A stretch of DNA of 57,950 nucleotides from Chthoniobacterales bacterium (lineage in GTDB: Bacteria; Verrucomicrobiota; Verrucomicrobiia; Chthoniobacterales; JACTMZ01): NCBI GenBank assembly GCA_018883245.1, contig VEQL01000015.1, forward strand, positions 1-57,950. The letters are read 5' to 3'. A model generated the notes under the pieces. The model did no database searches. It saw only the letters and a list, made by a program, of their open reading frames with translations, and was not told the origin of the DNA. The position numbers and the translations under genes are program-made. This document shows, piece by piece, positions 1 to 57,950 of the stretch; the stretch's first letter is position 1, and the number at the start of each line of letters is the position of its first letter.

Positions 1-41
1 CCCGCTTGACTCTGGGTAAGGCGAGGCTTGGTGCCATGGTC

Positions 42-2558
42 TTAGGAGGCGCCTGCGGCTGCGGCGGTCTTCTTCGGCGTCTTGGGCTTTCGCTCTTCGA
101 ATTCGAACCCGACTTTGCCGGATTTCTTGTCGAGGACGAGGAAGGCGTTGAAGGGGCGGCCTTTTTTGGAGATGAACTTTGTGAGAAGGGCTGTTTTACC
201 TTCTGCGCAGATTTTGCGAACGTCGTCAGCACTGATTTCTCTCTGGAGGATCGTTTTGCCCATGCGGAATGCGCACTTTTTCTCGGGGGCCAACGCGTGT
301 TCACAAGCGAAGGCGTTGCCGGCGTCATAGATGGCGCCGTTTTCGCACACGGGACATTTCTCCACCACCATGGTGGCTGCGTCTTTATTGAATGGCTCGT
401 TGTTGCGGACCCCGCCGTCGCCGAAGTCGAAAGTTGTTTTCCATCCGGTGGCCTCCGAGAGAGCGAGCTTGGCCTCGAACGGTCGCCCCATCTTGCTCTT
501 GAATCCCTTGATCGGCCCGACGCTGCCGGTGTCCAGCAGCGCACGAACTTCCTCGGGTTCGAGTTCGCGTCCACTCACGGTCTTCCAGACCACGAGCCCG
601 CAGCCGGCTTTGCAGTCATAGGCTTTGAATGATTCTTTGAATCCGGCGGCACTCCCGCATTTCGGACATTTGGCATCCAAATCATGGAAATTGCCGCGCA
701 TGGTCTCGCTGTTCACTTGTCCCGAGGCTTCTTTGATTTTTTTGATCACGCGATCCACGAGGCCGCGGATTTCCTCCATGAACGCGTCGCGTTTGAGCTG
801 TCCTGCCTCGATCTGCTTGAGCTTGTATTCCCATTCGCCGGTCATTTCCGGAGAGCTGAGCGTGCCGATCTGCAGTTCGCGCAGGGCGGTGATGAGCTTG
901 ATCCCTTTGGCCGTGGCGGCGAGGTCGCGGCCTTCGCGCCGCACGTATTCCTGCGTGAGGAGGCCCTCGATGATGGCGGCGCGCGTGGCGGGGGTGCCCA
1001 GGCCGCGTTGGCTCATGGCTTCGCGCAGTTCCTCGTCCTCGACAAGTTTGCCGGCGCCTTCCATGGCGGAGAGAAGTGTCGCCTCGGTGAACCGCGGGGC
1101 CGGTTTGGTCTGCAGTTCCTTGACCTCGATGGACTTTGTCTCGGCGGTTTCGCCCTGTTTGACCGGCACAAGAGATTCTTCGTCCGCGCCCGCGGCGGAC
1201 TTCCCGTAAACCTCGCGCCAGCCCGGTTCGATGAGCACCTTGCCGTCGGTCTTGAATTTCTCGCCCTCCACCGTGGTGATGCGTTTGGTGACCTCGTATT
1301 TTGCGGGAGGGAAAAAGACCGCGATGAAGCGCCGCGCCACGAGGTCGTAGAGGCGCATCTCGTATTCGTCGAGTTTCTCAGGGCTGGCGCCGGTGGGAAT
1401 GATTGCGTGGTGGTCGCTGACTTTGGCGTTGTTGAAAACGCGCGGCGTGGCTGTCACCCATCCCTTGTCCAAAGCTTTGCGTGCGTGGGGCCCGAGCGAA
1501 GGATCGTCCATACCGGAGAGGACTTTCTTCACCGCCGGCAGGTTGTCCTGGGGTAGATAGCGCGAGTCGGTGCGGGGGTAGGTGAGGACTTTGTGCTTCT
1601 CGTAAAGGGCTTGGGCGATTTGCAGGGTGCGCTTGGCGCTGAATCCGAAACGTCCGTTGGCCTCGCGCTGGAGCGTGGTGAGATCGTAGAGAAGCGGCGA
1701 GGACTCGCTTTTCGGTGTCTTGGTCTCCTCGACGGTGCCGGTTTTTCCTTCGCACTTGGCCTTGATCTCGTCCGCTTTGGCCCGACCCCAGATGCGCTCG
1801 GCTTTGGCGTCTTCATCCGATGACTTTTTGAATTTCTCGTCGAACCATTTGCCGATGTATGCCCCGGCGGCCACGCCGAACTCACCGTGCAGTTCGAAGT
1901 AAGGACGGGGCTGGAAATTGCGGATTTTTTCCTCGCGTTCGACAAGGATTGCTAAGGTGGGTGTCTGAACACGGCCCACGGGCGTCACTTGGAAACCGCC
2001 GAGCAATTCCTTGTAGAAGGCGGTCATGGCCCGCGAGCCATTGATGCCGACCAACCAATCGCTTTCCGAGCGGCAGGTAGCGGCCTCGCTCAGCGGGATC
2101 ATTTCCTCGTCGCTGCGCAGATGTGCGAAGCCTTCGCGGATGGCGTCAGCCGTCATGGACTGCAGCCAAAGCCGCTTGATGGGTTTGGTGTTTTTGAAGT
2201 GCTGGACGACGTAGCGGAAGATCAGTTCACCCTCGCGTCCGGCGTCGCAAGCGTTGATCACTTCACCGACGTCTTTGCGGGCCAAAAGTTTTTTCAGGAT
2301 GCGCAACTGCTCCTGCGCTTTTTCGCGCGGCACGAGGTCGAAGCGGTTGGGAAGGACCGGGAGATTCTCGAGGCTCCACTTTCCGCGCACGACTTTGAAT
2401 TCATCGGGTTCCTGGATCTCGAGCAGATGTCCCACCGTGTGGGAAATCACCATGGAGTCGCCCTCGTAATAACCCTTCTCCTTTTTGAACTTTCCAAGGG
2501 CGCGGGCAAGGTCTCCGGCCACGCTGGGCTTTTCGGCGATGACGAGTGTTTTGGACAT
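42..2558 (-). CDS. topB: DNA topoisomerase III (type IA)
   Basis: Type IA topoisomerase that relaxes and decatenates DNA through a transient 5'-phosphotyrosine break. The 838-residue product opens with a Toprim-like segment (MSKTLVIAEKPSVAGDLARA) and carries the active-site signature YPRTDSRYL at about residue 330, the place of the catalytic tyrosine. The C-terminal third has Cys clusters (CPKCG...CKAGCG near residue 635 and CPVC...C near 735), which look like topoisomerase zinc ribbons, so it is longer than the 650-residue E. coli TopB. It starts 2 bases after the dprA stop, so the two are almost certainly co-transcribed. Topoisomerase I is the alternative, but the N-terminus is TopB-like. 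Confidence 0.93.
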   Translation of the reverse strand: MSKTLVIAEKPSVAGDLARALGKFKKEKGYYEGDSMVISHTVGHLLEIQEPDEFKVVRGKWSLENLPVLPNRFDLVPREKAQEQLRILKKLLARKDVGEVINACDAGREGELIFRYVVQHFKNTKPIKRLWLQSMTADAIREGFAHLRSDEEMIPLSEAATCRSESDWLVGINGSRAMTAFYKELLGGFQVTPVGRVQTPTLAILVEREEKIRNFQPRPYFELHGEFGVAAGAYIGKWFDEKFKKSSDEDAKAERIWGRAKADEIKAKCEGKTGTVEETKTPKSESSPLLYDLTTLQREANGRFGFSAKRTLQIAQALYEKHKVLTYPRTDSRYLPQDNLPAVKKVLSGMDDPSLGPHARKALDKGWVTATPRVFNNAKVSDHHAIIPTGASPEKLDEYEMRLYDLVARRFIAVFFPPAKYEVTKRITTVEGEKFKTDGKVLIEPGWREVYGKSAAGADEESLVPVKQGETAETKSIEVKELQTKPAPRFTEATLLSAMEGAGKLVEDEELREAMSQRGLGTPATRAAIIEGLLTQEYVRREGRDLAATAKGIKLITALRELQIGTLSSPEMTGEWEYKLKQIEAGQLKRDAFMEEIRGLVDRVIKKIKEASGQVNSETMRGNFHDLDAKCPKCGSAAGFKESFKAYDCKAGCGLVVWKTVSGRELEPEEVRALLDTGSVGPIKGFKSKMGRPFEAKLALSEATGWKTTFDFGDGGVRNNEPFNKDAATMVVEKCPVCENGAIYDAGNAFACEHALAPEKKCAFRMGKTILQREISADDVRKICAEGKTALLTKFISKKGRPFNAFLVLDKKSGKVGFEFEERKPKTPKKTAAAAGAS

Positions 2559-2560
2559 TG

Positions 2561-3652
2561 TTAAACGAGTTTGACGAAGCGTTTTCCCGGCAATTGCTTG
2601 ACGAGTCGCCGCATTTCAAGGGCGAGCAACGTGGAAGACACGACGGCCGGTGTCAACCCGCTTGTCGCGATCACGGTATCGAGAGGCGCCTCTTCGGAGC
2701 CGATCGCGTCACAGATCTTTTGCTCGTTGGGCGAAAGGCTTTGCGGGGTCGGGGCGTCCGGCAGTTCCGGCTCTTTGGCAAAAAGAATCGGCAGATCATC
2801 GAGGATGTCGCCGGCCGCAGTGACAAGTTTTGCGCCCTGCTGGATCAAGCGGTTCGATCCGAGGCAGGACGGTTGGTCGATGCGTCCGGGCACTGCGTAA
2901 AGCGTGCGCCCTTGCTCTGCGGCCATGTTCGCGCTGATGAGCGCGCCGCTGTTGGCGCCGGCCTCGACCACAAGAACGCCGAAAGAAAGTCCTGTGACGA
3001 TGCGGTTGCGGATGGGAAATGTTTGGCGGTCGGGTTTCGTGTCGATGGGGAACTCGGAGAGGACCGCCCCCGACGAGGCGATGCGCTCGGCGAGTTGCGC
3101 GTTCTCCGGCGGATAAATGTGCGCCAACCCGGCGCCGATCACGGCGATGGTGCGTCCTTTGGCGGCCAACGCGCCTTGGTGGGCGGCGGTGTCGATGCCG
3201 CGCGCCAGACCGCTGACGACCGTTAGTCCTGCATAGGCCATCTGGAATGAAAGCTTTTTGGCGCTTTCCGTGGCATAGTGGCTGGCGCGACGGGACCCGA
3301 CGACGGCGATGGCGTTGCGGTCGCGATCGTCAAGCGTGCCGAGCATGTAGAGAACGATCGGCGGATCGTGGATTTCGCGCAGCGAGTGCGGATAATTGTC
3401 ATCCTCCGCCGTGATCACGACCGCGCCCATTGCCTTCGCTTTTCGCAGTTCCGCGGACGGATCGGCGAAACCCTGCCAGCGGGCGATGTTTTCGGCGACG
3501 TGTGAGCTGATGCCTTCGACTTGCTCGAGTTGGCCGCGGCGCGCCAGCAGGATTTTTTCCGCCGAGCCGAAAGCACCGAGCAGCCGGCGCATGCGCACCG
3601 GGCCCATGGACGGAATCATGTTCAGCGCGACGCAGGCCTCGAGGTGGTTCAT
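2561..3652 (-). CDS. dprA: DNA-processing protein DprA
   Basis: DprA/Smf loads RecA onto incoming single-stranded DNA during natural transformation. The 363 residues show an N-terminal helical/HhH segment (about 1-70), a Rossmann-like DprA core with VVGSRRAS, SGLARGIDTAAH and PIRNRIV...VVEA motifs, and a C-terminal winged-helix segment (about 300-363). It is the first gene of a dprA-topB pair, a pairing seen in other bacteria. It faces the glycogen synthase gene divergently, with a short intergenic space holding the two promoters. Presence of dprA suggests competence but does not prove it. Confidence 0.95.
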   Translation of the reverse strand: MNHLEACVALNMIPSMGPVRMRRLLGAFGSAEKILLARRGQLEQVEGISSHVAENIARWQGFADPSAELRKAKAMGAVVITAEDDNYPHSLREIHDPPIVLYMLGTLDDRDRNAIAVVGSRRASHYATESAKKLSFQMAYAGLTVVSGLARGIDTAAHQGALAAKGRTIAVIGAGLAHIYPPENAQLAERIASSGAVLSEFPIDTKPDRQTFPIRNRIVTGLSFGVLVVEAGANSGALISANMAAEQGRTLYAVPGRIDQPSCLGSNRLIQQGAKLVTAAGDILDDLPILFAKEPELPDAPTPQSLSPNEQKICDAIGSEEAPLDTVIATSGLTPAVVSSTLLALEMRRLVKQLPGKRFVKLV

Positions 3653-3774
3653 GGGGGCGTCATGCTAAACACAGGTGTCAAGGAGCGTGGAATGGGAAAA
3701 GCATGGCTGCGCCCTTGCGATGCGCGGAGGAACTTGCGCTGGCCAAGGCCGGCACGAAGTTCCAAAATGCCTCT

Positions 3775-4986
3775 GTGAAAGTATTGATGCTGACCAACGA
3801 ATACCCGCCCCACGTTTACGGGGGTGCGGGGGTGCATGTGGACTATCTGGTGCGCGAGTTGACGCGATTCATGGATGTGGAGGTGCGGTGCTTCGGAGAC
3901 CAGCACTCGCATGATGGCCGCCTGACTGTGCGCGGCTTTGGATTCGACGGCTCGGGGTTCGGTTGCTCCAAGGCCTTGCGGCCGGTATTTGCCACGGCCC
4001 AGCGCGATGTGGCCTTTGCGGCCGCGGGTCCCGATGAGGCCGATCTCGTTCATGTGCATACATGGTATACGCATCTGGGCGGCATCTTGATGAAGTTGAA
4101 TTACTCGATGCCCTTGGTTCTGACTGTCCATTCGCTGGAGCCGCTGCGGCCTTGGAAGCGGGAACAGCTTGGTGGCGGATACGATTTTTCCGTATGGGTC
4201 GAGAAAACGGCGATCGAGATGGCGGACGCGATCATAGCCGTATCCGAGTCAACGCGCGACGATGTGCTCGAAATGTTCGGTGTCGATCCGGCCCGCGTTC
4301 ATGTGATCCACGGAGGCATCGACCTCGACGAATACCGCAAGCGTGCCGACGAAAAGGTGCTGATCGGCCACGGCATCGATCCGTCAAAGCCTTATGTGCT
4401 CTTCGTCGGTCGTATCACCCGCCAGAAGGGGATCATTCACCTCGTCCGTGCGCTGCGATATCTCGATCCGGGCTTCCAAGTGGTCTTGTGTGCCGGGGCG
4501 CCGGATACTCCCGAGATTGCCGGCGAAATGCACCAGGCAGTCGCGGCGGCGCAGCAGGAGCGTCCGGGTGTGATTTGGATCGAGGAAATGCTTCCGAAGA
4601 ACGAAATCATTCCTCTGTATTCGCAGGCATCGGTGTTTGTCTGTCCGTCTATTTACGAGCCGTTCGGACTGATCAACCTGGAGGCGATGGCCTGCGGCAC
4701 GCCGGTGGTGGCCAGCGAGGTCGGAGGCATTGTCGAGGTTGTTGTTCACGGTGAGACCGGTCTTCTTGTGCCTGTTGAGCAGATGGACACCGCGCCTTTC
4801 GAGCCGGTGAATCCGGACAAATTCGCCCGGGATCTGGCCGCCTCGACCAACGAACTGATGCGCCAGCCGGAACGGCGTGCGGCGATGGGTGCGGCGGCGC
4901 GCAAGCGCGTGGAGCATGTTTTCAGTTGGGAAGCGGTTGCCCGCCGCACGGCAAATCTCTACCGCGAGGTGTGCAGGGGGAAATGA
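3775..4986 (+). CDS. glgA: Glycogen synthase, Corynebacterium-type GT4 glycosyltransferase
   Basis: GT-B fold glycosyltransferase of family 4 that extends alpha-glucan, or makes maltose-1-phosphate, from nucleotide-glucose. The N-terminus KVLMLTNEYPPHVYGGAGVH is the signature of the TIGR02149 group, unlike the GT5 GlgA of E. coli. The nucleotide-sugar site motif EPFGLINLEAMACGTPVVAS is intact near the C-terminus. I place the start at the GTG giving VKVLML because family members begin there; an in-frame ATG at 3703 would add 24 residues. GlgA and GlgM (maltose-1-phosphate synthase) cannot be separated from sequence alone. No other glycogen gene lies nearby. Confidence 0.9.
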   Translation: MKVLMLTNEYPPHVYGGAGVHVDYLVRELTRFMDVEVRCFGDQHSHDGRLTVRGFGFDGSGFGCSKALRPVFATAQRDVAFAAAGPDEADLVHVHTWYTHLGGILMKLNYSMPLVLTVHSLEPLRPWKREQLGGGYDFSVWVEKTAIEMADAIIAVSESTRDDVLEMFGVDPARVHVIHGGIDLDEYRKRADEKVLIGHGIDPSKPYVLFVGRITRQKGIIHLVRALRYLDPGFQVVLCAGAPDTPEIAGEMHQAVAAAQQERPGVIWIEEMLPKNEIIPLYSQASVFVCPSIYEPFGLINLEAMACGTPVVASEVGGIVEVVVHGETGLLVPVEQMDTAPFEPVNPDKFARDLAASTNELMRQPERRAAMGAAARKRVEHVFSWEAVARRTANLYREVCRGK

Positions 4987-4999
4987 AACTCTGCGCATA

Positions 5000-5035
5000 T
5001 TGACAACAGCCCATACACCCATACTGTCGCCCATA
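5000..5035 (+). promoter_or_regulatory. Candidate promoter and repeated operator of the vapBC pair
   Basis: A perfect -35-like TTGACA (5000-5005) lies 35 bases before the antitoxin ATG. Three copies of CCCATA follow at 5010-5015, 5018-5023 and 5030-5035, the last overlapping the start codon. No good -10 sits at 17 bp; CATACT (5020-5025) is the closest. Repeats in this place fit autoregulation by an antitoxin or toxin-antitoxin complex, which is known for vapBC systems; the binding itself is inferred. Confidence 0.4.
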
Positions 5036-5286
5036 TGAAGACCACCCTCGAGCTGCCCGACGATCTTTTTGCTGAAGCCAAGGCCGTTGCACTAAGGAGA
5101 AAGACGACCTTGCGCGCAATGTTTGAGCATGCCCTGCGCCGTGAAATTGGTTCGTCAGCTGGTGCAGAGAGTCCTTCGCCTTATTACCACATTGGTCCAG
5201 GTGGAATTCCACTCATGAACCACACCGGCACCGGAAACAGGGTTGTCACCAGTGAAATGGTGCGTGAGATGCTCGAGGACGAATAG
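5035..5286 (+). CDS. VapB-type antitoxin (ribbon-helix-helix)
   Basis: An 83-residue protein starting MKTTLELPDDLFAEAKAVAL, the usual N-terminus of VapB antitoxins with a ribbon-helix-helix DNA-binding fold. The C-terminal half, which in the family wraps around the toxin, is less conserved and ends in an acidic tail (EMVREMLEDE). The PIN-domain gene follows after 5 bases, the expected antitoxin-toxin order. It probably represses its own promoter, where three CCCATA repeats lie. Confidence 0.85.
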   Translation: MKTTLELPDDLFAEAKAVALRRKTTLRAMFEHALRREIGSSAGAESPSPYYHIGPGGIPLMNHTGTGNRVVTSEMVREMLEDE

Positions 5287-5291
5287 CTGCC

Positions 5292-5717
5292 GTGGCCTTT
5301 CTTCTCGATGTCAATGTGCTGATCGCGCTGACCGATCCCTTGCACGATCATCACCGTCGCGCCACCGACTGGTTTGAAGCCGATGCTTACCGTGCTTGGG
5401 CAGCGTGTCCGCTGACCGAGAACGGCTTTGTCAGAATTGTCGGGCAGAGAAACTACCCCAACTTTGCCGGTGATGCTCACGCGGCGCGCGAGGTCTTGGA
5501 GAAGCTTTGCTTGTTGTCCGGGCATCAGTTCTGGCCCGATGATTTGTCGCTGCGCGATCGCACCAAATTCAAGCACTTACCGGATTCGCGCCAGCTCACA
5601 GACTGCTATCTGATCGGTGTGGCGGTTGCGCGCAAAGGATGCCTTGCCACGCTCGATCGTGGTATGGACGCTTCATTGGTCCGCGGCGGAAGTCGCGCGC
5701 TTTTTTTGATTCCTTGA
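5292..5717 (+). CDS. VapC-type PIN-domain ribonuclease toxin
   Basis: A 141-residue PIN-domain protein, the toxin of a type II toxin-antitoxin module, expected to cleave RNA with Mg2+ until bound by its antitoxin. The acidic active-site residues are in place: Asp6 (LDVNVLIAL), Glu43 (LTENGFVRI), Asp104 (LTDCYLIG) and Asp122 (TLDRG). Length is typical for VapC. It starts with GTG 5 bases after the antitoxin stop. All catalytic residues are present and there is no frame break, so it looks functional. Confidence 0.88.
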   Translation: MAFLLDVNVLIALTDPLHDHHRRATDWFEADAYRAWAACPLTENGFVRIVGQRNYPNFAGDAHAAREVLEKLCLLSGHQFWPDDLSLRDRTKFKHLPDSRQLTDCYLIGVAVARKGCLATLDRGMDASLVRGGSRALFLIP

Positions 5718-5727
5718 TGCTTCCATA

Positions 5728-6609
5728 ATGGAAACTTTTTCTTCCGACTGTGTTTTGCCGGCGCGGGCTATCTTGGGCGAGGGGGCGTGCTGGTTCCCAG
5801 CCGAGCAGAGACTCTACTGGGTCGATATTCTGCGCTGCGAAGTTCATCGGTTCGATCCTGCCACGGGACGCGACGAGGTGCGCAAGACACCTTGTCATGT
5901 GTCGATGGTCCAACCGACGACACGCGGCGATCTCGTGCTGGCCACGCGCGACGGCATTGCGCGAATGGATTTCGAGAGCGGCAAGTTTGTGCTGCTGTGC
6001 GATCCGGAAGCCAACCTCCCCGGCAATCGTTTCAACGACGGGAAGCCGGATCCCCGCGGGCGGCTTTTTGCCGGCACGATCGCCTATGACGGCTCGGATC
6101 AAAAGGCGGCGCTTTGGCGCATCGAGCCTGATCTGAATTCCACGAAGCTCATCGATCGCGTCGGCAACTCCAACGGCCTCGGGTGGTCACCGGAGCAAAG
6201 GACGTTTTATTGGACCGACACGAAGACCGGCTGCGTGTTCGCGTTCGATTACGACGCGCTGACGGGCGGCATTGCCAACCGGCGCGCGGTGGTCGAAGTG
6301 GATAAGTCGATCGGCCGTCCCGATGGTTTGGCCGTCGATGCGGAAGGCTGTTTGTGGACCGCGCTGTGGGCGGGTTATGGCGTGGCGCGATGGAATCCGG
6401 CCAATGGCGAAATGCTGGCCAAGGTCGAGTGCCCGGCTGCCAACGTGACGTGTCCCGCCTTTGGCGGTCCGGATCTTGACGTTCTTTATTTCACCACCGC
6501 ACAGAAAGGCCGCGACGACGCGGAGCCTTCGCCGGAGCCCGAAGCCGGCAACTTGTTCGCTGCCAAGGTCGGGGTGAAAGGTCTGCAGGGTTTCGCCTTT
6601 GCTAGTTAG
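5728..6609 (+). CDS. SMP-30/gluconolactonase/LRE family protein
   Basis: A 293-residue six-bladed beta-propeller of the SMP-30/gluconolactonase family, metal-dependent sugar lactonases that open aldonolactones. Diagnostic stretches are ILGEGACWFPAEQRLYWVDI at the N-terminus, NRFNDGKPDPRGRLFAGTI, SNGLGWSPEQRTFYWTDT and GRPDGLAVDAEGCLWTALW, which contain the family's metal-binding Glu, Asn and Asp positions. There is no signal peptide, so it is probably cytoplasmic. It starts 10 bases after vapC but is functionally unrelated to it. The substrate cannot be told from sequence. Its stop codon overlaps that of the convergent pcm gene. Confidence 0.88.
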   Translation: METFSSDCVLPARAILGEGACWFPAEQRLYWVDILRCEVHRFDPATGRDEVRKTPCHVSMVQPTTRGDLVLATRDGIARMDFESGKFVLLCDPEANLPGNRFNDGKPDPRGRLFAGTIAYDGSDQKAALWRIEPDLNSTKLIDRVGNSNGLGWSPEQRTFYWTDTKTGCVFAFDYDALTGGIANRRAVVEVDKSIGRPDGLAVDAEGCLWTALWAGYGVARWNPANGEMLAKVECPAANVTCPAFGGPDLDVLYFTTAQKGRDDAEPSPEPEAGNLFAAKVGVKGLQGFAFAS

Positions 6610-7346
6610 CGCGGACTTTCCGCTTCGCCGGTCATGGGGACGAAGCGGACGGGCAGGACGGCATGTTGTTCGATCTTGTCGCCGTGTTTGCTTAGAAGGA
6701 TGAGTTCCTGGTTCATGCCGCCGCCAACGGGAACGATCATTCGTCCGCCATCTTTGAGTTGGGTGACCAGGTCTGGCGGAATCGCATCCGGAGCGCAGGT
6801 GACGATGATTGCGTCATAGGGTGCGTGCTCGGGCCACCCTCGATAGCCGTCGGCGTGGAGAACATGGGCGTTTTTGTAGCCAAGTCGTGTGAGGTTTTGC
6901 CGGGCCAGCCCCGCGAGTGGTTCGAGGATTTCCACGGTGAAAACTTCGGCCCCGGTCTGCGCAAGGACAGCTGCTTGGTATCCCGAGCCGCCGCCGATCT
7001 CCAAAATTTTCTCCCCCGGTTTCGGGCGGATGGCTTCGGTCATGAAGGCCACGATGTAGGGCTGGGAAATGGTCTGTCCGCTGCCTATGGGCAGTGGGTA
7101 GTCCCCGTAAGCCTCATCCCGCAGGCGCGCCGGGACAAATTCGTGGCGGGGGACCGAGCGCATGGCGCCCAGAGTCGCGGTGTCGCTGATTCCGCGCGAC
7201 GCGATCTGGGTTTCGACCATGGCATTCCTGCGAGCGGCATAATCGTCGGCCGGCGGCTTTGCGTCGGTGCAGGACGCAAGAACGAGGATAGTAAGAGAAA
7301 AGAAAAAGTTGGCGCCGCTACAGGTGAGCCAACGATGGGGCGACAT
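6606..7346 (-). CDS. pcm: Protein-L-isoaspartate O-methyltransferase with lipoprotein-type signal
   Basis: Repairs isoaspartyl residues by SAM-dependent methylation. The core is classical: VPRHEFVPARLRDEAYGDYP, the GSGQTISQPYIVA motif and the SAM-binding EIGGGSGYQAAVLA. The start chosen (MSPHRWLTCS) has a GAGGAA ribosome-binding site 9-14 bases upstream. From it the protein begins with a hydrophobic segment ending LVLASC, a plausible lipobox, so the enzyme may be a periplasm-facing lipoprotein rather than cytosolic. The start overlaps the end of dus by 29 bases. In-frame starts further upstream (7376, 7436) lie deeper in dus. Confidence 0.88.
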   Translation of the reverse strand: MSPHRWLTCSGANFFFSLTILVLASCTDAKPPADDYAARRNAMVETQIASRGISDTATLGAMRSVPRHEFVPARLRDEAYGDYPLPIGSGQTISQPYIVAFMTEAIRPKPGEKILEIGGGSGYQAAVLAQTGAEVFTVEILEPLAGLARQNLTRLGYKNAHVLHADGYRGWPEHAPYDAIIVTCAPDAIPPDLVTQLKDGGRMIVPVGGGMNQELILLSKHGDKIEQHAVLPVRFVPMTGEAESPR

Positions 7347-8388
7347 GCTGCGGTTCCTCGGTATCGACCGGTTCATGCACGGCATTTTCGTGCCACGCTC
7401 GGATCTCTGCAAGCTGCTCAAGCGATTCGATTGCACCGAACCGGCGGCGAAGTTCGCGGCTGGAAGGGAGCCCGCGGGAGTAAGCCATCAGCCTCGCCCG
7501 CATGGCGTGCATGCCTTTCGCGGTGTGGTGCCAGTGTTGGAGTTCCTCTCGGCAATGCTGCTCGACGAGGTTCCAACGGTCGGACAGCGTGGGTGAAGGC
7601 GGTGCATCTTCGCCTCGGAAGGCGGCTTTGATTTCGTGGAAGATCCATGGCGAGCTCATCGCCGCTCGTCCGATCATCAAGCCTGAAACCGGGGTATTTC
7701 TCCAACGGTGGAGTGCGGTCGTTGCGGAGTTGATGTCGCCGTTGCCAACGACCGGAATCAGCACGGCGTCGGCGGCGGAGGCAATGACGTCCCAATCGGC
7801 CTCGCCGGAATATCCCTGCGCGCGGGTGCGGCCGTGGATTGTCAGTCGCTTGATTCCCGCATCCTCGAGCCGCCGTGCGTTGTCCGCGGCGTTGACCGAC
7901 TGCGCGTCCCATCCGGTGCGGATTTTGGCCGTGACGGGCAGCGGTGCGACAGCCTGCACCACCGCGGACGCGATGGAGGCGAGAAGTTCTCCATTGCGGA
8001 GAAGGGCGGATCCGCCGTTTTTGCAGACGACTTTGTTGACGGGGCATCCGAAATTGATGTCGATGAAATCCGGCTGAACCCACTCCACGACCGCGCTGGC
8101 CCCGCGCGCGAGGTGTTCCGCATCCGCGCCGAAAAGCTGGACGCCCAGAGGACGCTCGTCGGGAAGGAAGCCGACATAGCGCGCGGTGCGTTCATTGCGG
8201 TGAAGCACGCCGTCGGCCGAGACGAATTCGGTCGTCAACACGTCCGCGCCCCGTGCCTTGCAGATGCGGCGGAAAACGGAGTTGGTCACTCCGGCCATCG
8301 GCGCGAGGAAAAGCACCGGCTGTTCCGGACGCCTCGCGAAGGAGGTTTGCGGGGTGGAGGTTTCCATGGGAGCGGACGGGACCGCCAC
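7318..8388 (-). CDS. dus: tRNA-dihydrouridine synthase (DusB-like)
   Basis: Flavin-dependent enzyme that reduces specific uridines of tRNA to dihydrouridine. The 356 residues form the TIM-barrel Dus family: FLAPMAGVTNSVFRRI at the FMN site, FIDINFGCPVNKVVCKNGGS with the catalytic Cys, LTIHGRTRAQGYSG, and VVGNGDI...LMIGRAAMSSPWIF. The long C-terminal helical domain agrees with DusB. GTG at 8388 is the outermost start; an ATG at 8367 is equally possible and removes a short unconserved stretch. It is in the middle of a minus-strand run, lptG - unknown - dus - pcm, with short gaps or overlaps. Confidence 0.92.
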   Translation of the reverse strand: MAVPSAPMETSTPQTSFARRPEQPVLFLAPMAGVTNSVFRRICKARGADVLTTEFVSADGVLHRNERTARYVGFLPDERPLGVQLFGADAEHLARGASAVVEWVQPDFIDINFGCPVNKVVCKNGGSALLRNGELLASIASAVVQAVAPLPVTAKIRTGWDAQSVNAADNARRLEDAGIKRLTIHGRTRAQGYSGEADWDVIASAADAVLIPVVGNGDINSATTALHRWRNTPVSGLMIGRAAMSSPWIFHEIKAAFRGEDAPPSPTLSDRWNLVEQHCREELQHWHHTAKGMHAMRARLMAYSRGLPSSRELRRRFGAIESLEQLAEIRAWHENAVHEPVDTEEPQHVAPSLAHL

Positions 8389-8399
8389 AAAATTGATGC

Positions 8400-8921
8400 T
8401 CAGGCGGCCTGCGTTTCGGGGTCGGGTTCGCTTCCGAGTTGTAGTCCCAGAAGAGCGGAAACTTCCACCTGGACTTCGGGCACCTGAGAGAGGCTGAGCT
8501 GCGGGTTGGGGATCAGGAAGGTCTCGCCAGTCTCAGCCCGCTCGTAAACCAGCACTCCGGCATCCTCGCTGTCCATCGGCTTGAGGATGCGTTTGCGTTC
8601 GAGCATCAGCGCGAGGATGTAGCGGGCGTTTTTGGTCGAATCGGAATTTTCCTCGATGAGCTTCCGCAGGATTCCTTCGGCGTCTTGCTTGGCCAAGGGT
8701 TCAGGCGGTGGTGGCGGAGGTGTTTCGAATTTTGAACGCCAGAAAGAGAATGGCCTCGGTTCGGCGGGCAGTCCGCCCCACGCTTCCTCGCAGATGTCCT
8801 CCCGCCGGAAACCATCGCCATCACGGTAGAGCGCGGTGTAAAAAGCCTCGCCCTCGGTGAAGGGCTTTTGCGTGGCGGTGCAAATGTCGGATCGTTTGCG
8901 GATTTCCCAGTCTTGGTTCAT
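8400..8921 (-). CDS. Conserved-looking protein of unknown function
   Basis: A 173-residue soluble protein I do not recognise by name. It begins MNQDWEIRKRSDICTATQKP, and the N-terminal Cys-containing part (CTATQKPF, REDICEEAWGG) could be a small metal-binding or ribbon fold. A proline-rich linker (seven consecutive Pro-rich residues near 68-74) precedes a helical segment and a C-terminal part with VLVYERAETGETFLIPNPQ. It lies 7 bases after lptG and 11 bases before dus, so it belongs to the same transcript. No signal peptide or membrane segment. Its intact frame between two conserved genes supports a real gene. Confidence 0.7.
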   Translation of the reverse strand: MNQDWEIRKRSDICTATQKPFTEGEAFYTALYRDGDGFRREDICEEAWGGLPAEPRPFSFWRSKFETPPPPPPEPLAKQDAEGILRKLIEENSDSTKNARYILALMLERKRILKPMDSEDAGVLVYERAETGETFLIPNPQLSLSQVPEVQVEVSALLGLQLGSEPDPETQAA

Positions 8922-8928
8922 GGCATTT

Positions 8929-10050
8929 TCAACTCAGTATGTTGGGCACCTCGCGGTTGGTTGAGCGCATCCATAGCATGACCGCGCCGACCGCGCCAAA
9001 AATAACCAGCGGAATCCACGCGGCTGCCACCGGATCGATGCGGTTGCCCTTGCCCAGAGCCAGGAAGACGCTGCTCGAGAGCACGAGGAGAAAGAAGAGC
9101 CCGATGGCCATGGTGATACCGCCGAGCAATCCGCGTCGCGAATAGACGATGCCGAGCGGTGCGGCGATGAGCACGGCAAGGAAACAGCCCCAAGGCAAGG
9201 CCCAGCGGTAGGCGAGTTGCGTGCGGTAGGCTGCAAGGCGTCCTTCCGTGAAATGGGCGTTGTTGGCGAGGTATTCGCGCAGTTCGGGCACCGAGAGGAA
9301 ATTGGCTTCCAGCACCGAGCTGCTGATCCGCCACGGTGTCTCGGAAAAATTGCGCAGGCGCAGGATTTCAAAACGCCGTTGCTCTTTCACGTCGCCCTGC
9401 GGTGTGAAGTCGACAACCTTGCCCTTGTCGAGGCGCCATGTCTTCGTCGCGTGATCGTATGATGCTTTGTCCGCGTAATAATTGCGCCGTGGGTGTCCGG
9501 CTTGGTCCTCCTGGATGATCATGACGGCGGAGAATCTTTCGACCGAAGGATTGAGCCGCGCCACATGCCAGAAGCGCCGGTCCTCGCGGTTGCGGAAGAG
9601 GTGTCCCCTGATTGCTTTGCGGTCGAGATCCTCGCCGCCCGAAACCTCCTCGATGATCTCCTTTTTCACCGCGCCGGCGTGGGGTGCGGCCGAGTAATTG
9701 AGCGCGGTTGCCAAGCCGGTTGTGAGCAGTCCCAGCAAAAAAAGCGGCATGAGCAGCCGCACGACGCTGCGTCCGGCTCCGAGGATGGAAATGATCTCGT
9801 TGCGTCGGGACATCTGGGTGAACGTGTAAAGTATGGCCAAGAGCAACCCGACCGGCAGGCTCATGAGGATGATCTCGGGCACGCGAAGAACGTAAAATTC
9901 CAGCAATTTCGAAAGCGGAGCTTTGTTCTCGAGGAAGGCCGGTGCATTCTCGCTCAAGTCGAAAACAACCCAGATGGCAACAAAGCCCCCCACGCAATAG
10001 AGGAATGGTTGCAGCACACGCTTGAGAATGTATCGGTCGAGAATCTGCAT
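8929..10050 (-). CDS. lptG: LptF/LptG-family lipopolysaccharide export permease
   Basis: Inner-membrane permease of the YjgP/YjgQ family, which with LptB drives lipopolysaccharide from the inner membrane to the Lpt bridge. From the start chosen (MQILDRYILKRVLQPFLYCV) the first transmembrane helix follows at once, then helices around residues 45-75 and 90-115, a large periplasmic beta-rich domain, and three C-terminal helices. The motif SRRNEIISILGAGRS after helix 2 is typical. An in-frame start at 10128 would add 26 polar residues that the family lacks. LptF and LptG cannot be told apart without comparison; only one copy is in this window. It implies an outer membrane with LPS. Confidence 0.85.
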   Translation of the reverse strand: MQILDRYILKRVLQPFLYCVGGFVAIWVVFDLSENAPAFLENKAPLSKLLEFYVLRVPEIILMSLPVGLLLAILYTFTQMSRRNEIISILGAGRSVVRLLMPLFLLGLLTTGLATALNYSAAPHAGAVKKEIIEEVSGGEDLDRKAIRGHLFRNREDRRFWHVARLNPSVERFSAVMIIQEDQAGHPRRNYYADKASYDHATKTWRLDKGKVVDFTPQGDVKEQRRFEILRLRNFSETPWRISSSVLEANFLSVPELREYLANNAHFTEGRLAAYRTQLAYRWALPWGCFLAVLIAAPLGIVYSRRGLLGGITMAIGLFFLLVLSSSVFLALGKGNRIDPVAAAWIPLVIFGAVGAVMLWMRSTNREVPNILS

Positions 10051-10152
10051 CGGAAACGGCACGTTCGCGCCCCCAAGGGAGCGCGGGGCCCGATATGCCA
10101 TCTTCTTCGAACGAATTGACGCGATCAACGCGATTCATCGGGGGGGCACGGC

Positions 10153-12147
10153 GTGATTTCTCTCGTTCCCGACAGCGGTGCAAGCCCCACCACCGATCTG
10201 CGCATGGAGGAAATCTTTTCCCCGGGCGGTCTGTTGTCCTCTGCCAACAATTACGAGTTCCGACCGCAGCAGTTGCTGATGGCGCAGCGCGTGGCCGCGG
10301 TCCTTGCCCGCGGCGGTCATCTTGTCGCCGAAGCAGGCACCGGCACGGGAAAGTCCCTGGCCTATCTGGTTCCGTCCGTGCTGACGGCGATGGAAGGCGG
10401 GCGCAAAGCGATTGTCTCCACACACACCATCAACCTGCAGGAACAGTTGCTCTACAAGGATCTGCCGCTCGTGGCGAAACTTCTGCCGCACGAGTTCGAG
10501 GCGACGCTGCTCAAAGGAAGGCAGAATTATCTTTGCCAGCGCCGTTTGCAGAAGGCCATGGAGAACAGGGCGGAGCTGTTCACCACGTCAGAGTCGGTGG
10601 AACTCGAGCGCATCCTCGACTGGAGCCGCCGCACGCGCGACGGCTCGCTTGCTGACATCGATCCGCTGCCCGACCCCGCGGTTTGGAATCTGGTTTGCAG
10701 CGAGGCCGGCGTTTGCACCCATCGGTCGTGCGGGGGTGGCCATGGCCAGCGTTGTTTTTACCAGCAGGCGCGCAGGCGGGTGGACACCGCAAACATCGTC
10801 GTTCTGAACCACAGCCTGCTCTTCATTCTGCTCGGCGGTGCGGACGAACTGCACGCCGATGGTGCCGGCTATCTTTACCCGAACGACTTTCTCGTCATCG
10901 ACGAGGCGCATACGATCGAAAGCGTCGCGGCCAAGCATCTCGGGCTGCGTTTGTCGCAATACGAGCTGCGCTACCTCCTGCAGCGTCTTTGGAATCCCCG
11001 GACTAAAAAGGGCCTCATGGCTGCGCTCAAGGCGCGGTCCGGAGGAGCGGCCGTGGCATCCGCACTTGACGAGGGTGAAAAGTTTTTCACCGCGCTGGCC
11101 AACGCATGCCCCTTCACCAAAGGCAAAGAAGTGCGCGTCCGCCAGCCGATCGAGCTGCCGATGGACATTGTGTCGCGCTTGAACGCGGTTCGCCAAATGC
11201 TCAAAGAAGCCGCTTCCGGCGCCAGCGAGGACATGCGCGCGGAGGTCGGCGAATGCATTTTGCGACTGCAGGCGTTCGCCGAGGGATTGCCGGTGTTTGC
11301 CGACCAGCGCGAGGAAGAAAGCGTCTACTGGACGGCACTGTCCGGCCGGCGCGACCAGTTCGTGACCGCGCACGTTACCCCGGTGGATCTGGCGGCGGAA
11401 TTGCGGCGGCTGCTTTTTCGCGACGAGACCACGGCTGTCCTGACCAGCGCCACGCTTTCGGTCGGGCGGCCGGACTTGATGTATTTTCGCGAGAGGGTCG
11501 GGGGCGAGGATGCCGAGGCGGTGCAGATCGGAAGTCCTTTCGACTACGCGCGGCAGATGAAAATTCACGTCGTGAAGAAGATGCCCGACCCGCGGGCGGC
11601 CGATTACGAGACAGCGCTGGAAGGTTGGATCGACCACTTCACGGACAAGACCGAAGGTCATGCCTTCGTGCTTTTTACCAATGCACGCCTCATGCGCCGG
11701 CTGGCCGAGCGGATGGAGAAACACTTTGCGGACCGGGGTTGGCCGCTTCTCGTGCAGGGGGCCGAACTTTCGCGTCACCGGATGGTCGAGGAATTCAAGG
11801 GCGAGTCGAACTCCGTGCTCTTCGGTCTCGACAGTTTCTGGAGCGGGGTGGATGTGCCGGGGGGCGCGTTGCGCAACGTGATCATCACACGGCTGCCCTT
11901 TGCCGTGCCGGACCATCCGCTGGTTGAAGCGCGGCTCGAGCAGATCGAGGCGCGCGGGGGGGATCCTTTTTCCGAATACTCGCTACCCGAGGCGATCCTC
12001 AAACTGCGGCAGGGTGTGGGGCGCCTTATCCGCACCGCGGTGGACGAGGGGATCGTTGTGATCCTTGACAACCGGCTGGTTACCAAGGCCTACGGCCGGG
12101 CGTTTCTCAAAGCCTTGCCCGAATGTCCCGTGGAGGTTGTGTCGTGA
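10153..12147 (+). CDS. dinG: DinG-like ATP-dependent helicase (XPD family, Fe-S)
   Basis: Superfamily 2 5'-3' DNA helicase of the DinG/XPD group, unwinding R-loops and damaged DNA. Walker A is [16 protein letters not shown] near residue 60 and Walker B is the DEAH box in [12 protein letters not shown]. Four cysteines between motifs Ia and II ([27 protein letters not shown]) match the position of the Fe-S cluster. The C-terminal helicase half has QGVGRLIRT (motif VI). It starts with GTG after a purine-rich stretch; ATG at 10204 is the alternative. It is divergent from lptG and its stop overlaps the start of the next gene (GTGA). Confidence 0.92.
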
Positions 12148-13322
12148 GCGTGCGGGAATCGGAGCAAACAAAGCGCGGAATACTTTTTCGCGTGGCCTGC
12201 GTTTTTATTGCGCTGGCATCCGGTCTGCTTTCGTGGTGGATGTCGTCGGACCAAGCAAATTGTGCGTTTCCGGGATTCGTCGTGGCACCGGACATTCCGG
12301 CATCCGAGCCGCCCTTTTTCCGGACAAATGTAATCAATCCCGGCGCGCCTCAACCGAAGTCGCACTCGGCTGCGCTTGCGGAGTTGCCGGGAGGAGAATT
12401 GTTGGCGGCATGGTATGCGGGCAAGGGGGAGGTGGAGGATGATGTGGCGATCTATCTCTCCCGACGCGGACCAGATGGAGAATGGTCTCCTCCGGGGGTG
12501 ATCATAACGCGCGAAGGGGTTGCATCGCAACTCGGCCGCAACGTGATTTCCCTCGGCAATCCGTTGCTGCTGTCTGACGAGTCGGCGCGCGTTGGACTGC
12601 TCTTCGTGTCGATTGCTGCGGGACGTTGGTCCGGCAGTTCGATGAACATAGCATGGTCGGAGGATGGAGGGCGCACTTGGGGACCGGTCCGCAAGCTTAC
12701 GATGAACCCGCTGGCGAATTTGAGCGCATTGCCTCGCAATCCCCCGGCGCCTCTGCTCGGAGGCGGATGGGCGGTGCCGGTTTACGAGGAGTTCCTCGGG
12801 AAATTTCCCGAGATCCTGTGGCTTCAGCCGGAGCGAGACGGGTGGATCGACGCCGTTTCACGCATCTACGGAGGTGTTTCGATCTTGCAACCTGCTTTGG
12901 TGCCTCTGGACACGCGGCGGGCTGTCGCTTTGTTTCGCGACTACACGTCTGCGCGTCGGATGTCGGTGGCATGGAGTGACGATGCAGGAAGGACCTGGAG
13001 CCGCCCCGTGCCCACGGATATTCCGAATGTGGATTCGGGCGTCTGTGCGGTCAGGCTCAGCGACGGGGCCTTGCTCTGCGCTTTCAATGACTTCTCTCCC
13101 GGCAAACGCGAAAATTTGCGATTGGCAATTTCACGTGACGAGGGGCGCACATGGCGGCGCGTTGCCACGCTGCAGGAAGAGGCCGGCAGCGAGTTTTCTT
13201 ATCCCTACATGTTGGCCCGAGGGGGCAGGGTTATGATGGTTTATTCAGCTCGCCAGAAAGAAATTCATTTTGCGGAATTCAACGAAGCGTGGGTCAGACA
13301 GCAGGAGGAGCGTGCGCAATGA
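12144..13322 (+). CDS. Sialidase-like exo-glycosidase with Asp-box repeats
   Basis: A predicted exported or membrane-anchored six-bladed propeller protein of the sialidase/BNR superfamily. Three Asp-box motifs are visible: [16 protein letters not shown] and SRDEGRTW. A hydrophobic segment near the N-terminus ([17 protein letters not shown]) is a signal anchor. The family includes exo-alpha-sialidases, but many verrucomicrobial members have unknown substrates, so sialic acid is not assured. I chose the GTG at 12144 because it overlaps the dinG stop as GTGA; an upstream ATG in the same frame lies inside dinG. The end overlaps the next gene by ATGA, so all three are translationally coupled. Confidence 0.75.
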
Positions 13323-13936
13323 CACAACTTTCGCTCTGGTGGGGATTGGTTGGGCCTTGGTTGCTGCTGGTATGGCTTGTCCAGCGCGTGCCTTGGTTGC
13401 ACGGGCTACGCAGTGCGGTCGTATCCGCCATTGTTGCGTCGGTCGCGGTCTCCGTCCCTTGGTTCGGACATGCCTTGCCTTGGTGGTCGATGAGCCTTAG
13501 CGCGAATTTCAGCGTGACGATGGCAGTCCTTCTCGTTGTTGCGATCATCGACCGCGCTTTTGGGACGCGCATTCTTCGCAAGCGCGATTGGAATGCTGCA
13601 TGGACTTTCGGCGCAGCGGCCGGTTTGCTTCTTTACCCCAGCGCCTTGGGGCTGGGTCCGCGGAATTTCGACTCATACTCCCTGGGCTGGCCGTGGCTCT
13701 TTTGGAAAGAGTCATTCGTCCTATACGGCGCGGCATCCATCACGGCCGCGGTCCTCTTATGGCGTGGGAATCGATTCGGCTACGTGCTGCTTGCCGTTTT
13801 CTGCGGCTACGCACTTCGTTTCCAAGAGTCGCAGAACTTCTGGGACTATTTGATCGATCCGGTCTTTGCCGCCGTCTCGCTGCTCGCCGTTCTTTGGAAG
13901 GGTGTCGCGCTCGCCTGCAGCAAGCACAAGGAATAG
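13319..13936 (+). CDS. Multi-pass membrane protein of unknown function
   Basis: A 205-residue, very Trp- and Leu-rich integral membrane protein with about six hydrophobic segments (for example LVGPWLLLVWLVQ, VTMAVLLVVAIID, AAVLLWRGN, YVLLAVFCGYAL). I do not recognise the family. The ATG overlaps the stop of the sialidase-like gene (ATGA) and is preceded by CAGGAGGAG, a strong ribosome-binding site, so the start is secure. The coupling suggests it works with the sialidase-like protein at the inner membrane. tRNA-Ser follows convergently after 10 bases. Confidence 0.75.
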   Translation: MTQLSLWWGLVGPWLLLVWLVQRVPWLHGLRSAVVSAIVASVAVSVPWFGHALPWWSMSLSANFSVTMAVLLVVAIIDRAFGTRILRKRDWNAAWTFGAAAGLLLYPSALGLGPRNFDSYSLGWPWLFWKESFVLYGAASITAAVLLWRGNRFGYVLLAVFCGYALRFQESQNFWDYLIDPVFAAVSLLAVLWKGVALACSKHKE

Positions 13937-13946
13937 AACTGCAGAG

Positions 13947-14038
13947 TGGCGGAAGGGGTGGGATTCGAACCCACGGTGGGTTTAACCCCACGCTCGATTT
14001 CGAGTCGAGTGCCTTAAACCGGACTCAGCCACCCTTCC
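13947..14038 (-). tRNA. tRNA-Ser (anticodon CGA)
   Basis: On the minus strand the sequence folds as a class II tRNA. The acceptor stem GGAAGGG (14032-14038) pairs with CCCTTCC, the discriminator is G, and CCA is encoded at 13947-13949. The anticodon stem is CTCGA/TCGAG around a loop containing CGA, which reads UCG. A long variable arm and the T-arm GTGGG-TTCGAAT-CCCAC are present. All serine-tRNA hallmarks are met. Confidence 0.96.
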
Positions 14039-14048
14039 TTCAAGGTCG

Positions 14049-14077
14049 TTTATAGCCCGTGCGTCGCATCGAGGCAA
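14049..14077 (-). promoter_or_regulatory. Sigma-70-type promoter of tRNA-Ser
   Basis: Reading the minus strand, TTGCCT (14077-14072) and TATAAA (14054-14049) are separated by exactly 17 bases. The -10 box ends 10 bases before the tRNA 5' end, giving a start point a few bases upstream of the mature end. It fills the gap between the tRNA and the end of selO. Confidence 0.6.
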
Positions 14078-14082
14078 CTTCA

Positions 14083-15567
14083 TCAAGTGCCGCAGAAGGT
14101 CCGGTAGGTCTCGATGCCGGGCGGCGGCGGTTCGCAGAAAGGTTCGTTCGCTGCTGATTCCTCGAATGGCCGTGAGAGAATGTCCAACAGTCTTTGCATT
14201 GCCGAGAGGTCCCCGTCGTTGGCCGCTGCAAGCGCCTCCTCGACACGATGGTTGCGCGGAATCACAGATGGGTTGGCGCTGCGCATTGCAGCTGCGATTT
14301 CGTCCTTGGTCTTTTGCTGGCGCCCGAGGCGCGCGGTCCACTTTTCAAACCAAATACTGAAGTCCGCGTCCGACAGACCTTGCGGAAGCCTGTGCGTGCC
14401 CGCGGCACGAATCAAGGACGCGAATGTGTTTGTGAAGTCGGATTTGGCGCGGGTCATCCAAGCCAATAGCTCGTTGGCCAAGTCGAAGTCATCATCTTCT
14501 GCAGTCAGCAGGCCGAGCTTTTTTCTCAGGCCCGACTGATAATGGTCCTGGAACCTGCGGGGAAAGGCTTCGAGAGTGGTGTTCGCACGTTCGATCGACT
14601 TTTCGCGGTCTTTGTCGACCAACGGGAGCAAGGCTTCCGCCAGTCGCGCTAGATTCCAATGTGCGATGTGGGGCTGTTTTCCGTAAGCGTATCTGCCGCC
14701 GCGATCGATGGAGCTGAATACCGTTGCAGGATCATAGGTGTCCATGAATGCGCATGGACCGTAGTCGATGGTTTCACCGCTCAGCGCCATGTTGTCGGTG
14801 TTCATCACCCCGTGAACAAAGCCGACGCAGAGCCACCGTGCCACGAGGTCCGCCTGGCTCTCCACTGCCGCGGCAAGCAGAGCCAAGGCCTTGTTTTCCG
14901 ATTGGGCCGACTCCGGATAGTGCCGCTGCAGCGTGTGCTCAAGGAGCGCCTCAACCGTGCGCAGGTCGCCGAGCGCGGCCGCGTATTCGAAGGTTCCCAC
15001 GCGGATATGGCTTGCGGCGACGCGTGTCAGCACGGCTCCGGGCAGCGGTTTGTCGCGAAGGATTTTCTCGCCGGTCGATACCACCGCGAGGCTGCGGGTG
15101 GTCGGAATTCCCAGCGCATGCATGGCCTCGCTCACGATGTATTCACGCAGCATCGGTCCCAAGGCCGCCCTGCCATCGCCGCGCCGCGAGTAAGGGGTTT
15201 GGCCCGAGCCTTTCAGCTGGATATCGAAGCGCCGCGCGCCAGGCGCCATATGCTCTCCGAGCAGCAAGGCCCTGCCGTCACCGAGATTTGTGAAATGGCC
15301 GAATTGGTGTCCCGCGTAAGCCTGTGCGATCGGGTCCGCGCCCAGAGGAAGGCTATTGCCGGATAAAAACTCCGCCCCTGTGTGCCGCAAAGCATCCGCA
15401 TCGAGTCCCAGATCGCCCGCCAGCCGCTCGTTGAGCAAGACGATCTCAGGCCACGCCACCGGAACCGGTGCGACGCGGGAAAAAAGAACCTCCGGCAAAC
15501 GGCTGTAGGAATTGTCGAAGCGCCAACCCGTGGCGCCGGGGCAAAATATGCCGGGCTCGCCGCTCAT
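14083..15567 (-). CDS. selO: SelO/YdiU family protein adenylyltransferase
   Basis: A pseudokinase-fold enzyme that transfers AMP from ATP to Ser, Thr or Tyr of target proteins (AMPylation). The 494 residues match SelO throughout: FDNSYSRLPEVLFSRVAP at the start, AYAGHQFGHFTNLGDGRALLLGE, DIQLKGSGQTPYSRRGDGRAALGPML, and HGVMNTDNMALSGETIDYGPC, which holds the metal-binding Asn and Asp. It ends ...YRTFCGT, keeping the C-terminal Cys that replaces the selenocysteine of some eukaryotic members. No partner gene is obvious in its neighbourhood. Confidence 0.94.
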   Translation of the reverse strand: MSGEPGIFCPGATGWRFDNSYSRLPEVLFSRVAPVPVAWPEIVLLNERLAGDLGLDADALRHTGAEFLSGNSLPLGADPIAQAYAGHQFGHFTNLGDGRALLLGEHMAPGARRFDIQLKGSGQTPYSRRGDGRAALGPMLREYIVSEAMHALGIPTTRSLAVVSTGEKILRDKPLPGAVLTRVAASHIRVGTFEYAAALGDLRTVEALLEHTLQRHYPESAQSENKALALLAAAVESQADLVARWLCVGFVHGVMNTDNMALSGETIDYGPCAFMDTYDPATVFSSIDRGGRYAYGKQPHIAHWNLARLAEALLPLVDKDREKSIERANTTLEAFPRRFQDHYQSGLRKKLGLLTAEDDDFDLANELLAWMTRAKSDFTNTFASLIRAAGTHRLPQGLSDADFSIWFEKWTARLGRQQKTKDEIAAAMRSANPSVIPRNHRVEEALAAANDGDLSAMQRLLDILSRPFEESAANEPFCEPPPPGIETYRTFCGT

Positions 15568-15591
15568 TGATACGGTGCGCGGGCTGTGCGA

Positions 15592-15930
15592 TTACAAATC
15601 CGCGCTGAGGAAGCCGTCGTTGTATGGCCAACCGGCATCGGTGAGGATTTGGTAATCCTCCGGGCTGAGCAATTCCAAGAGGTCGAGCGTGGTAAGGTCG
15701 GATGTTGCCACGGACGCGGGTTCGCGATCGGGGCGGGGTGCGATGGCAAGAACGACGAGCGCGGCGATGGCGGCGGGGGCGAGCCAACGGAAAATCGGAG
15801 CGAACCATGAGGTCCGAGGCGCACCTGCTTCACCAATCCGCCGCATGACTTTCGCAGCGAAAAACGGCGGAGCTGGGTGCCGCGGGGAGCGGCCGAGCAA
15901 ATCCCAAAGTTTCCGGTCCTCTTGGTTCAT
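15592..15930 (-). CDS. Small single-pass membrane protein downstream of rpoD
   Basis: A 112-residue protein of unknown function. It starts MNQEDRKLWDLLGRSPRHPA, has one transmembrane helix (LAPAAIAALVVLAIAP, about residues 50-66), and a short acidic C-terminal tail containing LELLSPEDYQILTDAGWPYN. The layout, a helical cytoplasmic segment then one membrane span, resembles small anti-sigma-like proteins, but that is only an analogy. It follows rpoD after about 36 bases. The ATG at 15930 is preferred over a TTG two codons upstream. Confidence 0.65.
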   Translation of the reverse strand: MNQEDRKLWDLLGRSPRHPAPPFFAAKVMRRIGEAGAPRTSWFAPIFRWLAPAAIAALVVLAIAPRPDREPASVATSDLTTLDLLELLSPEDYQILTDAGWPYNDGFLSADL

Positions 15931-15966
15931 GCTCAATAAAACACCGGAACCGGGCAGCGGTTGCGC

Positions 15967-17940
15967 TTAAAGATCGCGCGGCTCCAGGTATCCCTCAAGC
16001 TGGCGAAGCCGGGTGGGGTGGCGCATCTTGCGAAGGGCCTTGGCCTCGATCTGACGGATTCGTTCGCGGGTGACTTTGAATTGCCGTCCGACTTCCTCGA
16101 GCGTGCGCGGGTAGCCGTCCACCAAACCGAAGCGCTGTTCGAGCACGGAGCGCTCGCGATCGGTGAGGGTCTCGAGAACATCTTTGATCTTGTCCTTGAG
16201 CAGGATGATGGCGGCGCTGTCCGCGGGGTTTTCCGCGGATTTATCCTCGATGAAGTCACCGAAGCTGGTGTCATCGCTGTCGCCGACAGGCATCTGCAAC
16301 GAGATCGGGGTCTGGGCCATTTTGAGAACGGCGCGGACGCGTTCGACGGGCAGCTGGATCTCGTCGGCAATTTCATCGGGCGTGGGCTCGCGTCCGTATT
16401 CCTGCACGAGTTGCTTCTGCACGCGGATGAGTTTGTTGATCGTTTCGATCATGTGCACCGGAATGCGGATGGTGCGGGCCTGGTCGGCGATCGAGCGGGT
16501 GATGGCCTGACGGATCCACCACGTGGCGTAAGTGGAGAATTTGTAGCCGCGGCGGTATTCGAATTTTTCCACCGCTTTCATCAGGCCCATATTGCCTTCC
16601 TGGATGAGGTCGAGGAAGGACAGGCCTCGGTTGGTGTATTTTTTGGCGATGGAAATGACGAGGCGGAGGTTGGCCTCGACCATCTCGGTCTTGGCTTTGT
16701 GGGCCTCGCGATGCCAGCGGCGCAGGTCGGAATAGGACTGGCGGAAGACGTCTGGAATCATCCAGGCGCGGTGGCTCAGGTCGGCGATGCGTTTTTCCAG
16801 CTCCTGCATCTTCTTTTTGGCTTCCGCACTGCGCTTGGCGCGCGGGCTGGTCTTGGCGTGCTCGCCATTGAGATGAAGAAGGGTGCGGTGGGTGTCGTCC
16901 GCAGCCTGCACAAAGTCGTCCGTGATCTTTTGTTTGTAGAAAAACTTCGGGTAGTGCTGGCGGATGCTCACCAATGCCTTTTCGAACGTCTTGTGCTGGG
17001 CGCCCGAGGGCTTTTTGAGATTGGCTATCTGGGCGAAAAGACGGTCGATCTTCTGGGCCTGCGTCTTGATTGTTGCGCAGAGCCGGGGCAGAGCCTTCAT
17101 GTAGCGTTCGCGGCTCTCGATCTTTTTGTCCATGATCACGCGGTCGAAACGCTCGCGCTGGTCGAGCAATTTTCCGGCGAGATCCAGATGGCCGCGGGCC
17201 ACGAAGCCCATGCGGTAAACGATGTCCTGAACCTTGAGTTCCGCATCCTCGATGCGCTTGGAGATTTCCACCTCTTGCTCTCGCGTGAGGAGCGGCACTT
17301 GGCCCATCTGCTTGAGATACATGCGCACGGGGTCATCGAGAATGTCGAGACGTCCGTCGGCCTTGTCGTCCTTGTCGGTTTTTTCCTCTTCCTTGCGCGG
17401 CGCCTTGTCCGTGTCGATGTCGCTTTGTTCGATCAGTTCGATCTCCACCTCGCGCAAGCGAGTGATGATCTTGTCGATCACGTCGGGGTCATTGAGAGCG
17501 GAGGGCAGGTTTTCCTCGAGATCGTCGAAGGTGAGGTAGCCTTGGTCTTTGCAGAGTTTGATGAGTTCGCGCGTTTTTTCCGCTATGAACTGTTCGGTAT
17601 TTCGCCCTTGGGAAGGATCGGTCAAGAGCGCGATTGCAGAGTTCTTGATGGCTTGCGACTTCGTGTCTGCCTGCTTTTTCCCCGTGACTTTGTCCTTGGC
17701 GGACTCCGGCTTTTTGGTGTGCTGCGCGTTCGCCGACTTGGCGTCCTTTGCCTTTGCCGCGGTTGCTTTGGCCTTGAGAAGCGTTTCCTTGCCCTTCGGG
17801 GCCGGTTTGCGAGCAGGGGCCTTTTGGGGCGAAGTTTTTTTGGCCGCCGGCTTGGATTTCGGTTTTTGGGCAGGCGGCTTGGGGGAGTGCTTTTGAGACT
17901 TAGCGGCTTTGGAAGGCTTTTTGGACTTTTTGGTGGCCAT
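15967..17940 (-). CDS. rpoD: Primary RNA polymerase sigma factor (sigma-70)
   Basis: Housekeeping sigma factor, 657 residues. A Lys/Ala/Pro-rich basic N-terminal extension of about 100 residues comes before region 1.1. Region 1.2/2 contains [16 protein letters not shown] and the -10 recognition core [20 protein letters not shown] and [19 protein letters not shown]. Region 3 and region 4.2 ([20 protein letters not shown]) complete it. It lies downstream of dnaG as in the macromolecular-synthesis operon of many bacteria. The lysine-rich tail resembles basic N-termini seen in other PVC-group sigma factors; its role is unknown. Confidence 0.96.
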
Positions 17941-17974
17941 GGATGTTGGATGAGCGGTCGCCGGACAGCATTTC

Positions 17975-17992
17975 TTCCCGATGTTTCGGGAA
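17975..17992 (-). other. Hairpin between dnaG and rpoD
   Basis: TTCCCGA and TCGGGAA form a 7-bp stem with a TGTT loop in the 81-base space between dnaG and rpoD. No T-run follows on the minus strand, so it is not an obvious terminator. It could be an RNA-processing or stability element, as occurs between dnaG and rpoD in E. coli; that role is inferred by position. Confidence 0.35.
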
Positions 17993-18021
17993 TCAGCGGG
18001 TCTGCGTAGGTTCCGCGGTTG

Positions 18022-19809
18022 TCACTGCGACCCGCTAAGATCCCTCAACTGTCTCATAATGTCAACAACCTCAGACTGTAATCTCACGACTTCGTCAGAG
18101 GGCAAGCCGGGCTGTCGCAATTGCGAGGTGATGCCTTCGCGCCTTGCATCGAGGCTTCGTTTGCGCAGGTTCAGTAAGGTCTCGCGGGCGATGAGGTCGG
18201 GCCGGATCGGAGGGGGCGCGACCAAAAGTGAAGCCACAAGCGACTGGTCGTCAGAGGATTGTGCGGCAAGAAAAAGGCGTGCCGCAGCTTCGTCCGCCGG
18301 ATCGAAATCCGAGCGCAAGCAGGCTGCGAGCAGCTCGGTGCCGGCCCGTCCGGCCAGAAACGAGCCTGCATCCTGCTGCGCAAGCCACTGCCGGGCGTTC
18401 AGGTCGGACAGAGCGGCATGGAGAAGTAGCCGAACCACCGGGTCGGGTTGGCTGCCCTGCTTCTCGCTGTCCGGTTGTTCCTCGGTTCCCGAATCGGCGG
18501 GGTGCGCCGGTTGTGTCTTCGGCACGGCGGCCAGAAAAGCCTGCGGTGATATGGCAAGGCGCGGTGCAAGGCGGGCGGCGATCGCTTCCCGCCCCACCGC
18601 ATCGGGCAAGGACGCGGCGAAAGCTGCCAGCTTTCGCGCGAGGGCAGCCTTTTTCTGGGCGTTGTCCAGCGCGCCCGATCGGGCTGCCTCATCGACCGCG
18701 AAGTCGAAATAGTCAGGAGCACTTTCCATGAGTTCGCGAAATTTTTCTGCGCCCTGACTGCGGATGAGGGAGTCGGGATCCTCACCGGGTGGAAGTGCAG
18801 CGACGCGGACGGCAAAGCCGCTCGCAAGCAGGATGGGCAGGGACCGCTCCACCGCCGTGCGCCCCGCGCGGTCCGAGTCGAAGCAAAGCACGGCGGTGTC
18901 CGCGTAGCGCTTGAGCAGCCGCGCTTGCGATGGCGTGAAGGCCGTGCCCTGCGGTGCAACGACATTTTCCATGCCACTCTCGAAAATCCGGATGAGGTCG
19001 AGTTGTCCCTCGCACACGATTGCGGTTCCGGTGTCGGCGAGCGGCCGTCGCGCTTTGTGGAGGCCGAAGAGGGCGCGGCCCTTGTTGAACAGCGGCGTCT
19101 CGGGAGAGTTGACATATTTGGCCGGATCCTCCGATGGCGGCAGGACGCGTCCGCTGAACGCGATGACTTCGCCGAAGTCGTTGCAGATCGGGAACATCAG
19201 CCTCTGACGGAAACGATCGGCTGGCGGCTTGCCGGCACCGCCGTGGAAAAGGCCGCTGGCCTGGAGTTCGTCGTCGCGGAAACCGGCGCTCCGCGCATGC
19301 TTCAAAAGCGCATCACGGCTGTCGGGGGCATAGCCGAGGTGCCAATTCTTGGCGATATCCGATCCGATGGCCCGGGACTTCAGGTAGTCGCGCGCGTTGG
19401 CGCCCGAAGCCGAACGCAGGAGGTTGTGATGGAACCAGTCAGCCGCGAGTTTGTGCAACTCGAGCAGACGTCCGCGTAGTTCGTGCCGCCTCTCTTCCCC
19501 GGGCGCGGATTGCTCCTCAACCACCACTACTCCCGCGCGTTGTGCCAGGCGTCGCACGGCAGTGCCGAAGTCCACGCGCTCGTATTCCATGACAAATTTG
19601 AAGACGCTGCCCCCCGCGCCGCATCCGAAGCAGTAGTATGCCTGCTTTTGCGGGCTGACGTGAAACGAAGGACTTTTCTCGCGGTGGAAGGGGCACAGCG
19701 CCCGCCAGCTTGAGCCCGCGCGCTTGAGCGGGAAGTAGCTGCCGATGACTTCCACGATGTCCGTGGCAGCGGCGACCCGTTCAATGCTCTCCTCGGCGAT
19801 GCGTGGCAT
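18022..19809 (-). CDS. dnaG: DNA primase
   Basis: Synthesises RNA primers at the replication fork. The 595-residue protein has the CHC2 zinc finger (Cys39, His42, Cys60, Cys63 in LCPFH...YYCFGCG), the DnaG catalytic core with GRVLPPSEDPAKYVNSPETP and the Toprim acidic residues (IVCEGQLDLIRIFESG, LCFDSDRAGRTA), and a C-terminal DnaB-binding-like helical segment. It starts MPRIAEESIERV. It is the first gene of the dnaG-rpoD unit and faces the NfeD gene divergently. Confidence 0.96.
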   Translation of the reverse strand: MPRIAEESIERVAAATDIVEVIGSYFPLKRAGSSWRALCPFHREKSPSFHVSPQKQAYYCFGCGAGGSVFKFVMEYERVDFGTAVRRLAQRAGVVVVEEQSAPGEERRHELRGRLLELHKLAADWFHHNLLRSASGANARDYLKSRAIGSDIAKNWHLGYAPDSRDALLKHARSAGFRDDELQASGLFHGGAGKPPADRFRQRLMFPICNDFGEVIAFSGRVLPPSEDPAKYVNSPETPLFNKGRALFGLHKARRPLADTGTAIVCEGQLDLIRIFESGMENVVAPQGTAFTPSQARLLKRYADTAVLCFDSDRAGRTAVERSLPILLASGFAVRVAALPPGEDPDSLIRSQGAEKFRELMESAPDYFDFAVDEAARSGALDNAQKKAALARKLAAFAASLPDAVGREAIAARLAPRLAISPQAFLAAVPKTQPAHPADSGTEEQPDSEKQGSQPDPVVRLLLHAALSDLNARQWLAQQDAGSFLAGRAGTELLAACLRSDFDPADEAAARLFLAAQSSDDQSLVASLLVAPPPIRPDLIARETLLNLRKRSLDARREGITSQLRQPGLPSDEVVRLQSEVVDIMRQLRDLSGSQ

Positions 19810-19907
19810 GGCCAGTCAATCTAACCGAGGCGGCAACCGTGCGCGCGGTTTTTCGCGCGCGGAATCGTCTTGTGGGGCGGGGGCAGAGGGGGGAAATTCG
19901 GCATCAC

Positions 19908-21350
19908 ATGAGGCGTCTGACCTTCGCTATCCTTACGCTCGTTTTTTCCGGTGTCCTTGCGTCCGCGGAGACTTTGCCCTCGCGCGACGTTTCTGCGCTG
20001 CCGGTGGTGACTCCTCTGGCCGGCGACATACCCGAGGGCGCGGTGGTGGTGGTCCCGCTCAAGGGCGAGGTCTCGAAGGCGCAATTTTTCTTTCTCCGCC
20101 GCATTCTGAAAATGGGTGAGGCAGCGAAGGCCTCGGCTTTCATCCTTGATATGGACACGCCCGGCGGTGATCTCGGCGCGGGGGTGGATATCCTGCAGGC
20201 TCTGCTCAAAGTCCGGGCGCCGACGTTGACCTACGTCAACCCGAACGCGGGTTCGGCAGGAGCGTTGATCGCGCTGGGCACCAAGCAAATCTGGATGGCC
20301 CCGGTGAGTGCGATCGGCGCCGCCGCGCCCGTGATGGGAACGGGTCAGGAAATCCCCGAAACCCTCAATGCAAAGATCGTGTCATATTACTCCGGATACT
20401 TTCGCAGCGCGGCGGACAGCAACGGCCATAATCCCGAACTGGCCGAGGCCTTCATCAACAAGGACAAGGAGGTGAAAATCGGCTCACGCGTGATCAGCGA
20501 CAAGGGCGAACTCCTCACGTTGAGCGCCCAGGAAGCCGCGGAAAAAATCAACGGCAAGCCCCTTCTTGCCGCGGGGATCGCGCCTTCCATAGCCGACCTC
20601 GTGCGCGATGCGGGGCTTCGCGGTCCGGTGGTGGAGGCGGAGCCGAGTGGCTTCGAACGCATGGCGCTGGTGATCACCATGCTGGCTCCGCTATTCCTCC
20701 TCGGGGGAATCATCGGGACCTATATCGAATTCAAATCCCCGGGATTCGGTGTGCCCGGGTTCATCGCGGCGATTTGCTTCCTGCTCTTCTTCGCGGGTCA
20801 TTACGTCGCGGGGCTTGCGGGCATGGAAGTGGTGGCATTCTTCGTCCTTGGCCTGCTGATGGTGCTGGTTGAACTCCTCTTTCTTCCGGGGATTGTGGTT
20901 CTCGCGCTTGCCGGCAGCGTTCTCATGATCGGCGCGCTCCTTTGGGCCATGGTGGATTACTATCCCAATGCCGTGCAGTGGCCGTCCTTCGATGTCTTTG
21001 CCGGTCCGCTGGCCAACCTCGCCATTGCGATCGGCATGTCCGGCGTTGCCATTTTCTTCCTCGCGAAATTTTTCCCGCAGTTGCCCGTGCTGCGGAGGAT
21101 CATTTTGACCGCGAGCCAGCCCTCGGGGGCATCGGTCCCCGCGCACGAACCCGGTTCGATCCGGCCGTCGGTGCGCGCGGGCGATGCGGGGCGGACGGTT
21201 TCGTTGCTGCGACCCGTCGGCAGGGCGGAGTTCGGTGGCGAGATATTCGACGCGCGGACGGAGGGCGATTTCATCCCGGCGGGAACGCGGGTCGTGGCGC
21301 TGCGGACCGAAGGCAGCGAGGTCGTGGTCGAACGGGCTTCGCGTGATTGA
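19908..21350 (+). CDS. NfeD-type membrane serine protease (ClpP-class)
   Basis: A 480-residue protein with a signal peptide (MRRLTFAILTLVFSGVLASA), a periplasmic ClpP-class protease domain with VDMDTPGGDLGAG-like and VNPNAGSAGALIALG motifs (the latter carrying the nucleophile Ser) and DKEVKIGSRV with the candidate general-base Lys, then four or five transmembrane helices, and a C-terminal OB-fold NfeD soluble domain. This long form is usually linked to membrane-protein quality control together with SPFH proteins; no SPFH gene is adjacent. The ATG at 19908 follows a purine-rich GAGGGGGGA; the in-frame upstream start lies in dnaG. Confidence 0.88.
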   Translation: MRRLTFAILTLVFSGVLASAETLPSRDVSALPVVTPLAGDIPEGAVVVVPLKGEVSKAQFFFLRRILKMGEAAKASAFILDMDTPGGDLGAGVDILQALLKVRAPTLTYVNPNAGSAGALIALGTKQIWMAPVSAIGAAAPVMGTGQEIPETLNAKIVSYYSGYFRSAADSNGHNPELAEAFINKDKEVKIGSRVISDKGELLTLSAQEAAEKINGKPLLAAGIAPSIADLVRDAGLRGPVVEAEPSGFERMALVITMLAPLFLLGGIIGTYIEFKSPGFGVPGFIAAICFLLFFAGHYVAGLAGMEVVAFFVLGLLMVLVELLFLPGIVVLALAGSVLMIGALLWAMVDYYPNAVQWPSFDVFAGPLANLAIAIGMSGVAIFFLAKFFPQLPVLRRIILTASQPSGASVPAHEPGSIRPSVRAGDAGRTVSLLRPVGRAEFGGEIFDARTEGDFIPAGTRVVALRTEGSEVVVERASRD

Positions 21351-21356
21351 AGTGCC

Positions 21357-21554
21357 TCACCCTCCGGCAACCATACGCACGACCTCGAGGCGGTCGCCGT
21401 CATTCAGCGCGGTGCTTGCCCACTCCGAGCGCAACAATGCGATGCCGTTGTGCTCGACCAGAGCGGCGGACACAGGAAGACCGAGTTCGGTGACGAGTTC
21501 TTCCACTTGCGAGGCGCGGACTTCGCGGTTTGCTCCGTTGACGGTGATGTTCAT
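21357..21554 (-). CDS. thiS: Sulfur carrier protein ThiS
   Basis: Ubiquitin-like sulfur carrier for the thiazole half of thiamine. The 65-residue product starts MNITVNGANREV and ends MVAGG, the Gly-Gly tail that is adenylated and thiocarboxylated. The start overlaps the thiH stop by 4 bases (ATGA), so the two are translationally coupled. Unusually thiS follows thiH, and neither thiG nor thiF is in the window. Confidence 0.9.
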   Translation of the reverse strand: MNITVNGANREVRASQVEELVTELGLPVSAALVEHNGIALLRSEWASTALNDGDRLEVVRMVAGG

Positions 21555-22693
21555 GTGCAGAGAATTGCCCGGTCCCAGTCTTTCCACACGGGATCCAGTC
21601 CCAGTTCACGAAGACGTGCAGCGATTTCCGCCGGCGGGCGCTGGTCGGAGGTGGAAAATTGCTCGGTTGCGAGCGCACGGGCGTCCGTGTCGCACGGCAC
21701 AGCCCTGCCCCTGACGGTCAGGTGCAAGCCCTCGCGCCCCAGGCCGGTGTAGCCGCCCGGTTCGGTGTGGCTTCCGGCGCTCATAATCGTGACACCGATC
21801 GGCGCCACCGCATCGCGCAATGCGGCGGGTTCGCGCGTGCTGAGCACGATACCGGCACGCGGGAAGTGAATGCGGAAGGCGCAGAGCAGTTGGACGAAAT
21901 TCCGGTCGTCGAGGGGATGCGTTGGCTGGAAACCTCCGGCGGCGGGGCGCAAGCGCGGCAGGCTCACGGTGAGGTGCGCTTTCCAGCAGGAGCGCTGGAG
22001 ATGATCCAAGTGTGCCGCCAAGGCGATGGCCTCTTCGCGCCAGTCCCAAAGTCCGAACAAAACGCCGATGCCGATGCGCCGGAATCCCGCCGCGTGTCCG
22101 CGTTCCGGACAAGCCATGCGCCAGTCGAAATCTTTCTTCGGTCCCGCGGTGTGAAGTTTTGTGTAGGTGGGGCGATGGTAGGTCTCCTGATAGACGACCA
22201 GTCCCTCCGCGCCGGCACGCACGAGCGGGACGTAGTCCGCGGCTTCCATCGGCGCGACCTCGATCGACAAAGACGGCACTTCCGGTGCGAGCGCACGTAT
22301 TACCTCCTCGAGGTATCCGTTCGATACGAACTTCGGGTGCTCTCCCGCGACGAGGAGGATGTTGCGGAATCCCTGCGCGGCAAGGTGGCGCGCCTCGGCG
22401 CGGACCTGTTCGGCCTCGAGCGTGACGCGGAGGATGGCGTTCTCGCGCGAGAACCCGCAATAAGTGCAGCTGTTGATGCACTCGTTCGAAAGGTAAAGCG
22501 GGGCGAAAAGCCTCACCGTTTTGCCGAAATGGCGGCGGGTTATCGCGCGGGCAGCGCGCGCCATGGCCTCGAGACGCGTGCCGTCTGCCGGCTCCAGATC
22601 CCGCGCAAATGCCGTCACAGCCGGCGTGACTGACAGGCCGAGCGGCGCGAGCACGGAGGCGGGATCGGGCGAGGTTTGCAAGTCCGGACTCAT
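21551..22693 (-). CDS. thiH: 2-iminoacetate synthase ThiH (radical SAM)
   Basis: Radical-SAM lyase that cleaves tyrosine to 2-iminoacetate (dehydroglycine) for thiazole synthesis in anaerobic-type thiamine pathways. The 380 residues contain the cluster motif Cys72-x3-Cys76-x2-Cys79 in NECINSCTYCGFSREN, and the ThiH signature VYQETYHRPTYTKLHTAGPKKDFDWR. HTEPGGY near the C-terminus agrees with ThiH. It is coupled to thiS by ATGA and divergent from prs. Presence of ThiH instead of glycine oxidase ThiO suggests the organism can make thiamine without oxygen. Confidence 0.93.
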   Translation of the reverse strand: MSPDLQTSPDPASVLAPLGLSVTPAVTAFARDLEPADGTRLEAMARAARAITRRHFGKTVRLFAPLYLSNECINSCTYCGFSRENAILRVTLEAEQVRAEARHLAAQGFRNILLVAGEHPKFVSNGYLEEVIRALAPEVPSLSIEVAPMEAADYVPLVRAGAEGLVVYQETYHRPTYTKLHTAGPKKDFDWRMACPERGHAAGFRRIGIGVLFGLWDWREEAIALAAHLDHLQRSCWKAHLTVSLPRLRPAAGGFQPTHPLDDRNFVQLLCAFRIHFPRAGIVLSTREPAALRDAVAPIGVTIMSAGSHTEPGGYTGLGREGLHLTVRGRAVPCDTDARALATEQFSTSDQRPPAEIAARLRELGLDPVWKDWDRAILCT

Positions 22694-22789
22694 GGGCGCG
22701 GATTCTCCAACGAAGATTTTTTTTTTGCAATTGCAAGACCCCGCCGTCCTCGCGGAATCTTGCTAGCCATGACTCGCGGAAAAAGGGAA

Positions 22790-23731
22790 ATGAAATTGAT
22801 CTCGGGAACGGCGCATCCGCGCCTTGCGGCGGAAATCGCGGACTACATCGGTGAGCCGCTCACCGACGCCACAGTGACCGTGTTTCCAGACGGTGAGACC
22901 TTCGTGCGGATCAATGAGAACGTCCGCGGTCGCGATGTTTTCATTATCCAGCCCACCTGCCCGCCGACGAACCAGAACCTGATGGAACTTTTGATCATGG
23001 TGGACGCCGCGCGTCGTGCGAGCGCGGCGCGCATCACCGCGGTGATCCCGTTTTTCGGCTACGCCCGGCAGGACCGCAAAGACCAACCCCGCGTGCCTAT
23101 CACCGCGAAGCTCGTGGCCAATCTTCTTGTCGCCGCGGGCGTCAATCGCGTGCTCACGATGGACTTGCACGCCCAGCAATTGCAGGGCTTTTTCGACATC
23201 CCGATGGACCACCTTTACGCCGCGCCGGTGCTCATCAAATACGTGCGCAGCAAAAATCTCGGCGACATCGTGGTTGTTTCGCCGGACGTCGGCGGCGTGA
23301 AGATGGCGTCCGCATACGCCCGCACCCTCGGCGTCAATCTGGCGATTGTGGTGAAGCGCCGCATCAGCGCCAGCGAAACGGAGGCGCAGCACGTGATCGG
23401 CGACGTCGAGGGCAAAAACGTGCTGCTGGTGGACGACCTCACGGAAACGGCCGGCACTCTGGCCGCGGCCGCAGGACGCCTGAGGGAGGCGGGGGCGAAA
23501 GATGTTTATGCCATGGTGTCGCACGCCGTCTTGACCGGCCCCGCCAGGGAGCGTCTGCGTGCCTCGGACATCAAGGAACTCATCACAACAAACAGTGTCC
23601 CGATGGCCGAGGCCGACGGCTGTCCTTTGACCGTTTGCTCCGTGGCGGAGTTGCTGGGCGAGGGGATCAAGCGGATCCACGATGACGAGTCCGTGACTTC
23701 TTTGTTTGAAATCAACGGCGCTTCCGTCTAA
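22790..23731 (+). CDS. prs: Ribose-phosphate pyrophosphokinase (PRPP synthase)
   Basis: Makes PRPP from ribose-5-phosphate and ATP for nucleotide, His and Trp synthesis. The protein of about 313 residues begins MKLISGTAHPRLAAEIADYI. It has the ATP-binding PFFGYARQDRK, the PRPP-binding loop LLVDDLTETAGTL and FPDGETFVRINENVRG. The second start at 22769 (MTRGKRE) would add 7 residues; both are plausible. It heads a plus-strand run with rplY, pth, rpsF and ssb, the common prs-ctc-pth order. Confidence 0.95.
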   Translation: MKLISGTAHPRLAAEIADYIGEPLTDATVTVFPDGETFVRINENVRGRDVFIIQPTCPPTNQNLMELLIMVDAARRASAARITAVIPFFGYARQDRKDQPRVPITAKLVANLLVAAGVNRVLTMDLHAQQLQGFFDIPMDHLYAAPVLIKYVRSKNLGDIVVVSPDVGGVKMASAYARTLGVNLAIVVKRRISASETEAQHVIGDVEGKNVLLVDDLTETAGTLAAAAGRLREAGAKDVYAMVSHAVLTGPARERLRASDIKELITTNSVPMAEADGCPLTVCSVAELLGEGIKRIHDDESVTSLFEINGASV

Positions 23732-23745
23732 CCTTTCCGCCCTTT

Positions 23746-24411
23746 ATGTCGAACCAAGTCAGCCTGAAAGCGTCGCATCGCACCGCCAAGGGGCGCAACG
23801 CCGTGAAAAAATTGAAAAATGCGGACGCCATTCCGGCGATCCTCTACGGGAGCGGGGTCGAGCCCACGCCTTTGCAACTCGAGCGTCGCGCCATCGATAC
23901 ACTTCTTTCGCACGCGGTCGGCGAAAACATTCTGGTCAACCTCGAGATCGACGGCGGCGCACGCCTCGCCCTCATCAACGAGGTGCAGCACCATCCTGTC
24001 AACCGTGCCGTGCTGCATGTCGATTTCCAGGCCGTGTCGGCCAATCAGGCCCTTGTTGCCGAGGTGGTCATCGAGCCCGTGGGCGAAGCAGCCGGCGTGA
24101 AGACCGGCGGCGGTCTTCTCGAGCAAAGTCTGCGCTCGATCGAGGTGGAGTGCTTGCCCAAGGACTTGCCGGAGATGATCAAAGTGGATGTCTCCGCTCT
24201 CAATCTCGGCGATGCGCTCCACGTGCGCGATTTGCCGGCGCTGCCCGGCGTGAAATATGTCGCCGATCCGGAAGTCACCGTTTTCCTCGTTTCGGAGCCC
24301 AAGGTCTCCGAAGAAGGAGCGCCTGCCGCCGAGGGTGCGGCTGCCGAACCCGAGGTCATCCGCGAGAAGAAAGCGGAAGAGGGCGAGGGCGCCGGGGCCA
24401 AAGAAGACTAG
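23746..24411 (+). CDS. rplY: 50S ribosomal protein L25 (CTC form)
   Basis: 5S rRNA-binding protein of the large subunit, in the long general-stress (Ctc) form: an N-terminal L25 domain (MSNQVSLKASHRTAKGRNAV ... PAILYGSG) and a C-terminal TL5 beta domain (VKVDVSALNLGDALHVRDL). The last 35 residues are Ala/Glu/Lys-rich and low complexity. It begins 14 bases after prs and precedes pth, the usual neighbourhood. Confidence 0.95.
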   Translation: MSNQVSLKASHRTAKGRNAVKKLKNADAIPAILYGSGVEPTPLQLERRAIDTLLSHAVGENILVNLEIDGGARLALINEVQHHPVNRAVLHVDFQAVSANQALVAEVVIEPVGEAAGVKTGGGLLEQSLRSIEVECLPKDLPEMIKVDVSALNLGDALHVRDLPALPGVKYVADPEVTVFLVSEPKVSEEGAPAAEGAAAEPEVIREKKAEEGEGAGAKED

Positions 24412-24420
24412 GTCAGCGAC

Positions 24421-24999
24421 TTGCCGGCCGCCGATACAAGCTCCGCTTGGCTGGTTGCCGGTCTTGGCAATCCCGGTGCCCGCTACGAGGGCACGCGGCA
24501 CAACGTCGGTTGGCTTGCGCTGGATGCGCTCCGCCCAGATCCGGCGTTTCGCGAAGAGGCCAAGTTCGAAGGATTCGTTGCGCGCGCCGATGGCGCGTGG
24601 CTGCTCAAGCCCACGACATTCATGAACTTGAGCGGTGTCGCCGTTCGGACCATGGCGGACTTTTACAAGATCCCGCACGGCCGTGTGCTGGTTGTTTTCG
24701 ATGACGCCGCCCTGCCTTTCGGTCGCTTGCGCATCCGTGCCTCGGGCAGCGCGGGCAGTCACAACGGCCTGGAGTCGGTCCTGCTCCACTTTGCCACGGA
24801 GTCTGTCCCGCGCCTGCGCATCGGCGTCGGGGCGCCGCCCGAACCGGTCGCTTTGCATGATCATGTGCTGGGTGCATTCACGCCCGCGGAACGCGCTGAA
24901 TTGCCTTCCATTCTGGATCGCGCGGCTTCGGCAATTCGCGTCATTCTGAAAAACGGGCTTGCCGCGGCGATGAATGAGTTCAATAAAGAAGGTTCATGA
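24421..24999 (+). CDS. pth: Peptidyl-tRNA hydrolase
   Basis: Cleaves peptidyl-tRNA dropped by stalled ribosomes. The 192-residue enzyme has VAGLGNPGARYEGTRHNVGW with the catalytic His27, FMNLSG with the Asn at position 69, the partner Asp at 94 (VVFDDAAL) and GSHNGLESV. The second Asp of the usual DELDLP motif is Ala here. The start is TTG; no ATG is in a good position. The last codons overlap rpsF by 4 bases (ATGA). Confidence 0.93.
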   Translation: MPAADTSSAWLVAGLGNPGARYEGTRHNVGWLALDALRPDPAFREEAKFEGFVARADGAWLLKPTTFMNLSGVAVRTMADFYKIPHGRVLVVFDDAALPFGRLRIRASGSAGSHNGLESVLLHFATESVPRLRIGVGAPPEPVALHDHVLGAFTPAERAELPSILDRAASAIRVILKNGLAAAMNEFNKEGS

Positions 25000-25304
25000 A
25001 TACGCGACGTTACGAAATACTTTTGGTCCTCAACACCAAGGGCCGCGAAGAGTCGGCCAATGACCTGATCGACGGCATCGAAAAACAGATCAAGGCCGCC
25101 AAGATGGAACTCGAGCAGGTGCAGCGGCTGGAAAAAAGAACCTTCGCTTATCCGAGCCGCAAACAGAGCGCCGGTTTCTATGTCAACTTCATCGTCCATG
25201 CCACACCCGAGCAGGTGGACGAGCTGCGCGCCAAGTGGAAGCTCGACCAAGCCGTCCATCTCCAGCACGTCGAGAAATTGAAGCCCGCGGCCAAGGCCGC
25301 CTGA
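24996..25304 (+). CDS. rpsF: 30S ribosomal protein S6
   Basis: Small-subunit protein S6 that binds the central domain of 16S rRNA with S18. The 102 residues begin MNTRRYEILLVLNTKGREES and contain LEKRTFAYPSRKQSAGFYVNF, typical for the family. The start overlaps pth (ATGA), and ssb follows after 30 bases. The usual companions rpsR (S18) and rplI (L9) are not present after ssb, where the strand switches. Confidence 0.95.
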   Translation: MNTRRYEILLVLNTKGREESANDLIDGIEKQIKAAKMELEQVQRLEKRTFAYPSRKQSAGFYVNFIVHATPEQVDELRAKWKLDQAVHLQHVEKLKPAAKAA

Positions 25305-25334
25305 CGCAAACCCAGTCACCACCGCCCTAATACC

Positions 25335-25775
25335 ATGGCCTCCGTCAACAAAGTCATGCTCCTCGGAAATTGCACCCGCGACCCCGAGGTCAAATACACG
25401 CCAAAAGGCAGCGCCGTCACCGATGTCGGCATTGCAGTCAACCGCGTTTACACGACGGATGGCGGCGAGAAGCGCGAAGAAACCACCTTTGTCGATGTGA
25501 CGATGTGGGGGCGCCAGGCGGAAATCGCCGGGGAATATCTCAAAAAAGGCCGCCCGGTTTTCATCGAGGGGCGACTGCAGCTCGACACGTGGGATGACAA
25601 GCAGACCGGACAGAAGCGCTCCAAGCTCCGCGTGGTATGCGAAAATTTCCAGCTTCTCGGTTCCCGCGACGGCGGAGGTGAGGGCGGGGGTTCCCGCCCC
25701 GGAGGCGGATCCAAAGCAGCGAAAGCCGCGCCAGCCCGCGAAGAGGAACCGTCCGAGGACGATATCCCGTTCTGA
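25335..25775 (+). CDS. ssb: Single-stranded DNA-binding protein
   Basis: OB-fold protein coating single-stranded DNA in replication and repair. The 146-residue product has NKVMLLGNCTRDPEVKYTPK, TFVDVTMWGRQAEIAGEYL and GRPVFIEGRLQLDTWDDK, then a Gly-rich linker and the acidic tip EEEPSEDDIPF that recruits partner proteins. It closes the prs-rplY-pth-rpsF-ssb run; its stop abuts the pssA stop on the other strand with no base between. Confidence 0.96.
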   Translation: MASVNKVMLLGNCTRDPEVKYTPKGSAVTDVGIAVNRVYTTDGGEKREETTFVDVTMWGRQAEIAGEYLKKGRPVFIEGRLQLDTWDDKQTGQKRSKLRVVCENFQLLGSRDGGGEGGGSRPGGGSKAAKAAPAREEEPSEDDIPF

Positions 25776-26603
25776 TCAGGCCGGCCCGCCGCCCGTCGCG
25801 GCTTCCTCTTCCTCCTCGTCCGATTCGATCTCGCGACGCCATGCGTTCGAGATCAGCGGCCTGACCAGTCCGTAAAGCAGGTAGGCGACAAAAAGCATCG
25901 CCGGCATCCATTCGTAGTTCATCGCGGTGAAGATCAGCACGACGATGGTCGCGATGAATTTCGGGATCGAGCGGCGCGTGCGCCAGTTCACGGCTTTGAA
26001 ACTCGGGTATTTCACCCTGCTGAACATCATGAACGAGAGGAAGAGCATGAGCGGCGGCAGCGCGTATTTCCACGGACCGATGGTTTTCTGGCCCGCGTCG
26101 AGCCAGAGCATCAGCAGGGTGATCGAGGCGATGAGGCCCGCCGCGGCGGGAATGGGAAATCCCTCGAAGTCCTTCGACCCGTTGCCTGCCTCGTTGTTGG
26201 CCGCGAGGCAGTTGAACCGCGCCAGTCTCAGCGCGCCGCAGGCGAGATACACGAACGCGATGAGCAGTCCGTAGCGATCGAAGTCGCGCAGGACGATGTG
26301 GAACGCCAGCAATGCGGGCGCCACGCCGAACGAGACGATGTCGGCCAGCGAGTCGAATTCGCGGCCGAACGCGCTTTCGTTGCCGCCGAGCCGGGCGAGC
26401 CGTCCGTCGAGAAGGTCGAAAATGCAGGCGCCGAGGATGAACCAGATTGCCACATGGATGTTCTCCGCGGGATTGCCGCCGCCGCGTTGAGCTATGACCG
26501 CATCTAGGATGTTGAGCACCGCGGCAAACCCGCAAAAAAGATTCCCCGCCGTCATGAGATTCGGCAGGAGATAAATCCGCGGCCCTTCCGGTTCGCTGTT
26601 CAT
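25776..26603 (-). CDS. pssA: CDP-diacylglycerol-serine O-phosphatidyltransferase
   Basis: Integral membrane CDP-alcohol phosphotransferase that makes phosphatidylserine. The signature D-G-x2-A-R-x8-G-x3-D-x3-D is complete in LLDGRLARLGGNESAFGREF followed by DSLAD. The 275 residues include about eight membrane segments (YLLPNLMTAGNLFCGFAAVL first) and an acidic Glu/Asp-rich C-terminal tail. Its ATG overlaps the psd stop (ATGA), and the two catalyse successive steps to phosphatidylethanolamine. Confidence 0.94.
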   Translation of the reverse strand: MNSEPEGPRIYLLPNLMTAGNLFCGFAAVLNILDAVIAQRGGGNPAENIHVAIWFILGACIFDLLDGRLARLGGNESAFGREFDSLADIVSFGVAPALLAFHIVLRDFDRYGLLIAFVYLACGALRLARFNCLAANNEAGNGSKDFEGFPIPAAAGLIASITLLMLWLDAGQKTIGPWKYALPPLMLFLSFMMFSRVKYPSFKAVNWRTRRSIPKFIATIVVLIFTAMNYEWMPAMLFVAYLLYGLVRPLISNAWRREIESDEEEEEAATGGGPA

Positions 26604-27238
26604 GGCTCTGCGAGGCGGGCGATGACCGTGCTGCCGCCTTTGACGTGCTGGCCGACTTGGACCACCACCTCGGCATCAAGGGGAAGGCAGATTTCCGTCC
26701 GTGAACCGAACCGGATCATCCCGAAATGCTGACCGCGCGCGAGGCGTTCGTCCAGCTCCGCCCAAGGCACGATGCGTCGTGCTATGGCGCCGGTGATCTG
26801 GCGGACCACAAGAATCAGCCCGGGACGGCACTCGAGGCCCCAAGTGCGTGCCGTGTTGTGCGTGGAGGCCAGCGGGCTGCGCGCGTCGAGGTAAGTCCCG
26901 GCGTATTCCGCCGTGTAAACCACGCGGCAATCGGCAGGCGCGCGGTTCACGTGGACGTCGAAGACCGAAAGAAAGATGCCGATGCGGCGCATCCTCCGGT
27001 TCACCCACTCCGTTTCCTCGATCTCCGTGATGTCCGTGACGCGGCCGTCGGCGGGGGAGACCACGAGGCCCGGACCGTCGGGTATTTTCCGTGCGGGATC
27101 GCGGAAAAAGTAGAGCGTGAACAGCAGCAGCCCGAACGGCACCGCTGCCAGCCAAGGCGCGACGAGCCATGTCGCGGCCATTGCCGCGATCAACACGACC
27201 AAAATCCAGCGTCCCTCCCACAAAGTCTGCCAGCGCAT
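26600..27238 (-). CDS. psd: Phosphatidylserine decarboxylase
   Basis: Pyruvoyl enzyme that converts phosphatidylserine to phosphatidylethanolamine. The 212-residue product is the short form: N-terminal membrane segments (WILVVLIAAMAATWLVAPWL), YFFRDPARKIP, VVSPADGRV, SVFDVHVNRAP and the C-terminal FGMIRFGSRTEICLP, whose Gly-Ser is the self-cleavage site that forms the pyruvoyl group. The start at 27238 (MRWQTLWEGRW) is preferred; the in-frame upstream region is not protein-like. It is the first gene of psd-pssA. Confidence 0.92.
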   Translation of the reverse strand: MRWQTLWEGRWILVVLIAAMAATWLVAPWLAAVPFGLLLFTLYFFRDPARKIPDGPGLVVSPADGRVTDITEIEETEWVNRRMRRIGIFLSVFDVHVNRAPADCRVVYTAEYAGTYLDARSPLASTHNTARTWGLECRPGLILVVRQITGAIARRIVPWAELDERLARGQHFGMIRFGSRTEICLPLDAEVVVQVGQHVKGGSTVIARLAEP

Positions 27239-27323
27239 AAAGCCCGCGACATTACACGGCAGCGCCCGCGGGCGCGAAACCATTTGATTGGACTCGTGGG
27301 TCCACGGGAATAAATTGCGCGGA

Positions 27324-27869
27324 ATGACACACCGCGAAATCACCCTGACGCGCGACTGCAAGGCGATCCTCATTCCCAGCGGCGAGGAGTCCACCCTTGC
27401 TGCCGGCAGTCCGGTCATTATCACGCAGTCCCTCGGCGGCACCTACACGGTGGCGACGCAGACCGGTTTGGCGCGCATCGCCGATGCCGATGCCGATGCG
27501 CTCGGCCTCGAACTGAAAAAGGAAGAGGCGGCGCGCCCTGTGTCCGCAGGTGGCGAGGTGACGGAGGACGACGTCTGGGCGCAGTTGAAGAATGTTTATG
27601 ACCCGGAGATTCCGGTGAACATCGTCGATCTCGGGCTGGTTTACGACTTGGTCCTCGGCAAGAGCGAATCCGGCGCCACCACCGTGAACGTCAAAATGAC
27701 CCTCACGGCTCCCGGCTGCGGGATGGGGCCGACCATCGCCGCCGATGCGCGCGGCCGGATTCTTTCGCTTCCCGGCATCGACTCGGCCGAGGTCGATTTG
27801 GTGTGGGAGCCGCCGTGGAACCAAGGCATGATCACCGAGGCTGGGCGGATGAAGTTGGGTCTGGTCTGA
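27324..27869 (+). CDS. sufT: SufT-like Fe-S assembly protein (DUF59/MIP18)
   Basis: An accessory Fe-S cluster maturation factor. The 181-residue protein has an N-terminal segment (MTHREITLTRDCKAILIPSG) found in the SufT group and a C-terminal DUF59 domain with YDPEIPVNIVDLGLVYDL and LTAPGCGMGPTI, including the conserved Cys. The combined layout matches the TIGR03406 SufT type rather than plain PaaD. It stands alone; no suf operon is in the window. The ATG at 27324 is preferred over 27288. It is divergent from psd. Confidence 0.85.
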   Translation: MTHREITLTRDCKAILIPSGEESTLAAGSPVIITQSLGGTYTVATQTGLARIADADADALGLELKKEEAARPVSAGGEVTEDDVWAQLKNVYDPEIPVNIVDLGLVYDLVLGKSESGATTVNVKMTLTAPGCGMGPTIAADARGRILSLPGIDSAEVDLVWEPPWNQGMITEAGRMKLGLV

Positions 27870-27900
27870 TCCGCAGACGCACCGAAAATCGTCTCAAGGG

Positions 27901-30648
27901 ATGCAGACGCTGGATCCGGCAGTCACCACCTGCAGCGGCAGTGCCGATGCCCATGACGCGGGGCGGGAGTCCTCGCCGGGCACCCCCCGCATCGACGACA
28001 GCCAGCTGTGGCGTCAACTTTTTGAAGCTCCGGTGGCCATGGCATGGACGACCCTGCCGGGCCGAGGCGACATGCAGGCGAATCGCGCTTTTGCGCAGTT
28101 GTTCGGCTACGGCCCCGACGAAATCCCGACGCTGGAAAGCTGGTTTGCCAAGGCCTACCCGGACGCGACATATCGCGCGCGAGTGCGGGAGGAAACCGCC
28201 GACTTGATTGCGCGGTGTGAGTGTGACGGACACCCTCCCGGGCTGCGTGAATACAAAGTCACCTGCAAAAACGGCGAAGAGAAACGCGTCGAGGTGGCTG
28301 TGGCGGTGATTTCCGGGCGCTTCCTCGGAACATTCACGGATGTCACTGTCCGGCACCAGCAATTCGAGGCCCAGCAGCAGCGCGAAAACGACCTGCGCCG
28401 CATTCTCGACCATCTTCCTTTCCCCGTGGCGACGAGCTTGGCCGGAGAGGATTTCGACTGGCGGGATTCGCGGGCGAAGGTGACATACGTGAACCGGCGC
28501 TTCACGGAGTTGCTGGGTTACACTTTGGATGACATTCCCACGGTGGGCGAGTGGGCGCGCCGGGCGTATCCCGACGAGAAAGTCCGGGAGAATGTGATGC
28601 GGTTGCTCGACAGTCAGATCCGGTCGGCTGTGTCTGCAGGAGCGGATGTCGGTCCCGTCCGCTCGCGCGTGGCGACGAAAAACGGAGGAACAAAGGACGT
28701 GGTGATCAAGGCGGCCACAGAGGGAGGAAGCCTGATCATTTCTCTCGAGGACGTGACGGAGCGCCAGCTTGCGCAGCGATTGCTCGAGCAGAGCGAGGAA
28801 AGATTCCGCCTGATGTTCGAGCAGGCGCCGGTGGCGATTGTTTACACGGATCTCGCGACGGGAGACATGCATTTCAACGCTGCGTATGAGCAAATGCTCG
28901 GCTACCGGCGGGATGAATGTTGGACGCGCGAGCAGTTGGCTGCCCGGGTGTTGGAGTCAGCCGGCTTGGATCTGGCGGATGTGGAAAAAATGAAACGTGC
29001 GGCTTTTGAGCGCGGGGAACGCTTCAGCTTGGAACTTCGCCTCACGGCCACGGATGGATCGGTGCGGGACGTTGTGCTGACCTCCATTGATTTGCCCGGC
29101 GTGGATTGCAACGTGATCATCGACCTCAGCGAGAGCAAGCGCGTGCTGCGGGACCTCGAGGAAAGCGGAAGGCGGTTGCGCGACATCGTCGAGAACGCGC
29201 CGGTTCCGATTGCCTACACGCGGGGAGGCGCGCGGACGTTGGCGTTCAACAAAGCGTTCATCGAAGCCTTCGGCTGGACGGCGGAAGACGTGCCCACTTA
29301 CGAGGTGTGGTTCCGAAAAATCTACCCCGATGCCGGATATCGGGAGAAGGTCCTGGCAAATTGGGATCTCGACGTCCAGAAGGCTTCGCAGTCGGAAGGC
29401 AAGATTCCCATGCGCACCTACGACATCACGACCAAAGACGGCTCGCGGCGGGAGGTGGAGCTTACGGCTGGCATATTCGAGGGAGAGATATTCGGAGCCT
29501 TCATCGACGTGACCGTGCGCAACCGGGCCGAGCGCCTGCTGGCGGCGAGCGAAGCGAGCTTGCGGGGTCTTCTGGAAAACGCGCCGCTCGGTATCGTAAG
29601 GACGGACTTGGCCTCGGGGAGTTTGTGGGTCAACAAGGAGTTTACGAAGATGCTGGGCTACACTGCCTCGGACATTCCCGATTTCGAGCGCTGGATGCAG
29701 CGGGCGTATCCCTCGGCGGATTACCGCAACCGTATCGCCAAGCAATGGGAGGAAGCGGTGGGGCAGGCGCAGGCGGGTGACGGGAGGATCGAGGCTGCGG
29801 AGGTGCGCGTGATGGACCAAGCAGGTTGCGAGCATGTCATGCAGTTTTCCGGCATTCTGATCGGCGGCGAGGTTTTCGGCCTGTGCGTCGACCTGACCGA
29901 GCGCAAAAATGCGGAGCAAAAATTGCGGGAGAGGCAGGAGCAGCTGGCACGCGTGGGTCGCGTGTCCAGTCTCGGGCAGTTGGCCGCCTCGCTGGCGCAC
30001 GAGCTGGAGCAGCCTTTGGCTGCCATTCTGAACAACGCGGAGACGGCCAGCTTGCTGCTCCAGAAGGGCGGCAAGGCGGACTGCGCCGAGTTGCGCGACA
30101 TTGTGGGCGACATCCTGGAGGACGACCGGCGCGCCGGGAAGGTTCTCGATCGGATCCGCAGCATGGTTCAGCAGCAGCGCTTCGAACCGCAGCGGCTGGA
30201 CGTGGGCGAGATCCTGGAGTCCGCTTCCCACCTGTTCGGCGGGGAATTCGATTCGCGTGGTCTCGCGCTCGAGATTTCGAAAGAGGACGGCCTGCCGATG
30301 GTGATGGGTGACTCCGTGCTGTTGCAGCAGGCGCTGCTCAACCTTGTTCTGAACTCTCTCGAAGCTATCGGGGACCGGCCTAATGGTCGCGTCCATGTGC
30401 GCGCGCGCGATGCAGGAAGCGGACGCGTCGAAATCTCCGTGTCCGACAACGGCGGCGGGGTGCCACCCGGAGACATGGACAAGTTAATCGAGCCTTTCCA
30501 CACCACAAAGAAACAGGGACTCGGCATGGGTCTGCCGCTGGTCCACAGCATAATCGAACAGCACGGCGGCGACCTGCGCTTCGCCAACCGGGAGGGGCAC
30601 GGATTTTTTGTCAGCATGGTGTTGCCCGCAGCGGAGGCGGAGAAGTGA
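27901..30648 (+). CDS. Soluble multi-PAS sensor histidine kinase
   Basis: A 915-residue cytoplasmic sensor kinase with no membrane segment. Five PAS domains occur in tandem at roughly 40-150, 165-285, 300-410, 425-545 and 555-670; four share the motif W-x5-YPD/YPS-x2-YR (for example WFAKAYPDATYR, WFRKIYPDAGYR). The kinase core follows: HisKA with the phospho-acceptor His in SLAHELEQPLAAIL, then HATPase_c with N box LNLVLNSLEAI, DNGGGVPP and GLGMGLPLV. The H-box resembles FixL-type kinases. The stop overlaps the response regulator start as GTGA. The signal sensed is unknown; no heme His can be assigned with confidence. Confidence 0.9.
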   Translation: MQTLDPAVTTCSGSADAHDAGRESSPGTPRIDDSQLWRQLFEAPVAMAWTTLPGRGDMQANRAFAQLFGYGPDEIPTLESWFAKAYPDATYRARVREETADLIARCECDGHPPGLREYKVTCKNGEEKRVEVAVAVISGRFLGTFTDVTVRHQQFEAQQQRENDLRRILDHLPFPVATSLAGEDFDWRDSRAKVTYVNRRFTELLGYTLDDIPTVGEWARRAYPDEKVRENVMRLLDSQIRSAVSAGADVGPVRSRVATKNGGTKDVVIKAATEGGSLIISLEDVTERQLAQRLLEQSEERFRLMFEQAPVAIVYTDLATGDMHFNAAYEQMLGYRRDECWTREQLAARVLESAGLDLADVEKMKRAAFERGERFSLELRLTATDGSVRDVVLTSIDLPGVDCNVIIDLSESKRVLRDLEESGRRLRDIVENAPVPIAYTRGGARTLAFNKAFIEAFGWTAEDVPTYEVWFRKIYPDAGYREKVLANWDLDVQKASQSEGKIPMRTYDITTKDGSRREVELTAGIFEGEIFGAFIDVTVRNRAERLLAASEASLRGLLENAPLGIVRTDLASGSLWVNKEFTKMLGYTASDIPDFERWMQRAYPSADYRNRIAKQWEEAVGQAQAGDGRIEAAEVRVMDQAGCEHVMQFSGILIGGEVFGLCVDLTERKNAEQKLRERQEQLARVGRVSSLGQLAASLAHELEQPLAAILNNAETASLLLQKGGKADCAELRDIVGDILEDDRRAGKVLDRIRSMVQQQRFEPQRLDVGEILESASHLFGGEFDSRGLALEISKEDGLPMVMGDSVLLQQALLNLVLNSLEAIGDRPNGRVHVRARDAGSGRVEISVSDNGGGVPPGDMDKLIEPFHTTKKQGLGMGLPLVHSIIEQHGGDLRFANREGHGFFVSMVLPAAEAEK

Positions 30649-31277
30649 GCGAGAAGCCGGTGGTCCATGTCGTGGATGACGACGTCTCGTTTTTGCGCAG
30701 CGTGACACGCTTGCTTCGTGCCTCGGGTTACAAAGTGGAGGCGTATTCATCCGTCGATGAATTCCTGCAGCGGCCCTCGTCCCAAGCGCCCGGATGCGTG
30801 CTCACGGATCTGCAGATGCCCCACCGCAGCGGCCTCGACCTGCAGAAGGCGTTGGCACGCACACGCCATGCCTTGCCGGTCATTTTTCTCACCGCAAAAG
30901 GTGACATCCCGACCTCGGTGCGGGCCATGCGCGAAGGCGCGGAGGATTTCCTCACAAAGCGCGCCCCGAAGGCGGCCCTGTTCGATGCGATCGAGCGGGC
31001 GATCGCAAGAAGCCTTCGCGAGGAGAAGCGGCGATCTTGTCGCGCTGAGGCGAGGGCCAAATTCGATGCACTGAGCCGGCGTGAATGGGAAGTGCTGGCA
31101 GGTGTTCTCCGCGGACTGCTCAACAAGCAGATTGCGGAGAAGTTGGGAATTGCCGAGCGCACCGTAAAACACCACCGGACGTCATTGACCAACAAAGTCG
31201 GCGTCTCCTCGGCAGCCGAAATGGCCTTGCTCGTCAACGAAGCCGGTCTCGATCGCGCTGACATACCAGCTGTCTGA
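30645..31277 (+). CDS. FixJ-like response regulator (REC + LuxR HTH)
   Basis: A 210-residue regulator partner of the preceding kinase. The receiver domain has acidic residues in HVVDDDVSF, the phospho-acceptor Asp in VLTDLQMPHRSG, and Lys in LTKRAPKAAL. The output domain is a LuxR/FixJ helix-turn-helix (LSRREWEVLAGVLRGLLNKQ then IAEKLGIAERTVKHH). It starts with GTG overlapping the kinase stop, so the two are coupled. It is expected to activate promoters when phosphorylated; targets are unknown. Confidence 0.92.
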   Translation: MSEKPVVHVVDDDVSFLRSVTRLLRASGYKVEAYSSVDEFLQRPSSQAPGCVLTDLQMPHRSGLDLQKALARTRHALPVIFLTAKGDIPTSVRAMREGAEDFLTKRAPKAALFDAIERAIARSLREEKRRSCRAEARAKFDALSRREWEVLAGVLRGLLNKQIAEKLGIAERTVKHHRTSLTNKVGVSSAAEMALLVNEAGLDRADIPAV

Positions 31278-31301
31278 ATCGCCGCCGGGACACGCCACCG
31301 C

Positions 31302-31317
31302 TTGCCCAAAAGGGCAA
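31302..31317 (+). terminator. Weak hairpin after the response regulator
   Basis: TTGCCC and GGGCAA form a 6-bp stem with an AAAA loop 25 bases after the regulator stop. There is no T-run, so factor-independent termination is doubtful. It may mark the end of the kinase-regulator transcript. Confidence 0.3.
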
Positions 31318-31354
31318 TAGATGGCCGGCGCGGGATTTTACATAATGACGGTCG

Positions 31355-32200
31355 ATGAGCAATTCGTCCGACTCAGTTGTTGTTACCAAGTCCAGTCCCA
31401 AAAGACGGTTTCGCCGGCGCGTCCGAAATTCCGCGCCGGTTCCCGTGCCGCGCGAGGATGTGCAGGCGTGTCTGGAGCGTATCTTGGCCAGTCCGGATTT
31501 TGCCGCAAGCGATCGCAATCGCCGCTTTTTGGCCCATGTGGTGAACAGCGAGCTGGACGGGCGTGACGAGGATATCAGCAGCTATAACATCGCCGTGCGC
31601 ATCTTCGGGAGATCGCCCGACTTCGATCCGACGAGGGATCCGATTGTGCGCATTGAGGCGGGAAAATTGCGTCGCGATCTCGAGATGTATTACTTGAAGA
31701 GCGGTCGCGCGGAACGGGTGGTCATTTCGCTGCCGCGTGGCGGATACTGGCCGCATTTTGCGCTTCGCGATGTGTCGGCATCGCCGGACGGGGAGAGTTC
31801 GGACGCGCTGGATCCCCGCGGGATTACCGTGCATGTGTTGCACTCCGAGCAGAGCCGTTTGGCCAACGAATATCCCGATTTCCGGGCGCGAGTGGTGGAC
31901 GCTCTTGCGAGATTGCCCGATTTGGCGGTATTCACGAGCCAAGGCGCCGCGCAAGAGGGGGTTTTACTCGACAGCGACACCGCACGCGATTTGGCGAGAA
32001 AGAACGGCACGAAGTTCGTGCTCTCCGGATGCGCGCGAGACGGTTTCGATCAAATCGTTCTTACCGCGCGGTTGCATGACGGCGACAATGGCCGGCAGAT
32101 TTGGTCCGAGGATATCCAGGGAGATGGCCAAGGGCTGATGGAAGCTCTTGTTTCGCGTCTCACGGAGGTTCACCGCTCGTTTTGCGGGAACCGGCGCTGA
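31355..32200 (+). CDS. Protein with FRxxD-type N-terminal domain and TolB/FlgO-like C-terminal domain
   Basis: A 281-residue protein whose function I cannot name. After a basic, disordered N-terminus, residues about 30-125 form a domain recognisable from many proteobacterial and acidobacterial regulators: SDRNRRFLAHVV, YNIAVRIFGRSPDFDPTRDP and RIEAGKLRRDLEMYY, ending ISLPRGGYWPHF. In other genomes this domain precedes cyclase, TPR or membrane modules. Residues about 150-275 look like the TolB-N/FlgO fold (VLSGCARDGFDQIVLTARLHD). No membrane segment is seen. A small membrane protein follows with its ATG overlapping this stop (TGATG). Confidence 0.65.
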   Translation: MSNSSDSVVVTKSSPKRRFRRRVRNSAPVPVPREDVQACLERILASPDFAASDRNRRFLAHVVNSELDGRDEDISSYNIAVRIFGRSPDFDPTRDPIVRIEAGKLRRDLEMYYLKSGRAERVVISLPRGGYWPHFALRDVSASPDGESSDALDPRGITVHVLHSEQSRLANEYPDFRARVVDALARLPDLAVFTSQGAAQEGVLLDSDTARDLARKNGTKFVLSGCARDGFDQIVLTARLHDGDNGRQIWSEDIQGDGQGLMEALVSRLTEVHRSFCGNRR

Positions 32201-32463
32201 TGGGGAGATTTTCCAAACGGCCGAAACGACTTGCAAGGCGTTCGGAGAGTGAAACGTTCACCCGCATGGTCATGCCCGCTGCCTACATTTGTCTGCCCGT
32301 CGGGGTCGCGATTGTCTTCGCAGCCATCCTGAGCTACGCCGTTTACGACGCGTTCCCGCTGGAAATCTTTTGTGTCGGGGGAGCGGTTATGCTCACCCCC
32401 GGTGTTTTGTTTGTTTTCCGGTTCCTGCGAGGCCATTTCAGCGACTCGCTCAACGAGCCCTGA
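32200..32463 (+). CDS. Small two-helix membrane protein
   Basis: An 87-residue protein starting MGRFSKRPKRLARRSES with a strongly basic cytoplasmic N-terminus and two hydrophobic helices (YICLPVGVAIVFAAILSYAV and FCVGGAVMLTPGVLFVFRFL). No family is recognised. Its ATG overlaps the stop of the upstream gene, so it is probably translated with it. A hairpin with a short T-run follows. Confidence 0.55.
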   Translation: MGRFSKRPKRLARRSESETFTRMVMPAAYICLPVGVAIVFAAILSYAVYDAFPLEIFCVGGAVMLTPGVLFVFRFLRGHFSDSLNEP

Positions 32464-32486
32464 CGCAGGGGCATTGCGCCGGATAT

Positions 32487-32507
32487 CTGCGGCAAGCCGC
32501 AGCTTTT
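32487..32507 (+). terminator. Probable rho-independent terminator
   Basis: CTGCGG and CCGCAG form a 6-bp GC-rich stem around a CAAG loop, followed by CTTTT. It lies 24 bases after the small membrane protein gene and before the small basic protein gene, so it probably separates two transcripts. Confidence 0.55.
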
Positions 32508-32547
32508 GGTTGGCAGAAAGCCCAAGCATCGCTAATGTCCCGTCGCT

Positions 32548-32703
32548 ATGAGTCAGCACAGAAGTCTACGTGGTCAGGGCGCCATCAAGGCAAAACGCAA
32601 CGTTCTCAAGCGTTTTGAGCGTGTCGAGTTGCTCAAGAAGCGCGGGCAGTTCAAGGACAACCAGAGCGTCATCGGTCTCAAGAAGACCAAGCCGGACGAG
32701 TGA
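32548..32703 (+). CDS. Small basic protein (Verrucomicrobia/Chlamydiae type)
   Basis: A 51-residue, very Lys/Arg-rich protein: it starts MSQHRSLRGQGAIKAKRNVL and ends GLKKTKPDE. The pattern SxHxSL...KxKRNVLKRFERVE...RG matches the small basic protein family described from Verrucomicrobia and Chlamydiae (TIGR04137), suspected to act with the ribosome or rRNA. The codons are intact with no frame break and it sits between a terminator and an rRNA-modifying enzyme gene, which fits such a role. The function is not established. Confidence 0.8.
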   Translation: MSQHRSLRGQGAIKAKRNVLKRFERVELLKKRGQFKDNQSVIGLKKTKPDE

Positions 32704-32740
32704 TCGGCGCTGCGCGCCTCGTGTAGGCGCGACCCTACCG

Positions 32741-33442
32741 ATGCGGCTCAACCGCTACCTCGCGCTGTGTGGATTGGGTTCCCGTCGCGCTTGCGAGGAT
32801 ATCATTCTCGCCGGAAGCGTGCGCATCAACGGCCGCCCCGTGCGGGAGCTGTCCACGGTCGTCCGACCGGAAGACACGGTTTTCGCGCGCGGTCGCGAAG
32901 TGCGTCCGGCGGCGCCCCGATGCATTGCCTTCAACAAACCGCCGGGCTGCCTGAGTTCGCGCCGTTCGCAGGGTGACAAGCCCACCATCTATGACTTGCT
33001 TCCCCGTGACGCGGCAAACCTCGCGCACGTGGGAAGACTCGATGCCGAGAGCGAGGGGTTGCTGCTGCTCACGAACGACGGTGCTTTGGCCCAGGCTCTC
33101 ACGCATCCCTCGCGTCATGTGGAGAAAGAATACGAGGTGATCCTCGACCGTCCGTTCGACCCGTCGAAAACGGCGAAGTTACTCAAGGGTGTGTATCTCG
33201 AGGAAGGGCGCGCCCGGGCCGCCAATGTGCGGTTGGATGCTCCGAACAAACTTCGCGTCGTTCTCACGCAGGGCATCAACCGGCAGATTCGCCGGATGTT
33301 CGCCGCGCTCGGCTGGGATGTGAAGAGACTGACCCGCACCCGGCTCGGCCCACTTCGACTGGGGCGGCTTCCGCGCGGCGGATGGAGGGAACTGTCCGCC
33401 AAAGAAGTCGATTTGCTGCGCCGCACTACCGGGCAGCGTTGA
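32741..33442 (+). CDS. RsuA/RluB-type pseudouridine synthase
   Basis: A 233-residue rRNA pseudouridine synthase. The N-terminal S4 RNA-binding domain is MRLNRYLALCGLGSRRACED to about residue 60. The catalytic domain has VGRLDAESEGLLLLTNDG with the catalytic Asp, THPSRHVEKEYEV, and the C-terminal GINRQIRRMFAALGWDVKRL. It belongs to the RsuA/RluB/RluE/RluF group, targeting 16S or 23S rRNA; which position cannot be said. The ATG at 32741 begins the S4 domain; longer in-frame sequence upstream overlaps the small basic protein gene and is not protein-like. Confidence 0.92.
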   Translation: MRLNRYLALCGLGSRRACEDIILAGSVRINGRPVRELSTVVRPEDTVFARGREVRPAAPRCIAFNKPPGCLSSRRSQGDKPTIYDLLPRDAANLAHVGRLDAESEGLLLLTNDGALAQALTHPSRHVEKEYEVILDRPFDPSKTAKLLKGVYLEEGRARAANVRLDAPNKLRVVLTQGINRQIRRMFAALGWDVKRLTRTRLGPLRLGRLPRGGWRELSAKEVDLLRRTTGQR

Positions 33443-33472
33443 TTTTGCGCGGGCGCCCGCTAAAACATACAC

Positions 33473-33862
33473 ATGATCAAACGAATCACTTCCGTGCAGG
33501 ACGGCCCGTCTGCCATCGGTCCCTATTCGCTCGCAGTCGTCGCGGAGGGCAAATTCCTTTTCGTCTCCGGTATGACGCCCATGGACCCAGCGACGGGAAA
33601 AATGAGCGACGGCCCCGTGGCCCGGCAAACTCAGCTTGTCCTTGATAACATGCGCAAGGTTGTCGAGTCGGCGGGTGCGACCCTTGCCGATGTCGTGAGC
33701 TGCCGCGTTTTTCTGGCTCAGTTGACGGAGAAAAATTTCGCCGAGATGAACGGCGTCTATAAGGAGTTTTTCAAAGATCCGTATCCGGCGCGCACGACTG
33801 TCGGTGCTCAGTTGATGAACATGGCTGTCGAGATCGAATGCGTCGTGCGTTTGCCGGCCTGA
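33473..33862 (+). CDS. ridA: RidA family enamine/imine deaminase
   Basis: A 129-residue YjgF/YER057c/UK114 protein that hydrolyses reactive 2-aminoacrylate and related enamines. Characteristic motifs are GPSAIGPYSLAVVAEGKFLF, VSGMTPMDPATGKM, DNMRKVVESAGATLADVV and the C-terminal PYPARTTVGAQLMN with the conserved Arg of the active site. It lies 30 bases after the pseudouridine synthase and could share its transcript. Confidence 0.93.
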   Translation: MIKRITSVQDGPSAIGPYSLAVVAEGKFLFVSGMTPMDPATGKMSDGPVARQTQLVLDNMRKVVESAGATLADVVSCRVFLAQLTEKNFAEMNGVYKEFFKDPYPARTTVGAQLMNMAVEIECVVRLPA

Positions 33863-33938
33863 TTGCGTTTGCTCCGCGGAGGCGGAGTATTCTGCGAAAG
33901 TTGATGCCCTCATCGGGGCATGCGGCCGGGTGATATCC

Positions 33939-33956
33939 ATGGGGTGTTCACCCCAT
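33939..33956 (+). other. Perfect inverted repeat upstream of the diguanylate cyclase gene
   Basis: ATGGGGTG and CACCCCAT form an 8-bp perfect inverted repeat with a TT centre, 86 bases before the cyclase start. A second, shorter inverted repeat (ATGCCC / GGGCAT) lies at about 33904-33921, and the octamer ATATCCAT occurs just before the repeat (33933-33940) and again near 33987. The region between ridA and the cyclase (about 180 bases) has no gene. It could be an operator or a structured leader; I do not recognise a known riboswitch consensus. Confidence 0.4.
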
Positions 33957-34041
33957 ATTCTGCAGCGGCCGGTTCGCGCATTATTTATATCCATCGGCTC
34001 CGGAAATAGTGCCACCGGCGCCGCGGTGGTTAGTCGCAGTT

Positions 34042-37000
34042 ATGAGACAATTTGCGCGCCTCTACTTGCCGGTCGCGTTCTTTGTTTTGCTGGTTACTTT
34101 TTTTGTCGCGATCAATCTGACGCAATCCGACCTCGCCCGGCTCAAGAGCGCCGAGGCAGACCAACTGCAACTCGGCTCGGAGATTCTCCGCGCGGCGCTG
34201 GTGATGTCCGTGGAGCACCTGACGGGCATGGCGCGCGAGCCTCAGCTTGGCGAGGCGTTGAGGATGCCGCCTGCACGGGCGCGTTCGGTCGTGGGAAGCC
34301 AGCTCGCGACGCTGCTTTATCACAACCCTGTCTATGACAAGGCGCGCTGGCTTGGCCCCGATGGCATGGAGTTGGTCGGCGTGGAGCAGGGACCCCAAGG
34401 CCCTGTTGCCCGCGCGGAGCCGGATTTGCAGGACCAGTCGCATGGCGGATATTTCAAGGACGCCATCAAGCAACCGCCCGGCACTTTTTACATGTCGCAT
34501 CTCGACCTCAGTGTGTCGCGCGGCTCTGTGGAAGTGCCGCACAAACCGGTTTTGCGGTTCGCCATCCGCCTGCCGTCCAGCGCGGGCCGCGACCTCGGAC
34601 TGTTGCTCGTCAACGTGCGAGCCGGAGACATGCTCGACCGCCTTGCAACAGTCGTTCCCGTGGCCGCCGGGTCGGAGCTTATGCTGCTGAGTTCTCAAGG
34701 CCACTGGTTGCTGGCGCCGGATCCGCGGGACGCGTTCGGGTTCGCAACAGGGGATGCGGGCAAATCCTTCGCCGCACGACAACCCGCGGAGTGGGCGCGC
34801 ATCTCGGGGGCTAAATCGGGCGCGATCTTGACGCGGAGCGGACTGTGGTCGTGGATGACCTTCGATCCCGCGGCCATTCTTGGCAGCGATGTGAGGGCGG
34901 CGGAAACTTGGAAACTTGTCGGGCACGTGCCCGCGGCCGCGATCGCACGCATGCAGTGGCAGCTTTTATGGCCACTGCTTGCCGTGTGCGCGACAGCACT
35001 CGGAGTCCTTCTTTTCGGCGTTTACAAATACCGGCAACTTTGGGAGCGGCGCGAAGCCGGCGCGTCCGAGCGAACTTTGACTGCGGGCAAGCAACTGGCG
35101 GAGCGTCGCTTCCTCCTTGCCACCGAGGCCGCGAACGTCGGCGTGTGGAATTGGGACCTCGACACCAACAAACTCGAGTGGTCGGACCTCTGCAAAAAAC
35201 ATCTCGCCCTGCCCCCGGGGTCGGAGCCCAGTTTCGAGCATTTCTACGCGGTGATGCATCCCGAAGACCGCGGGCGCGTCGAGCGGCGAATCGCGGAAGC
35301 CGTGGAGAAGCGGCGCGATTATTACGAGGAATACCGGATCGTCCAGCACGACGGTTCCGCGCGCTGGATTGCCGCCCCGGGGCGCGTCTATGCCAAGCCC
35401 GACGGAACGCTCGAGGGCATGGGAGGGGTGACGTTCGACATCACTGCGCGTAAAAAAGCCGAGGAAGATCTGCGCCAGCTCAACATGACCCTGGAACGCC
35501 GCATCGCGGAGCGGACGGCCGATTTGGATGCGGCCCAGCGGCAGTTTCGCCTGCTTGCCGAGAATGCCTCCGATGTGGTGTTGCAGCAAGACACGCAAGG
35601 TATCATCCAATGGATTACCCCTTTGGCCGTGAGGCAACTCGGCCATGTCCCCGAGGAACTTGTCGGCAGACCCTTCAGAGACCTTGTTCACCCCGAAGAC
35701 TGGGACGGGGTCGAAACGGTCGAAGGCCAGCTCAGGAAAGGCAGTCCGGCATCCGTTGAAATCCGCTTGCGAGTCGGCAACGACGGCTACCAATGGTTCT
35801 GGATGTCGATGCGTCCGCTGACCGACGAGAACGGTAAAACCACGGGATTTGCTGGCGGTTTGCGCGACATCCAGCAAGAGCGGCAGGCCCGCGAGGCGGT
35901 CAAAAACGAACGGCTGCGTCTGAAAGCGACCTTGGACAGTCTGCTCGATCCGCATGTGCTTGTGCAACCGGTGCGCGACAAGAGCGGACGCGTTGCTGAT
36001 TTCATTTACACCGACGCAAACCCCGCCGCTTGCAGGTGGATCGGCAGGGACCGCGACCATCTCCTGGGCCGCAGCACACTCGAACTTTTTCCCGCAATGG
36101 AATCCACCGGACTTATGAAAATTTACCGCGATACCGCGGAAACAGGACGTCCTGCGGTGATCGACAACTTTCTTTTTCCCTTGGGCGATTCGTCGCATTG
36201 GCTCGATATCCGTGCTGTGCGGGTGGATGAACGGGTTAGCTTTGTCTGGCGTGACATAACCGAGCGTCACAATGCCGATGCGAGACTCGCCGCCTCGGAG
36301 GAACGATTTCGCCTTCTGGCGCTCAATTCGTCGGATGTCGTCGTGCACGTTGACGATAGCGACACGATCGTCTGGGTCTCGCCGTCGCTCACCGCCGTGC
36401 TGGGGTGGGAGGTTGCCGATTGGACCGGGCGCAAAGTCACCGACCTCGCCGTCGATAGTGAAGAATTGGCCCAACTGCACGGAGACCTCCAACGCACGCG
36501 GCAGGGGACGCCGTTCGTCCGGCGTGCGAAGCTGCGAGCCAAAAGCGGAGTTGTCCATCGGATCGAACTCCACGCGGGCCCCTACCGCGACAGGCACGGC
36601 CGCATCAACGGCATCGTCGGGTCGTTCCGCGTGGTGGACAAGGAAGCGGCCGCGGAGCAATTGCTCGAGCGGCAGGCCAAGACCGATGCACTTACCGGAC
36701 TCTGCAACCGCCGCGAGTTCGAGGTCTTGGCCCATCGCGAGTTGTCCCGCGCGCAGCGTGCGGGATCAGCGGCTTCACTGCTTATGATGGACATCGACAA
36801 ATTCAAATCCATCAACGACACCCGCGGCCACGACGCGGGCGACGAGGTGCTCAAAACCATCGCACGTGCTTGCGCGCCGCATCTGCGCGAAATCGACACC
36901 CTTGCGCGTCTCGGCGGCGAAGAATTTGCCGTCCTTCTTCCTGATACCGCGATCGAAGGCGCGCGCCATGTCGCGGAGCGCATCCGGGAAGCCCTCGCGG

Positions 37001-37167
37001 GGGAGTCCGTCTTTCCCGGCAACGGCGCGTCTATCCGGTTCACTGTGTCGATCGGCGCCGCCGAGCACGACGGAACGCCGGAAGATTTGCCAGGGTGGTT
37101 GAAACGCGCCGACGAGGCTCTTTACCGCGCCAAAAATACCGGTCGCAACCGTGTTTGCGTTGCGTAG
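34042..37167 (+). CDS. Membrane-anchored multi-PAS diguanylate cyclase (GGDEF)
   Basis: A sensor enzyme of about 1041 residues that should make cyclic di-GMP. It has a transmembrane helix at about 6-28 (ARLYLPVAFFVLLVTFFVAI), a large periplasmic sensory region to about 305, a second helix (LLWPLLAVCATALGVLLFGV), then four PAS-type domains (about 350-475, 500-620, 630-740, 755-870) and a C-terminal GGDEF domain. The active site is intact (RLGGEEFAVLLPD, DIDKFKSINDTRGHDAGDEV). An RxxD product-inhibition site (REID) lies five residues before GGEEF. ATG at 34042 puts the first helix at the very N-terminus; an in-frame GTG at 34009 adds 11 residues. No EAL domain. Confidence 0.9.
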   Translation: MRQFARLYLPVAFFVLLVTFFVAINLTQSDLARLKSAEADQLQLGSEILRAALVMSVEHLTGMAREPQLGEALRMPPARARSVVGSQLATLLYHNPVYDKARWLGPDGMELVGVEQGPQGPVARAEPDLQDQSHGGYFKDAIKQPPGTFYMSHLDLSVSRGSVEVPHKPVLRFAIRLPSSAGRDLGLLLVNVRAGDMLDRLATVVPVAAGSELMLLSSQGHWLLAPDPRDAFGFATGDAGKSFAARQPAEWARISGAKSGAILTRSGLWSWMTFDPAAILGSDVRAAETWKLVGHVPAAAIARMQWQLLWPLLAVCATALGVLLFGVYKYRQLWERREAGASERTLTAGKQLAERRFLLATEAANVGVWNWDLDTNKLEWSDLCKKHLALPPGSEPSFEHFYAVMHPEDRGRVERRIAEAVEKRRDYYEEYRIVQHDGSARWIAAPGRVYAKPDGTLEGMGGVTFDITARKKAEEDLRQLNMTLERRIAERTADLDAAQRQFRLLAENASDVVLQQDTQGIIQWITPLAVRQLGHVPEELVGRPFRDLVHPEDWDGVETVEGQLRKGSPASVEIRLRVGNDGYQWFWMSMRPLTDENGKTTGFAGGLRDIQQERQAREAVKNERLRLKATLDSLLDPHVLVQPVRDKSGRVADFIYTDANPAACRWIGRDRDHLLGRSTLELFPAMESTGLMKIYRDTAETGRPAVIDNFLFPLGDSSHWLDIRAVRVDERVSFVWRDITERHNADARLAASEERFRLLALNSSDVVVHVDDSDTIVWVSPSLTAVLGWEVADWTGRKVTDLAVDSEELAQLHGDLQRTRQGTPFVRRAKLRAKSGVVHRIELHAGPYRDRHGRINGIVGSFRVVDKEAAAEQLLERQAKTDALTGLCNRREFEVLAHRELSRAQRAGSAASLLMMDIDKFKSINDTRGHDAGDEVLKTIARACAPHLREIDTLARLGGEEFAVLLPDTAIEGARHVAERIREALAGESVFPGNGASIRFTVSIGAAEHDGTPEDLPGWLKRADEALYRAKNTGRNRVCVA

Positions 37168-37272
37168 GGGCGCCTAGCACGCCAGCACTATGCGGTCTTG
37201 AGCGGACGGCCGGGTCGCGCTTCAAACCGGATGAACCGCGGGAAAACTTCCGTCCATTGCGTTGCCGCAGCA

Positions 37273-37301
37273 TTGACGCGCCGCGACCGTCGTGGCATCA
37301 A
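37273..37301 (+). promoter_or_regulatory. Probable original promoter of tRNA-Val, now orphaned
   Basis: TTGACG (37273-37278) and CATCAA (37296-37301) are spaced by exactly 17 bases, with TG one base before the -10 (extended -10, TGGCATCAA). The predicted start point is a few bases before the tRNA-Val 5' fragment at 37312. The arrangement fits the ancestral tRNA promoter left behind at the left junction when the element inserted. Confidence 0.5.
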
Positions 37302-37304
37302 GTC

Positions 37305-37348
37305 GGCTTTCGCGCGATTAGCTCAGTGGTAGAGCGCTTGCTTCACAC
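37305..37348 (+). repeat. Left attachment site (attL), 44-bp direct repeat
   Basis: These 44 bases are identical to 45163-45206. They comprise 7 bases of upstream sequence (GGCTTTC) plus the first 37 nucleotides of tRNA-Val, ending at the last base of the anticodon loop. The base before and the base after differ between copies, so the repeat boundaries are exact. Confidence 0.92.
37312..37348 (+). pseudogene. tRNA-Val 5' half, truncated copy
   Basis: Exactly the first 37 nucleotides of tRNA-Val(CAC): acceptor 5' strand, D-arm, 5' side of the anticodon stem and the entire anticodon loop. From 37349 the sequence is unrelated, so no anticodon stem, T-arm or acceptor 3' strand exists. It lies directly behind the presumed original promoter and may still be transcribed into the element. 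Confidence 0.9.
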
Positions 37349-37374
37349 CCCCTCGGGCCGAATTTTCGCCAACA

Positions 37375-37503
37375 TTTCCCGAGACAATCCCGAGCGCATC
37401 GCGGCCTTTCAAACACCTTTGCGCGACCAAAATTTTGCGCGGGATGTTTGTCATAAACCATTCCCGACATTTCCCGACATGAAGCCGAAAAAATGCTGTC
37501 GGG
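37375..37503 (+). repeat. Short repeats in the left end of the element (candidate arm-type sites)
   Basis: The 276 gene-free bases 37349-37624 hold TTCCCGACAT twice in tandem (37461-37470 and 37471-37480), related copies CCCGA at 37378-37382 and 37389-37393, and the inverted form TGTCGGG at 37497-37503. Repeats close to an attachment site often bind integrase or excisionase. Nothing else was found in this stretch. Confidence 0.4.
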
Positions 37504-37624
37504 TGATAAAACGGGTGAAAAGGTAAGGCGCTTACGTTCGCCGCAAGTGAGTTAACAATCCGAGACAGCGGACGCATCGGAAAAGCGTTTCTTGCGCGAT
37601 CCTCGCGCGAAGATTTGGGCAGCT

Positions 37625-37930
37625 TCAGCCGATTTGCGGCATGCGCTTCCAAGTCCGCAGCCAGCGCATCAGATAGCGGGGTGCAACGATCATATCGGCC
37701 ACAAGCGCGACCAGCGCGGCGGCCACGGGTGCGAGCCGGTAGCGCATACGCTGGCGCGCCTCGGCAATTTCGTCGCGCTCGCAGACATAGACGGGCGGGT
37801 GGTCTTGCGACTTCATGACGGGCGCGTAGAGTTGGCGCGCGCGTTGTTCGAGTTGTGCGAGATTATCCAACATGGTCGGAAGGTTTGCAGGGGAGCGCTT
37901 ATGCGGACTATCGCTCACGGCGTGACTCAC
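37625..37930 (-). CDS. Small membrane protein at the left end of the element
   Basis: A 101-residue protein beginning (with GTG as start) VSHAVSDSPHKRSPANLPTM and containing a charged helical middle and one hydrophobic helix (LAPVAAALVALVADMIVAP) near the C-terminus, ending in a basic tail. The GTG overlaps the stop of the preceding small reading frame (GTGA); ATG at 37873 is an alternative giving 82 residues. No family is recognised. A holin-like or host-membrane role is conceivable but unsupported. It is the last gene of the leftward chain. Confidence 0.5.
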   Translation of the reverse strand: MSHAVSDSPHKRSPANLPTMLDNLAQLEQRARQLYAPVMKSQDHPPVYVCERDEIAEARQRMRYRLAPVAAALVALVADMIVAPRYLMRWLRTWKRMPQIG

Positions 37931-38025
37931 GAAAGCCGCCGTTTGACGCGATTTGATACCGCCAACGGCCTCCGCTTTCCGCAACCGGGCCACTCGGCCC
38001 ATCCTGCAAATTCCTTGGTGTTCAT
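37927..38025 (-). CDS. Very small reading frame in the coupled chain
   Basis: A 32-residue frame starting MNTKEFAGWAEWPGC and ending in a basic stretch (RVKRRLS). Its ATG overlaps the upstream stop (TGATG) and its stop overlaps the next start (GTGA). The coupling is the only argument that it is translated; the peptide matches nothing I know and may merely relay ribosomes. Confidence 0.3.
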   Translation of the reverse strand: MNTKEFAGWAEWPGCGKRRPLAVSNRVKRRLS

Positions 38026-38192
38026 CAGCGCCCCAAAGTATCCAAAGGATTTTCGCCCATGCCGACGATGGTGTCGGCGGGCGCTTCGACATTCTTCTCG
38101 GCCTGCCCTTTATCGGCCTTCTTCGCCTTCTCCCGCGCGTCGAGTTTCGCCAAGAGTTCCTCGGCCTTGGGTGTGAGCTTCCAAGTCTTCAT
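38025..38192 (-). CDS. Small charged protein of the element
   Basis: A 55-residue protein beginning MKTWKLTPKAEELLAKLDAR, rich in Lys, Glu and Ala and probably a single helix, ending with PADTIVGMGENPLDTLGR. The start overlaps the upstream gene stop as ATGA. No family recognised. The regular codon pattern and the coupling make it likely to be real despite its size. Confidence 0.5.
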   Translation of the reverse strand: MKTWKLTPKAEELLAKLDAREKAKKADKGQAEKNVEAPADTIVGMGENPLDTLGR

Positions 38193-38482
38193 CCGAACAA
38201 AGGTCTCATGGGTTTCGCCGGTGCGGCCTCGCGCCGTGCCTCGGCTCGCGCTGCGGCAGCGTCACGGCCCCGGCGCGCGGCCTTGGGTGAATCGGCCCAC
38301 TCGCTTTTTGCGCGCACGATTGCGGGCTTTGCTGCCGGCGGCGTGACCGGACGCGCGGCCAATTTCGTCGCCGACTGGCCGGCGATGAGTCGCAGCGCGC
38401 TGTCTTCGTGTGTCGGCGTGTTGAGTTTGTTGCAGGCAATCATGCGGCTGGCCTTGGTGGTGTCGATGAGTCGGGTTTTCAT
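38189..38482 (-). CDS. Small basic Ala/Arg-rich protein of the element
   Basis: A 97-residue protein starting MKTRLIDTTKASRMIACNKL; the C-terminal half is Ala/Arg/Lys-rich and low complexity (ARRGRDAAAARAEARREAAP). The start overlaps the upstream stop (ATGA) and has a GGGGAGG ribosome-binding site 5 bases upstream. Function unknown; the positive charge suggests nucleic-acid binding. Confidence 0.55.
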   Translation of the reverse strand: MKTRLIDTTKASRMIACNKLNTPTHEDSALRLIAGQSATKLAARPVTPPAAKPAIVRAKSEWADSPKAARRGRDAAAARAEARREAAPAKPMRPLFG

Positions 38483-39060
38483 TTGGCCTCCCCGGCAACG
38501 ATTTCATGGAATCCGAATCCCGGCAGACCGATAAGACCGGCAGCCCCTTCGCCGTCACGGACAAGACCTTCTATGCGGTCGAGTTCTCGGATGATGACGC
38601 CGATATTCGTGCGCCACTTTTCGGAATCAAAAGCAGGCTCGCCAAGTGCGGACAAGATGCTGCGATGTTGCTCTTGGATTTTCTCGCCCGCGCGCAGGAC
38701 GGCGGGTTTCGCCTTCTCCGCGAACGACAAGAACAAATCGAGATTGCCCAGGGCGGCGCGGCGGCGTGCGGCCTCACGGACGGCATACACCTCTCGGGCT
38801 TTGGCGGCGTATCCGGCGCGGCCTCCGTGGTCCCAGAGTTTGCGCTCGGCGGTGGTGTCGCCGTTCACTGCCGAAGCGAAAAGTTGGTCCGCTTCCACGA
38901 CGGCGTGGTCGGGATGCGCCTCGTCGCGGGCCTTTGTGAGTTGAATGTCCATCTCGGCAGCTTGGCGCAAAGCCGGGATGAGGGATTTGATGGCAGGGCC
39001 AACTTCGGCGGCGATGAAGGCCTCGGGCTGGATGATGGTGATGGTTGTTTGTTTTTTCAT
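38479..39060 (-). CDS. Helical protein of unknown function (element)
   Basis: A 193-residue soluble, mostly helical protein (MKKQTTITIIQPEAFIAAEV at the start), with Ala/Glu/Arg-rich amphipathic stretches that could form coiled coils and a Gly-rich C-terminus (GAAGLIGLPGFGFHEIV). It begins 4 bases after the Nu1-like gene and overlaps the next gene by ATGA. Pairing with a terminase-small-subunit-like gene hints at DNA packaging or head association, but no motif supports this. Confidence 0.55.
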   Translation of the reverse strand: MKKQTTITIIQPEAFIAAEVGPAIKSLIPALRQAAEMDIQLTKARDEAHPDHAVVEADQLFASAVNGDTTAERKLWDHGGRAGYAAKAREVYAVREAARRRAALGNLDLFLSFAEKAKPAVLRAGEKIQEQHRSILSALGEPAFDSEKWRTNIGVIIRELDRIEGLVRDGEGAAGLIGLPGFGFHEIVAGEAK

Positions 39061-39064
39061 GCGG

Positions 39065-39700
39065 TTATTTTGTCGGGTTGAAAATGTCGGGCGCGGGTGC
39101 GGCCATGACGGCGGTTTTCACTTGCGCCATGGTTTGCTCGGCTTGGAAGTCGGCGGGGTCGGGCGAATTTTCCTTAATGAACTTGCCGAATTGCGCGATG
39201 GCCTCGCTTACCATTTCCCGCGCGGATGTCGGGTTCCACGTCTCTGGAAATTGCTCGATTTTGCGGAGTCGGTCGATGAGCAGGCCGATGGTTTCGTTGA
39301 AGCCTCGGACGAACAGGTCAGACGGGACGAGATGCTTCGCGGCCACGGCGGCGGCCACGGCGGCTTGCTTGGCTTCCTCGCTCATGCGCAGGGCTTGGAG
39401 ATAATCGCGGCTCGCGCGGCCAATGGTGCGAACGTCCCCGGTGCGCGCGGCGTCAAGCAGGACACAAAAACAAAGGTTCTCGGTCGCCGTGGTGCGCTCG
39501 AAGGTGCTGACGGCCTTGGCGTAGTCGTCGGGTTGCGTTGCGACGAGCATTATGGTGAAGGATTTGCGCCGTTGCTTGGCACGGGAGAGTCGCCATTGCG
39601 CGGCGGCTTCGACCGAGTCGCAGGGCATCCCGTTTTGCGCGAGACGGGAGACGGCGGAAACCGAGATTCCCAGTCCGGCGGCGATTTGCTTTTGCGTCAT
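39065..39700 (-). CDS. Nu1/terminase-small-subunit-like HTH protein
   Basis: A 211-residue protein opening with a helix-turn-helix, MTQKQIAAGLGISVSAVSRL, followed by QNGMP and a hydrophobic-A-A-x-W segment. This 'HTH + GMP + AAxxW' layout is that of lambda Nu1, the small subunit that recognises cos/pac DNA. The remaining 150 residues are helical and not recognisable. The start at 39700 gives the domain start but lacks a good ribosome-binding site; an in-frame ATG at 39829, with a weak AAGG site, would add 43 unconvincing residues. It is the only gene of the chain separated from its predecessor by a real gap. Confidence 0.5.
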   Translation of the reverse strand: MTQKQIAAGLGISVSAVSRLAQNGMPCDSVEAAAQWRLSRAKQRRKSFTIMLVATQPDDYAKAVSTFERTTATENLCFCVLLDAARTGDVRTIGRASRDYLQALRMSEEAKQAAVAAAVAAKHLVPSDLFVRGFNETIGLLIDRLRKIEQFPETWNPTSAREMVSEAIAQFGKFIKENSPDPADFQAEQTMAQVKTAVMAAPAPDIFNPTK

Positions 39701-39715
39701 GCCCTTGGGGGAGTT

Positions 39716-39725
39716 GTCAATTGAC
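39716..39725. promoter_or_regulatory. Palindrome before the Nu1-like gene
   Basis: GTCAATTGAC is a perfect 10-bp palindrome 15 bases upstream of the Nu1-like ATG at 39700, inside an AT-rich patch and overlapping a TTGACA on the minus strand. It lies in the single 139-base gap of the leftward chain, the natural place for a second promoter and operator. Confidence 0.35.
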
Positions 39726-39839
39726 CGATGAGCAAAAGAATTGAAATTTTCGCCAAAACGTAGCGAGTCGCGCTGCTCTGGCGCTCTGGCGGCTGAGAAG
39801 ACTCCTGACCCCGTCCCCCTGCGGCCCATCGGCTCGCCT

Positions 39840-40685
39840 TCATGGATTGCACGAGGCCAGCGCCTCGACGCGGGCCTGCGTTGCAGTGCTGACGTTTGCC
39901 TCTTTTGCGCGGGCTGCGCGGCCCTTGGCGCGGTCTTGAGAAGGATGTTGTTCATCTTGAACAACATCTTTCCTCCGCTCTCCTTTCGCGGCGTGCGGAA
40001 CACCAGCCATAGCCTCGCTCCGCTTCCGGTTCGCCTCGGCATCAATGTCCTTGCGCTTCCCGCTCGCCCAATACCGCAGCGCGGCCTGCCGGCTACGCTC
40101 GACCGCCTTCTCGCCTCGAAGGAGTGAAGAGAATTGCCCGAGCTTGAGCGCATCGCGCAGCCTTTTTGCGCGCAGGGATGTAGCCGCCCGACACTCGCCG
40201 AGCCGTCGCCCGAGTTCGGCCAGCGGGACACCGGCCAAGGCGGGGCAGCCGATTAGCCACGCCATGACCAGCAACCGACGTCCGGCCTCATCTGTCACAG
40301 TCTCGAAGGAAGTGGCACTTTCGGTTCTGGAGGGCAAGAGCGCGTCGATGATTGTCCGCAGGGCATAAGCGGCGATAGGCGCCGCCGCCCGTATAACCTC
40401 GGGGTCATGATCTTCCGGCAGTGGTTCCTCGCGGCGTGCCACCTGCTCGCGAACGTGTTCCTCGCCTCCCAACATTTCGGCCAAGTCCTTCTTGTTGCCC
40501 GTGCTTCGCACCTCGGGCATATCGCGCAGGAACACCTCGGCCCGCTTTTCGGGCGACCACTGATCCCAATTCCGGCGGGCGGCTTCGGGGTCGATCAATA
40601 TGACGCTGGCCGCCGTGTCGGCGTCGAGGCCTGCCACGAAGGACAGAACCTCGGGGTCAATCGGGGTGGCGGTTGTCTGGCTCAA
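39840..40685 (-). CDS. Protein of unknown function (element)
   Basis: A 281-residue protein of unknown function. The TTG start at 40685 is well supported: it overlaps the upstream stop as TTGA and has GGAGG 7 bases upstream; ATG starts at 40709 and 40745 would overlap the upstream gene more. The N-terminal half is acidic (ASVILIDPEAARRNWDQWSP), a central helical region contains a possible HTH (LAELGRRLGECRAATSLRAK), and the last 80 residues are Lys/Arg/Ala-rich and probably disordered. A DNA-binding or DNA-packaging role is a guess. Confidence 0.6.
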   Translation of the reverse strand: MSQTTATPIDPEVLSFVAGLDADTAASVILIDPEAARRNWDQWSPEKRAEVFLRDMPEVRSTGNKKDLAEMLGGEEHVREQVARREEPLPEDHDPEVIRAAAPIAAYALRTIIDALLPSRTESATSFETVTDEAGRRLLVMAWLIGCPALAGVPLAELGRRLGECRAATSLRAKRLRDALKLGQFSSLLRGEKAVERSRQAALRYWASGKRKDIDAEANRKRSEAMAGVPHAAKGERRKDVVQDEQHPSQDRAKGRAARAKEANVSTATQARVEALASCNP

Positions 40686-41131
40686 CGCAGAACCTCCAAG
40701 GCCTGCCATTGGCCGCTTGCTGGCAGGATTCGCTCGACCATCCATCCGTTGCCGTAATCGGCAAGGTCAACGTCCATCACGCTCCCGTTGCGCTCGGCGA
40801 GGCGCACCCCGTCGAGGATCGGCCCGCGCATAACGCCGGCCTCGACGCCATCGTTGAACGCGACGAATCCCTCGGCGCGGTGAGGCGTGACTTTCTCGAC
40901 TTGGACTCGGCGCAACTTTCCCGTGCGGATCGGCGGTGATGTCGGCGGTTCGAGGCGACGATATAGCCGCCTTCTTTCATTGGGCACACTCGGCCTTGTT
41001 CTTTCACCTTCAATGTGTGCCGTGCCCGTGCCCCTGTCTAAAGACAGGGGGCACGTGGGCACACTGCTTTCACTGCGCCCGTGGGCACGTTGTGGGCACG
41101 TTGTGGGCACAGGGGCACGCATGGCCGTCAT
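40682..41131 (-). CDS. Unknown small protein containing the iteron region in its 5' part
   Basis: A 149-residue frame whose ATG overlaps the helicase stop (ATGA) with GGGAGG 8 bases upstream, so the start is well supported. Its first 50 codons run through a cluster of short DNA repeats and a palindrome and give a Pro/Thr/Arg-rich, unstructured peptide. The C-terminal 75 residues (from about GKLRRVQVEKVTPH to QWQALEVLR) look like a compact globular domain. It may be a small replication accessory; alternatively a shorter product starts downstream of the repeats. Confidence 0.5.
   Translation of the reverse strand: MTAMRAPVPTTCPQRAHGRSESSVPTCPLSLDRGTGTAHIEGERTRPSVPNERRRLYRRLEPPTSPPIRTGKLRRVQVEKVTPHRAEGFVAFNDGVEAGVMRGPILDGVRLAERNGSVMDVDLADYGNGWMVERILPASGQWQALEVLR
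41031..41050. repeat. Nine-base inverted repeat next to the iterons
   Basis: CCCCTGTCT and AGACAGGGG are perfect arms around an AA centre. No T-run is present on either side, so it is not a simple terminator. Its position directly beside the repeat cluster suggests an origin-associated structure or protein-binding site. Confidence 0.45.
41055..41110. repeat. Iteron-like GTGGGCAC repeats, candidate replication origin
   Basis: GTGGGCAC occurs at 41055-41062, 41081-41088, 41092-41099 and 41103-41110. The last three are in tandem with an 11-bp period (GTGGGCACGTT), one DNA turn, so a protein would contact one face. A further TGGGCACACT at 40981-40990 repeats the 10 bases at 41056-41065. The cluster lies just downstream of the element's helicase gene, where satellite and plasmid origins often lie. 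Confidence 0.5.
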
Positions 41132-42690
41132 ACCGCCAACCTCCCGCCGTTAATTTCGCGGTAGGGCCGTTTGATTACGTGCATGTTCGCCGAGCCTTGT
41201 TTCTCGACGGAAAGGTGGCCGTCCTGTTTGAGCATCGCCACGGCCTTATCGACGTAGCCGTGATTGCCAAGATCCCGCAGGCTGCGGGTGGACTGCGGCC
41301 CGTTTTTTTCGATAAACTCGCTGATCTTTTGCATCAGCCCCGTGGGCTTCCACGATTCCTTGGTCTCGTTCTGCGGTTGCTCGAAGCGGACATCGGGCCG
41401 CCCCTCTTCGTCATGGCCGAAATGAAGATCGGTCACGATATGACCAACAGGGCCGACTCCGCCGTTGCGATCCTTCGCCACAACCAATCGAACAAAGCCG
41501 TCTGTTTCGGGAGAGTAGGGCTTCCTCAGCTTGGCCTCATAGACCACGCCATCATATCGGCCCATCTTCGCCCCGCTTCCACGGGGCCAGCGCCCCCGGC
41601 TTTCGCTGTCCTTGGCAACGTGGTCGGAAATCAGAACGGAGCATCCCGCCTCGACAAACAAGCGCATCCGCTCGCGGAAGAATTGCAAGACCTCGGCGGG
41701 CTTGTCCTCGCTCAATGCCTCGGCGGCCAATCCTTCGGCCAATCCATCGAGAACAACGAGAGAGGGCTTGTGCTTCTTCGCCCAAGCATGGAGCGCGGCA
41801 AACTCGGACGGCTCGGGGTTCTGGACGTAGTGGAAACGCTCGGACAGGTCGGACTCACGGCCGCCAAGGGCAACAAAGCGCGAGCCGATGCCGCGCGGGT
41901 TGTCCTCGGGGTCGAGATAGAGAACGTGCAAGCCGTCCTGCATGACCTCCGCGCAGATACAAAGCGCGATGTTCGTTTTGCCGACACCAGGCTCGCCGTG
42001 GATTTCATTGATGCGCCCCGGGTAGAGCAGAAAACGGCCCTCGTCATATTGGCACAAGCTCGGCATCTCCCGCTTGAATCCCTCGGCGATGAGCGCGGAG
42101 AAGTCGGCAAAGCGCGGTTCGGCTGTCGCTCCATTGATCTCGCTCTCCCGCTTGTCTAACTCGGCCTTTGCCTCGTTGAAGTCGGCGTCGATGATTCTGC
42201 GCTCGGCATAGTCCGCAGCCAGCGCGCGCCGTTTGCGGTCAATGCTGGCGGCCAGAAGTTCGCGCACGTGATGAAGCAGGACGCTCGGGCCAATGCCCTC
42301 GGCCAGCGTGACCAGATCCAGCACGCCGGCGGCGCCTTGGCCGATCTTGTCGGCCAGCCCCGCCACCTCCAGTTGTCGCTGGATGTCGGCGAAGTTCATC
42401 GCCCCCGGTGTCCACTTGTCGGCGTGGTCGCGCAGCCAGAGCATGACGGCGCCGTGTTGCGGTGCGTTGAAATCGTCAATGCGGAGTTCGACGCCAGCTT
42501 CATCGAGCGGGGCGAATCCATTCACAATGATCCCGCCGAGCACGATGCGGTCGAGTTCGACATCGCAATCGACGGCGCGAGCGGCTTTCAATGTGCGCTT
42601 GGGCTGCTTGACCTTCTCGCCTTCGTCCATGAAAGCCGTATCCATGAAGGCCTGATAGCCGATCTCTTGGGTGCCCGTTATGTCCCTCAC
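41128..42690 (-). CDS. Replicative helicase-like protein (DnaB-N + RepA-type ATPase)
   Basis: A 520-residue replication protein of the element. Residues about 40-165 resemble the DnaB N-terminal helical domain (ELDRIVLGGIIVNGFAPL ... FNAPQHGAVMLWLRDHADKW). A RecA-fold ATPase of the RepA/AAA_25 kind follows with Walker A GEPGVGKTNIAL, a Walker B-like SLVVLDGLAEGL and DHVAKDSESRGRWPRGSGAK. The C-terminus forms a winged-helix-like segment (LMQKISEFIEKNGPQSTRSL). The GTG start at 42690 overlaps the upstream stop (GTGA) and has AAGGAGG 7 bases before it. No primase motif is visible, so priming must come from elsewhere. Confidence 0.78.
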   Translation of the reverse strand: MRDITGTQEIGYQAFMDTAFMDEGEKVKQPKRTLKAARAVDCDVELDRIVLGGIIVNGFAPLDEAGVELRIDDFNAPQHGAVMLWLRDHADKWTPGAMNFADIQRQLEVAGLADKIGQGAAGVLDLVTLAEGIGPSVLLHHVRELLAASIDRKRRALAADYAERRIIDADFNEAKAELDKRESEINGATAEPRFADFSALIAEGFKREMPSLCQYDEGRFLLYPGRINEIHGEPGVGKTNIALCICAEVMQDGLHVLYLDPEDNPRGIGSRFVALGGRESDLSERFHYVQNPEPSEFAALHAWAKKHKPSLVVLDGLAEGLAAEALSEDKPAEVLQFFRERMRLFVEAGCSVLISDHVAKDSESRGRWPRGSGAKMGRYDGVVYEAKLRKPYSPETDGFVRLVVAKDRNGGVGPVGHIVTDLHFGHDEEGRPDVRFEQPQNETKESWKPTGLMQKISEFIEKNGPQSTRSLRDLGNHGYVDKAVAMLKQDGHLSVEKQGSANMHVIKRPYREINGGRLAV

Positions 42691-42983
42691 GCCCGCACCT
42701 CCTTTTTGCCCTCGCGGGCCAGAGACAAAAGTTCGTTGCCTGTGAGCCAAGGCGGGAGCAGGTCGCAGCGCGCTTGTTGAACCGCATCAACAAAGCGGGC
42801 CAGCATCGCCATGCGCTCCCGGTCACGCTCGCTGCCGAGGGCCGAGAACAGGACATAGTGCCGCAGCCATTGGCCTCGCAGAAAATTGACAACCTCGCCG
42901 AGGGCATCGGGTTCCTGTGGCAAGGTTCCATGCGTTGCGGCGGTCTTCGGGCCGCCGTTTCGTTTTTCGTCGTGCGGTTTCAT
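42687..42983 (-). CDS. Small unknown protein of the element
   Basis: A 98-residue protein starting MKPHDEKRNGGPKTAATHGT, helical in its second half (GEVVNFLRGQWLRHYVLFSA and ERMAMLARFVDAVQQARC). The ATG overlaps the upstream stop (ATGA) with GGAGG 7 bases before it; the stop overlaps the helicase start (GTGA). No family is recognised. Sitting directly before the helicase it may be a replication accessory such as a loader. Confidence 0.55.
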   Translation of the reverse strand: MKPHDEKRNGGPKTAATHGTLPQEPDALGEVVNFLRGQWLRHYVLFSALGSERDRERMAMLARFVDAVQQARCDLLPPWLTGNELLSLAREGKKEVRA

Positions 42984-43186
42984 TTCGTTTCCTCCAAGAA
43001 GCGCTCGATCTCCGTGCGCGACCATCGGGGATGTCGCAGGGCGCGGGATGGTTTCAACAATCCGCGCTTTTCCAGCCTCCATAGTGTGACCAAGGAAATT
43101 CCGAGAGCCTGCGCGGTTTCCTCGGCGTTATAGGCCAAGCGCTCGACGGGCGCGGGCCTTGGGTCGGTTGTGGCAGGGGCGCTCAT
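42980..43186 (-). CDS. Excisionase/AlpA-type HTH protein
   Basis: A 68-residue DNA-binding protein with a MerR-like winged helix: YNAEETAQALGISLVTLWRL, EKRGLLKPSRALRHPRW and TEIERFLEET. This is the HTH_17 layout of excisionases and AlpA regulators. Start and stop both overlap neighbours by ATGA, and GGAGGG lies 6 bases upstream. It probably directs excision or switches on the element's operon. Confidence 0.72.
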   Translation of the reverse strand: MSAPATTDPRPAPVERLAYNAEETAQALGISLVTLWRLEKRGLLKPSRALRHPRWSRTEIERFLEETK

Positions 43187-43374
43187 TTTGCACCCTCCGC
43201 TATGCGCTGAACGGAATTGCGGGAGATTCGGACAACCCCTCCGACCTTGATCGCGGCGAGGATGCCCGTCTTTATCCACGCGCGAATCGTTCGCTCGGTG
43301 ACGTTGAAGGTTTTGGCCGTTTCGGAGACGGTCGCGAAAGGCCCACTGTTTGCATGAAACGTAGCGTGCTTCAT
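43183..43374 (-). CDS. Excisionase-family HTH protein, first gene of the leftward operon
   Basis: A 63-residue HTH protein: ATVSETAKTFNVTERTIRAW then IKTGILAAIKVGGVVRISRN, a standard excisionase-family winged helix with the recognition helix and the beta wing. It opens the leftward chain and is divergent from the HTH regulator at 43443. Two such proteins in tandem may split excision and regulation between them. Confidence 0.72.
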   Translation of the reverse strand: MKHATFHANSGPFATVSETAKTFNVTERTIRAWIKTGILAAIKVGGVVRISRNSVQRIAEGAK

Positions 43375-43407
43375 GCCTTTGGTATTGGTGTCAAATAAAA
43401 TGTCCGC

Positions 43408-43436
43408 TTTACAGAGACAGAGACATGTGTTATGTC
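43408..43436 (+). promoter_or_regulatory. Regulator promoter with overlapping operator
   Basis: TTTACA (43408-43413) and an extended -10 TGTTATGTC (43428-43436) are 17 bases apart. The predicted start falls at or near the ATG at 43443, so the message could be leaderless. GACAT (43422-43426) and ATGTC (43432-43436) make an inverted repeat over the -10, and ATGTCCG occurs at 43400-43406 and 43432-43438. This is a likely autoregulatory switch between the divergent genes. Confidence 0.4.
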
Positions 43437-43442
43437 CGTTTC

Positions 43443-43964
43443 ATGGCCTGCCAATACCTACAAACAATCGAGAGCGTTTATCGCGTGTCCCAGCGCACCG
43501 TCCGACGATGGTGCGAGGAAGGGTGCATACCCGGGGCCTATCGCCCATCCCCCCGAAAACAGTGGCGCGTCCGAAAGCCTTTAGACCTTGATTCATGGCA
43601 AAGCGCGGTGGTCAGCAAGGTCGGCGAGCCGCCGCAGGTTAAAGAGGACATCCGTAAAGAGGGCTTTCGCGTGAAGGTCGAGATACGCGGCGAAGTTGAG
43701 AGCTGGCCTCAGGATCACCGCTCCCGTTTTGGGGTTGCTTTGGTCGATGCCTTGGTGGCGCTCGTCCGCCTCGATATGCTTGAGCCGATTGAATACGATC
43801 CGACAAGGAAACATCCAGGCACACGCGACGGCCTGCGCCTTGGTCTGGTCTTTAAGTCGGGCAAAGGGCGCGACCAATACGGAAACACAGCCCTTGAGGC
43901 TGGTCTTGTGCGCGCCTTGAAACGTCACGGAATCGCCGTGCCAAGCGGAATCCGCGTTAATTAG
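43443..43964 (+). CDS. HTH regulator of the element (candidate repressor)
   Basis: A 173-residue protein with an N-terminal helix-turn-helix (QTIESVYRVSQRTVRRWCEE followed by GCIPGAYR) and a C-terminal domain of about 110 residues that I do not recognise (VALVDALVALVRLDMLEPIE; RDQYGNTALEAGLVRALKRH). It is the only rightward gene of the element and is divergent from the leftward operon, the usual place for the lysogeny-type repressor. An in-frame ATG at 43425 would add 6 residues. Its stop overlaps the integrase stop on the other strand. Confidence 0.65.
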   Translation: MACQYLQTIESVYRVSQRTVRRWCEEGCIPGAYRPSPRKQWRVRKPLDLDSWQSAVVSKVGEPPQVKEDIRKEGFRVKVEIRGEVESWPQDHRSRFGVALVDALVALVRLDMLEPIEYDPTRKHPGTRDGLRLGLVFKSGKGRDQYGNTALEAGLVRALKRHGIAVPSGIRVN

Positions 43965-45079
43965 AGTGCGACTGCCGCCTGCTGCTGCGCCAACTCGACC
44001 ACGTTTTCCGGCTTCGCTCCCAGCATCGCGGCCATCCGTAGCGAGTGGGAAAGATTCACCTCGGCTTGATAGGTCTTGAGGACAAGCGCGCCGCCGTCTC
44101 GGTGGCCTTGCCATGCGGCCACGGTCGGCGCGTCGATACCCGCCCGCAGGCTGCGGGTGATATGGAAGCGGCGAAGGGATCGCGGCTCGAAGTAGGGGAA
44201 TTTTAAGCGCTTGCAGGCTCCGTGCATTGCCATGCGGCAGTTGTCCTGCGGCAGCAAGCGCGCCTCCGGTTCCTCGGGCATATTCTTCAGCCTGCGCTCG
44301 ATGATCGGACGCGCATCGGGGAAAATCGGGACGGTGAATGTTTGTGAGGTCTTGCGGCGAAAAATTCGGATGATTCCGGCTTGAAGGTCGATGTCCTGCC
44401 GCCGGATCGCCGAGAGTTCGGCCTGCCCGAGGCCAAGGGTTCCCGCCAGTTCCACAAAGTCGGCAGAATCGTTGCACCCGTGACCGTTGCTTTTTTGCGA
44501 GCGTATATCGTCCACAAGCGCGCGGAATTGTTCCTCGGTCGGCGTGTTGCGGATGGGTTTGGAAATCTTGGCATATTTGATGCCGTCCAGCGGCGAGCGT
44601 TCGATCACGCCATCGGCAACGGCCAAGTCGAAAAACCTGCGCGCCGTGGTCAGAAGGTGATTGATCGAGGACGCCGAGAGGGATTCACGGAAGGGTTTCA
44701 GCCAAGCCAAGACATGACTGCGCTTGATCTTGGAAATCGTGTCAGGCGCATCCTCGGGCCACTGCTCGACCAGTTTGCGGACGTTGAGGCGTTCGCTGTA
44801 GGTGGTCGCCTCCTTGCCGGTGATCAGCGCCTCGAAAGTCTCGCGGTGATCGGCCAGTGTGCGGCGGGAGAGGGTGGGGTCGGTGTTCTCCAACTTGCGC
44901 CGCAAGCCGGTCAGTTTGCGCCTCGCAAGCTCCTTGTCCTCGGTCTCAAGCGACTGTCTGATTTGCTTGCCGCGAAATTTAATCACGGCATAGTATGTCC
45001 CGCCTTTGTAGCGATAGAGACATGCTCCAACTTTCTTCCAAACTGGTGTTTCCTTCGTGGGTTTCTTGGTCTTTCTCAT
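43961..45079 (-). CDS. int: Tyrosine recombinase integrase with non-canonical catalytic residues
   Basis: A 372-residue phage-type integrase next to the attachment tRNA. There are an arm-binding-like N-terminus (YRYKGGTYYAVIKFRGKQIR), a SAM-like core-binding domain, and a catalytic domain. Canonical residues present: beta-hairpin Lys243 (RRKTSQT), Arg303 (PRSLRRFHIT), His326 (WQGHRD) and the nucleophile Tyr337 (LKTYQ). The first catalytic Arg, normally in TGLR-x-SE, is Gly218 in LGLGQAEL, and the His of HxLR is Arg300. The start at 45079 has an AGGA site 8-9 bases upstream; 45115 is the alternative. I have a general memory of similar GLGQAE motifs in other verrucomicrobial integrases. Confidence 0.88.
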   Translation of the reverse strand: MRKTKKPTKETPVWKKVGACLYRYKGGTYYAVIKFRGKQIRQSLETEDKELARRKLTGLRRKLENTDPTLSRRTLADHRETFEALITGKEATTYSERLNVRKLVEQWPEDAPDTISKIKRSHVLAWLKPFRESLSASSINHLLTTARRFFDLAVADGVIERSPLDGIKYAKISKPIRNTPTEEQFRALVDDIRSQKSNGHGCNDSADFVELAGTLGLGQAELSAIRRQDIDLQAGIIRIFRRKTSQTFTVPIFPDARPIIERRLKNMPEEPEARLLPQDNCRMAMHGACKRLKFPYFEPRSLRRFHITRSLRAGIDAPTVAAWQGHRDGGALVLKTYQAEVNLSHSLRMAAMLGAKPENVVELAQQQAAVAL

Positions 45080-45162
45080 GCCAAGAATCCTATAGGGTGC
45101 AAAAACTGGTGACAAACAAGAAAAATGGAAATTACGTATCGTTGCAAGTAGCTGGTAGTTAA

Positions 45163-45206
45163 GGCTTTCGCGCGATTAGCTCAGTGGTAGAGCGCTTGCT
45201 TCACAC
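45163..45206 (+). repeat. Right attachment site (attR), 44-bp direct repeat
   Basis: Identical to 37305-37348. It ends at the last anticodon-loop base of the intact tRNA-Val. Recombination between the copies would excise the element and rejoin the tRNA to the promoter at 37273. Confidence 0.92.
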
Positions 45207-45241
45207 GCAAGAAGTCGCAGGTTCGAACCCTGCATCGCGCA
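45170..45241 (+). tRNA. tRNA-Val (anticodon CAC)
   Basis: A 72-nucleotide class I tRNA: acceptor GCGCGAT/ATCGCGC, D-arm GCTC/GAGC, anticodon stem CTTGC/GCAAG around a loop TTCACAC with anticodon CAC (reads GUG), T-arm GCAGG-TTCGAAC-CCTGC, discriminator A, CCA not encoded. The 5' half up to the anticodon loop is element-derived (inside attR); the 3' half is host sequence. A weak extended -10 (TGGTAGTTA, 45153-45161) lies upstream with no good -35. Confidence 0.96.
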
Positions 45242-45245
45242 TGCC

Positions 45246-45274
45246 TTGACACTGGTTGTCCGCGCCGGTAATGT
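45246..45274 (+). promoter_or_regulatory. Possible promoter of the nusA operon
   Basis: A perfect TTGACA (45246-45251) and TAATGT (45269-45274) are spaced by 17 bases, starting 5 bases after tRNA-Val. The -10 is weak (3 of 6). If active, transcription starts near 45281 and the leader contains the hairpin at 45295-45322. Confidence 0.4.
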
Positions 45275-45294
45275 GAGGTCAACCTTTTCTTGTG

Positions 45295-45322
45295 AAAAGT
45301 GGGTTACGGCCCACTTTTTTTT
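45295..45322 (+). terminator. Rho-independent terminator or attenuator before nusA
   Basis: AAAAGTGGG and CCCACTTTT form a 9-bp stem with a 6-base loop, followed by a run of eight T (45315-45322). It lies between tRNA-Val and nusA. It may end the tRNA transcript, or act as an attenuator of the nusA operon if the promoter at 45246 is used. Confidence 0.75.
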
Positions 45323-45344
45323 ATCCTTAAAACATACAACCACC

Positions 45345-46634
45345 ATGAGTAACGAACTGCTGACGATGCTGGAGTATCTCGAGCGCGAGCGCGGTATTTC
45401 CCGCGATACGCTGCTTCAGGCGATGCAAGAGGCCATCATCAAGGCTGCCGGCAAAGGCTTTGGCGGCTTCACCCGTGAATTGCGCGTGGAAATCAGCCCC
45501 AAGACCGGAAAAATCCGCGGCGTGGCCAATGTCCTTGTCGTGGACAAAGTGACGAACCCGCAGGAGGAAATCCTCTTGGCGCGGGCCAAGGTGATCAAGC
45601 CGAGTGTGCAGGTCGGGGACACGCTCGAAGTCGAGGTCGAACCGGCCGCCTTCGGACGCATTGCCGCCGGAGTGGCCCGGAACGCGATCATGTCGAGCAT
45701 TCGTCGCGTCGAGAAAGAGCGCATCTACGAGGAATTCAAAGACCGTGCCGGTGATATTGTCAGCGGTTCGGTTCGTAGATTCGTGAAAAGCGACGTCATC
45801 ATCGATCTCGGCAAGTTCGAGGCCGTGATGCCCGCCCGGGAGCGCGTGATGACCGAGGATTACAGCGTCGGCGACCGCCTCCGCGCCTACGTGGTCGCGG
45901 TGGAGAACGGGAAAGACGGTCCGCAAATCATTCTCTCTCGGAGTCATCCGAATTTTGTCCGCAAGCTTTTCCAGCTCGAGGTGAGCGAAATCGCGGACGG
46001 CACGGTGCAGCTCAAGGGTATCGCGCGCGAAGCCGGCGTCCGCACCAAGGTGGCCGTGGCCAGCGCGGACAGCAAAGTGGATCCGGTCGGCGCGTGCGTC
46101 GGCATGCGCGGGGCACGGGTGAAGAACATCGTGCGCGAACTCAACAACGAGAAGGTCGATATCATCAAGTGGAGCGAGGATCCCAAGGAATTCGTCGTCG
46201 AAGCGCTCAAGCCCGCGAAGATCAAGACGATCGAGATCAATGAAGCCGGCAAGCGCGTCAAAGTGACCGTCGATGAAGACCAGTTGTCCATCGCCATCGG
46301 CAAGAAGGGACAGAATGCGCGACTCACGGCCAAGCTTACGGGTTGGGAAGTGGACATCGAGAAGGATGCCTCCAAGGAGCAGGCCTTCGAAAGCCAGGTG
46401 ACCAGCGCCACCGAGCTGTTCAAGACGCAACTCGGTCTCGATGAAGAGACTGCTTCCAAGCTGGTTCAAAACGGCATTCCGAGCCCGCAGGACCTTGTCG
46501 CGGGTGGCGTGGATGCCGGCGATCTTGTTGAGATGCTCGGCGTCGAGGAATCCAAAGCCAACGAGATTCTCGAGCGCGCCCGGGGTTTGGAAGCCAAGAA
46601 ACCCGAGCCCGCACCAGCAGGGGTAGCAGAGTAA
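45345..46634 (+). CDS. nusA: Transcription termination/antitermination factor NusA
   Basis: RNA-polymerase-binding factor controlling pausing, termination and antitermination. The 429-residue protein starts MSNELLTMLEYLERERGISR (NusA N-terminal domain), then the S1 domain (GDIVSGSVRRFVKSDVIIDL), two KH domains (VGACVGMRGARVKNIVRELN, IAIGKKGQNARLTAKL) and a C-terminal helix-hairpin-helix segment with VEMLGVEESKANEILERARG. ATG at 45345 begins the conserved N-terminus. It heads nusA-infB-rbfA-nrnA-truB-ribF. rimP, commonly upstream of nusA, is absent here. Confidence 0.96.
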   Translation: MSNELLTMLEYLERERGISRDTLLQAMQEAIIKAAGKGFGGFTRELRVEISPKTGKIRGVANVLVVDKVTNPQEEILLARAKVIKPSVQVGDTLEVEVEPAAFGRIAAGVARNAIMSSIRRVEKERIYEEFKDRAGDIVSGSVRRFVKSDVIIDLGKFEAVMPARERVMTEDYSVGDRLRAYVVAVENGKDGPQIILSRSHPNFVRKLFQLEVSEIADGTVQLKGIAREAGVRTKVAVASADSKVDPVGACVGMRGARVKNIVRELNNEKVDIIKWSEDPKEFVVEALKPAKIKTIEINEAGKRVKVTVDEDQLSIAIGKKGQNARLTAKLTGWEVDIEKDASKEQAFESQVTSATELFKTQLGLDEETASKLVQNGIPSPQDLVAGGVDAGDLVEMLGVEESKANEILERARGLEAKKPEPAPAGVAE

Positions 46635-46652
46635 AGCGCAGGACCGACCCGC

Positions 46653-48689
46653 ATGCCCGCCAAGCCGCCAGCCACGAAAAAGCCACCCGCGAAAAAGGCC
46701 GCGCCTGTGCGCCGTGCTGCGAAACCGGCTGCGCCGGAGCCTCAAGCATCGAAGCCGAAACCGGTGCCAAAGGCGCCGGTCGAGGTCGTATCCCTCATCG
46801 ACGAGAAGCCCAAGAAAAAGGCCGTCGAACTGCCCGAGCCGGAACCGGCCGCGACGACCGCGGAAGTTGAGCCCGCGCAGGAAATTCAGGTCTCCGAGGA
46901 CGGCAAGAAGATCATCAACGTCAAACCGCCCATCGTGGTCAAAGACCTCGCTGCGGCCCTGGGTCTCAAGCCGTTTGTGGTCATCAAAGACCTGATGGAG
47001 GCGAACATTTTTGCCAACCTCAACCAGACGATCGAGCCGTCGGTCGCCGCGCTGGTGTGCGAGAAGCACGGCTTTGTCTTCGAAAAAGAAAAAAGGCAGG
47101 CCGGTGCGGGGGTCCACAAAGCAGAGCCGGTCGTTGCGCCACCATCGGTCCCGGAGGTCGAAGTCGCCAAGGACGAGCTCGAACCACGTCCGCCCGTTAT
47201 CACGTTCATGGGTCATGTGGACCATGGGAAGACCTCGCTTATGGACTATGTCCGCAAGTCGCGGGTTGTCGCCGGCGAAGCGGGCGGCATCACCCAGCAT
47301 ATCGGCGCGTATTCCGTCGAGCACGCCGGACACCGCATCACTTTCCTTGATACGCCGGGCCATGCGGCCTTCACCGCCATGCGTGCGCGGGGGGCAAATG
47401 TCACCGACATTGTCGTGCTGGTTGTTGCCGCGGACGACGGGATCATGCCGCAGACGGAAGAGGCGATCAGCCACGCCAAGGCCGCCGGAGTGACCATCAT
47501 TGTGGCCGTCAACAAAGTCGATTTACCCACCGCCAATGTGGACCGGGTCAAACAGCAGTTGCAGGAGCACGACCTCGCGCCGGAGGACTGGGGTGGTTCG
47601 ACGATCGTTTGTCCTGTCTCAGCGACCAAGGGCACGGGGGTCGATCATTTGCTGGAAATGATGGCGTTGCAGGCCGAAGTGCTGGAACTCAAGAGCAGCC
47701 CGAAAGTTCCGGCACGCGCCACGATCATCGAAGCTGCCATGGAGCCGGGCCGCGGCCCCACGGCAACGGTGATTGTCAAGATGGGAACCCTCAAAGTCGG
47801 TCAGGCCTTCCTGTGCGGTCTCGAGTGGGGCAAAGTGAAGTCGCTCATCGATGACCTCGGCAAACCGGTGAAATCGGCCGGGCCCGGGACGCCGGTGAAG
47901 GTCCTCGGCTTCGACGGTCTTCCGAAAGCGGGTGACGAGTTGATGGTGATGGAGTCCGAGCGTTCCGCACGGACTTTGAGCGAGGAGCGTCAGGAGGAGC
48001 AGCGCAAAACAAAACTGGCTGCCCCGCAGCGCGCGACACTGGAAAGTCTTTTCGACAATCTTGCCGAGAACCAGCGCAAGGTGCTGCGGGTTGTGCTCAA
48101 AGCCGACGTCCAAGGTTCACTGGAAGCCCTGCAGCAGGCCCTCGGCGAAATCAAAGCCAAGCAGATCGACCTCGAACTGCTCCATGGTGCGGTCGGCCCG
48201 ATCAGCGAATCGGACATCCTTCTCGCCACGGCTTCCGATGCGATCGTGGTCGGATTCGGTGTGAAGGTCGAAAACAGCGCGGCAACGGCGGCCAAGCGCG
48301 AGGGTATTCAGATCAAGCTTTACTCGATCATTTACGAGCTGATCGACCAGATCAAAGAAGCGATGGCTGGGTTGCTCGAGCCTGAATTGCGGGAGGCGGT
48401 CATAGGCCACGCGGAGGTCCGGCAGGTGTTCGATCTGACCAAGGGAATGGTCGCGGGTTGCATGGTGACCGACGGACGCATCGCCCGCTCGGCGCGTGCG
48501 CGTGTCCTCCGCCGCAAGCAACCGATCTACGACGGCGGAATCTCGACCCTCCGCCGATTCAAAGATGACGTCAAAGAGGTGCGCAACGGGTTCGAGTGCG
48601 GCATCAAGCTCGGCGATTTCGAAGAATACGAGCCTGGCGATATCATCGAGTGCTACACTCTCGAGAAGGTCGCACAGAAACTCGAGTAG
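46653..48689 (+). CDS. infB: Translation initiation factor IF-2
   Basis: GTPase that places initiator tRNA on the 30S subunit. The 678-residue protein has a Lys/Pro/Ala-rich N-terminus, an IF2 N-terminal helical segment, and the GTPase domain with [14 protein letters not shown] (G1), [15 protein letters not shown] (G3) and [14 protein letters not shown] (G4), then domains II-IV ending in [20 protein letters not shown]. It is shorter than E. coli IF-2 because the N-terminal extension is short. It follows nusA after 18 bases. Confidence 0.97.
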
Positions 48690-48755
48690 GCTTTTGCCGG
48701 GACGGGGAGGGACGCCGTCCCGCGCCCCCGTCCTTCAACTTTCAACTGCCCAGCA

Positions 48756-49112
48756 ATGAAACACCGTCTGGCCCGCGTTGCCGAAATCCTCAAGCGCGAA
48801 CTCAGCATGATCATCCTGCGGGAGGTTCCCGCGGACGGCGCGCTGATCACCGTGAACGCGGTGGACGTCTCGCCCGACTTGCGCAATGCCACAGTCCACG
48901 TCGGGATCCTGGGCACGGCCGCACAGCAAAGGGCCGCACTCGAACGCCTCGAGCACCATCGCCCCGTGTTGCAGGCCGAGTGCGCCAAGCGAGTGGTCCT
49001 GAAGTTCACGCCGCATTTGCAATTCAAGCTCGACGAGTCGGTGGAGCGGGGCACGCGGGTCCTCGATATTCTGGATGAGATCGGGGAAGCGGGAGAGGAG
49101 TCGGGAACATGA
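48756..49112 (+). CDS. rbfA: Ribosome-binding factor A
   Basis: A 118-residue KH-fold 30S maturation factor. RLARVAEILKRELSMIILRE at the N-terminus, ALITVNAVDVSPDLRNATVH and LKFTPHLQFKLDESVERGTR are family hallmarks. Its stop overlaps the next start by ATGA. The 66 bases after infB contain no gene. Confidence 0.93.
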   Translation: MKHRLARVAEILKRELSMIILREVPADGALITVNAVDVSPDLRNATVHVGILGTAAQQRAALERLEHHRPVLQAECAKRVVLKFTPHLQFKLDESVERGTRVLDILDEIGEAGEESGT

Positions 49113-50101
49113 GTCGCGGGTCCGATGCAACATTCGGCCAGATCAGGCACACGCTCGATGCGGCAGATCGGATTTTGCTCGCGAGCCATGTGCGGCCGGA
49201 CGGCGACGCCTACGGGTCGTGCATCGCGATGGCCTTGCACCTGCGGTCGCAGGGGAAGGATGTCACAGTTTGGAACGAGGAGGGGATGACGGAGAAGTTC
49301 CGCTACCTGCCCGAGAGCGCAACCGTCGCGGCTCCGCCGGAACACGAAAAGCGCGACTTCGATGTGGTGCTGGCGCTCGACACATCCACCAAGGAACGTC
49401 TCGGCCGTGTGCTGAAGGCGACGGGCCAAGTCGTGACATGGATCAATATCGACCATCACGTCAGCAATCACCGCTACGCCGACCTGAACTACATCGACGA
49501 TACTGCTCCGGCCACGGGTCAGATCATCTATGACTATTTCTCCGAATGCGGCGCGGAGATAACGCCGGCCATGGCGGAAAATCTCTACGCTGCGATTTCC
49601 ACGGATACCGGATCGTTCCAATACGACAAAACTTCGCCGCGGACTTTTCGCATCGCGGCCGACCTCGTGGAGGCGGGCGTCAGCGTGCCCGAATTGTCGC
49701 GAAAAATTTACGACAGCTACCCGCGCCGCCGTCTGGAATTGCTCAAGGCCCTGCTCAATTCCGCACGCTTTGTGTGCGACGATCGCGTGGCGAGTTTCAG
49801 CCTGTCGATGAAAGTCGCCGCGGAGCTTGGCGTTTTGCCTGAGGACAACGAGGGTCTCATCGACCATCTGCGCGCGGTCGAGGGGGTGCAGGTCGCCGTG
49901 TTTTTCGAGGAACTTCCCGCGAACAAGGTGCGCGTCAGCATGCGTTCCAAGGAACCGCGCTTCGACGTTTGCAAAATCTGCGGGCTCTTCGGCGGGGGCG
50001 GTCATTCGCAGGCCGCCGGGGCCCGCTTGCCCGGTCCGCTGGAGGCGGCGGAGGAGAACGTTTTGGAGGCCATTTGTCATGAAGTCCGAATCAACAGTTG
50101 A
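49109..50101 (+). CDS. nrnA: DHH-family phosphoesterase (NrnA-like)
   Basis: A 330-residue DHH/DHHA1 protein, bifunctional oligoribonuclease and pAp phosphatase in the NrnA group, degrading 2-5-mer RNA. Motifs: ILLASHVRPDGDAYGSCIAM with the first metal-binding Asp, WINIDHHVSNHRYADLNYID (the DHH motif), TDTGSFQYDKTSPRTF and the C-terminal GGGGHSQAAGARLPG (DHHA1). The position between rbfA and truB is standard for this gene outside the enterics. It overlaps rbfA (ATGA) and truB (23 bases). Confidence 0.93.
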   Translation: MSRGSDATFGQIRHTLDAADRILLASHVRPDGDAYGSCIAMALHLRSQGKDVTVWNEEGMTEKFRYLPESATVAAPPEHEKRDFDVVLALDTSTKERLGRVLKATGQVVTWINIDHHVSNHRYADLNYIDDTAPATGQIIYDYFSECGAEITPAMAENLYAAISTDTGSFQYDKTSPRTFRIAADLVEAGVSVPELSRKIYDSYPRRRLELLKALLNSARFVCDDRVASFSLSMKVAAELGVLPEDNEGLIDHLRAVEGVQVAVFFEELPANKVRVSMRSKEPRFDVCKICGLFGGGGHSQAAGARLPGPLEAAEENVLEAICHEVRINS

Positions 50102-50801
50102 CGGCGTTCTGCTCATCGACAAAGCGCCGGGAATGACGTCGCACGACGTGGTGGCGATCACGCGCCGCGTCTTGAATACGCGCAAGGTCGGTCATTGCGG
50201 CACGCTCGACCCGCTGGCGACCGGACTGCTCATCATCACCATCGGCCGCGGAACGAAAATCCAGGACCTCCTCATGAGCGAGGACAAGGAATATGCGGGC
50301 ACGATCCGTCTGGGGCAGGTCACGAGCAGCCAGGATGCGGACGGCGAGATTCTGGAGGAAAAGCCCGTTCCCGATTTCACGCGTGCCCAGATCGACGAGG
50401 CCTTCGGAAAATTCCAAGGCGATTTCTACCAGACGCCTCCCATGGTGTCGGCGATCAAGAAGGACGGCGTGCCGCTTTACAAACTCGCGCGTCAGGGCAA
50501 GACCATCGAGCGCGAGCCGCGTCTTGTCCATGTTTACGGCCACGAAATTCTCAAGGTCGCGCTGCCCGAGGTGGAATTCCGTGTTGTTTGCAGCAAGGGG
50601 TTTTACGTCCGCACCTATGCTCACGACATCGGTCAACTGCTCGGTTGCGGGGGGCACTTGAAAGCTCTGCGCCGCACGGCCTCGGGCAAGTTCCGCGTTG
50701 AAGGCACGCTGACGGTCGATGAACTCCGCACCTTGCCGCTCGAGGCGGTCAAGGCCCGCGTGATGAGCCTTCCACAGGTGTCCCGTCTGCGCGGCGTTTG
50801 A
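50079..50801 (+). CDS. truB: tRNA pseudouridine-55 synthase TruB
   Basis: Makes the T-loop pseudouridine at tRNA position 55. The 240 residues contain GVLLIDKAPGMTSHDVVAI, KVGHCGTLDPLATGLLIITI with the catalytic Asp, YQTPPMVSAIKKDGVPLYKL and SKGFYVRTYAHDIGQLLGCG. The ATG at 50079 has GGAG about 11 bases upstream and overlaps nrnA; the longer in-frame sequence upstream is not protein-like. It overlaps ribF at the stop. Confidence 0.94.
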   Translation: MKSESTVDGVLLIDKAPGMTSHDVVAITRRVLNTRKVGHCGTLDPLATGLLIITIGRGTKIQDLLMSEDKEYAGTIRLGQVTSSQDADGEILEEKPVPDFTRAQIDEAFGKFQGDFYQTPPMVSAIKKDGVPLYKLARQGKTIEREPRLVHVYGHEILKVALPEVEFRVVCSKGFYVRTYAHDIGQLLGCGGHLKALRRTASGKFRVEGTLTVDELRTLPLEAVKARVMSLPQVSRLRGV

Positions 50802-51712
50802 ACCGGTCCATGGAGATCCTGCACGATCTCAACTCGCTGGCCTCTTTGCGCGGTCCGGTCTATCTGGCCATCGGAGTTTTCGACGGGGTTCATCGCGGAC
50901 ACCAGGCGCTGATCTCCGAGGCGCAAGCCGACGCTGCGAAGACCGGAGGGACGGCGGTGGTCATGACCTTCGAGCCGCATCCCATGATGTTTTTCCAGCG
51001 CGCGGAACCTCCGCTGCGTCTGTCCAGTCCGCGGCACAAAGAGTTGCTGCTTGCGCGTCACGGCGTCACGCATCTGGCGGTGTTGCCTTTCGAGGCCGCG
51101 CGAGCGGCCCAGACGGCGGAGGAATTTGTCCAGGACCTTCGCACGGCGTGCCGGCCGCTCGGCGGAATTGTCGTCGGCGCCGACTGGCGTTTCGGCAAAG
51201 GGCGCAAAGGCGATGTGGCGCTTTTGCGCCAGATGGGCGCCTTCGAGGTGGATGGAATTCCTGCTGTGACAATCGATGGCGAAGTCATCTCGAGCACCTC
51301 GATTCGGTTGGCTGTGGCGCGCGGAGACCTGAAATTTGCGGAGAAAGCACTCGGCCGTCCGTATGCTATCCTCGGTCCGGTTGTCCCCGGACAAAAACTC
51401 GGTCAAAAGCTTGGTTTTCCCACGGCAAACATCGCCACGGACGGATTTCAACTTCCCCCGGATGGCGTCTATGCGGCGACGGTTCGGATCGGGGACAAAT
51501 CGTTCCGCGGGATCGCAAACCTCGGATTGCGCCCGACCGTCGCGCGCGATGCGTCGCGCGTGCTGGAGGTTCACTTGCTGAACTTCGACGGCGACCTATA
51601 CGGACTGGAGGTCGAAGTGGCGTTTTTGCGGTTTGTCCGCGGGGAAAAGAAGTTCGGCTCGCTCGACGAACTGCGTTCGCAGATCGCGAATGACATCGCG
51701 AGTGTGAAATGA
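50798..51712 (+). CDS. ribF: Bifunctional riboflavin kinase/FAD synthetase
   Basis: Converts riboflavin to FMN and FAD. The 304-residue protein has an N-terminal FAD synthetase domain (LAIGVFDGVHRGHQALISEA, FEPHPMMFF, ISSTSIRLAVARGDL) and a C-terminal riboflavin kinase domain (KLGFPTANIATDGFQLPPDG, GIANLGLRPTV). Starting with TTG at 50798 it overlaps the truB stop as TTGA; ATG at 50810 (MEILHDLNS) is equally likely. It closes the nusA operon. Confidence 0.93.
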   Translation: MNRSMEILHDLNSLASLRGPVYLAIGVFDGVHRGHQALISEAQADAAKTGGTAVVMTFEPHPMMFFQRAEPPLRLSSPRHKELLLARHGVTHLAVLPFEAARAAQTAEEFVQDLRTACRPLGGIVVGADWRFGKGRKGDVALLRQMGAFEVDGIPAVTIDGEVISSTSIRLAVARGDLKFAEKALGRPYAILGPVVPGQKLGQKLGFPTANIATDGFQLPPDGVYAATVRIGDKSFRGIANLGLRPTVARDASRVLEVHLLNFDGDLYGLEVEVAFLRFVRGEKKFGSLDELRSQIANDIASVK

Positions 51713-51778
51713 GGTTTTGTCCGGCGCCGTTAGCCGTTGAGCGCTTACCCAAGCCAATCATTGCCGGAAACGGCGATG

Positions 51779-52525
51779 CTACACGGGGTATTGGGCGCAG
51801 ATGCCTTTCATCTCGCGCACGGCGGTGGCAAGGCCGACGGAGAGTGCCCGCGAAACAATGGAATGACCGATGTTGAGTTCCTCGAGATGCGGGACGGCGA
51901 AAAGCTCGCGGATGTTGGCGTAGTTCAAGCCGTGGCCGGCGTTGACACGGAGTCGGAGATCGTGTGCAAGCCGTGCGCCGTCGATAAGGCGTTGGAGTTC
52001 CTCCTGGCGGGAATCTTCGGCGGAGTTGGCAAACGCCCCGGTGTGAAGTTCGATGTATTCAGCCTTGAGACCCGCAGCGGCGCGAATCTGATCCGGATCG
52101 GGATCGATAAAGAGGCTGACCACCGTGCCGGCGTCCTGCAAACGGCGGATGGAATCGGCGAGGGCTGTGCGGTTGGAAACGCAGTCAAGACCACCTTCGG
52201 TAGTGACTTCATTGCGGTTCTCCGGAACGAGGCATACATCGTGCGGCCTCACGTCGAGGGCAATCTCAAGGATTCCCGGCGTGTTGCCCATTTCGAGATT
52301 GAGCTTGGTTCTGAGCGACTGCTTTAGCCGAAAGATGTCGTGATCCTGGATGTGGCGGCGATCTTCGCGCAAATGGGCGGTGATTCCGTCGGCCCCCGCC
52401 TGCTCGGCGAGGAGCGCGGCTTCGACGGGATCGGGTTCCGAAAGAATGCTGTCGGGATCCCGCGCATAACGCGCCTGCCGCAAGGTTGCGACATGGTCGA
52501 TATTGACGCCGAGACGCAGCGGCAT
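51779..52525 (-). CDS. pdxJ: Pyridoxine 5'-phosphate synthase
   Basis: Final step of DXP-dependent vitamin B6 synthesis. The 248-residue TIM barrel opens RLGVNIDHVATLRQARYARD and has GADGITAHLREDRRHIQDHD, CLVPENRNEVTTEGGLD, YIELHTGAFANS and VNAGHGLNYANI with the catalytic His. It is convergent with ribF across a 66-base space. DUF5069 lies 3 bases upstream, so the two are probably one transcript. Confidence 0.95.
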   Translation of the reverse strand: MPLRLGVNIDHVATLRQARYARDPDSILSEPDPVEAALLAEQAGADGITAHLREDRRHIQDHDIFRLKQSLRTKLNLEMGNTPGILEIALDVRPHDVCLVPENRNEVTTEGGLDCVSNRTALADSIRRLQDAGTVVSLFIDPDPDQIRAAAGLKAEYIELHTGAFANSAEDSRQEELQRLIDGARLAHDLRLRVNAGHGLNYANIRELFAVPHLEELNIGHSIVSRALSVGLATAVREMKGICAQYPV

Positions 52526-52528
52526 GGT

Positions 52529-52984
52529 TCAGACCTTGCCGCCGAAAGATGCGTAGTCGTCGAGATCGAGCAAATCGAACCAAGTTCCGATATCCTCGCG
52601 CGAAGCGGCGGTGGCCTTGTGCGCGCCGTGGAAGAATTCGCGGCTTTCGATGTCACTCGGGATGCGGTCTTCCATGAATCTTGACCAAAGGGCGACTTCA
52701 TGGGGGCGGCGATTGGCCCCCGAGTTTTCCTTGATCCACGCCAGGAGGTCGCCGTCGCCAAGTCCGGCGTCTATTTGCTTCTTGAATGCCTTGGGATCGA
52801 CGGCAGCGAATTCGAAAAATTGCATGTCGAGCGGGCAGGCATAGTTGTATTCGCCATTGGTTCCTGCATGGACGGCACGGCCTTTGTCGATGATGCGCGG
52901 GAGGATGGCGAATCCGCCGAGGCGGCAGCGTGCTCCCCGGGGTGGACGCTTTGTGAGATCGGTGGGTAGAGTCGGCTGAGGCAT
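52529..52984 (-). CDS. DUF5069 family protein
   Basis: A 151-residue protein of an uncharacterised family. It matches DUF5069 in TLPTDLTKRPPRGARCRLGG, YNYACPLDMQFFEFAAVDP and DLLAWIKENSG. It is soluble, without signal peptide. The ATG at 52984 is chosen because the family motif begins there; the longer frame upstream lies in the DUF2851 gene. It is followed immediately by pdxJ. Function unknown. Confidence 0.8.
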   Translation of the reverse strand: MPQPTLPTDLTKRPPRGARCRLGGFAILPRIIDKGRAVHAGTNGEYNYACPLDMQFFEFAAVDPKAFKKQIDAGLGDGDLLAWIKENSGANRRPHEVALWSRFMEDRIPSDIESREFFHGAHKATAASREDIGTWFDLLDLDDYASFGGKV

Positions 52985-53015
52985 GCGGTGCAGGATATTT
53001 TGCCGCGTGGCGGGG

Positions 53016-54356
53016 TCAAGCGGACAGCTTTTCGACGATTCCGGGAAACCGGCAGCGTGCGCACTCATCGTGGTCGCGCTGGCAAAAGTCGGAGTAGATC
53101 TGCAAAAGCCCCTGTTGCACGTAGAGCCTGCCGGCAAGAGTGCGCGGCGGCGGTCCACCAAAGAGCCGGGCTGCCGCGACGCGGGCGGGGGTATTACCGG
53201 CGGAGGCGGGCAGGCCAAGCCATTGCGGCTCGGCGCCACGGGACAAAGCGAGAGGCAGGGCAATGTTGACGTAGATGTCGCGAATGCGCTCGGGGCCGAC
53301 GAGAGCCAGAATTGTCGCCCGCCGCGGCGAATTCCATGTGGTGTGGAACGACCAGAACGGATGCTTCAGTGGTCCGAGGACTTTTTCCAATTGTTCCAAA
53401 TTGCCCGACTCAATCGCCCCTCGCACGGTTTTCCAACACCGCGCAACGGATACAAGGGCGCCGAGACGACGCAGAGGGTGATTGGCGGGGCGTAGCCCGT
53501 TCATTCGCCATGCAGATCGCGGAAGCACGAGGTGCGCGTGGCTGCTGCGCTGGCGCCACCAGCTTTTCCACAGGACGGCGTGCACGTTGCGGGCGTCGGC
53601 TGAAGGTGGTTGCGGTTTCTCGAGAAAACCCGCGAGACCGAACAACAGAGCTTCTCCGCGCGGGGTTGCGGCGATGCGTGGCGGGACCCTTTGGGCGAGC
53701 AGTTGGAACGGCAACTTGTTGTTCTTGTAGCCGAGAGCCGTGGCGAAGGATTCGTAAAGCGCCGCATCGGTGCCGCGCGCCTCGATCATGGCTGCGAGCG
53801 CCAGGCCCTTGCGCTCCAATCGCCGGCGCGCCGCAACGGCGAGAAGATCGGCGAGCGAATCCTGCGAGAGGAGGCGCAGAGGAGCGGCGCAACGCCCGGG
53901 CTTGGCCGGAACAAATGCGCCACTTTCTCCGCCGGTGCCGCCGCAGTCGGACAAGCAGATTTGCGGAACTTCACGGTGCGATGCGGTCCGCGGAAAATGC
54001 GCACGGGCTGGGGCCCTCACAGCGACGTGAAGAACGACATTTTCGTAATCAGGGTTGGTCGCGTGGCGGTGGTTTTCCCAGCCTGCAGCGTCGAGATCGA
54101 CCTCGATGGCGCCCTGCCGGTGTTTTCCATCGATCCTCACGGAAGTGTTGACGAAATCCGGCCCGGCTTCCCGGTTCCACTCCCCGAAATCGGTGACAAG
54201 GACCTTTCGGCCATCCCGGCAGACGAACTCACGGCCGCAGGCCCCCGAGAACCAGCGGGCCTGCCAGAAAAGTTCGTTGTCAGAAAAGGGTTCCGGCTCC
54301 CGCACATGGAGGTCGCAGCCGGCCAGGGCTTCCTCGTAGGCCTCGCGCGCTGTCAT
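53016..54356 (-). CDS. DUF2851 family protein
   Basis: A 446-residue protein of unknown function. The N-terminal ELFWQARWFSG, VTDFGEWNREAGPDFVNTSV and GAIEVDLDAAGWENHRHATN are hallmarks of DUF2851, best known from Bacteroidetes and Verrucomicrobia. The acidic and His residues in GAIEVDLDAAGWENH have the look of a nuclease-like metal site, but this is not established. Four Cys occur near the C-terminus (FCQRDHDECARCRFPG). The ATG overlaps the stop of the upstream gene (ATGA). Confidence 0.85.
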   Translation of the reverse strand: MTAREAYEEALAGCDLHVREPEPFSDNELFWQARWFSGACGREFVCRDGRKVLVTDFGEWNREAGPDFVNTSVRIDGKHRQGAIEVDLDAAGWENHRHATNPDYENVVLHVAVRAPARAHFPRTASHREVPQICLSDCGGTGGESGAFVPAKPGRCAAPLRLLSQDSLADLLAVAARRRLERKGLALAAMIEARGTDAALYESFATALGYKNNKLPFQLLAQRVPPRIAATPRGEALLFGLAGFLEKPQPPSADARNVHAVLWKSWWRQRSSHAHLVLPRSAWRMNGLRPANHPLRRLGALVSVARCWKTVRGAIESGNLEQLEKVLGPLKHPFWSFHTTWNSPRRATILALVGPERIRDIYVNIALPLALSRGAEPQWLGLPASAGNTPARVAAARLFGGPPPRTLAGRLYVQQGLLQIYSDFCQRDHDECARCRFPGIVEKLSA

Positions 54357-55990
54357 AACTTTTTCGGCCCCACGGACGGTGCGGGGGGCGGTGGCTCGAT
54401 CTCATTGCGCAGCGCCTCGAGCAACTGCGCGCGCTCCGGGGGTTGAGCGCGCTGCAAGGTGCGGTCGATGAGTTGAATGGCGGCCTTTTTATTTCCTGTT
54501 GTTTGTAAAATGCGGATCCGCTCGACGACAGTCCTGAACGATTCCGCGGGATTTCGATAAACAGCGCCCGCGGCCTCGAGCGAGGAAAGCGCTTCCCGGG
54601 GCTGATCGTAAAAGCTTTGCAGCAGGCCGAGAGCTTCGTAGTTGAGGCCGGTGGGGTTTTCGCGTGCGAACCGTGCGAGATAAAGCGTCTGCATCGGCCC
54701 CGAGCGCGCCGATTTGCGCAATTCTTTTTGCAGCGCGGTCCAAGGTTGTGCGCCCGGATCCGAATCGCGGTCGAAGTTTCCCGCTTGGGTAGCGGCAAAC
54801 GGGCGGTAGAGCGGATCCCCGACGACCGTGTTCATCCAAGACAGAACCTTCAGGCTCATGTATGCGCTCTCCGCAAAGGTGAAGCCCTGCAGCAAGCGCT
54901 CGTTGAAGACGTCGAGATGCGGCGTGAGGTCGAGGTAGGGTTCGTAAACATTTCCAATGGTGGCGGCCACCCCGCGTGTGAGCAACGGGGCTGCCCAGTG
55001 CTTCGCAGGATCGCGCAGCGTTGCGGCGCTGAAAGAGTGGATGTGCACTGCCACGGCGCCAGGGCGGAAATGCGGCGCGCCCATCGCGCCCTCCGCGGCC
55101 CACGCATACCAACCATAGTAGAGCGCGGCATCCGTGACGGGGAAACCCGCGGGCAAAATCGCCGGGTTGTTGTCCAGGATGACTGGGATCCCCTGGTTCC
55201 AGCACTCCGCCGCCGCGGCTTGGAGCCATTCGTCCCCGTCCTTGTATCCGCTCTCCGGGATGCTTCTCCGGTCGATGTAGGCCCAACCGTGGAGCCCCGA
55301 TTGCTCCGCTTTGATGCCGTCGTCGATCATGCGCCGCACGGTGTCCTCCGTCGGTGCATCGAGCCGCGTCACGAGCAGCTGAGCCGCGAGCATTACCGAG
55401 TCCATGATCGGGGTGAAGCGTCGGTAATACGGGTTTGGCACCACGCCAAAGCGCTCTTCTTGGAAAGCGCCAAGCGCGGCGAGTTCCGAATCCACCGATG
55501 CTTCATCATGCCCGCCCACCGGATCGCCGCCGTTCGGGCGCGGGGGCGCGGGCTTGCCGGGCTCGGGAGGTTGGATGGTCGTCTTGATCTTGAGGGGAAT
55601 CCCTCGCATCAAGGCGACGAAGCGGATGCGGCTGCCGGTGACTTCGGGGGCAGAAGCTGTGCCGGAGCTTTCGCGCAGCGTCCACCATCCTTTGAGATCA
55701 AACATTGCGCGCAGCGGACTCTCGATCGTATCGGCGAAGTCCTTCCGCGAGATTTCCTCGTCTGTTGGACAATCCAACGCGACGACTTGGTCGGATGGTA
55801 TGCGTCTGCGCTGCGCATAGTATTCCGCGAGGGACCGGGAGTCGGGATCGCGGGAGTTGAAAACCACGAGGGTGGCGCCGGCCTCGCGGCTCATCCGCGC
55901 ATCACCGGGATCCTGCGCGGTAGCGGCCTGCAGGGCCAAGGCCAGCGCTACAGAAGCGAGCACTTCAAATCTCGATGCGCAGGCCGTCAT
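54353..55990 (-). CDS. TIGR03790 family exported protein
   Basis: A 545-residue protein with a signal peptide (MTACASRFEVLASVALALAL then AATAQ). The family pattern, from Verrucomicrobia, Planctomycetes and Acidobacteria, is seen in VVFNSRDPDSRSLAEYYAQR, FVALMRGIPLKIKTTI, GWAYIDRRSIPESGYKDGDE and AVAVHIHSFSAATLRDPAKH. The last 90 residues are helical and resemble TPR repeats (LNYEALGLLQSFYDQPREAL). Role unknown, presumably periplasmic. Start at 55990 gives the signal peptide and overlaps the upstream gene by 26 bases; 56005 and 56041 are alternatives. Confidence 0.83.
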   Translation of the reverse strand: MTACASRFEVLASVALALALQAATAQDPGDARMSREAGATLVVFNSRDPDSRSLAEYYAQRRRIPSDQVVALDCPTDEEISRKDFADTIESPLRAMFDLKGWWTLRESSGTASAPEVTGSRIRFVALMRGIPLKIKTTIQPPEPGKPAPPRPNGGDPVGGHDEASVDSELAALGAFQEERFGVVPNPYYRRFTPIMDSVMLAAQLLVTRLDAPTEDTVRRMIDDGIKAEQSGLHGWAYIDRRSIPESGYKDGDEWLQAAAAECWNQGIPVILDNNPAILPAGFPVTDAALYYGWYAWAAEGAMGAPHFRPGAVAVHIHSFSAATLRDPAKHWAAPLLTRGVAATIGNVYEPYLDLTPHLDVFNERLLQGFTFAESAYMSLKVLSWMNTVVGDPLYRPFAATQAGNFDRDSDPGAQPWTALQKELRKSARSGPMQTLYLARFARENPTGLNYEALGLLQSFYDQPREALSSLEAAGAVYRNPAESFRTVVERIRILQTTGNKKAAIQLIDRTLQRAQPPERAQLLEALRNEIEPPPPAPSVGPKKL

Positions 55991-56747
55991 AGGCGATGCG
56001 GACATTGTCCGGCAACAGGGACTCCGTTTCCTTGTGGCCAAGATCGTGGCCGATATGCGTCAACCAGGCTTGCTTTGCCTGCGCGTCGGCGGCCACTCCC
56101 AGCGCCTCGCTGAGCGAAAGATGGCTCGGGTGGGGTTCGTGGCGCAGAGCGTCGATGATCAGCACGGGGATGCCGGTTATCTGCTCTATGACCGGCCCCG
56201 GAACGTGGTGGCAATCGCTGAAGTAGGCTGCCAACTTGCGTCCGCCCCGCGCGAAGATGTAGCCGTGCACCAGCATGCGCCCGTGGGGAACTTCGGCCGG
56301 GATGATTTCCACGCTGCCTAGCTGGAACGGTTCCGTGATTTCCCGGGGATCGGGCCGGACGTAATTTCGGAAGGCGTGCTGCCCGTCAAACGCGTAGTAA
56401 AACATCCTGCGCAGGTCCGCCATGGTATGGGGCGAGGCATAAACCGGCATCGACCGGTCGGCGAGTTCACAGAATCGGCGAAGGTCGTCGAAGCCCGCCA
56501 CATGATCGGTATGCGAGTGGGTAAAAACAGCCGCGTCGATGTGGCGAAGTCCGTGGCGCAGAGCCTGCGTGCGGAGGTCCGGGGTCGTGTCGACCAGGAA
56601 CGTCACATCCGCAGCCTCGACGAGTATCGAGGACCGCAGCCTCTTGTCGCGCGGGTCCTGCGAACGGCAGACCGGGCAGTCACAGGCCACGAACGGCACC
56701 CCTTGGGACGTCCCGGTGCCTAAAAAAGTGATCGCAAGTTCGGCCAT
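55965..56747 (-). CDS. MBL-fold metal hydrolase (PhnP-like)
   Basis: A 260-residue metallo-beta-lactamase-fold phosphodiesterase. The zinc signature His77-x-His79-x-Asp81-His82 is in VFTHSHTDHVAGF, with further ligands in FSDCHHVPG and the C-terminal TH-x-GHD. Cys22, Cys24 and Cys27 (FVACDCPVCRS) form the extra structural zinc site typical of PhnP, the 5-phosphoribosyl cyclic phosphate phosphodiesterase. No phn genes are nearby, so the substrate may differ. The ATG at 56747 begins the conserved TFLGTGTSQGVP. Confidence 0.9.
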   Translation of the reverse strand: MAELAITFLGTGTSQGVPFVACDCPVCRSQDPRDKRLRSSILVEAADVTFLVDTTPDLRTQALRHGLRHIDAAVFTHSHTDHVAGFDDLRRFCELADRSMPVYASPHTMADLRRMFYYAFDGQHAFRNYVRPDPREITEPFQLGSVEIIPAEVPHGRMLVHGYIFARGGRKLAAYFSDCHHVPGPVIEQITGIPVLIIDALRHEPHPSHLSLSEALGVAADAQAKQAWLTHIGHDLGHKETESLLPDNVRIAYDGLRIEI

Positions 56748-56781
56748 GACTTGAATCCGCGAGGTTTGCATAATCTGCCCC

Positions 56782-57950
56782 ATGCTCGCAACGCTGGCAT
56801 CCCTCAGGATCCGCAATCTCGCTTTGGTCGAAGACCTCACGTGGGAGCCCGGCGCAGGTCTCGTGGCCATCACCGGGGAGACGGGCGCTGGCAAATCGCT
56901 CCTCATCGGCGCACTGCAGTTGCTGTTGGGGGAACGCGCGGACAAATCGCTCATTCGGGCCGGTGCGGACTCCTGCACCGTGGAAGCTGTCTTTGAAGTG
57001 ACCGCGGGTGCCGGGCTTGACGAGTGGCTTGAGGAGCAGGGGGCCGAGCCGTGCGCGGACGACGGACTGCTTGTCAAAAGGACGCTTTCTGCCGCGGGAT
57101 CCGGACGGCAGTTCATCAACGGCTCCGCATGCACTTTGTCCGCGCTCAAAGGCTTGGGAGACCGGCTTGTCGATCTGCACGGACCGCACGATCACCAGTC
57201 TCTTTTCTCGCGCGAGGCCCAGACACGTGTCTTGGATGCCTTCGCGGGGCAAACAGAGTTGGCCTCCGCCTTCGCGACAGCGCACCGCGAACAGGCGAGG
57301 CTCTGCCGGGAAATCGAAAGGCTTCAGGCCATGGAGAGCGATGCGGCAATGCGCCGGGAGATGCTGGCGCATACGGTGCAGGAGATTGAATCTGCCGCGT
57401 TGCACGCAGGAGAAGAGGAAGATCTCTTGGCGCGCTTGCGCACGGCAGGCAACAGCCGGCGCTTGCTCGAGTTGAGCGCGCAAATCGGCACTGCTCTTGA
57501 AGGTGACAGCGAGGGTGGAGTCCGCGATTCACTCGCAGAAGCGATCAGGGCCGGGCGTGAGCTGGCCCGTCTGGATCCCGGCGCGACGGCTCTCAGCGAT
57601 GCGCTGGAAGCGGTTTCCGAACGCTTGTCGGACATCGAGTCTGATGCCCGGCGCTACGCCGAGGCGATCGAATGCGATCCACAAAAACTTGCCGGGATGG
57701 AGCAGCGGGCCGACCTTTTGCAGTCGCTGAAGCGCAAATACGGCGGAAGTCTCGAGCAGGTCATGGAACGCGGGGTGACAGCGGCCCGAGAGTTGCAGGA
57801 GATCGAGACGCGCGGCGAGGCGGGCGTAGCGCTCGAGAAAGAGCGTGCGGCGGCCGGGGCTCGTGCCACAAAGCTGGCTGCCAAGCTCTCGGCGGCGCGG
57901 GTCAAGGCTGCGCCGGCTTTCGCTGCGGCGGTGACAGCAGAGTTGCGCGA
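56782..57950 (+). CDS. recN: DNA repair protein RecN, 5' part (runs off the window)
   Basis: SMC-like ATPase of double-strand-break repair. The 389 codons in view have no stop. The N-terminus LASLRIRNLALVEDLTWEPG, the Walker A ITGETGAGKSLLIGALQLLL and VDLHGPHDHQSLF identify RecN; from about residue 165 to the end the sequence is an Ala/Glu/Arg-rich coiled coil. The Walker B and signature half lie beyond the window. It is divergent from the MBL-fold hydrolase. Confidence 0.94.
   Translation, partial: MLATLASLRIRNLALVEDLTWEPGAGLVAITGETGAGKSLLIGALQLLLGERADKSLIRAGADSCTVEAVFEVTAGAGLDEWLEEQGAEPCADDGLLVKRTLSAAGSGRQFINGSACTLSALKGLGDRLVDLHGPHDHQSLFSREAQTRVLDAFAGQTELASAFATAHREQARLCREIERLQAMESDAAMRREMLAHTVQEIESAALHAGEEEDLLARLRTAGNSRRLLELSAQIGTALEGDSEGGVRDSLAEAIRAGRELARLDPGATALSDALEAVSERLSDIESDARRYAEAIECDPQKLAGMEQRADLLQSLKRKYGGSLEQVMERGVTAARELQEIETRGEAGVALEKERAAAGARATKLAAKLSAARVKAAPAFAAAVTAELR

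Follow-up and report, generated by a model that had tools for sequence, protein, structure and literature searches.

A probable TerS-encoding phage satellite in a tRNA-Val gene of a verrucomicrobial chromosome

Introduction

Phage-inducible chromosomal islands (PICIs) carry an integrase, a regulator and a replication module, have no structural or lytic genes, and encode the small terminase subunit TerS in some of their members (PMC6092414). Related strategies are known from lambda-helped E. coli PICIs of the EcCICFT073 type, which encode the TerS-like protein Rpp (PMC9026076), and from the PICMI of Vibrionaceae (PMC10803314). A small number of cultured groups account for most of the named satellite families, to which families from Cyanobacteria and Actinobacteria were recently added (PMC11389934). 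For Verrucomicrobiota, a search of the open PMC literature (subscription papers and preprints being outside its scope) retrieved no report of a satellite, in line with the original prediction for the locus described here, which knew of none.

We analyzed a 57,950-nucleotide stretch, referred to as the window, from a draft genome of a Chthoniobacterales bacterium (2.9 Mb, 84 contigs). It contains an island that we consider probably a TerS-encoding, capsid-less phage satellite of PICI-like organization.

Results

Boundaries and target site of the island

The island is enclosed by direct repeats at 37305..37348 and 45163..45206 (both forward strand), which are identical at 44 of 44 bp and lie 7,858 bp apart. 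The repeat consists of a 7 bp leader followed by positions 1 to 37 of tRNA-Val, i.e. the 5′ half of the gene up to the anticodon loop. ARAGORN identified one intact tRNA-Val(CAC) (45170..45241, forward strand), located upstream of a nusA-like gene and including most of the right repeat. Since the only intact tRNA-Val is at the right end and the repeat covers the 5′ half, the left copy represents a truncated tRNA. The 5′ half of the intact tRNA-Val and the DNA upstream of it are thus derived from the island. In at least five congeneric genomes, the joined flanks align without a break through the junction (82–83% identity), and therefore an unoccupied site exists; in these relatives, the tRNA-Val lies directly upstream of a nusA-like gene. 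Together, the exact repeats and the uninterrupted flanks in relatives define the island as an insertion with precise ends, as had been proposed from the perfect 44-bp repeats around 7.9 kb in tRNA-Val. The GC content of the island is 60.7%, compared to 61.6% in the remaining window. Directly inside the left end (37369..37480, forward strand), TTCCCGA repeats at 37376, 37461 and 37471 are possible arm-type integrase sites, and similar TTTTCCCGAG is found directly inside the left end of a related island, L026.

Gene content

Gene order was checked with Pfam, PHROGs and NCBIfam. From the integrase end, the island comprises the integrase gene, an HTH regulator gene on the opposite strand, two genes for small HTH proteins, orf98, rep, iterons, a small ORF, orf281, the terS-like gene, orf193 and further small ORFs. 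All genes apart from the regulator are on the reverse strand. The tyrosine integrase (43961..45079, 372 aa) matches Phage_integrase (2.5e-8) and PHROG_1 (5.5e-43). The regulator (43425..43964, forward strand, 179 aa) has an HTH_17-like N-terminus below the cut-off and occupies the same position as its counterpart in the related island L068. It had been described as divergent, which applies to its orientation relative to the xis/rep operon; towards int it converges, with an overlap of 4 bp. The two small proteins are an excisionase-family HTH protein (43183..43374; 37.2 bits to NCBIfam TIGR01764, whose curated cut-off is 28.8) and an HTH_17/AlpA-excisionase type protein (42980..43186; Pfam HTH_17, 3.9e-8), and orf98 follows at 42687..42983. 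The predicted integrase and the two excisionase-type proteins were thereby confirmed. The rep gene (41128..42690) encodes a replicative helicase of 520 aa. It had been assigned to a DnaB-N/RepA type, of which the RepA-like part holds: AAA_25 (Pfam, 1.2e-11; PHROG_239, 1.7e-11) is the best description, and the DnaB-like match is weaker.

Beside rep, iteron-like GTGGGCAC repeats with a dyad (40982..41118) form a candidate replication origin. Nine of the island's ten GGGCAC/GTGCCC words fall into this segment, compared to a maximum of five per 212-bp window in 500 shuffles; this density greatly exceeds that of the shuffled sequences and confirms the repeats described earlier. The remaining genes are a small ORF (40682..40915, or 40682-41131 in the longer frame), orf281 (39840..40685), the terS-like gene (39065..39700), orf193 (38479..39060), orf97 (38189..38482), orf55 (38025..38192, with a coding-like hexamer score) and orf82 (37625..37873), a small protein of unassigned function that belongs to no convincing family. 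Among the ten main proteins, searches of Pfam, PHROGs and NCBIfam gave no match to capsid, portal, tail or relaxase proteins, and the main ORFs, a set that excludes orf97 and orf55, contained no structural or lytic phage genes. No convincing defence genes were found with PADLOC; its matches were at the level of HTH and ATPase domains only, and we therefore claim no defence cargo. The proteins scanned hence conform to the prediction of an element devoid of capsid, relaxase and cargo genes.

Rep is 44–47% identical in related elements. Used as a single-protein query, it found no relative in the genome contigs scanned; the related Reps came from a wider genome search and a Rep alignment. The family extends beyond the islands, with 41–51% identical proteins in other verrucomicrobial genomes and IMG/VR contigs, and one of the latter (L078) carries apparent phage structural genes. 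Therefore, Rep alone is not a satellite marker.

An integrase clade lacking Arg I

In the integrases of the window and of the related elements L026, L027 and L032, the position of catalytic Arg I is occupied by glycine, and HxxR is replaced by RxxR. Box I reads GLGQAE in place of GLRxxE in the window, L026 and L027 proteins. Alignment to the solved XerC-like recombinase 4a8e showed the same replacements. Elements that integrate into tRNA genes generally duplicate the 3′ half of the tRNA. The three Arg-I-less elements with a mapped tRNA (Val-CAC, Met and Val-TAC) are all located on the 5′ side. When the island side was scanned for a promoter of the tRNA, no forward-strand sigma-70 match was obtained, and the idea that the island replaces the tRNA promoter is consequently drawn from position only. 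Tyrosine recombinases of the IntCTnDOT type are similar in that their catalytic arginine is displaced from its usual place (PMC8138268), but the window integrase differs by its GLGQAE box I and belongs to a clade located at tRNA 5′ halves.

The terS-like gene

The original prediction regarded the Nu1-like gene as a packaging-type gene. Its 211-aa product, of the gpNu1/PHROG_57 type, hits the terminase small subunit family PHROG_57 with 1.8e-8, the next family being at 0.009. In a leave-one-out comparison with the TerS profile, the DNA-binding half scored 44.7 bits and the C-terminal half 1.5 bits, with shuffles reaching up to 11.3 bits. The C-terminal half is thus indistinguishable from shuffles, and its sequence lends no support to TerL binding. 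The profile searches suggested earlier thus corroborated the TerS family on the DNA-binding half, along with the excisionase and RepA matches, and left the C-terminal half of the window protein at noise level.

Relatives within the order were searched with a profile built from five satellite TerS proteins. The profile matched a protein on a phage contig of a related genus (L115; G457, contig 79) with the N-terminus (39.9 bits) and the C-terminus (20.2 bits) separately. At a second locus (L117), the C-terminal part matched with 18.2 bits, overlapping the start of TerL, where the best of 1,400 shuffles reached 8.8 bits. In L115, the matched gene is followed by a TerL gene (PHROG_15, 1.3e-111) and by genes for the portal, a head protease and the major head protein; in L117, it is followed by TerL (PHROG_15, 4e-106) and portal. 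Because these matches lie upstream of lambda-type TerL, the satellite TerS family is homologous to phage TerS in its usual place, which strengthens the packaging-type assignment. A direct profile comparison between the TerS of the island and the TerS group of the genus's own phages recovered the HTH part only, and as a single-protein query the island TerS had no match in the viral contigs and phage records scanned. An AlphaFold model of the window protein, computed without an alignment, was of low confidence (pLDDT 55), had no fold match and was not used further.

Based on this homology, the protein may be a genuine TerS or an Rpp-like retargeter of the helper's TerS. In the latter case, a variant of the satellite reading that does not compete with it, the protein would pair with the helper TerS and provide the DNA-binding domain, and TerL would be brought in by the helper TerS. 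The restriction of detectable TerS homology to the DNA-binding half speaks for such a role, as the TerS-like wHTH protein Rpp, encoded by E. coli PICIs, lacks the C-terminal TerL-binding region (PMC9026076). However, the described Rpps are only ~135–154 aa long (PMC9026076), and the TerS proteins of sister islands share a C-terminal segment with phage TerS (the C-terminus of the L070 protein alone matches PHROG_57 at 8e-4). We thus regard the redirector variant as possible but rather unlikely.

Candidate helper phages

A 4.1-kb contig (contig 76, L066) in the island's own genome bin (G000) encodes a TerS (PHROG_57, 7.8e-10) and a TerL (PHROG_15, 1.1e-79). At this small size, the contig could be misbinned. 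Three genomes of the genus (G392, G395 and G396) have contigs with TerS and a large-terminase-like gene; G392 and G395 additionally carry genes that resemble portal, protease and head protein by sequence, the profile check having been made on TerS and TerL of L066. Probing the genus for TerL with PHROG_2 gave only weak, scattered matches, which were taken for other ATPases and discarded, and TerL was identified as PHROG_15 beside TerS. Over 53 aa, the HTH_17/AlpA-type protein encoded by the island shares 58% identity with a protein from a phage-bearing contig in G395 (L064), which hints at gene exchange. The search for a co-resident phage with a matching pac/cos site accordingly gave a divided result: a fragment with TerS and TerL is present in the same bin, but no packaging site common to the islands and the phage fragments was found. 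Exact shared words were at most 14–15 bp long and scattered, and were rejected as cos or pac sites and taken as chance. The likely helpers, judged from their gene content, are same-genus phages with TerS, gpA-type TerL, portal and capsid.

Sister islands

The original prediction suggested looking for the gene order at tRNA genes of related genomes, and we found three complete sister islands with exact tRNA repeats: L068 in tRNA-Arg (G388, 8.3 kb), L070 in tRNA-Phe (G397, 7.8 kb) and L028 in tRNA-Gly (G389, 9.2 kb). Genes outside the window were called by a simple hexamer model trained in this analysis, and the relatives are mostly draft assemblies, in which binning errors are possible. All three islands have a homologous TerS gene at the end opposite to int, and integrases unrelated to that of the window. 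L068 follows the order of the window island: int, convergent regulator, two HTH genes, replication genes, an orf281-like gene, terS and an orf193-like gene. Its integrase and replication genes have no recognizable kinship to those of the window; shared sequence is confined to the TerS-orf193 side and, weakly, orf281 (blastp 1e-4, 131 aa). Homologues of orf193, which adjoins terS, were detected in L068 (9e-13) and, aligned by position, in L070 (21% identity). Overall, orf193 occurs in 3 of 97 relatives searched, always in satellite islands. Its AlphaFold model, run without an alignment, is all-helical and of low confidence.

Two reduced elements were also present: L071, a degenerate 3.5-kb relative at the tRNA-Arg of L068, and L026, which spans 2.2 kb at tRNA-Met and contains little beyond an integrase 47% identical to that of the window. 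Three further candidates were not counted as satellites. The contig of L072 ends early and has a gene in common with a phage-bearing contig, and L074 and L080 contain a tape-measure-like protein.

Discussion

The packaging gene without shell genes, together with at least three islands of the same genus that share the plan, indicates that the island most likely spreads by hijacking lambda-like phages. The satellite reading, originally offered as an inference, is thus backed by the TerS family match, the recurrence of the plan at other tRNAs, the TerS and TerL genes in the same bin and the lack of a relaxase among the scanned proteins. An improbable alternative, already raised in the original prediction, is a cryptic integrative plasmid or mobilizable element consisting of int, rep and iterons, which would spread by conjugation or natural uptake and use the Nu1-like protein as a plasmid regulator. 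The RepA-like helicase and the iterons are indeed plasmid-like, and distant Rep homologues occur on small actinobacterial plasmids. A relaxase, the mark of an integrative mobilizable element and named beforehand as a finding that would count against a satellite, was sought in the scanned proteins with Pfam, PHROGs and NCBIfam and gave no match; the homology to TerS and the recurrence of sister islands that carry TerS likewise disfavour a plasmid. A decayed prophage, stripped of its structural genes, is more improbable still: int, regulator, rep and TerS are all known in prophages and degenerate islands exist in the genus (3.5 and 2.2 kb, see above), but three more islands of 7.8–9.2 kb, which differ in integrase and tRNA site, share this reduced plan, and two of them keep the satellite-only orf193 beside terS.

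As a probable phage satellite, the island agrees with PICIs in the presence and conserved order of an integrase, a replication module and a master regulator and in lacking phage structural or lytic genes in the scanned main ORFs (Fillol-Salom 2018, PMC6092414). It differs in its size of 7.86 kb (7.8–9.2 kb in the complete sisters), compared to typically 12–15 kb for PICIs (PMC6092414), in its RepA-like AAA helicase, in the regulator converging on int and in the unrelated phylum, a comparison made by plan and published criteria. Because it is smaller, we did not file it as a PICI, although it is probably PICI-like in its working; by content, we call it a new satellite family. With E. coli PICIs of the EcCICFT073 type, it has in common a TerS-like wHTH protein and a candidate helper whose terminase is of the lambda type (gpA) (PMC9026076), whereas no common cos sequence with phage fragments was found and the protein is longer than Rpp. 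PICMI are similarly small, combine int with an AlpA-like and a replication gene, and have no capsid remodelling genes. In contrast to PICMI115, which has no terS homologue (PMC10803314), the island has a terS-like gene and a tRNA site. PICMI are further defined by int, alpA, a DUF3987-type primase and insertion in fis, whereas the island resides in tRNA-Val and no such primase was found.

The functions assigned here are inferred throughout from anatomy and homology, and suggest the following life cycle. The integrase would act at the anticodon region of tRNA-Val(CAC), recombining the 44-bp core. Integration would exchange the tRNA 5′ half and upstream DNA for island sequence, in keeping with the observed site structure, and excision would restore the tRNA site. 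When a lambda-like helper enters or is induced, excision would be turned on by the divergent HTH regulator and the AlpA/excisionase-type proteins, and the RepA-like helicase might then replicate the circle from the iterons beside rep. The TerS-like protein would steer the helper's gpA-type TerL to island DNA, leading to packaging in helper particles. Speculatively, orf193 could contribute a further helper-interfering function.

We see about equal grounds for and against the broader proposal that Verrucomicrobiota hold their own, independently assembled TerS-satellite family and that, in one branch including this island, an Arg-I-less integrase puts satellite sequence in place of the 5′ half of tRNA genes and the DNA upstream of them, such that an essential tRNA would rely on a satellite-supplied promoter. 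A family with several islands in one environmental verrucomicrobial genus, whose genomes also contain candidate lambda-like helpers, would add a further phylum to those in which phages are parasitized, and terS, orf193 and the Arg-I-less integrase provide named genes for testing. Overall, piracy of packaging by means of TerS seems to be more general than is apparent from the model systems.

Related integrases and other integrated elements

The tyrosine integrase of the satellite-like island in tRNA-Val(CAC) (43961-45079, minus strand) belongs to a clade without the catalytic Arg I, together with those of L026 (integrase at 9320-10393), a 2.2-kb reduced island at tRNA-Met, L027 (10275-11432) and L032, another related stretch (9911-10972). 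In all four, Arg I is absent (GLGQAE in the first three) and RxxR replaces HxxR; the three clade members with a mapped tRNA all lie on its 5' side. L027 is contig 45 of G000, the window's own genome bin, and carries a second integrase, related to the first, in the same genome as the main island. Within its element (10275 to the contig end), the integrase stands at the 5' side of tRNA-Val(TAC) and a 231-aa gene adjoins the contig end, which falls within the element.

Integrase and HTH genes are joined with a tape-measure-like protein of ~595 aa, identified by eye, in islands of L074 (9650-19153; G395, tRNA-Pro) and L080 (6429-14757; Spartobacteria LR76). No capsid genes were found in either interval, and the L074 island carries a gene resembling the terminase small subunit (TerS; PHROG_57 match, 0.003). 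At tRNA-Asp, L072 (8022-14310) holds an element with integrase, primase-like and AAA genes, which shares a 198-aa gene with L064, a phage-bearing contig of G395. Seen only as far as the contig end, it may be a prophage or a satellite.

The replicative helicase Rep also occurs in a different element type, present in L030 (3450-10924), L083 (5872-14005) and L077 (8649-14274). Its sources are Verrucomicrobiaceae, a MAG labelled Akkermansia and a contig from IMG/VR, and rep is followed by conserved genes that encode some 149-166, 212 and 169 aa. A further relative of Rep adjoins tRNA-Lys in L025 (9443-12944; G389 contig 42). Because this element contains a weak match to Sf6-type TerS (PF20901, 6e-4), it may be a satellite that carries a different kind of TerS.
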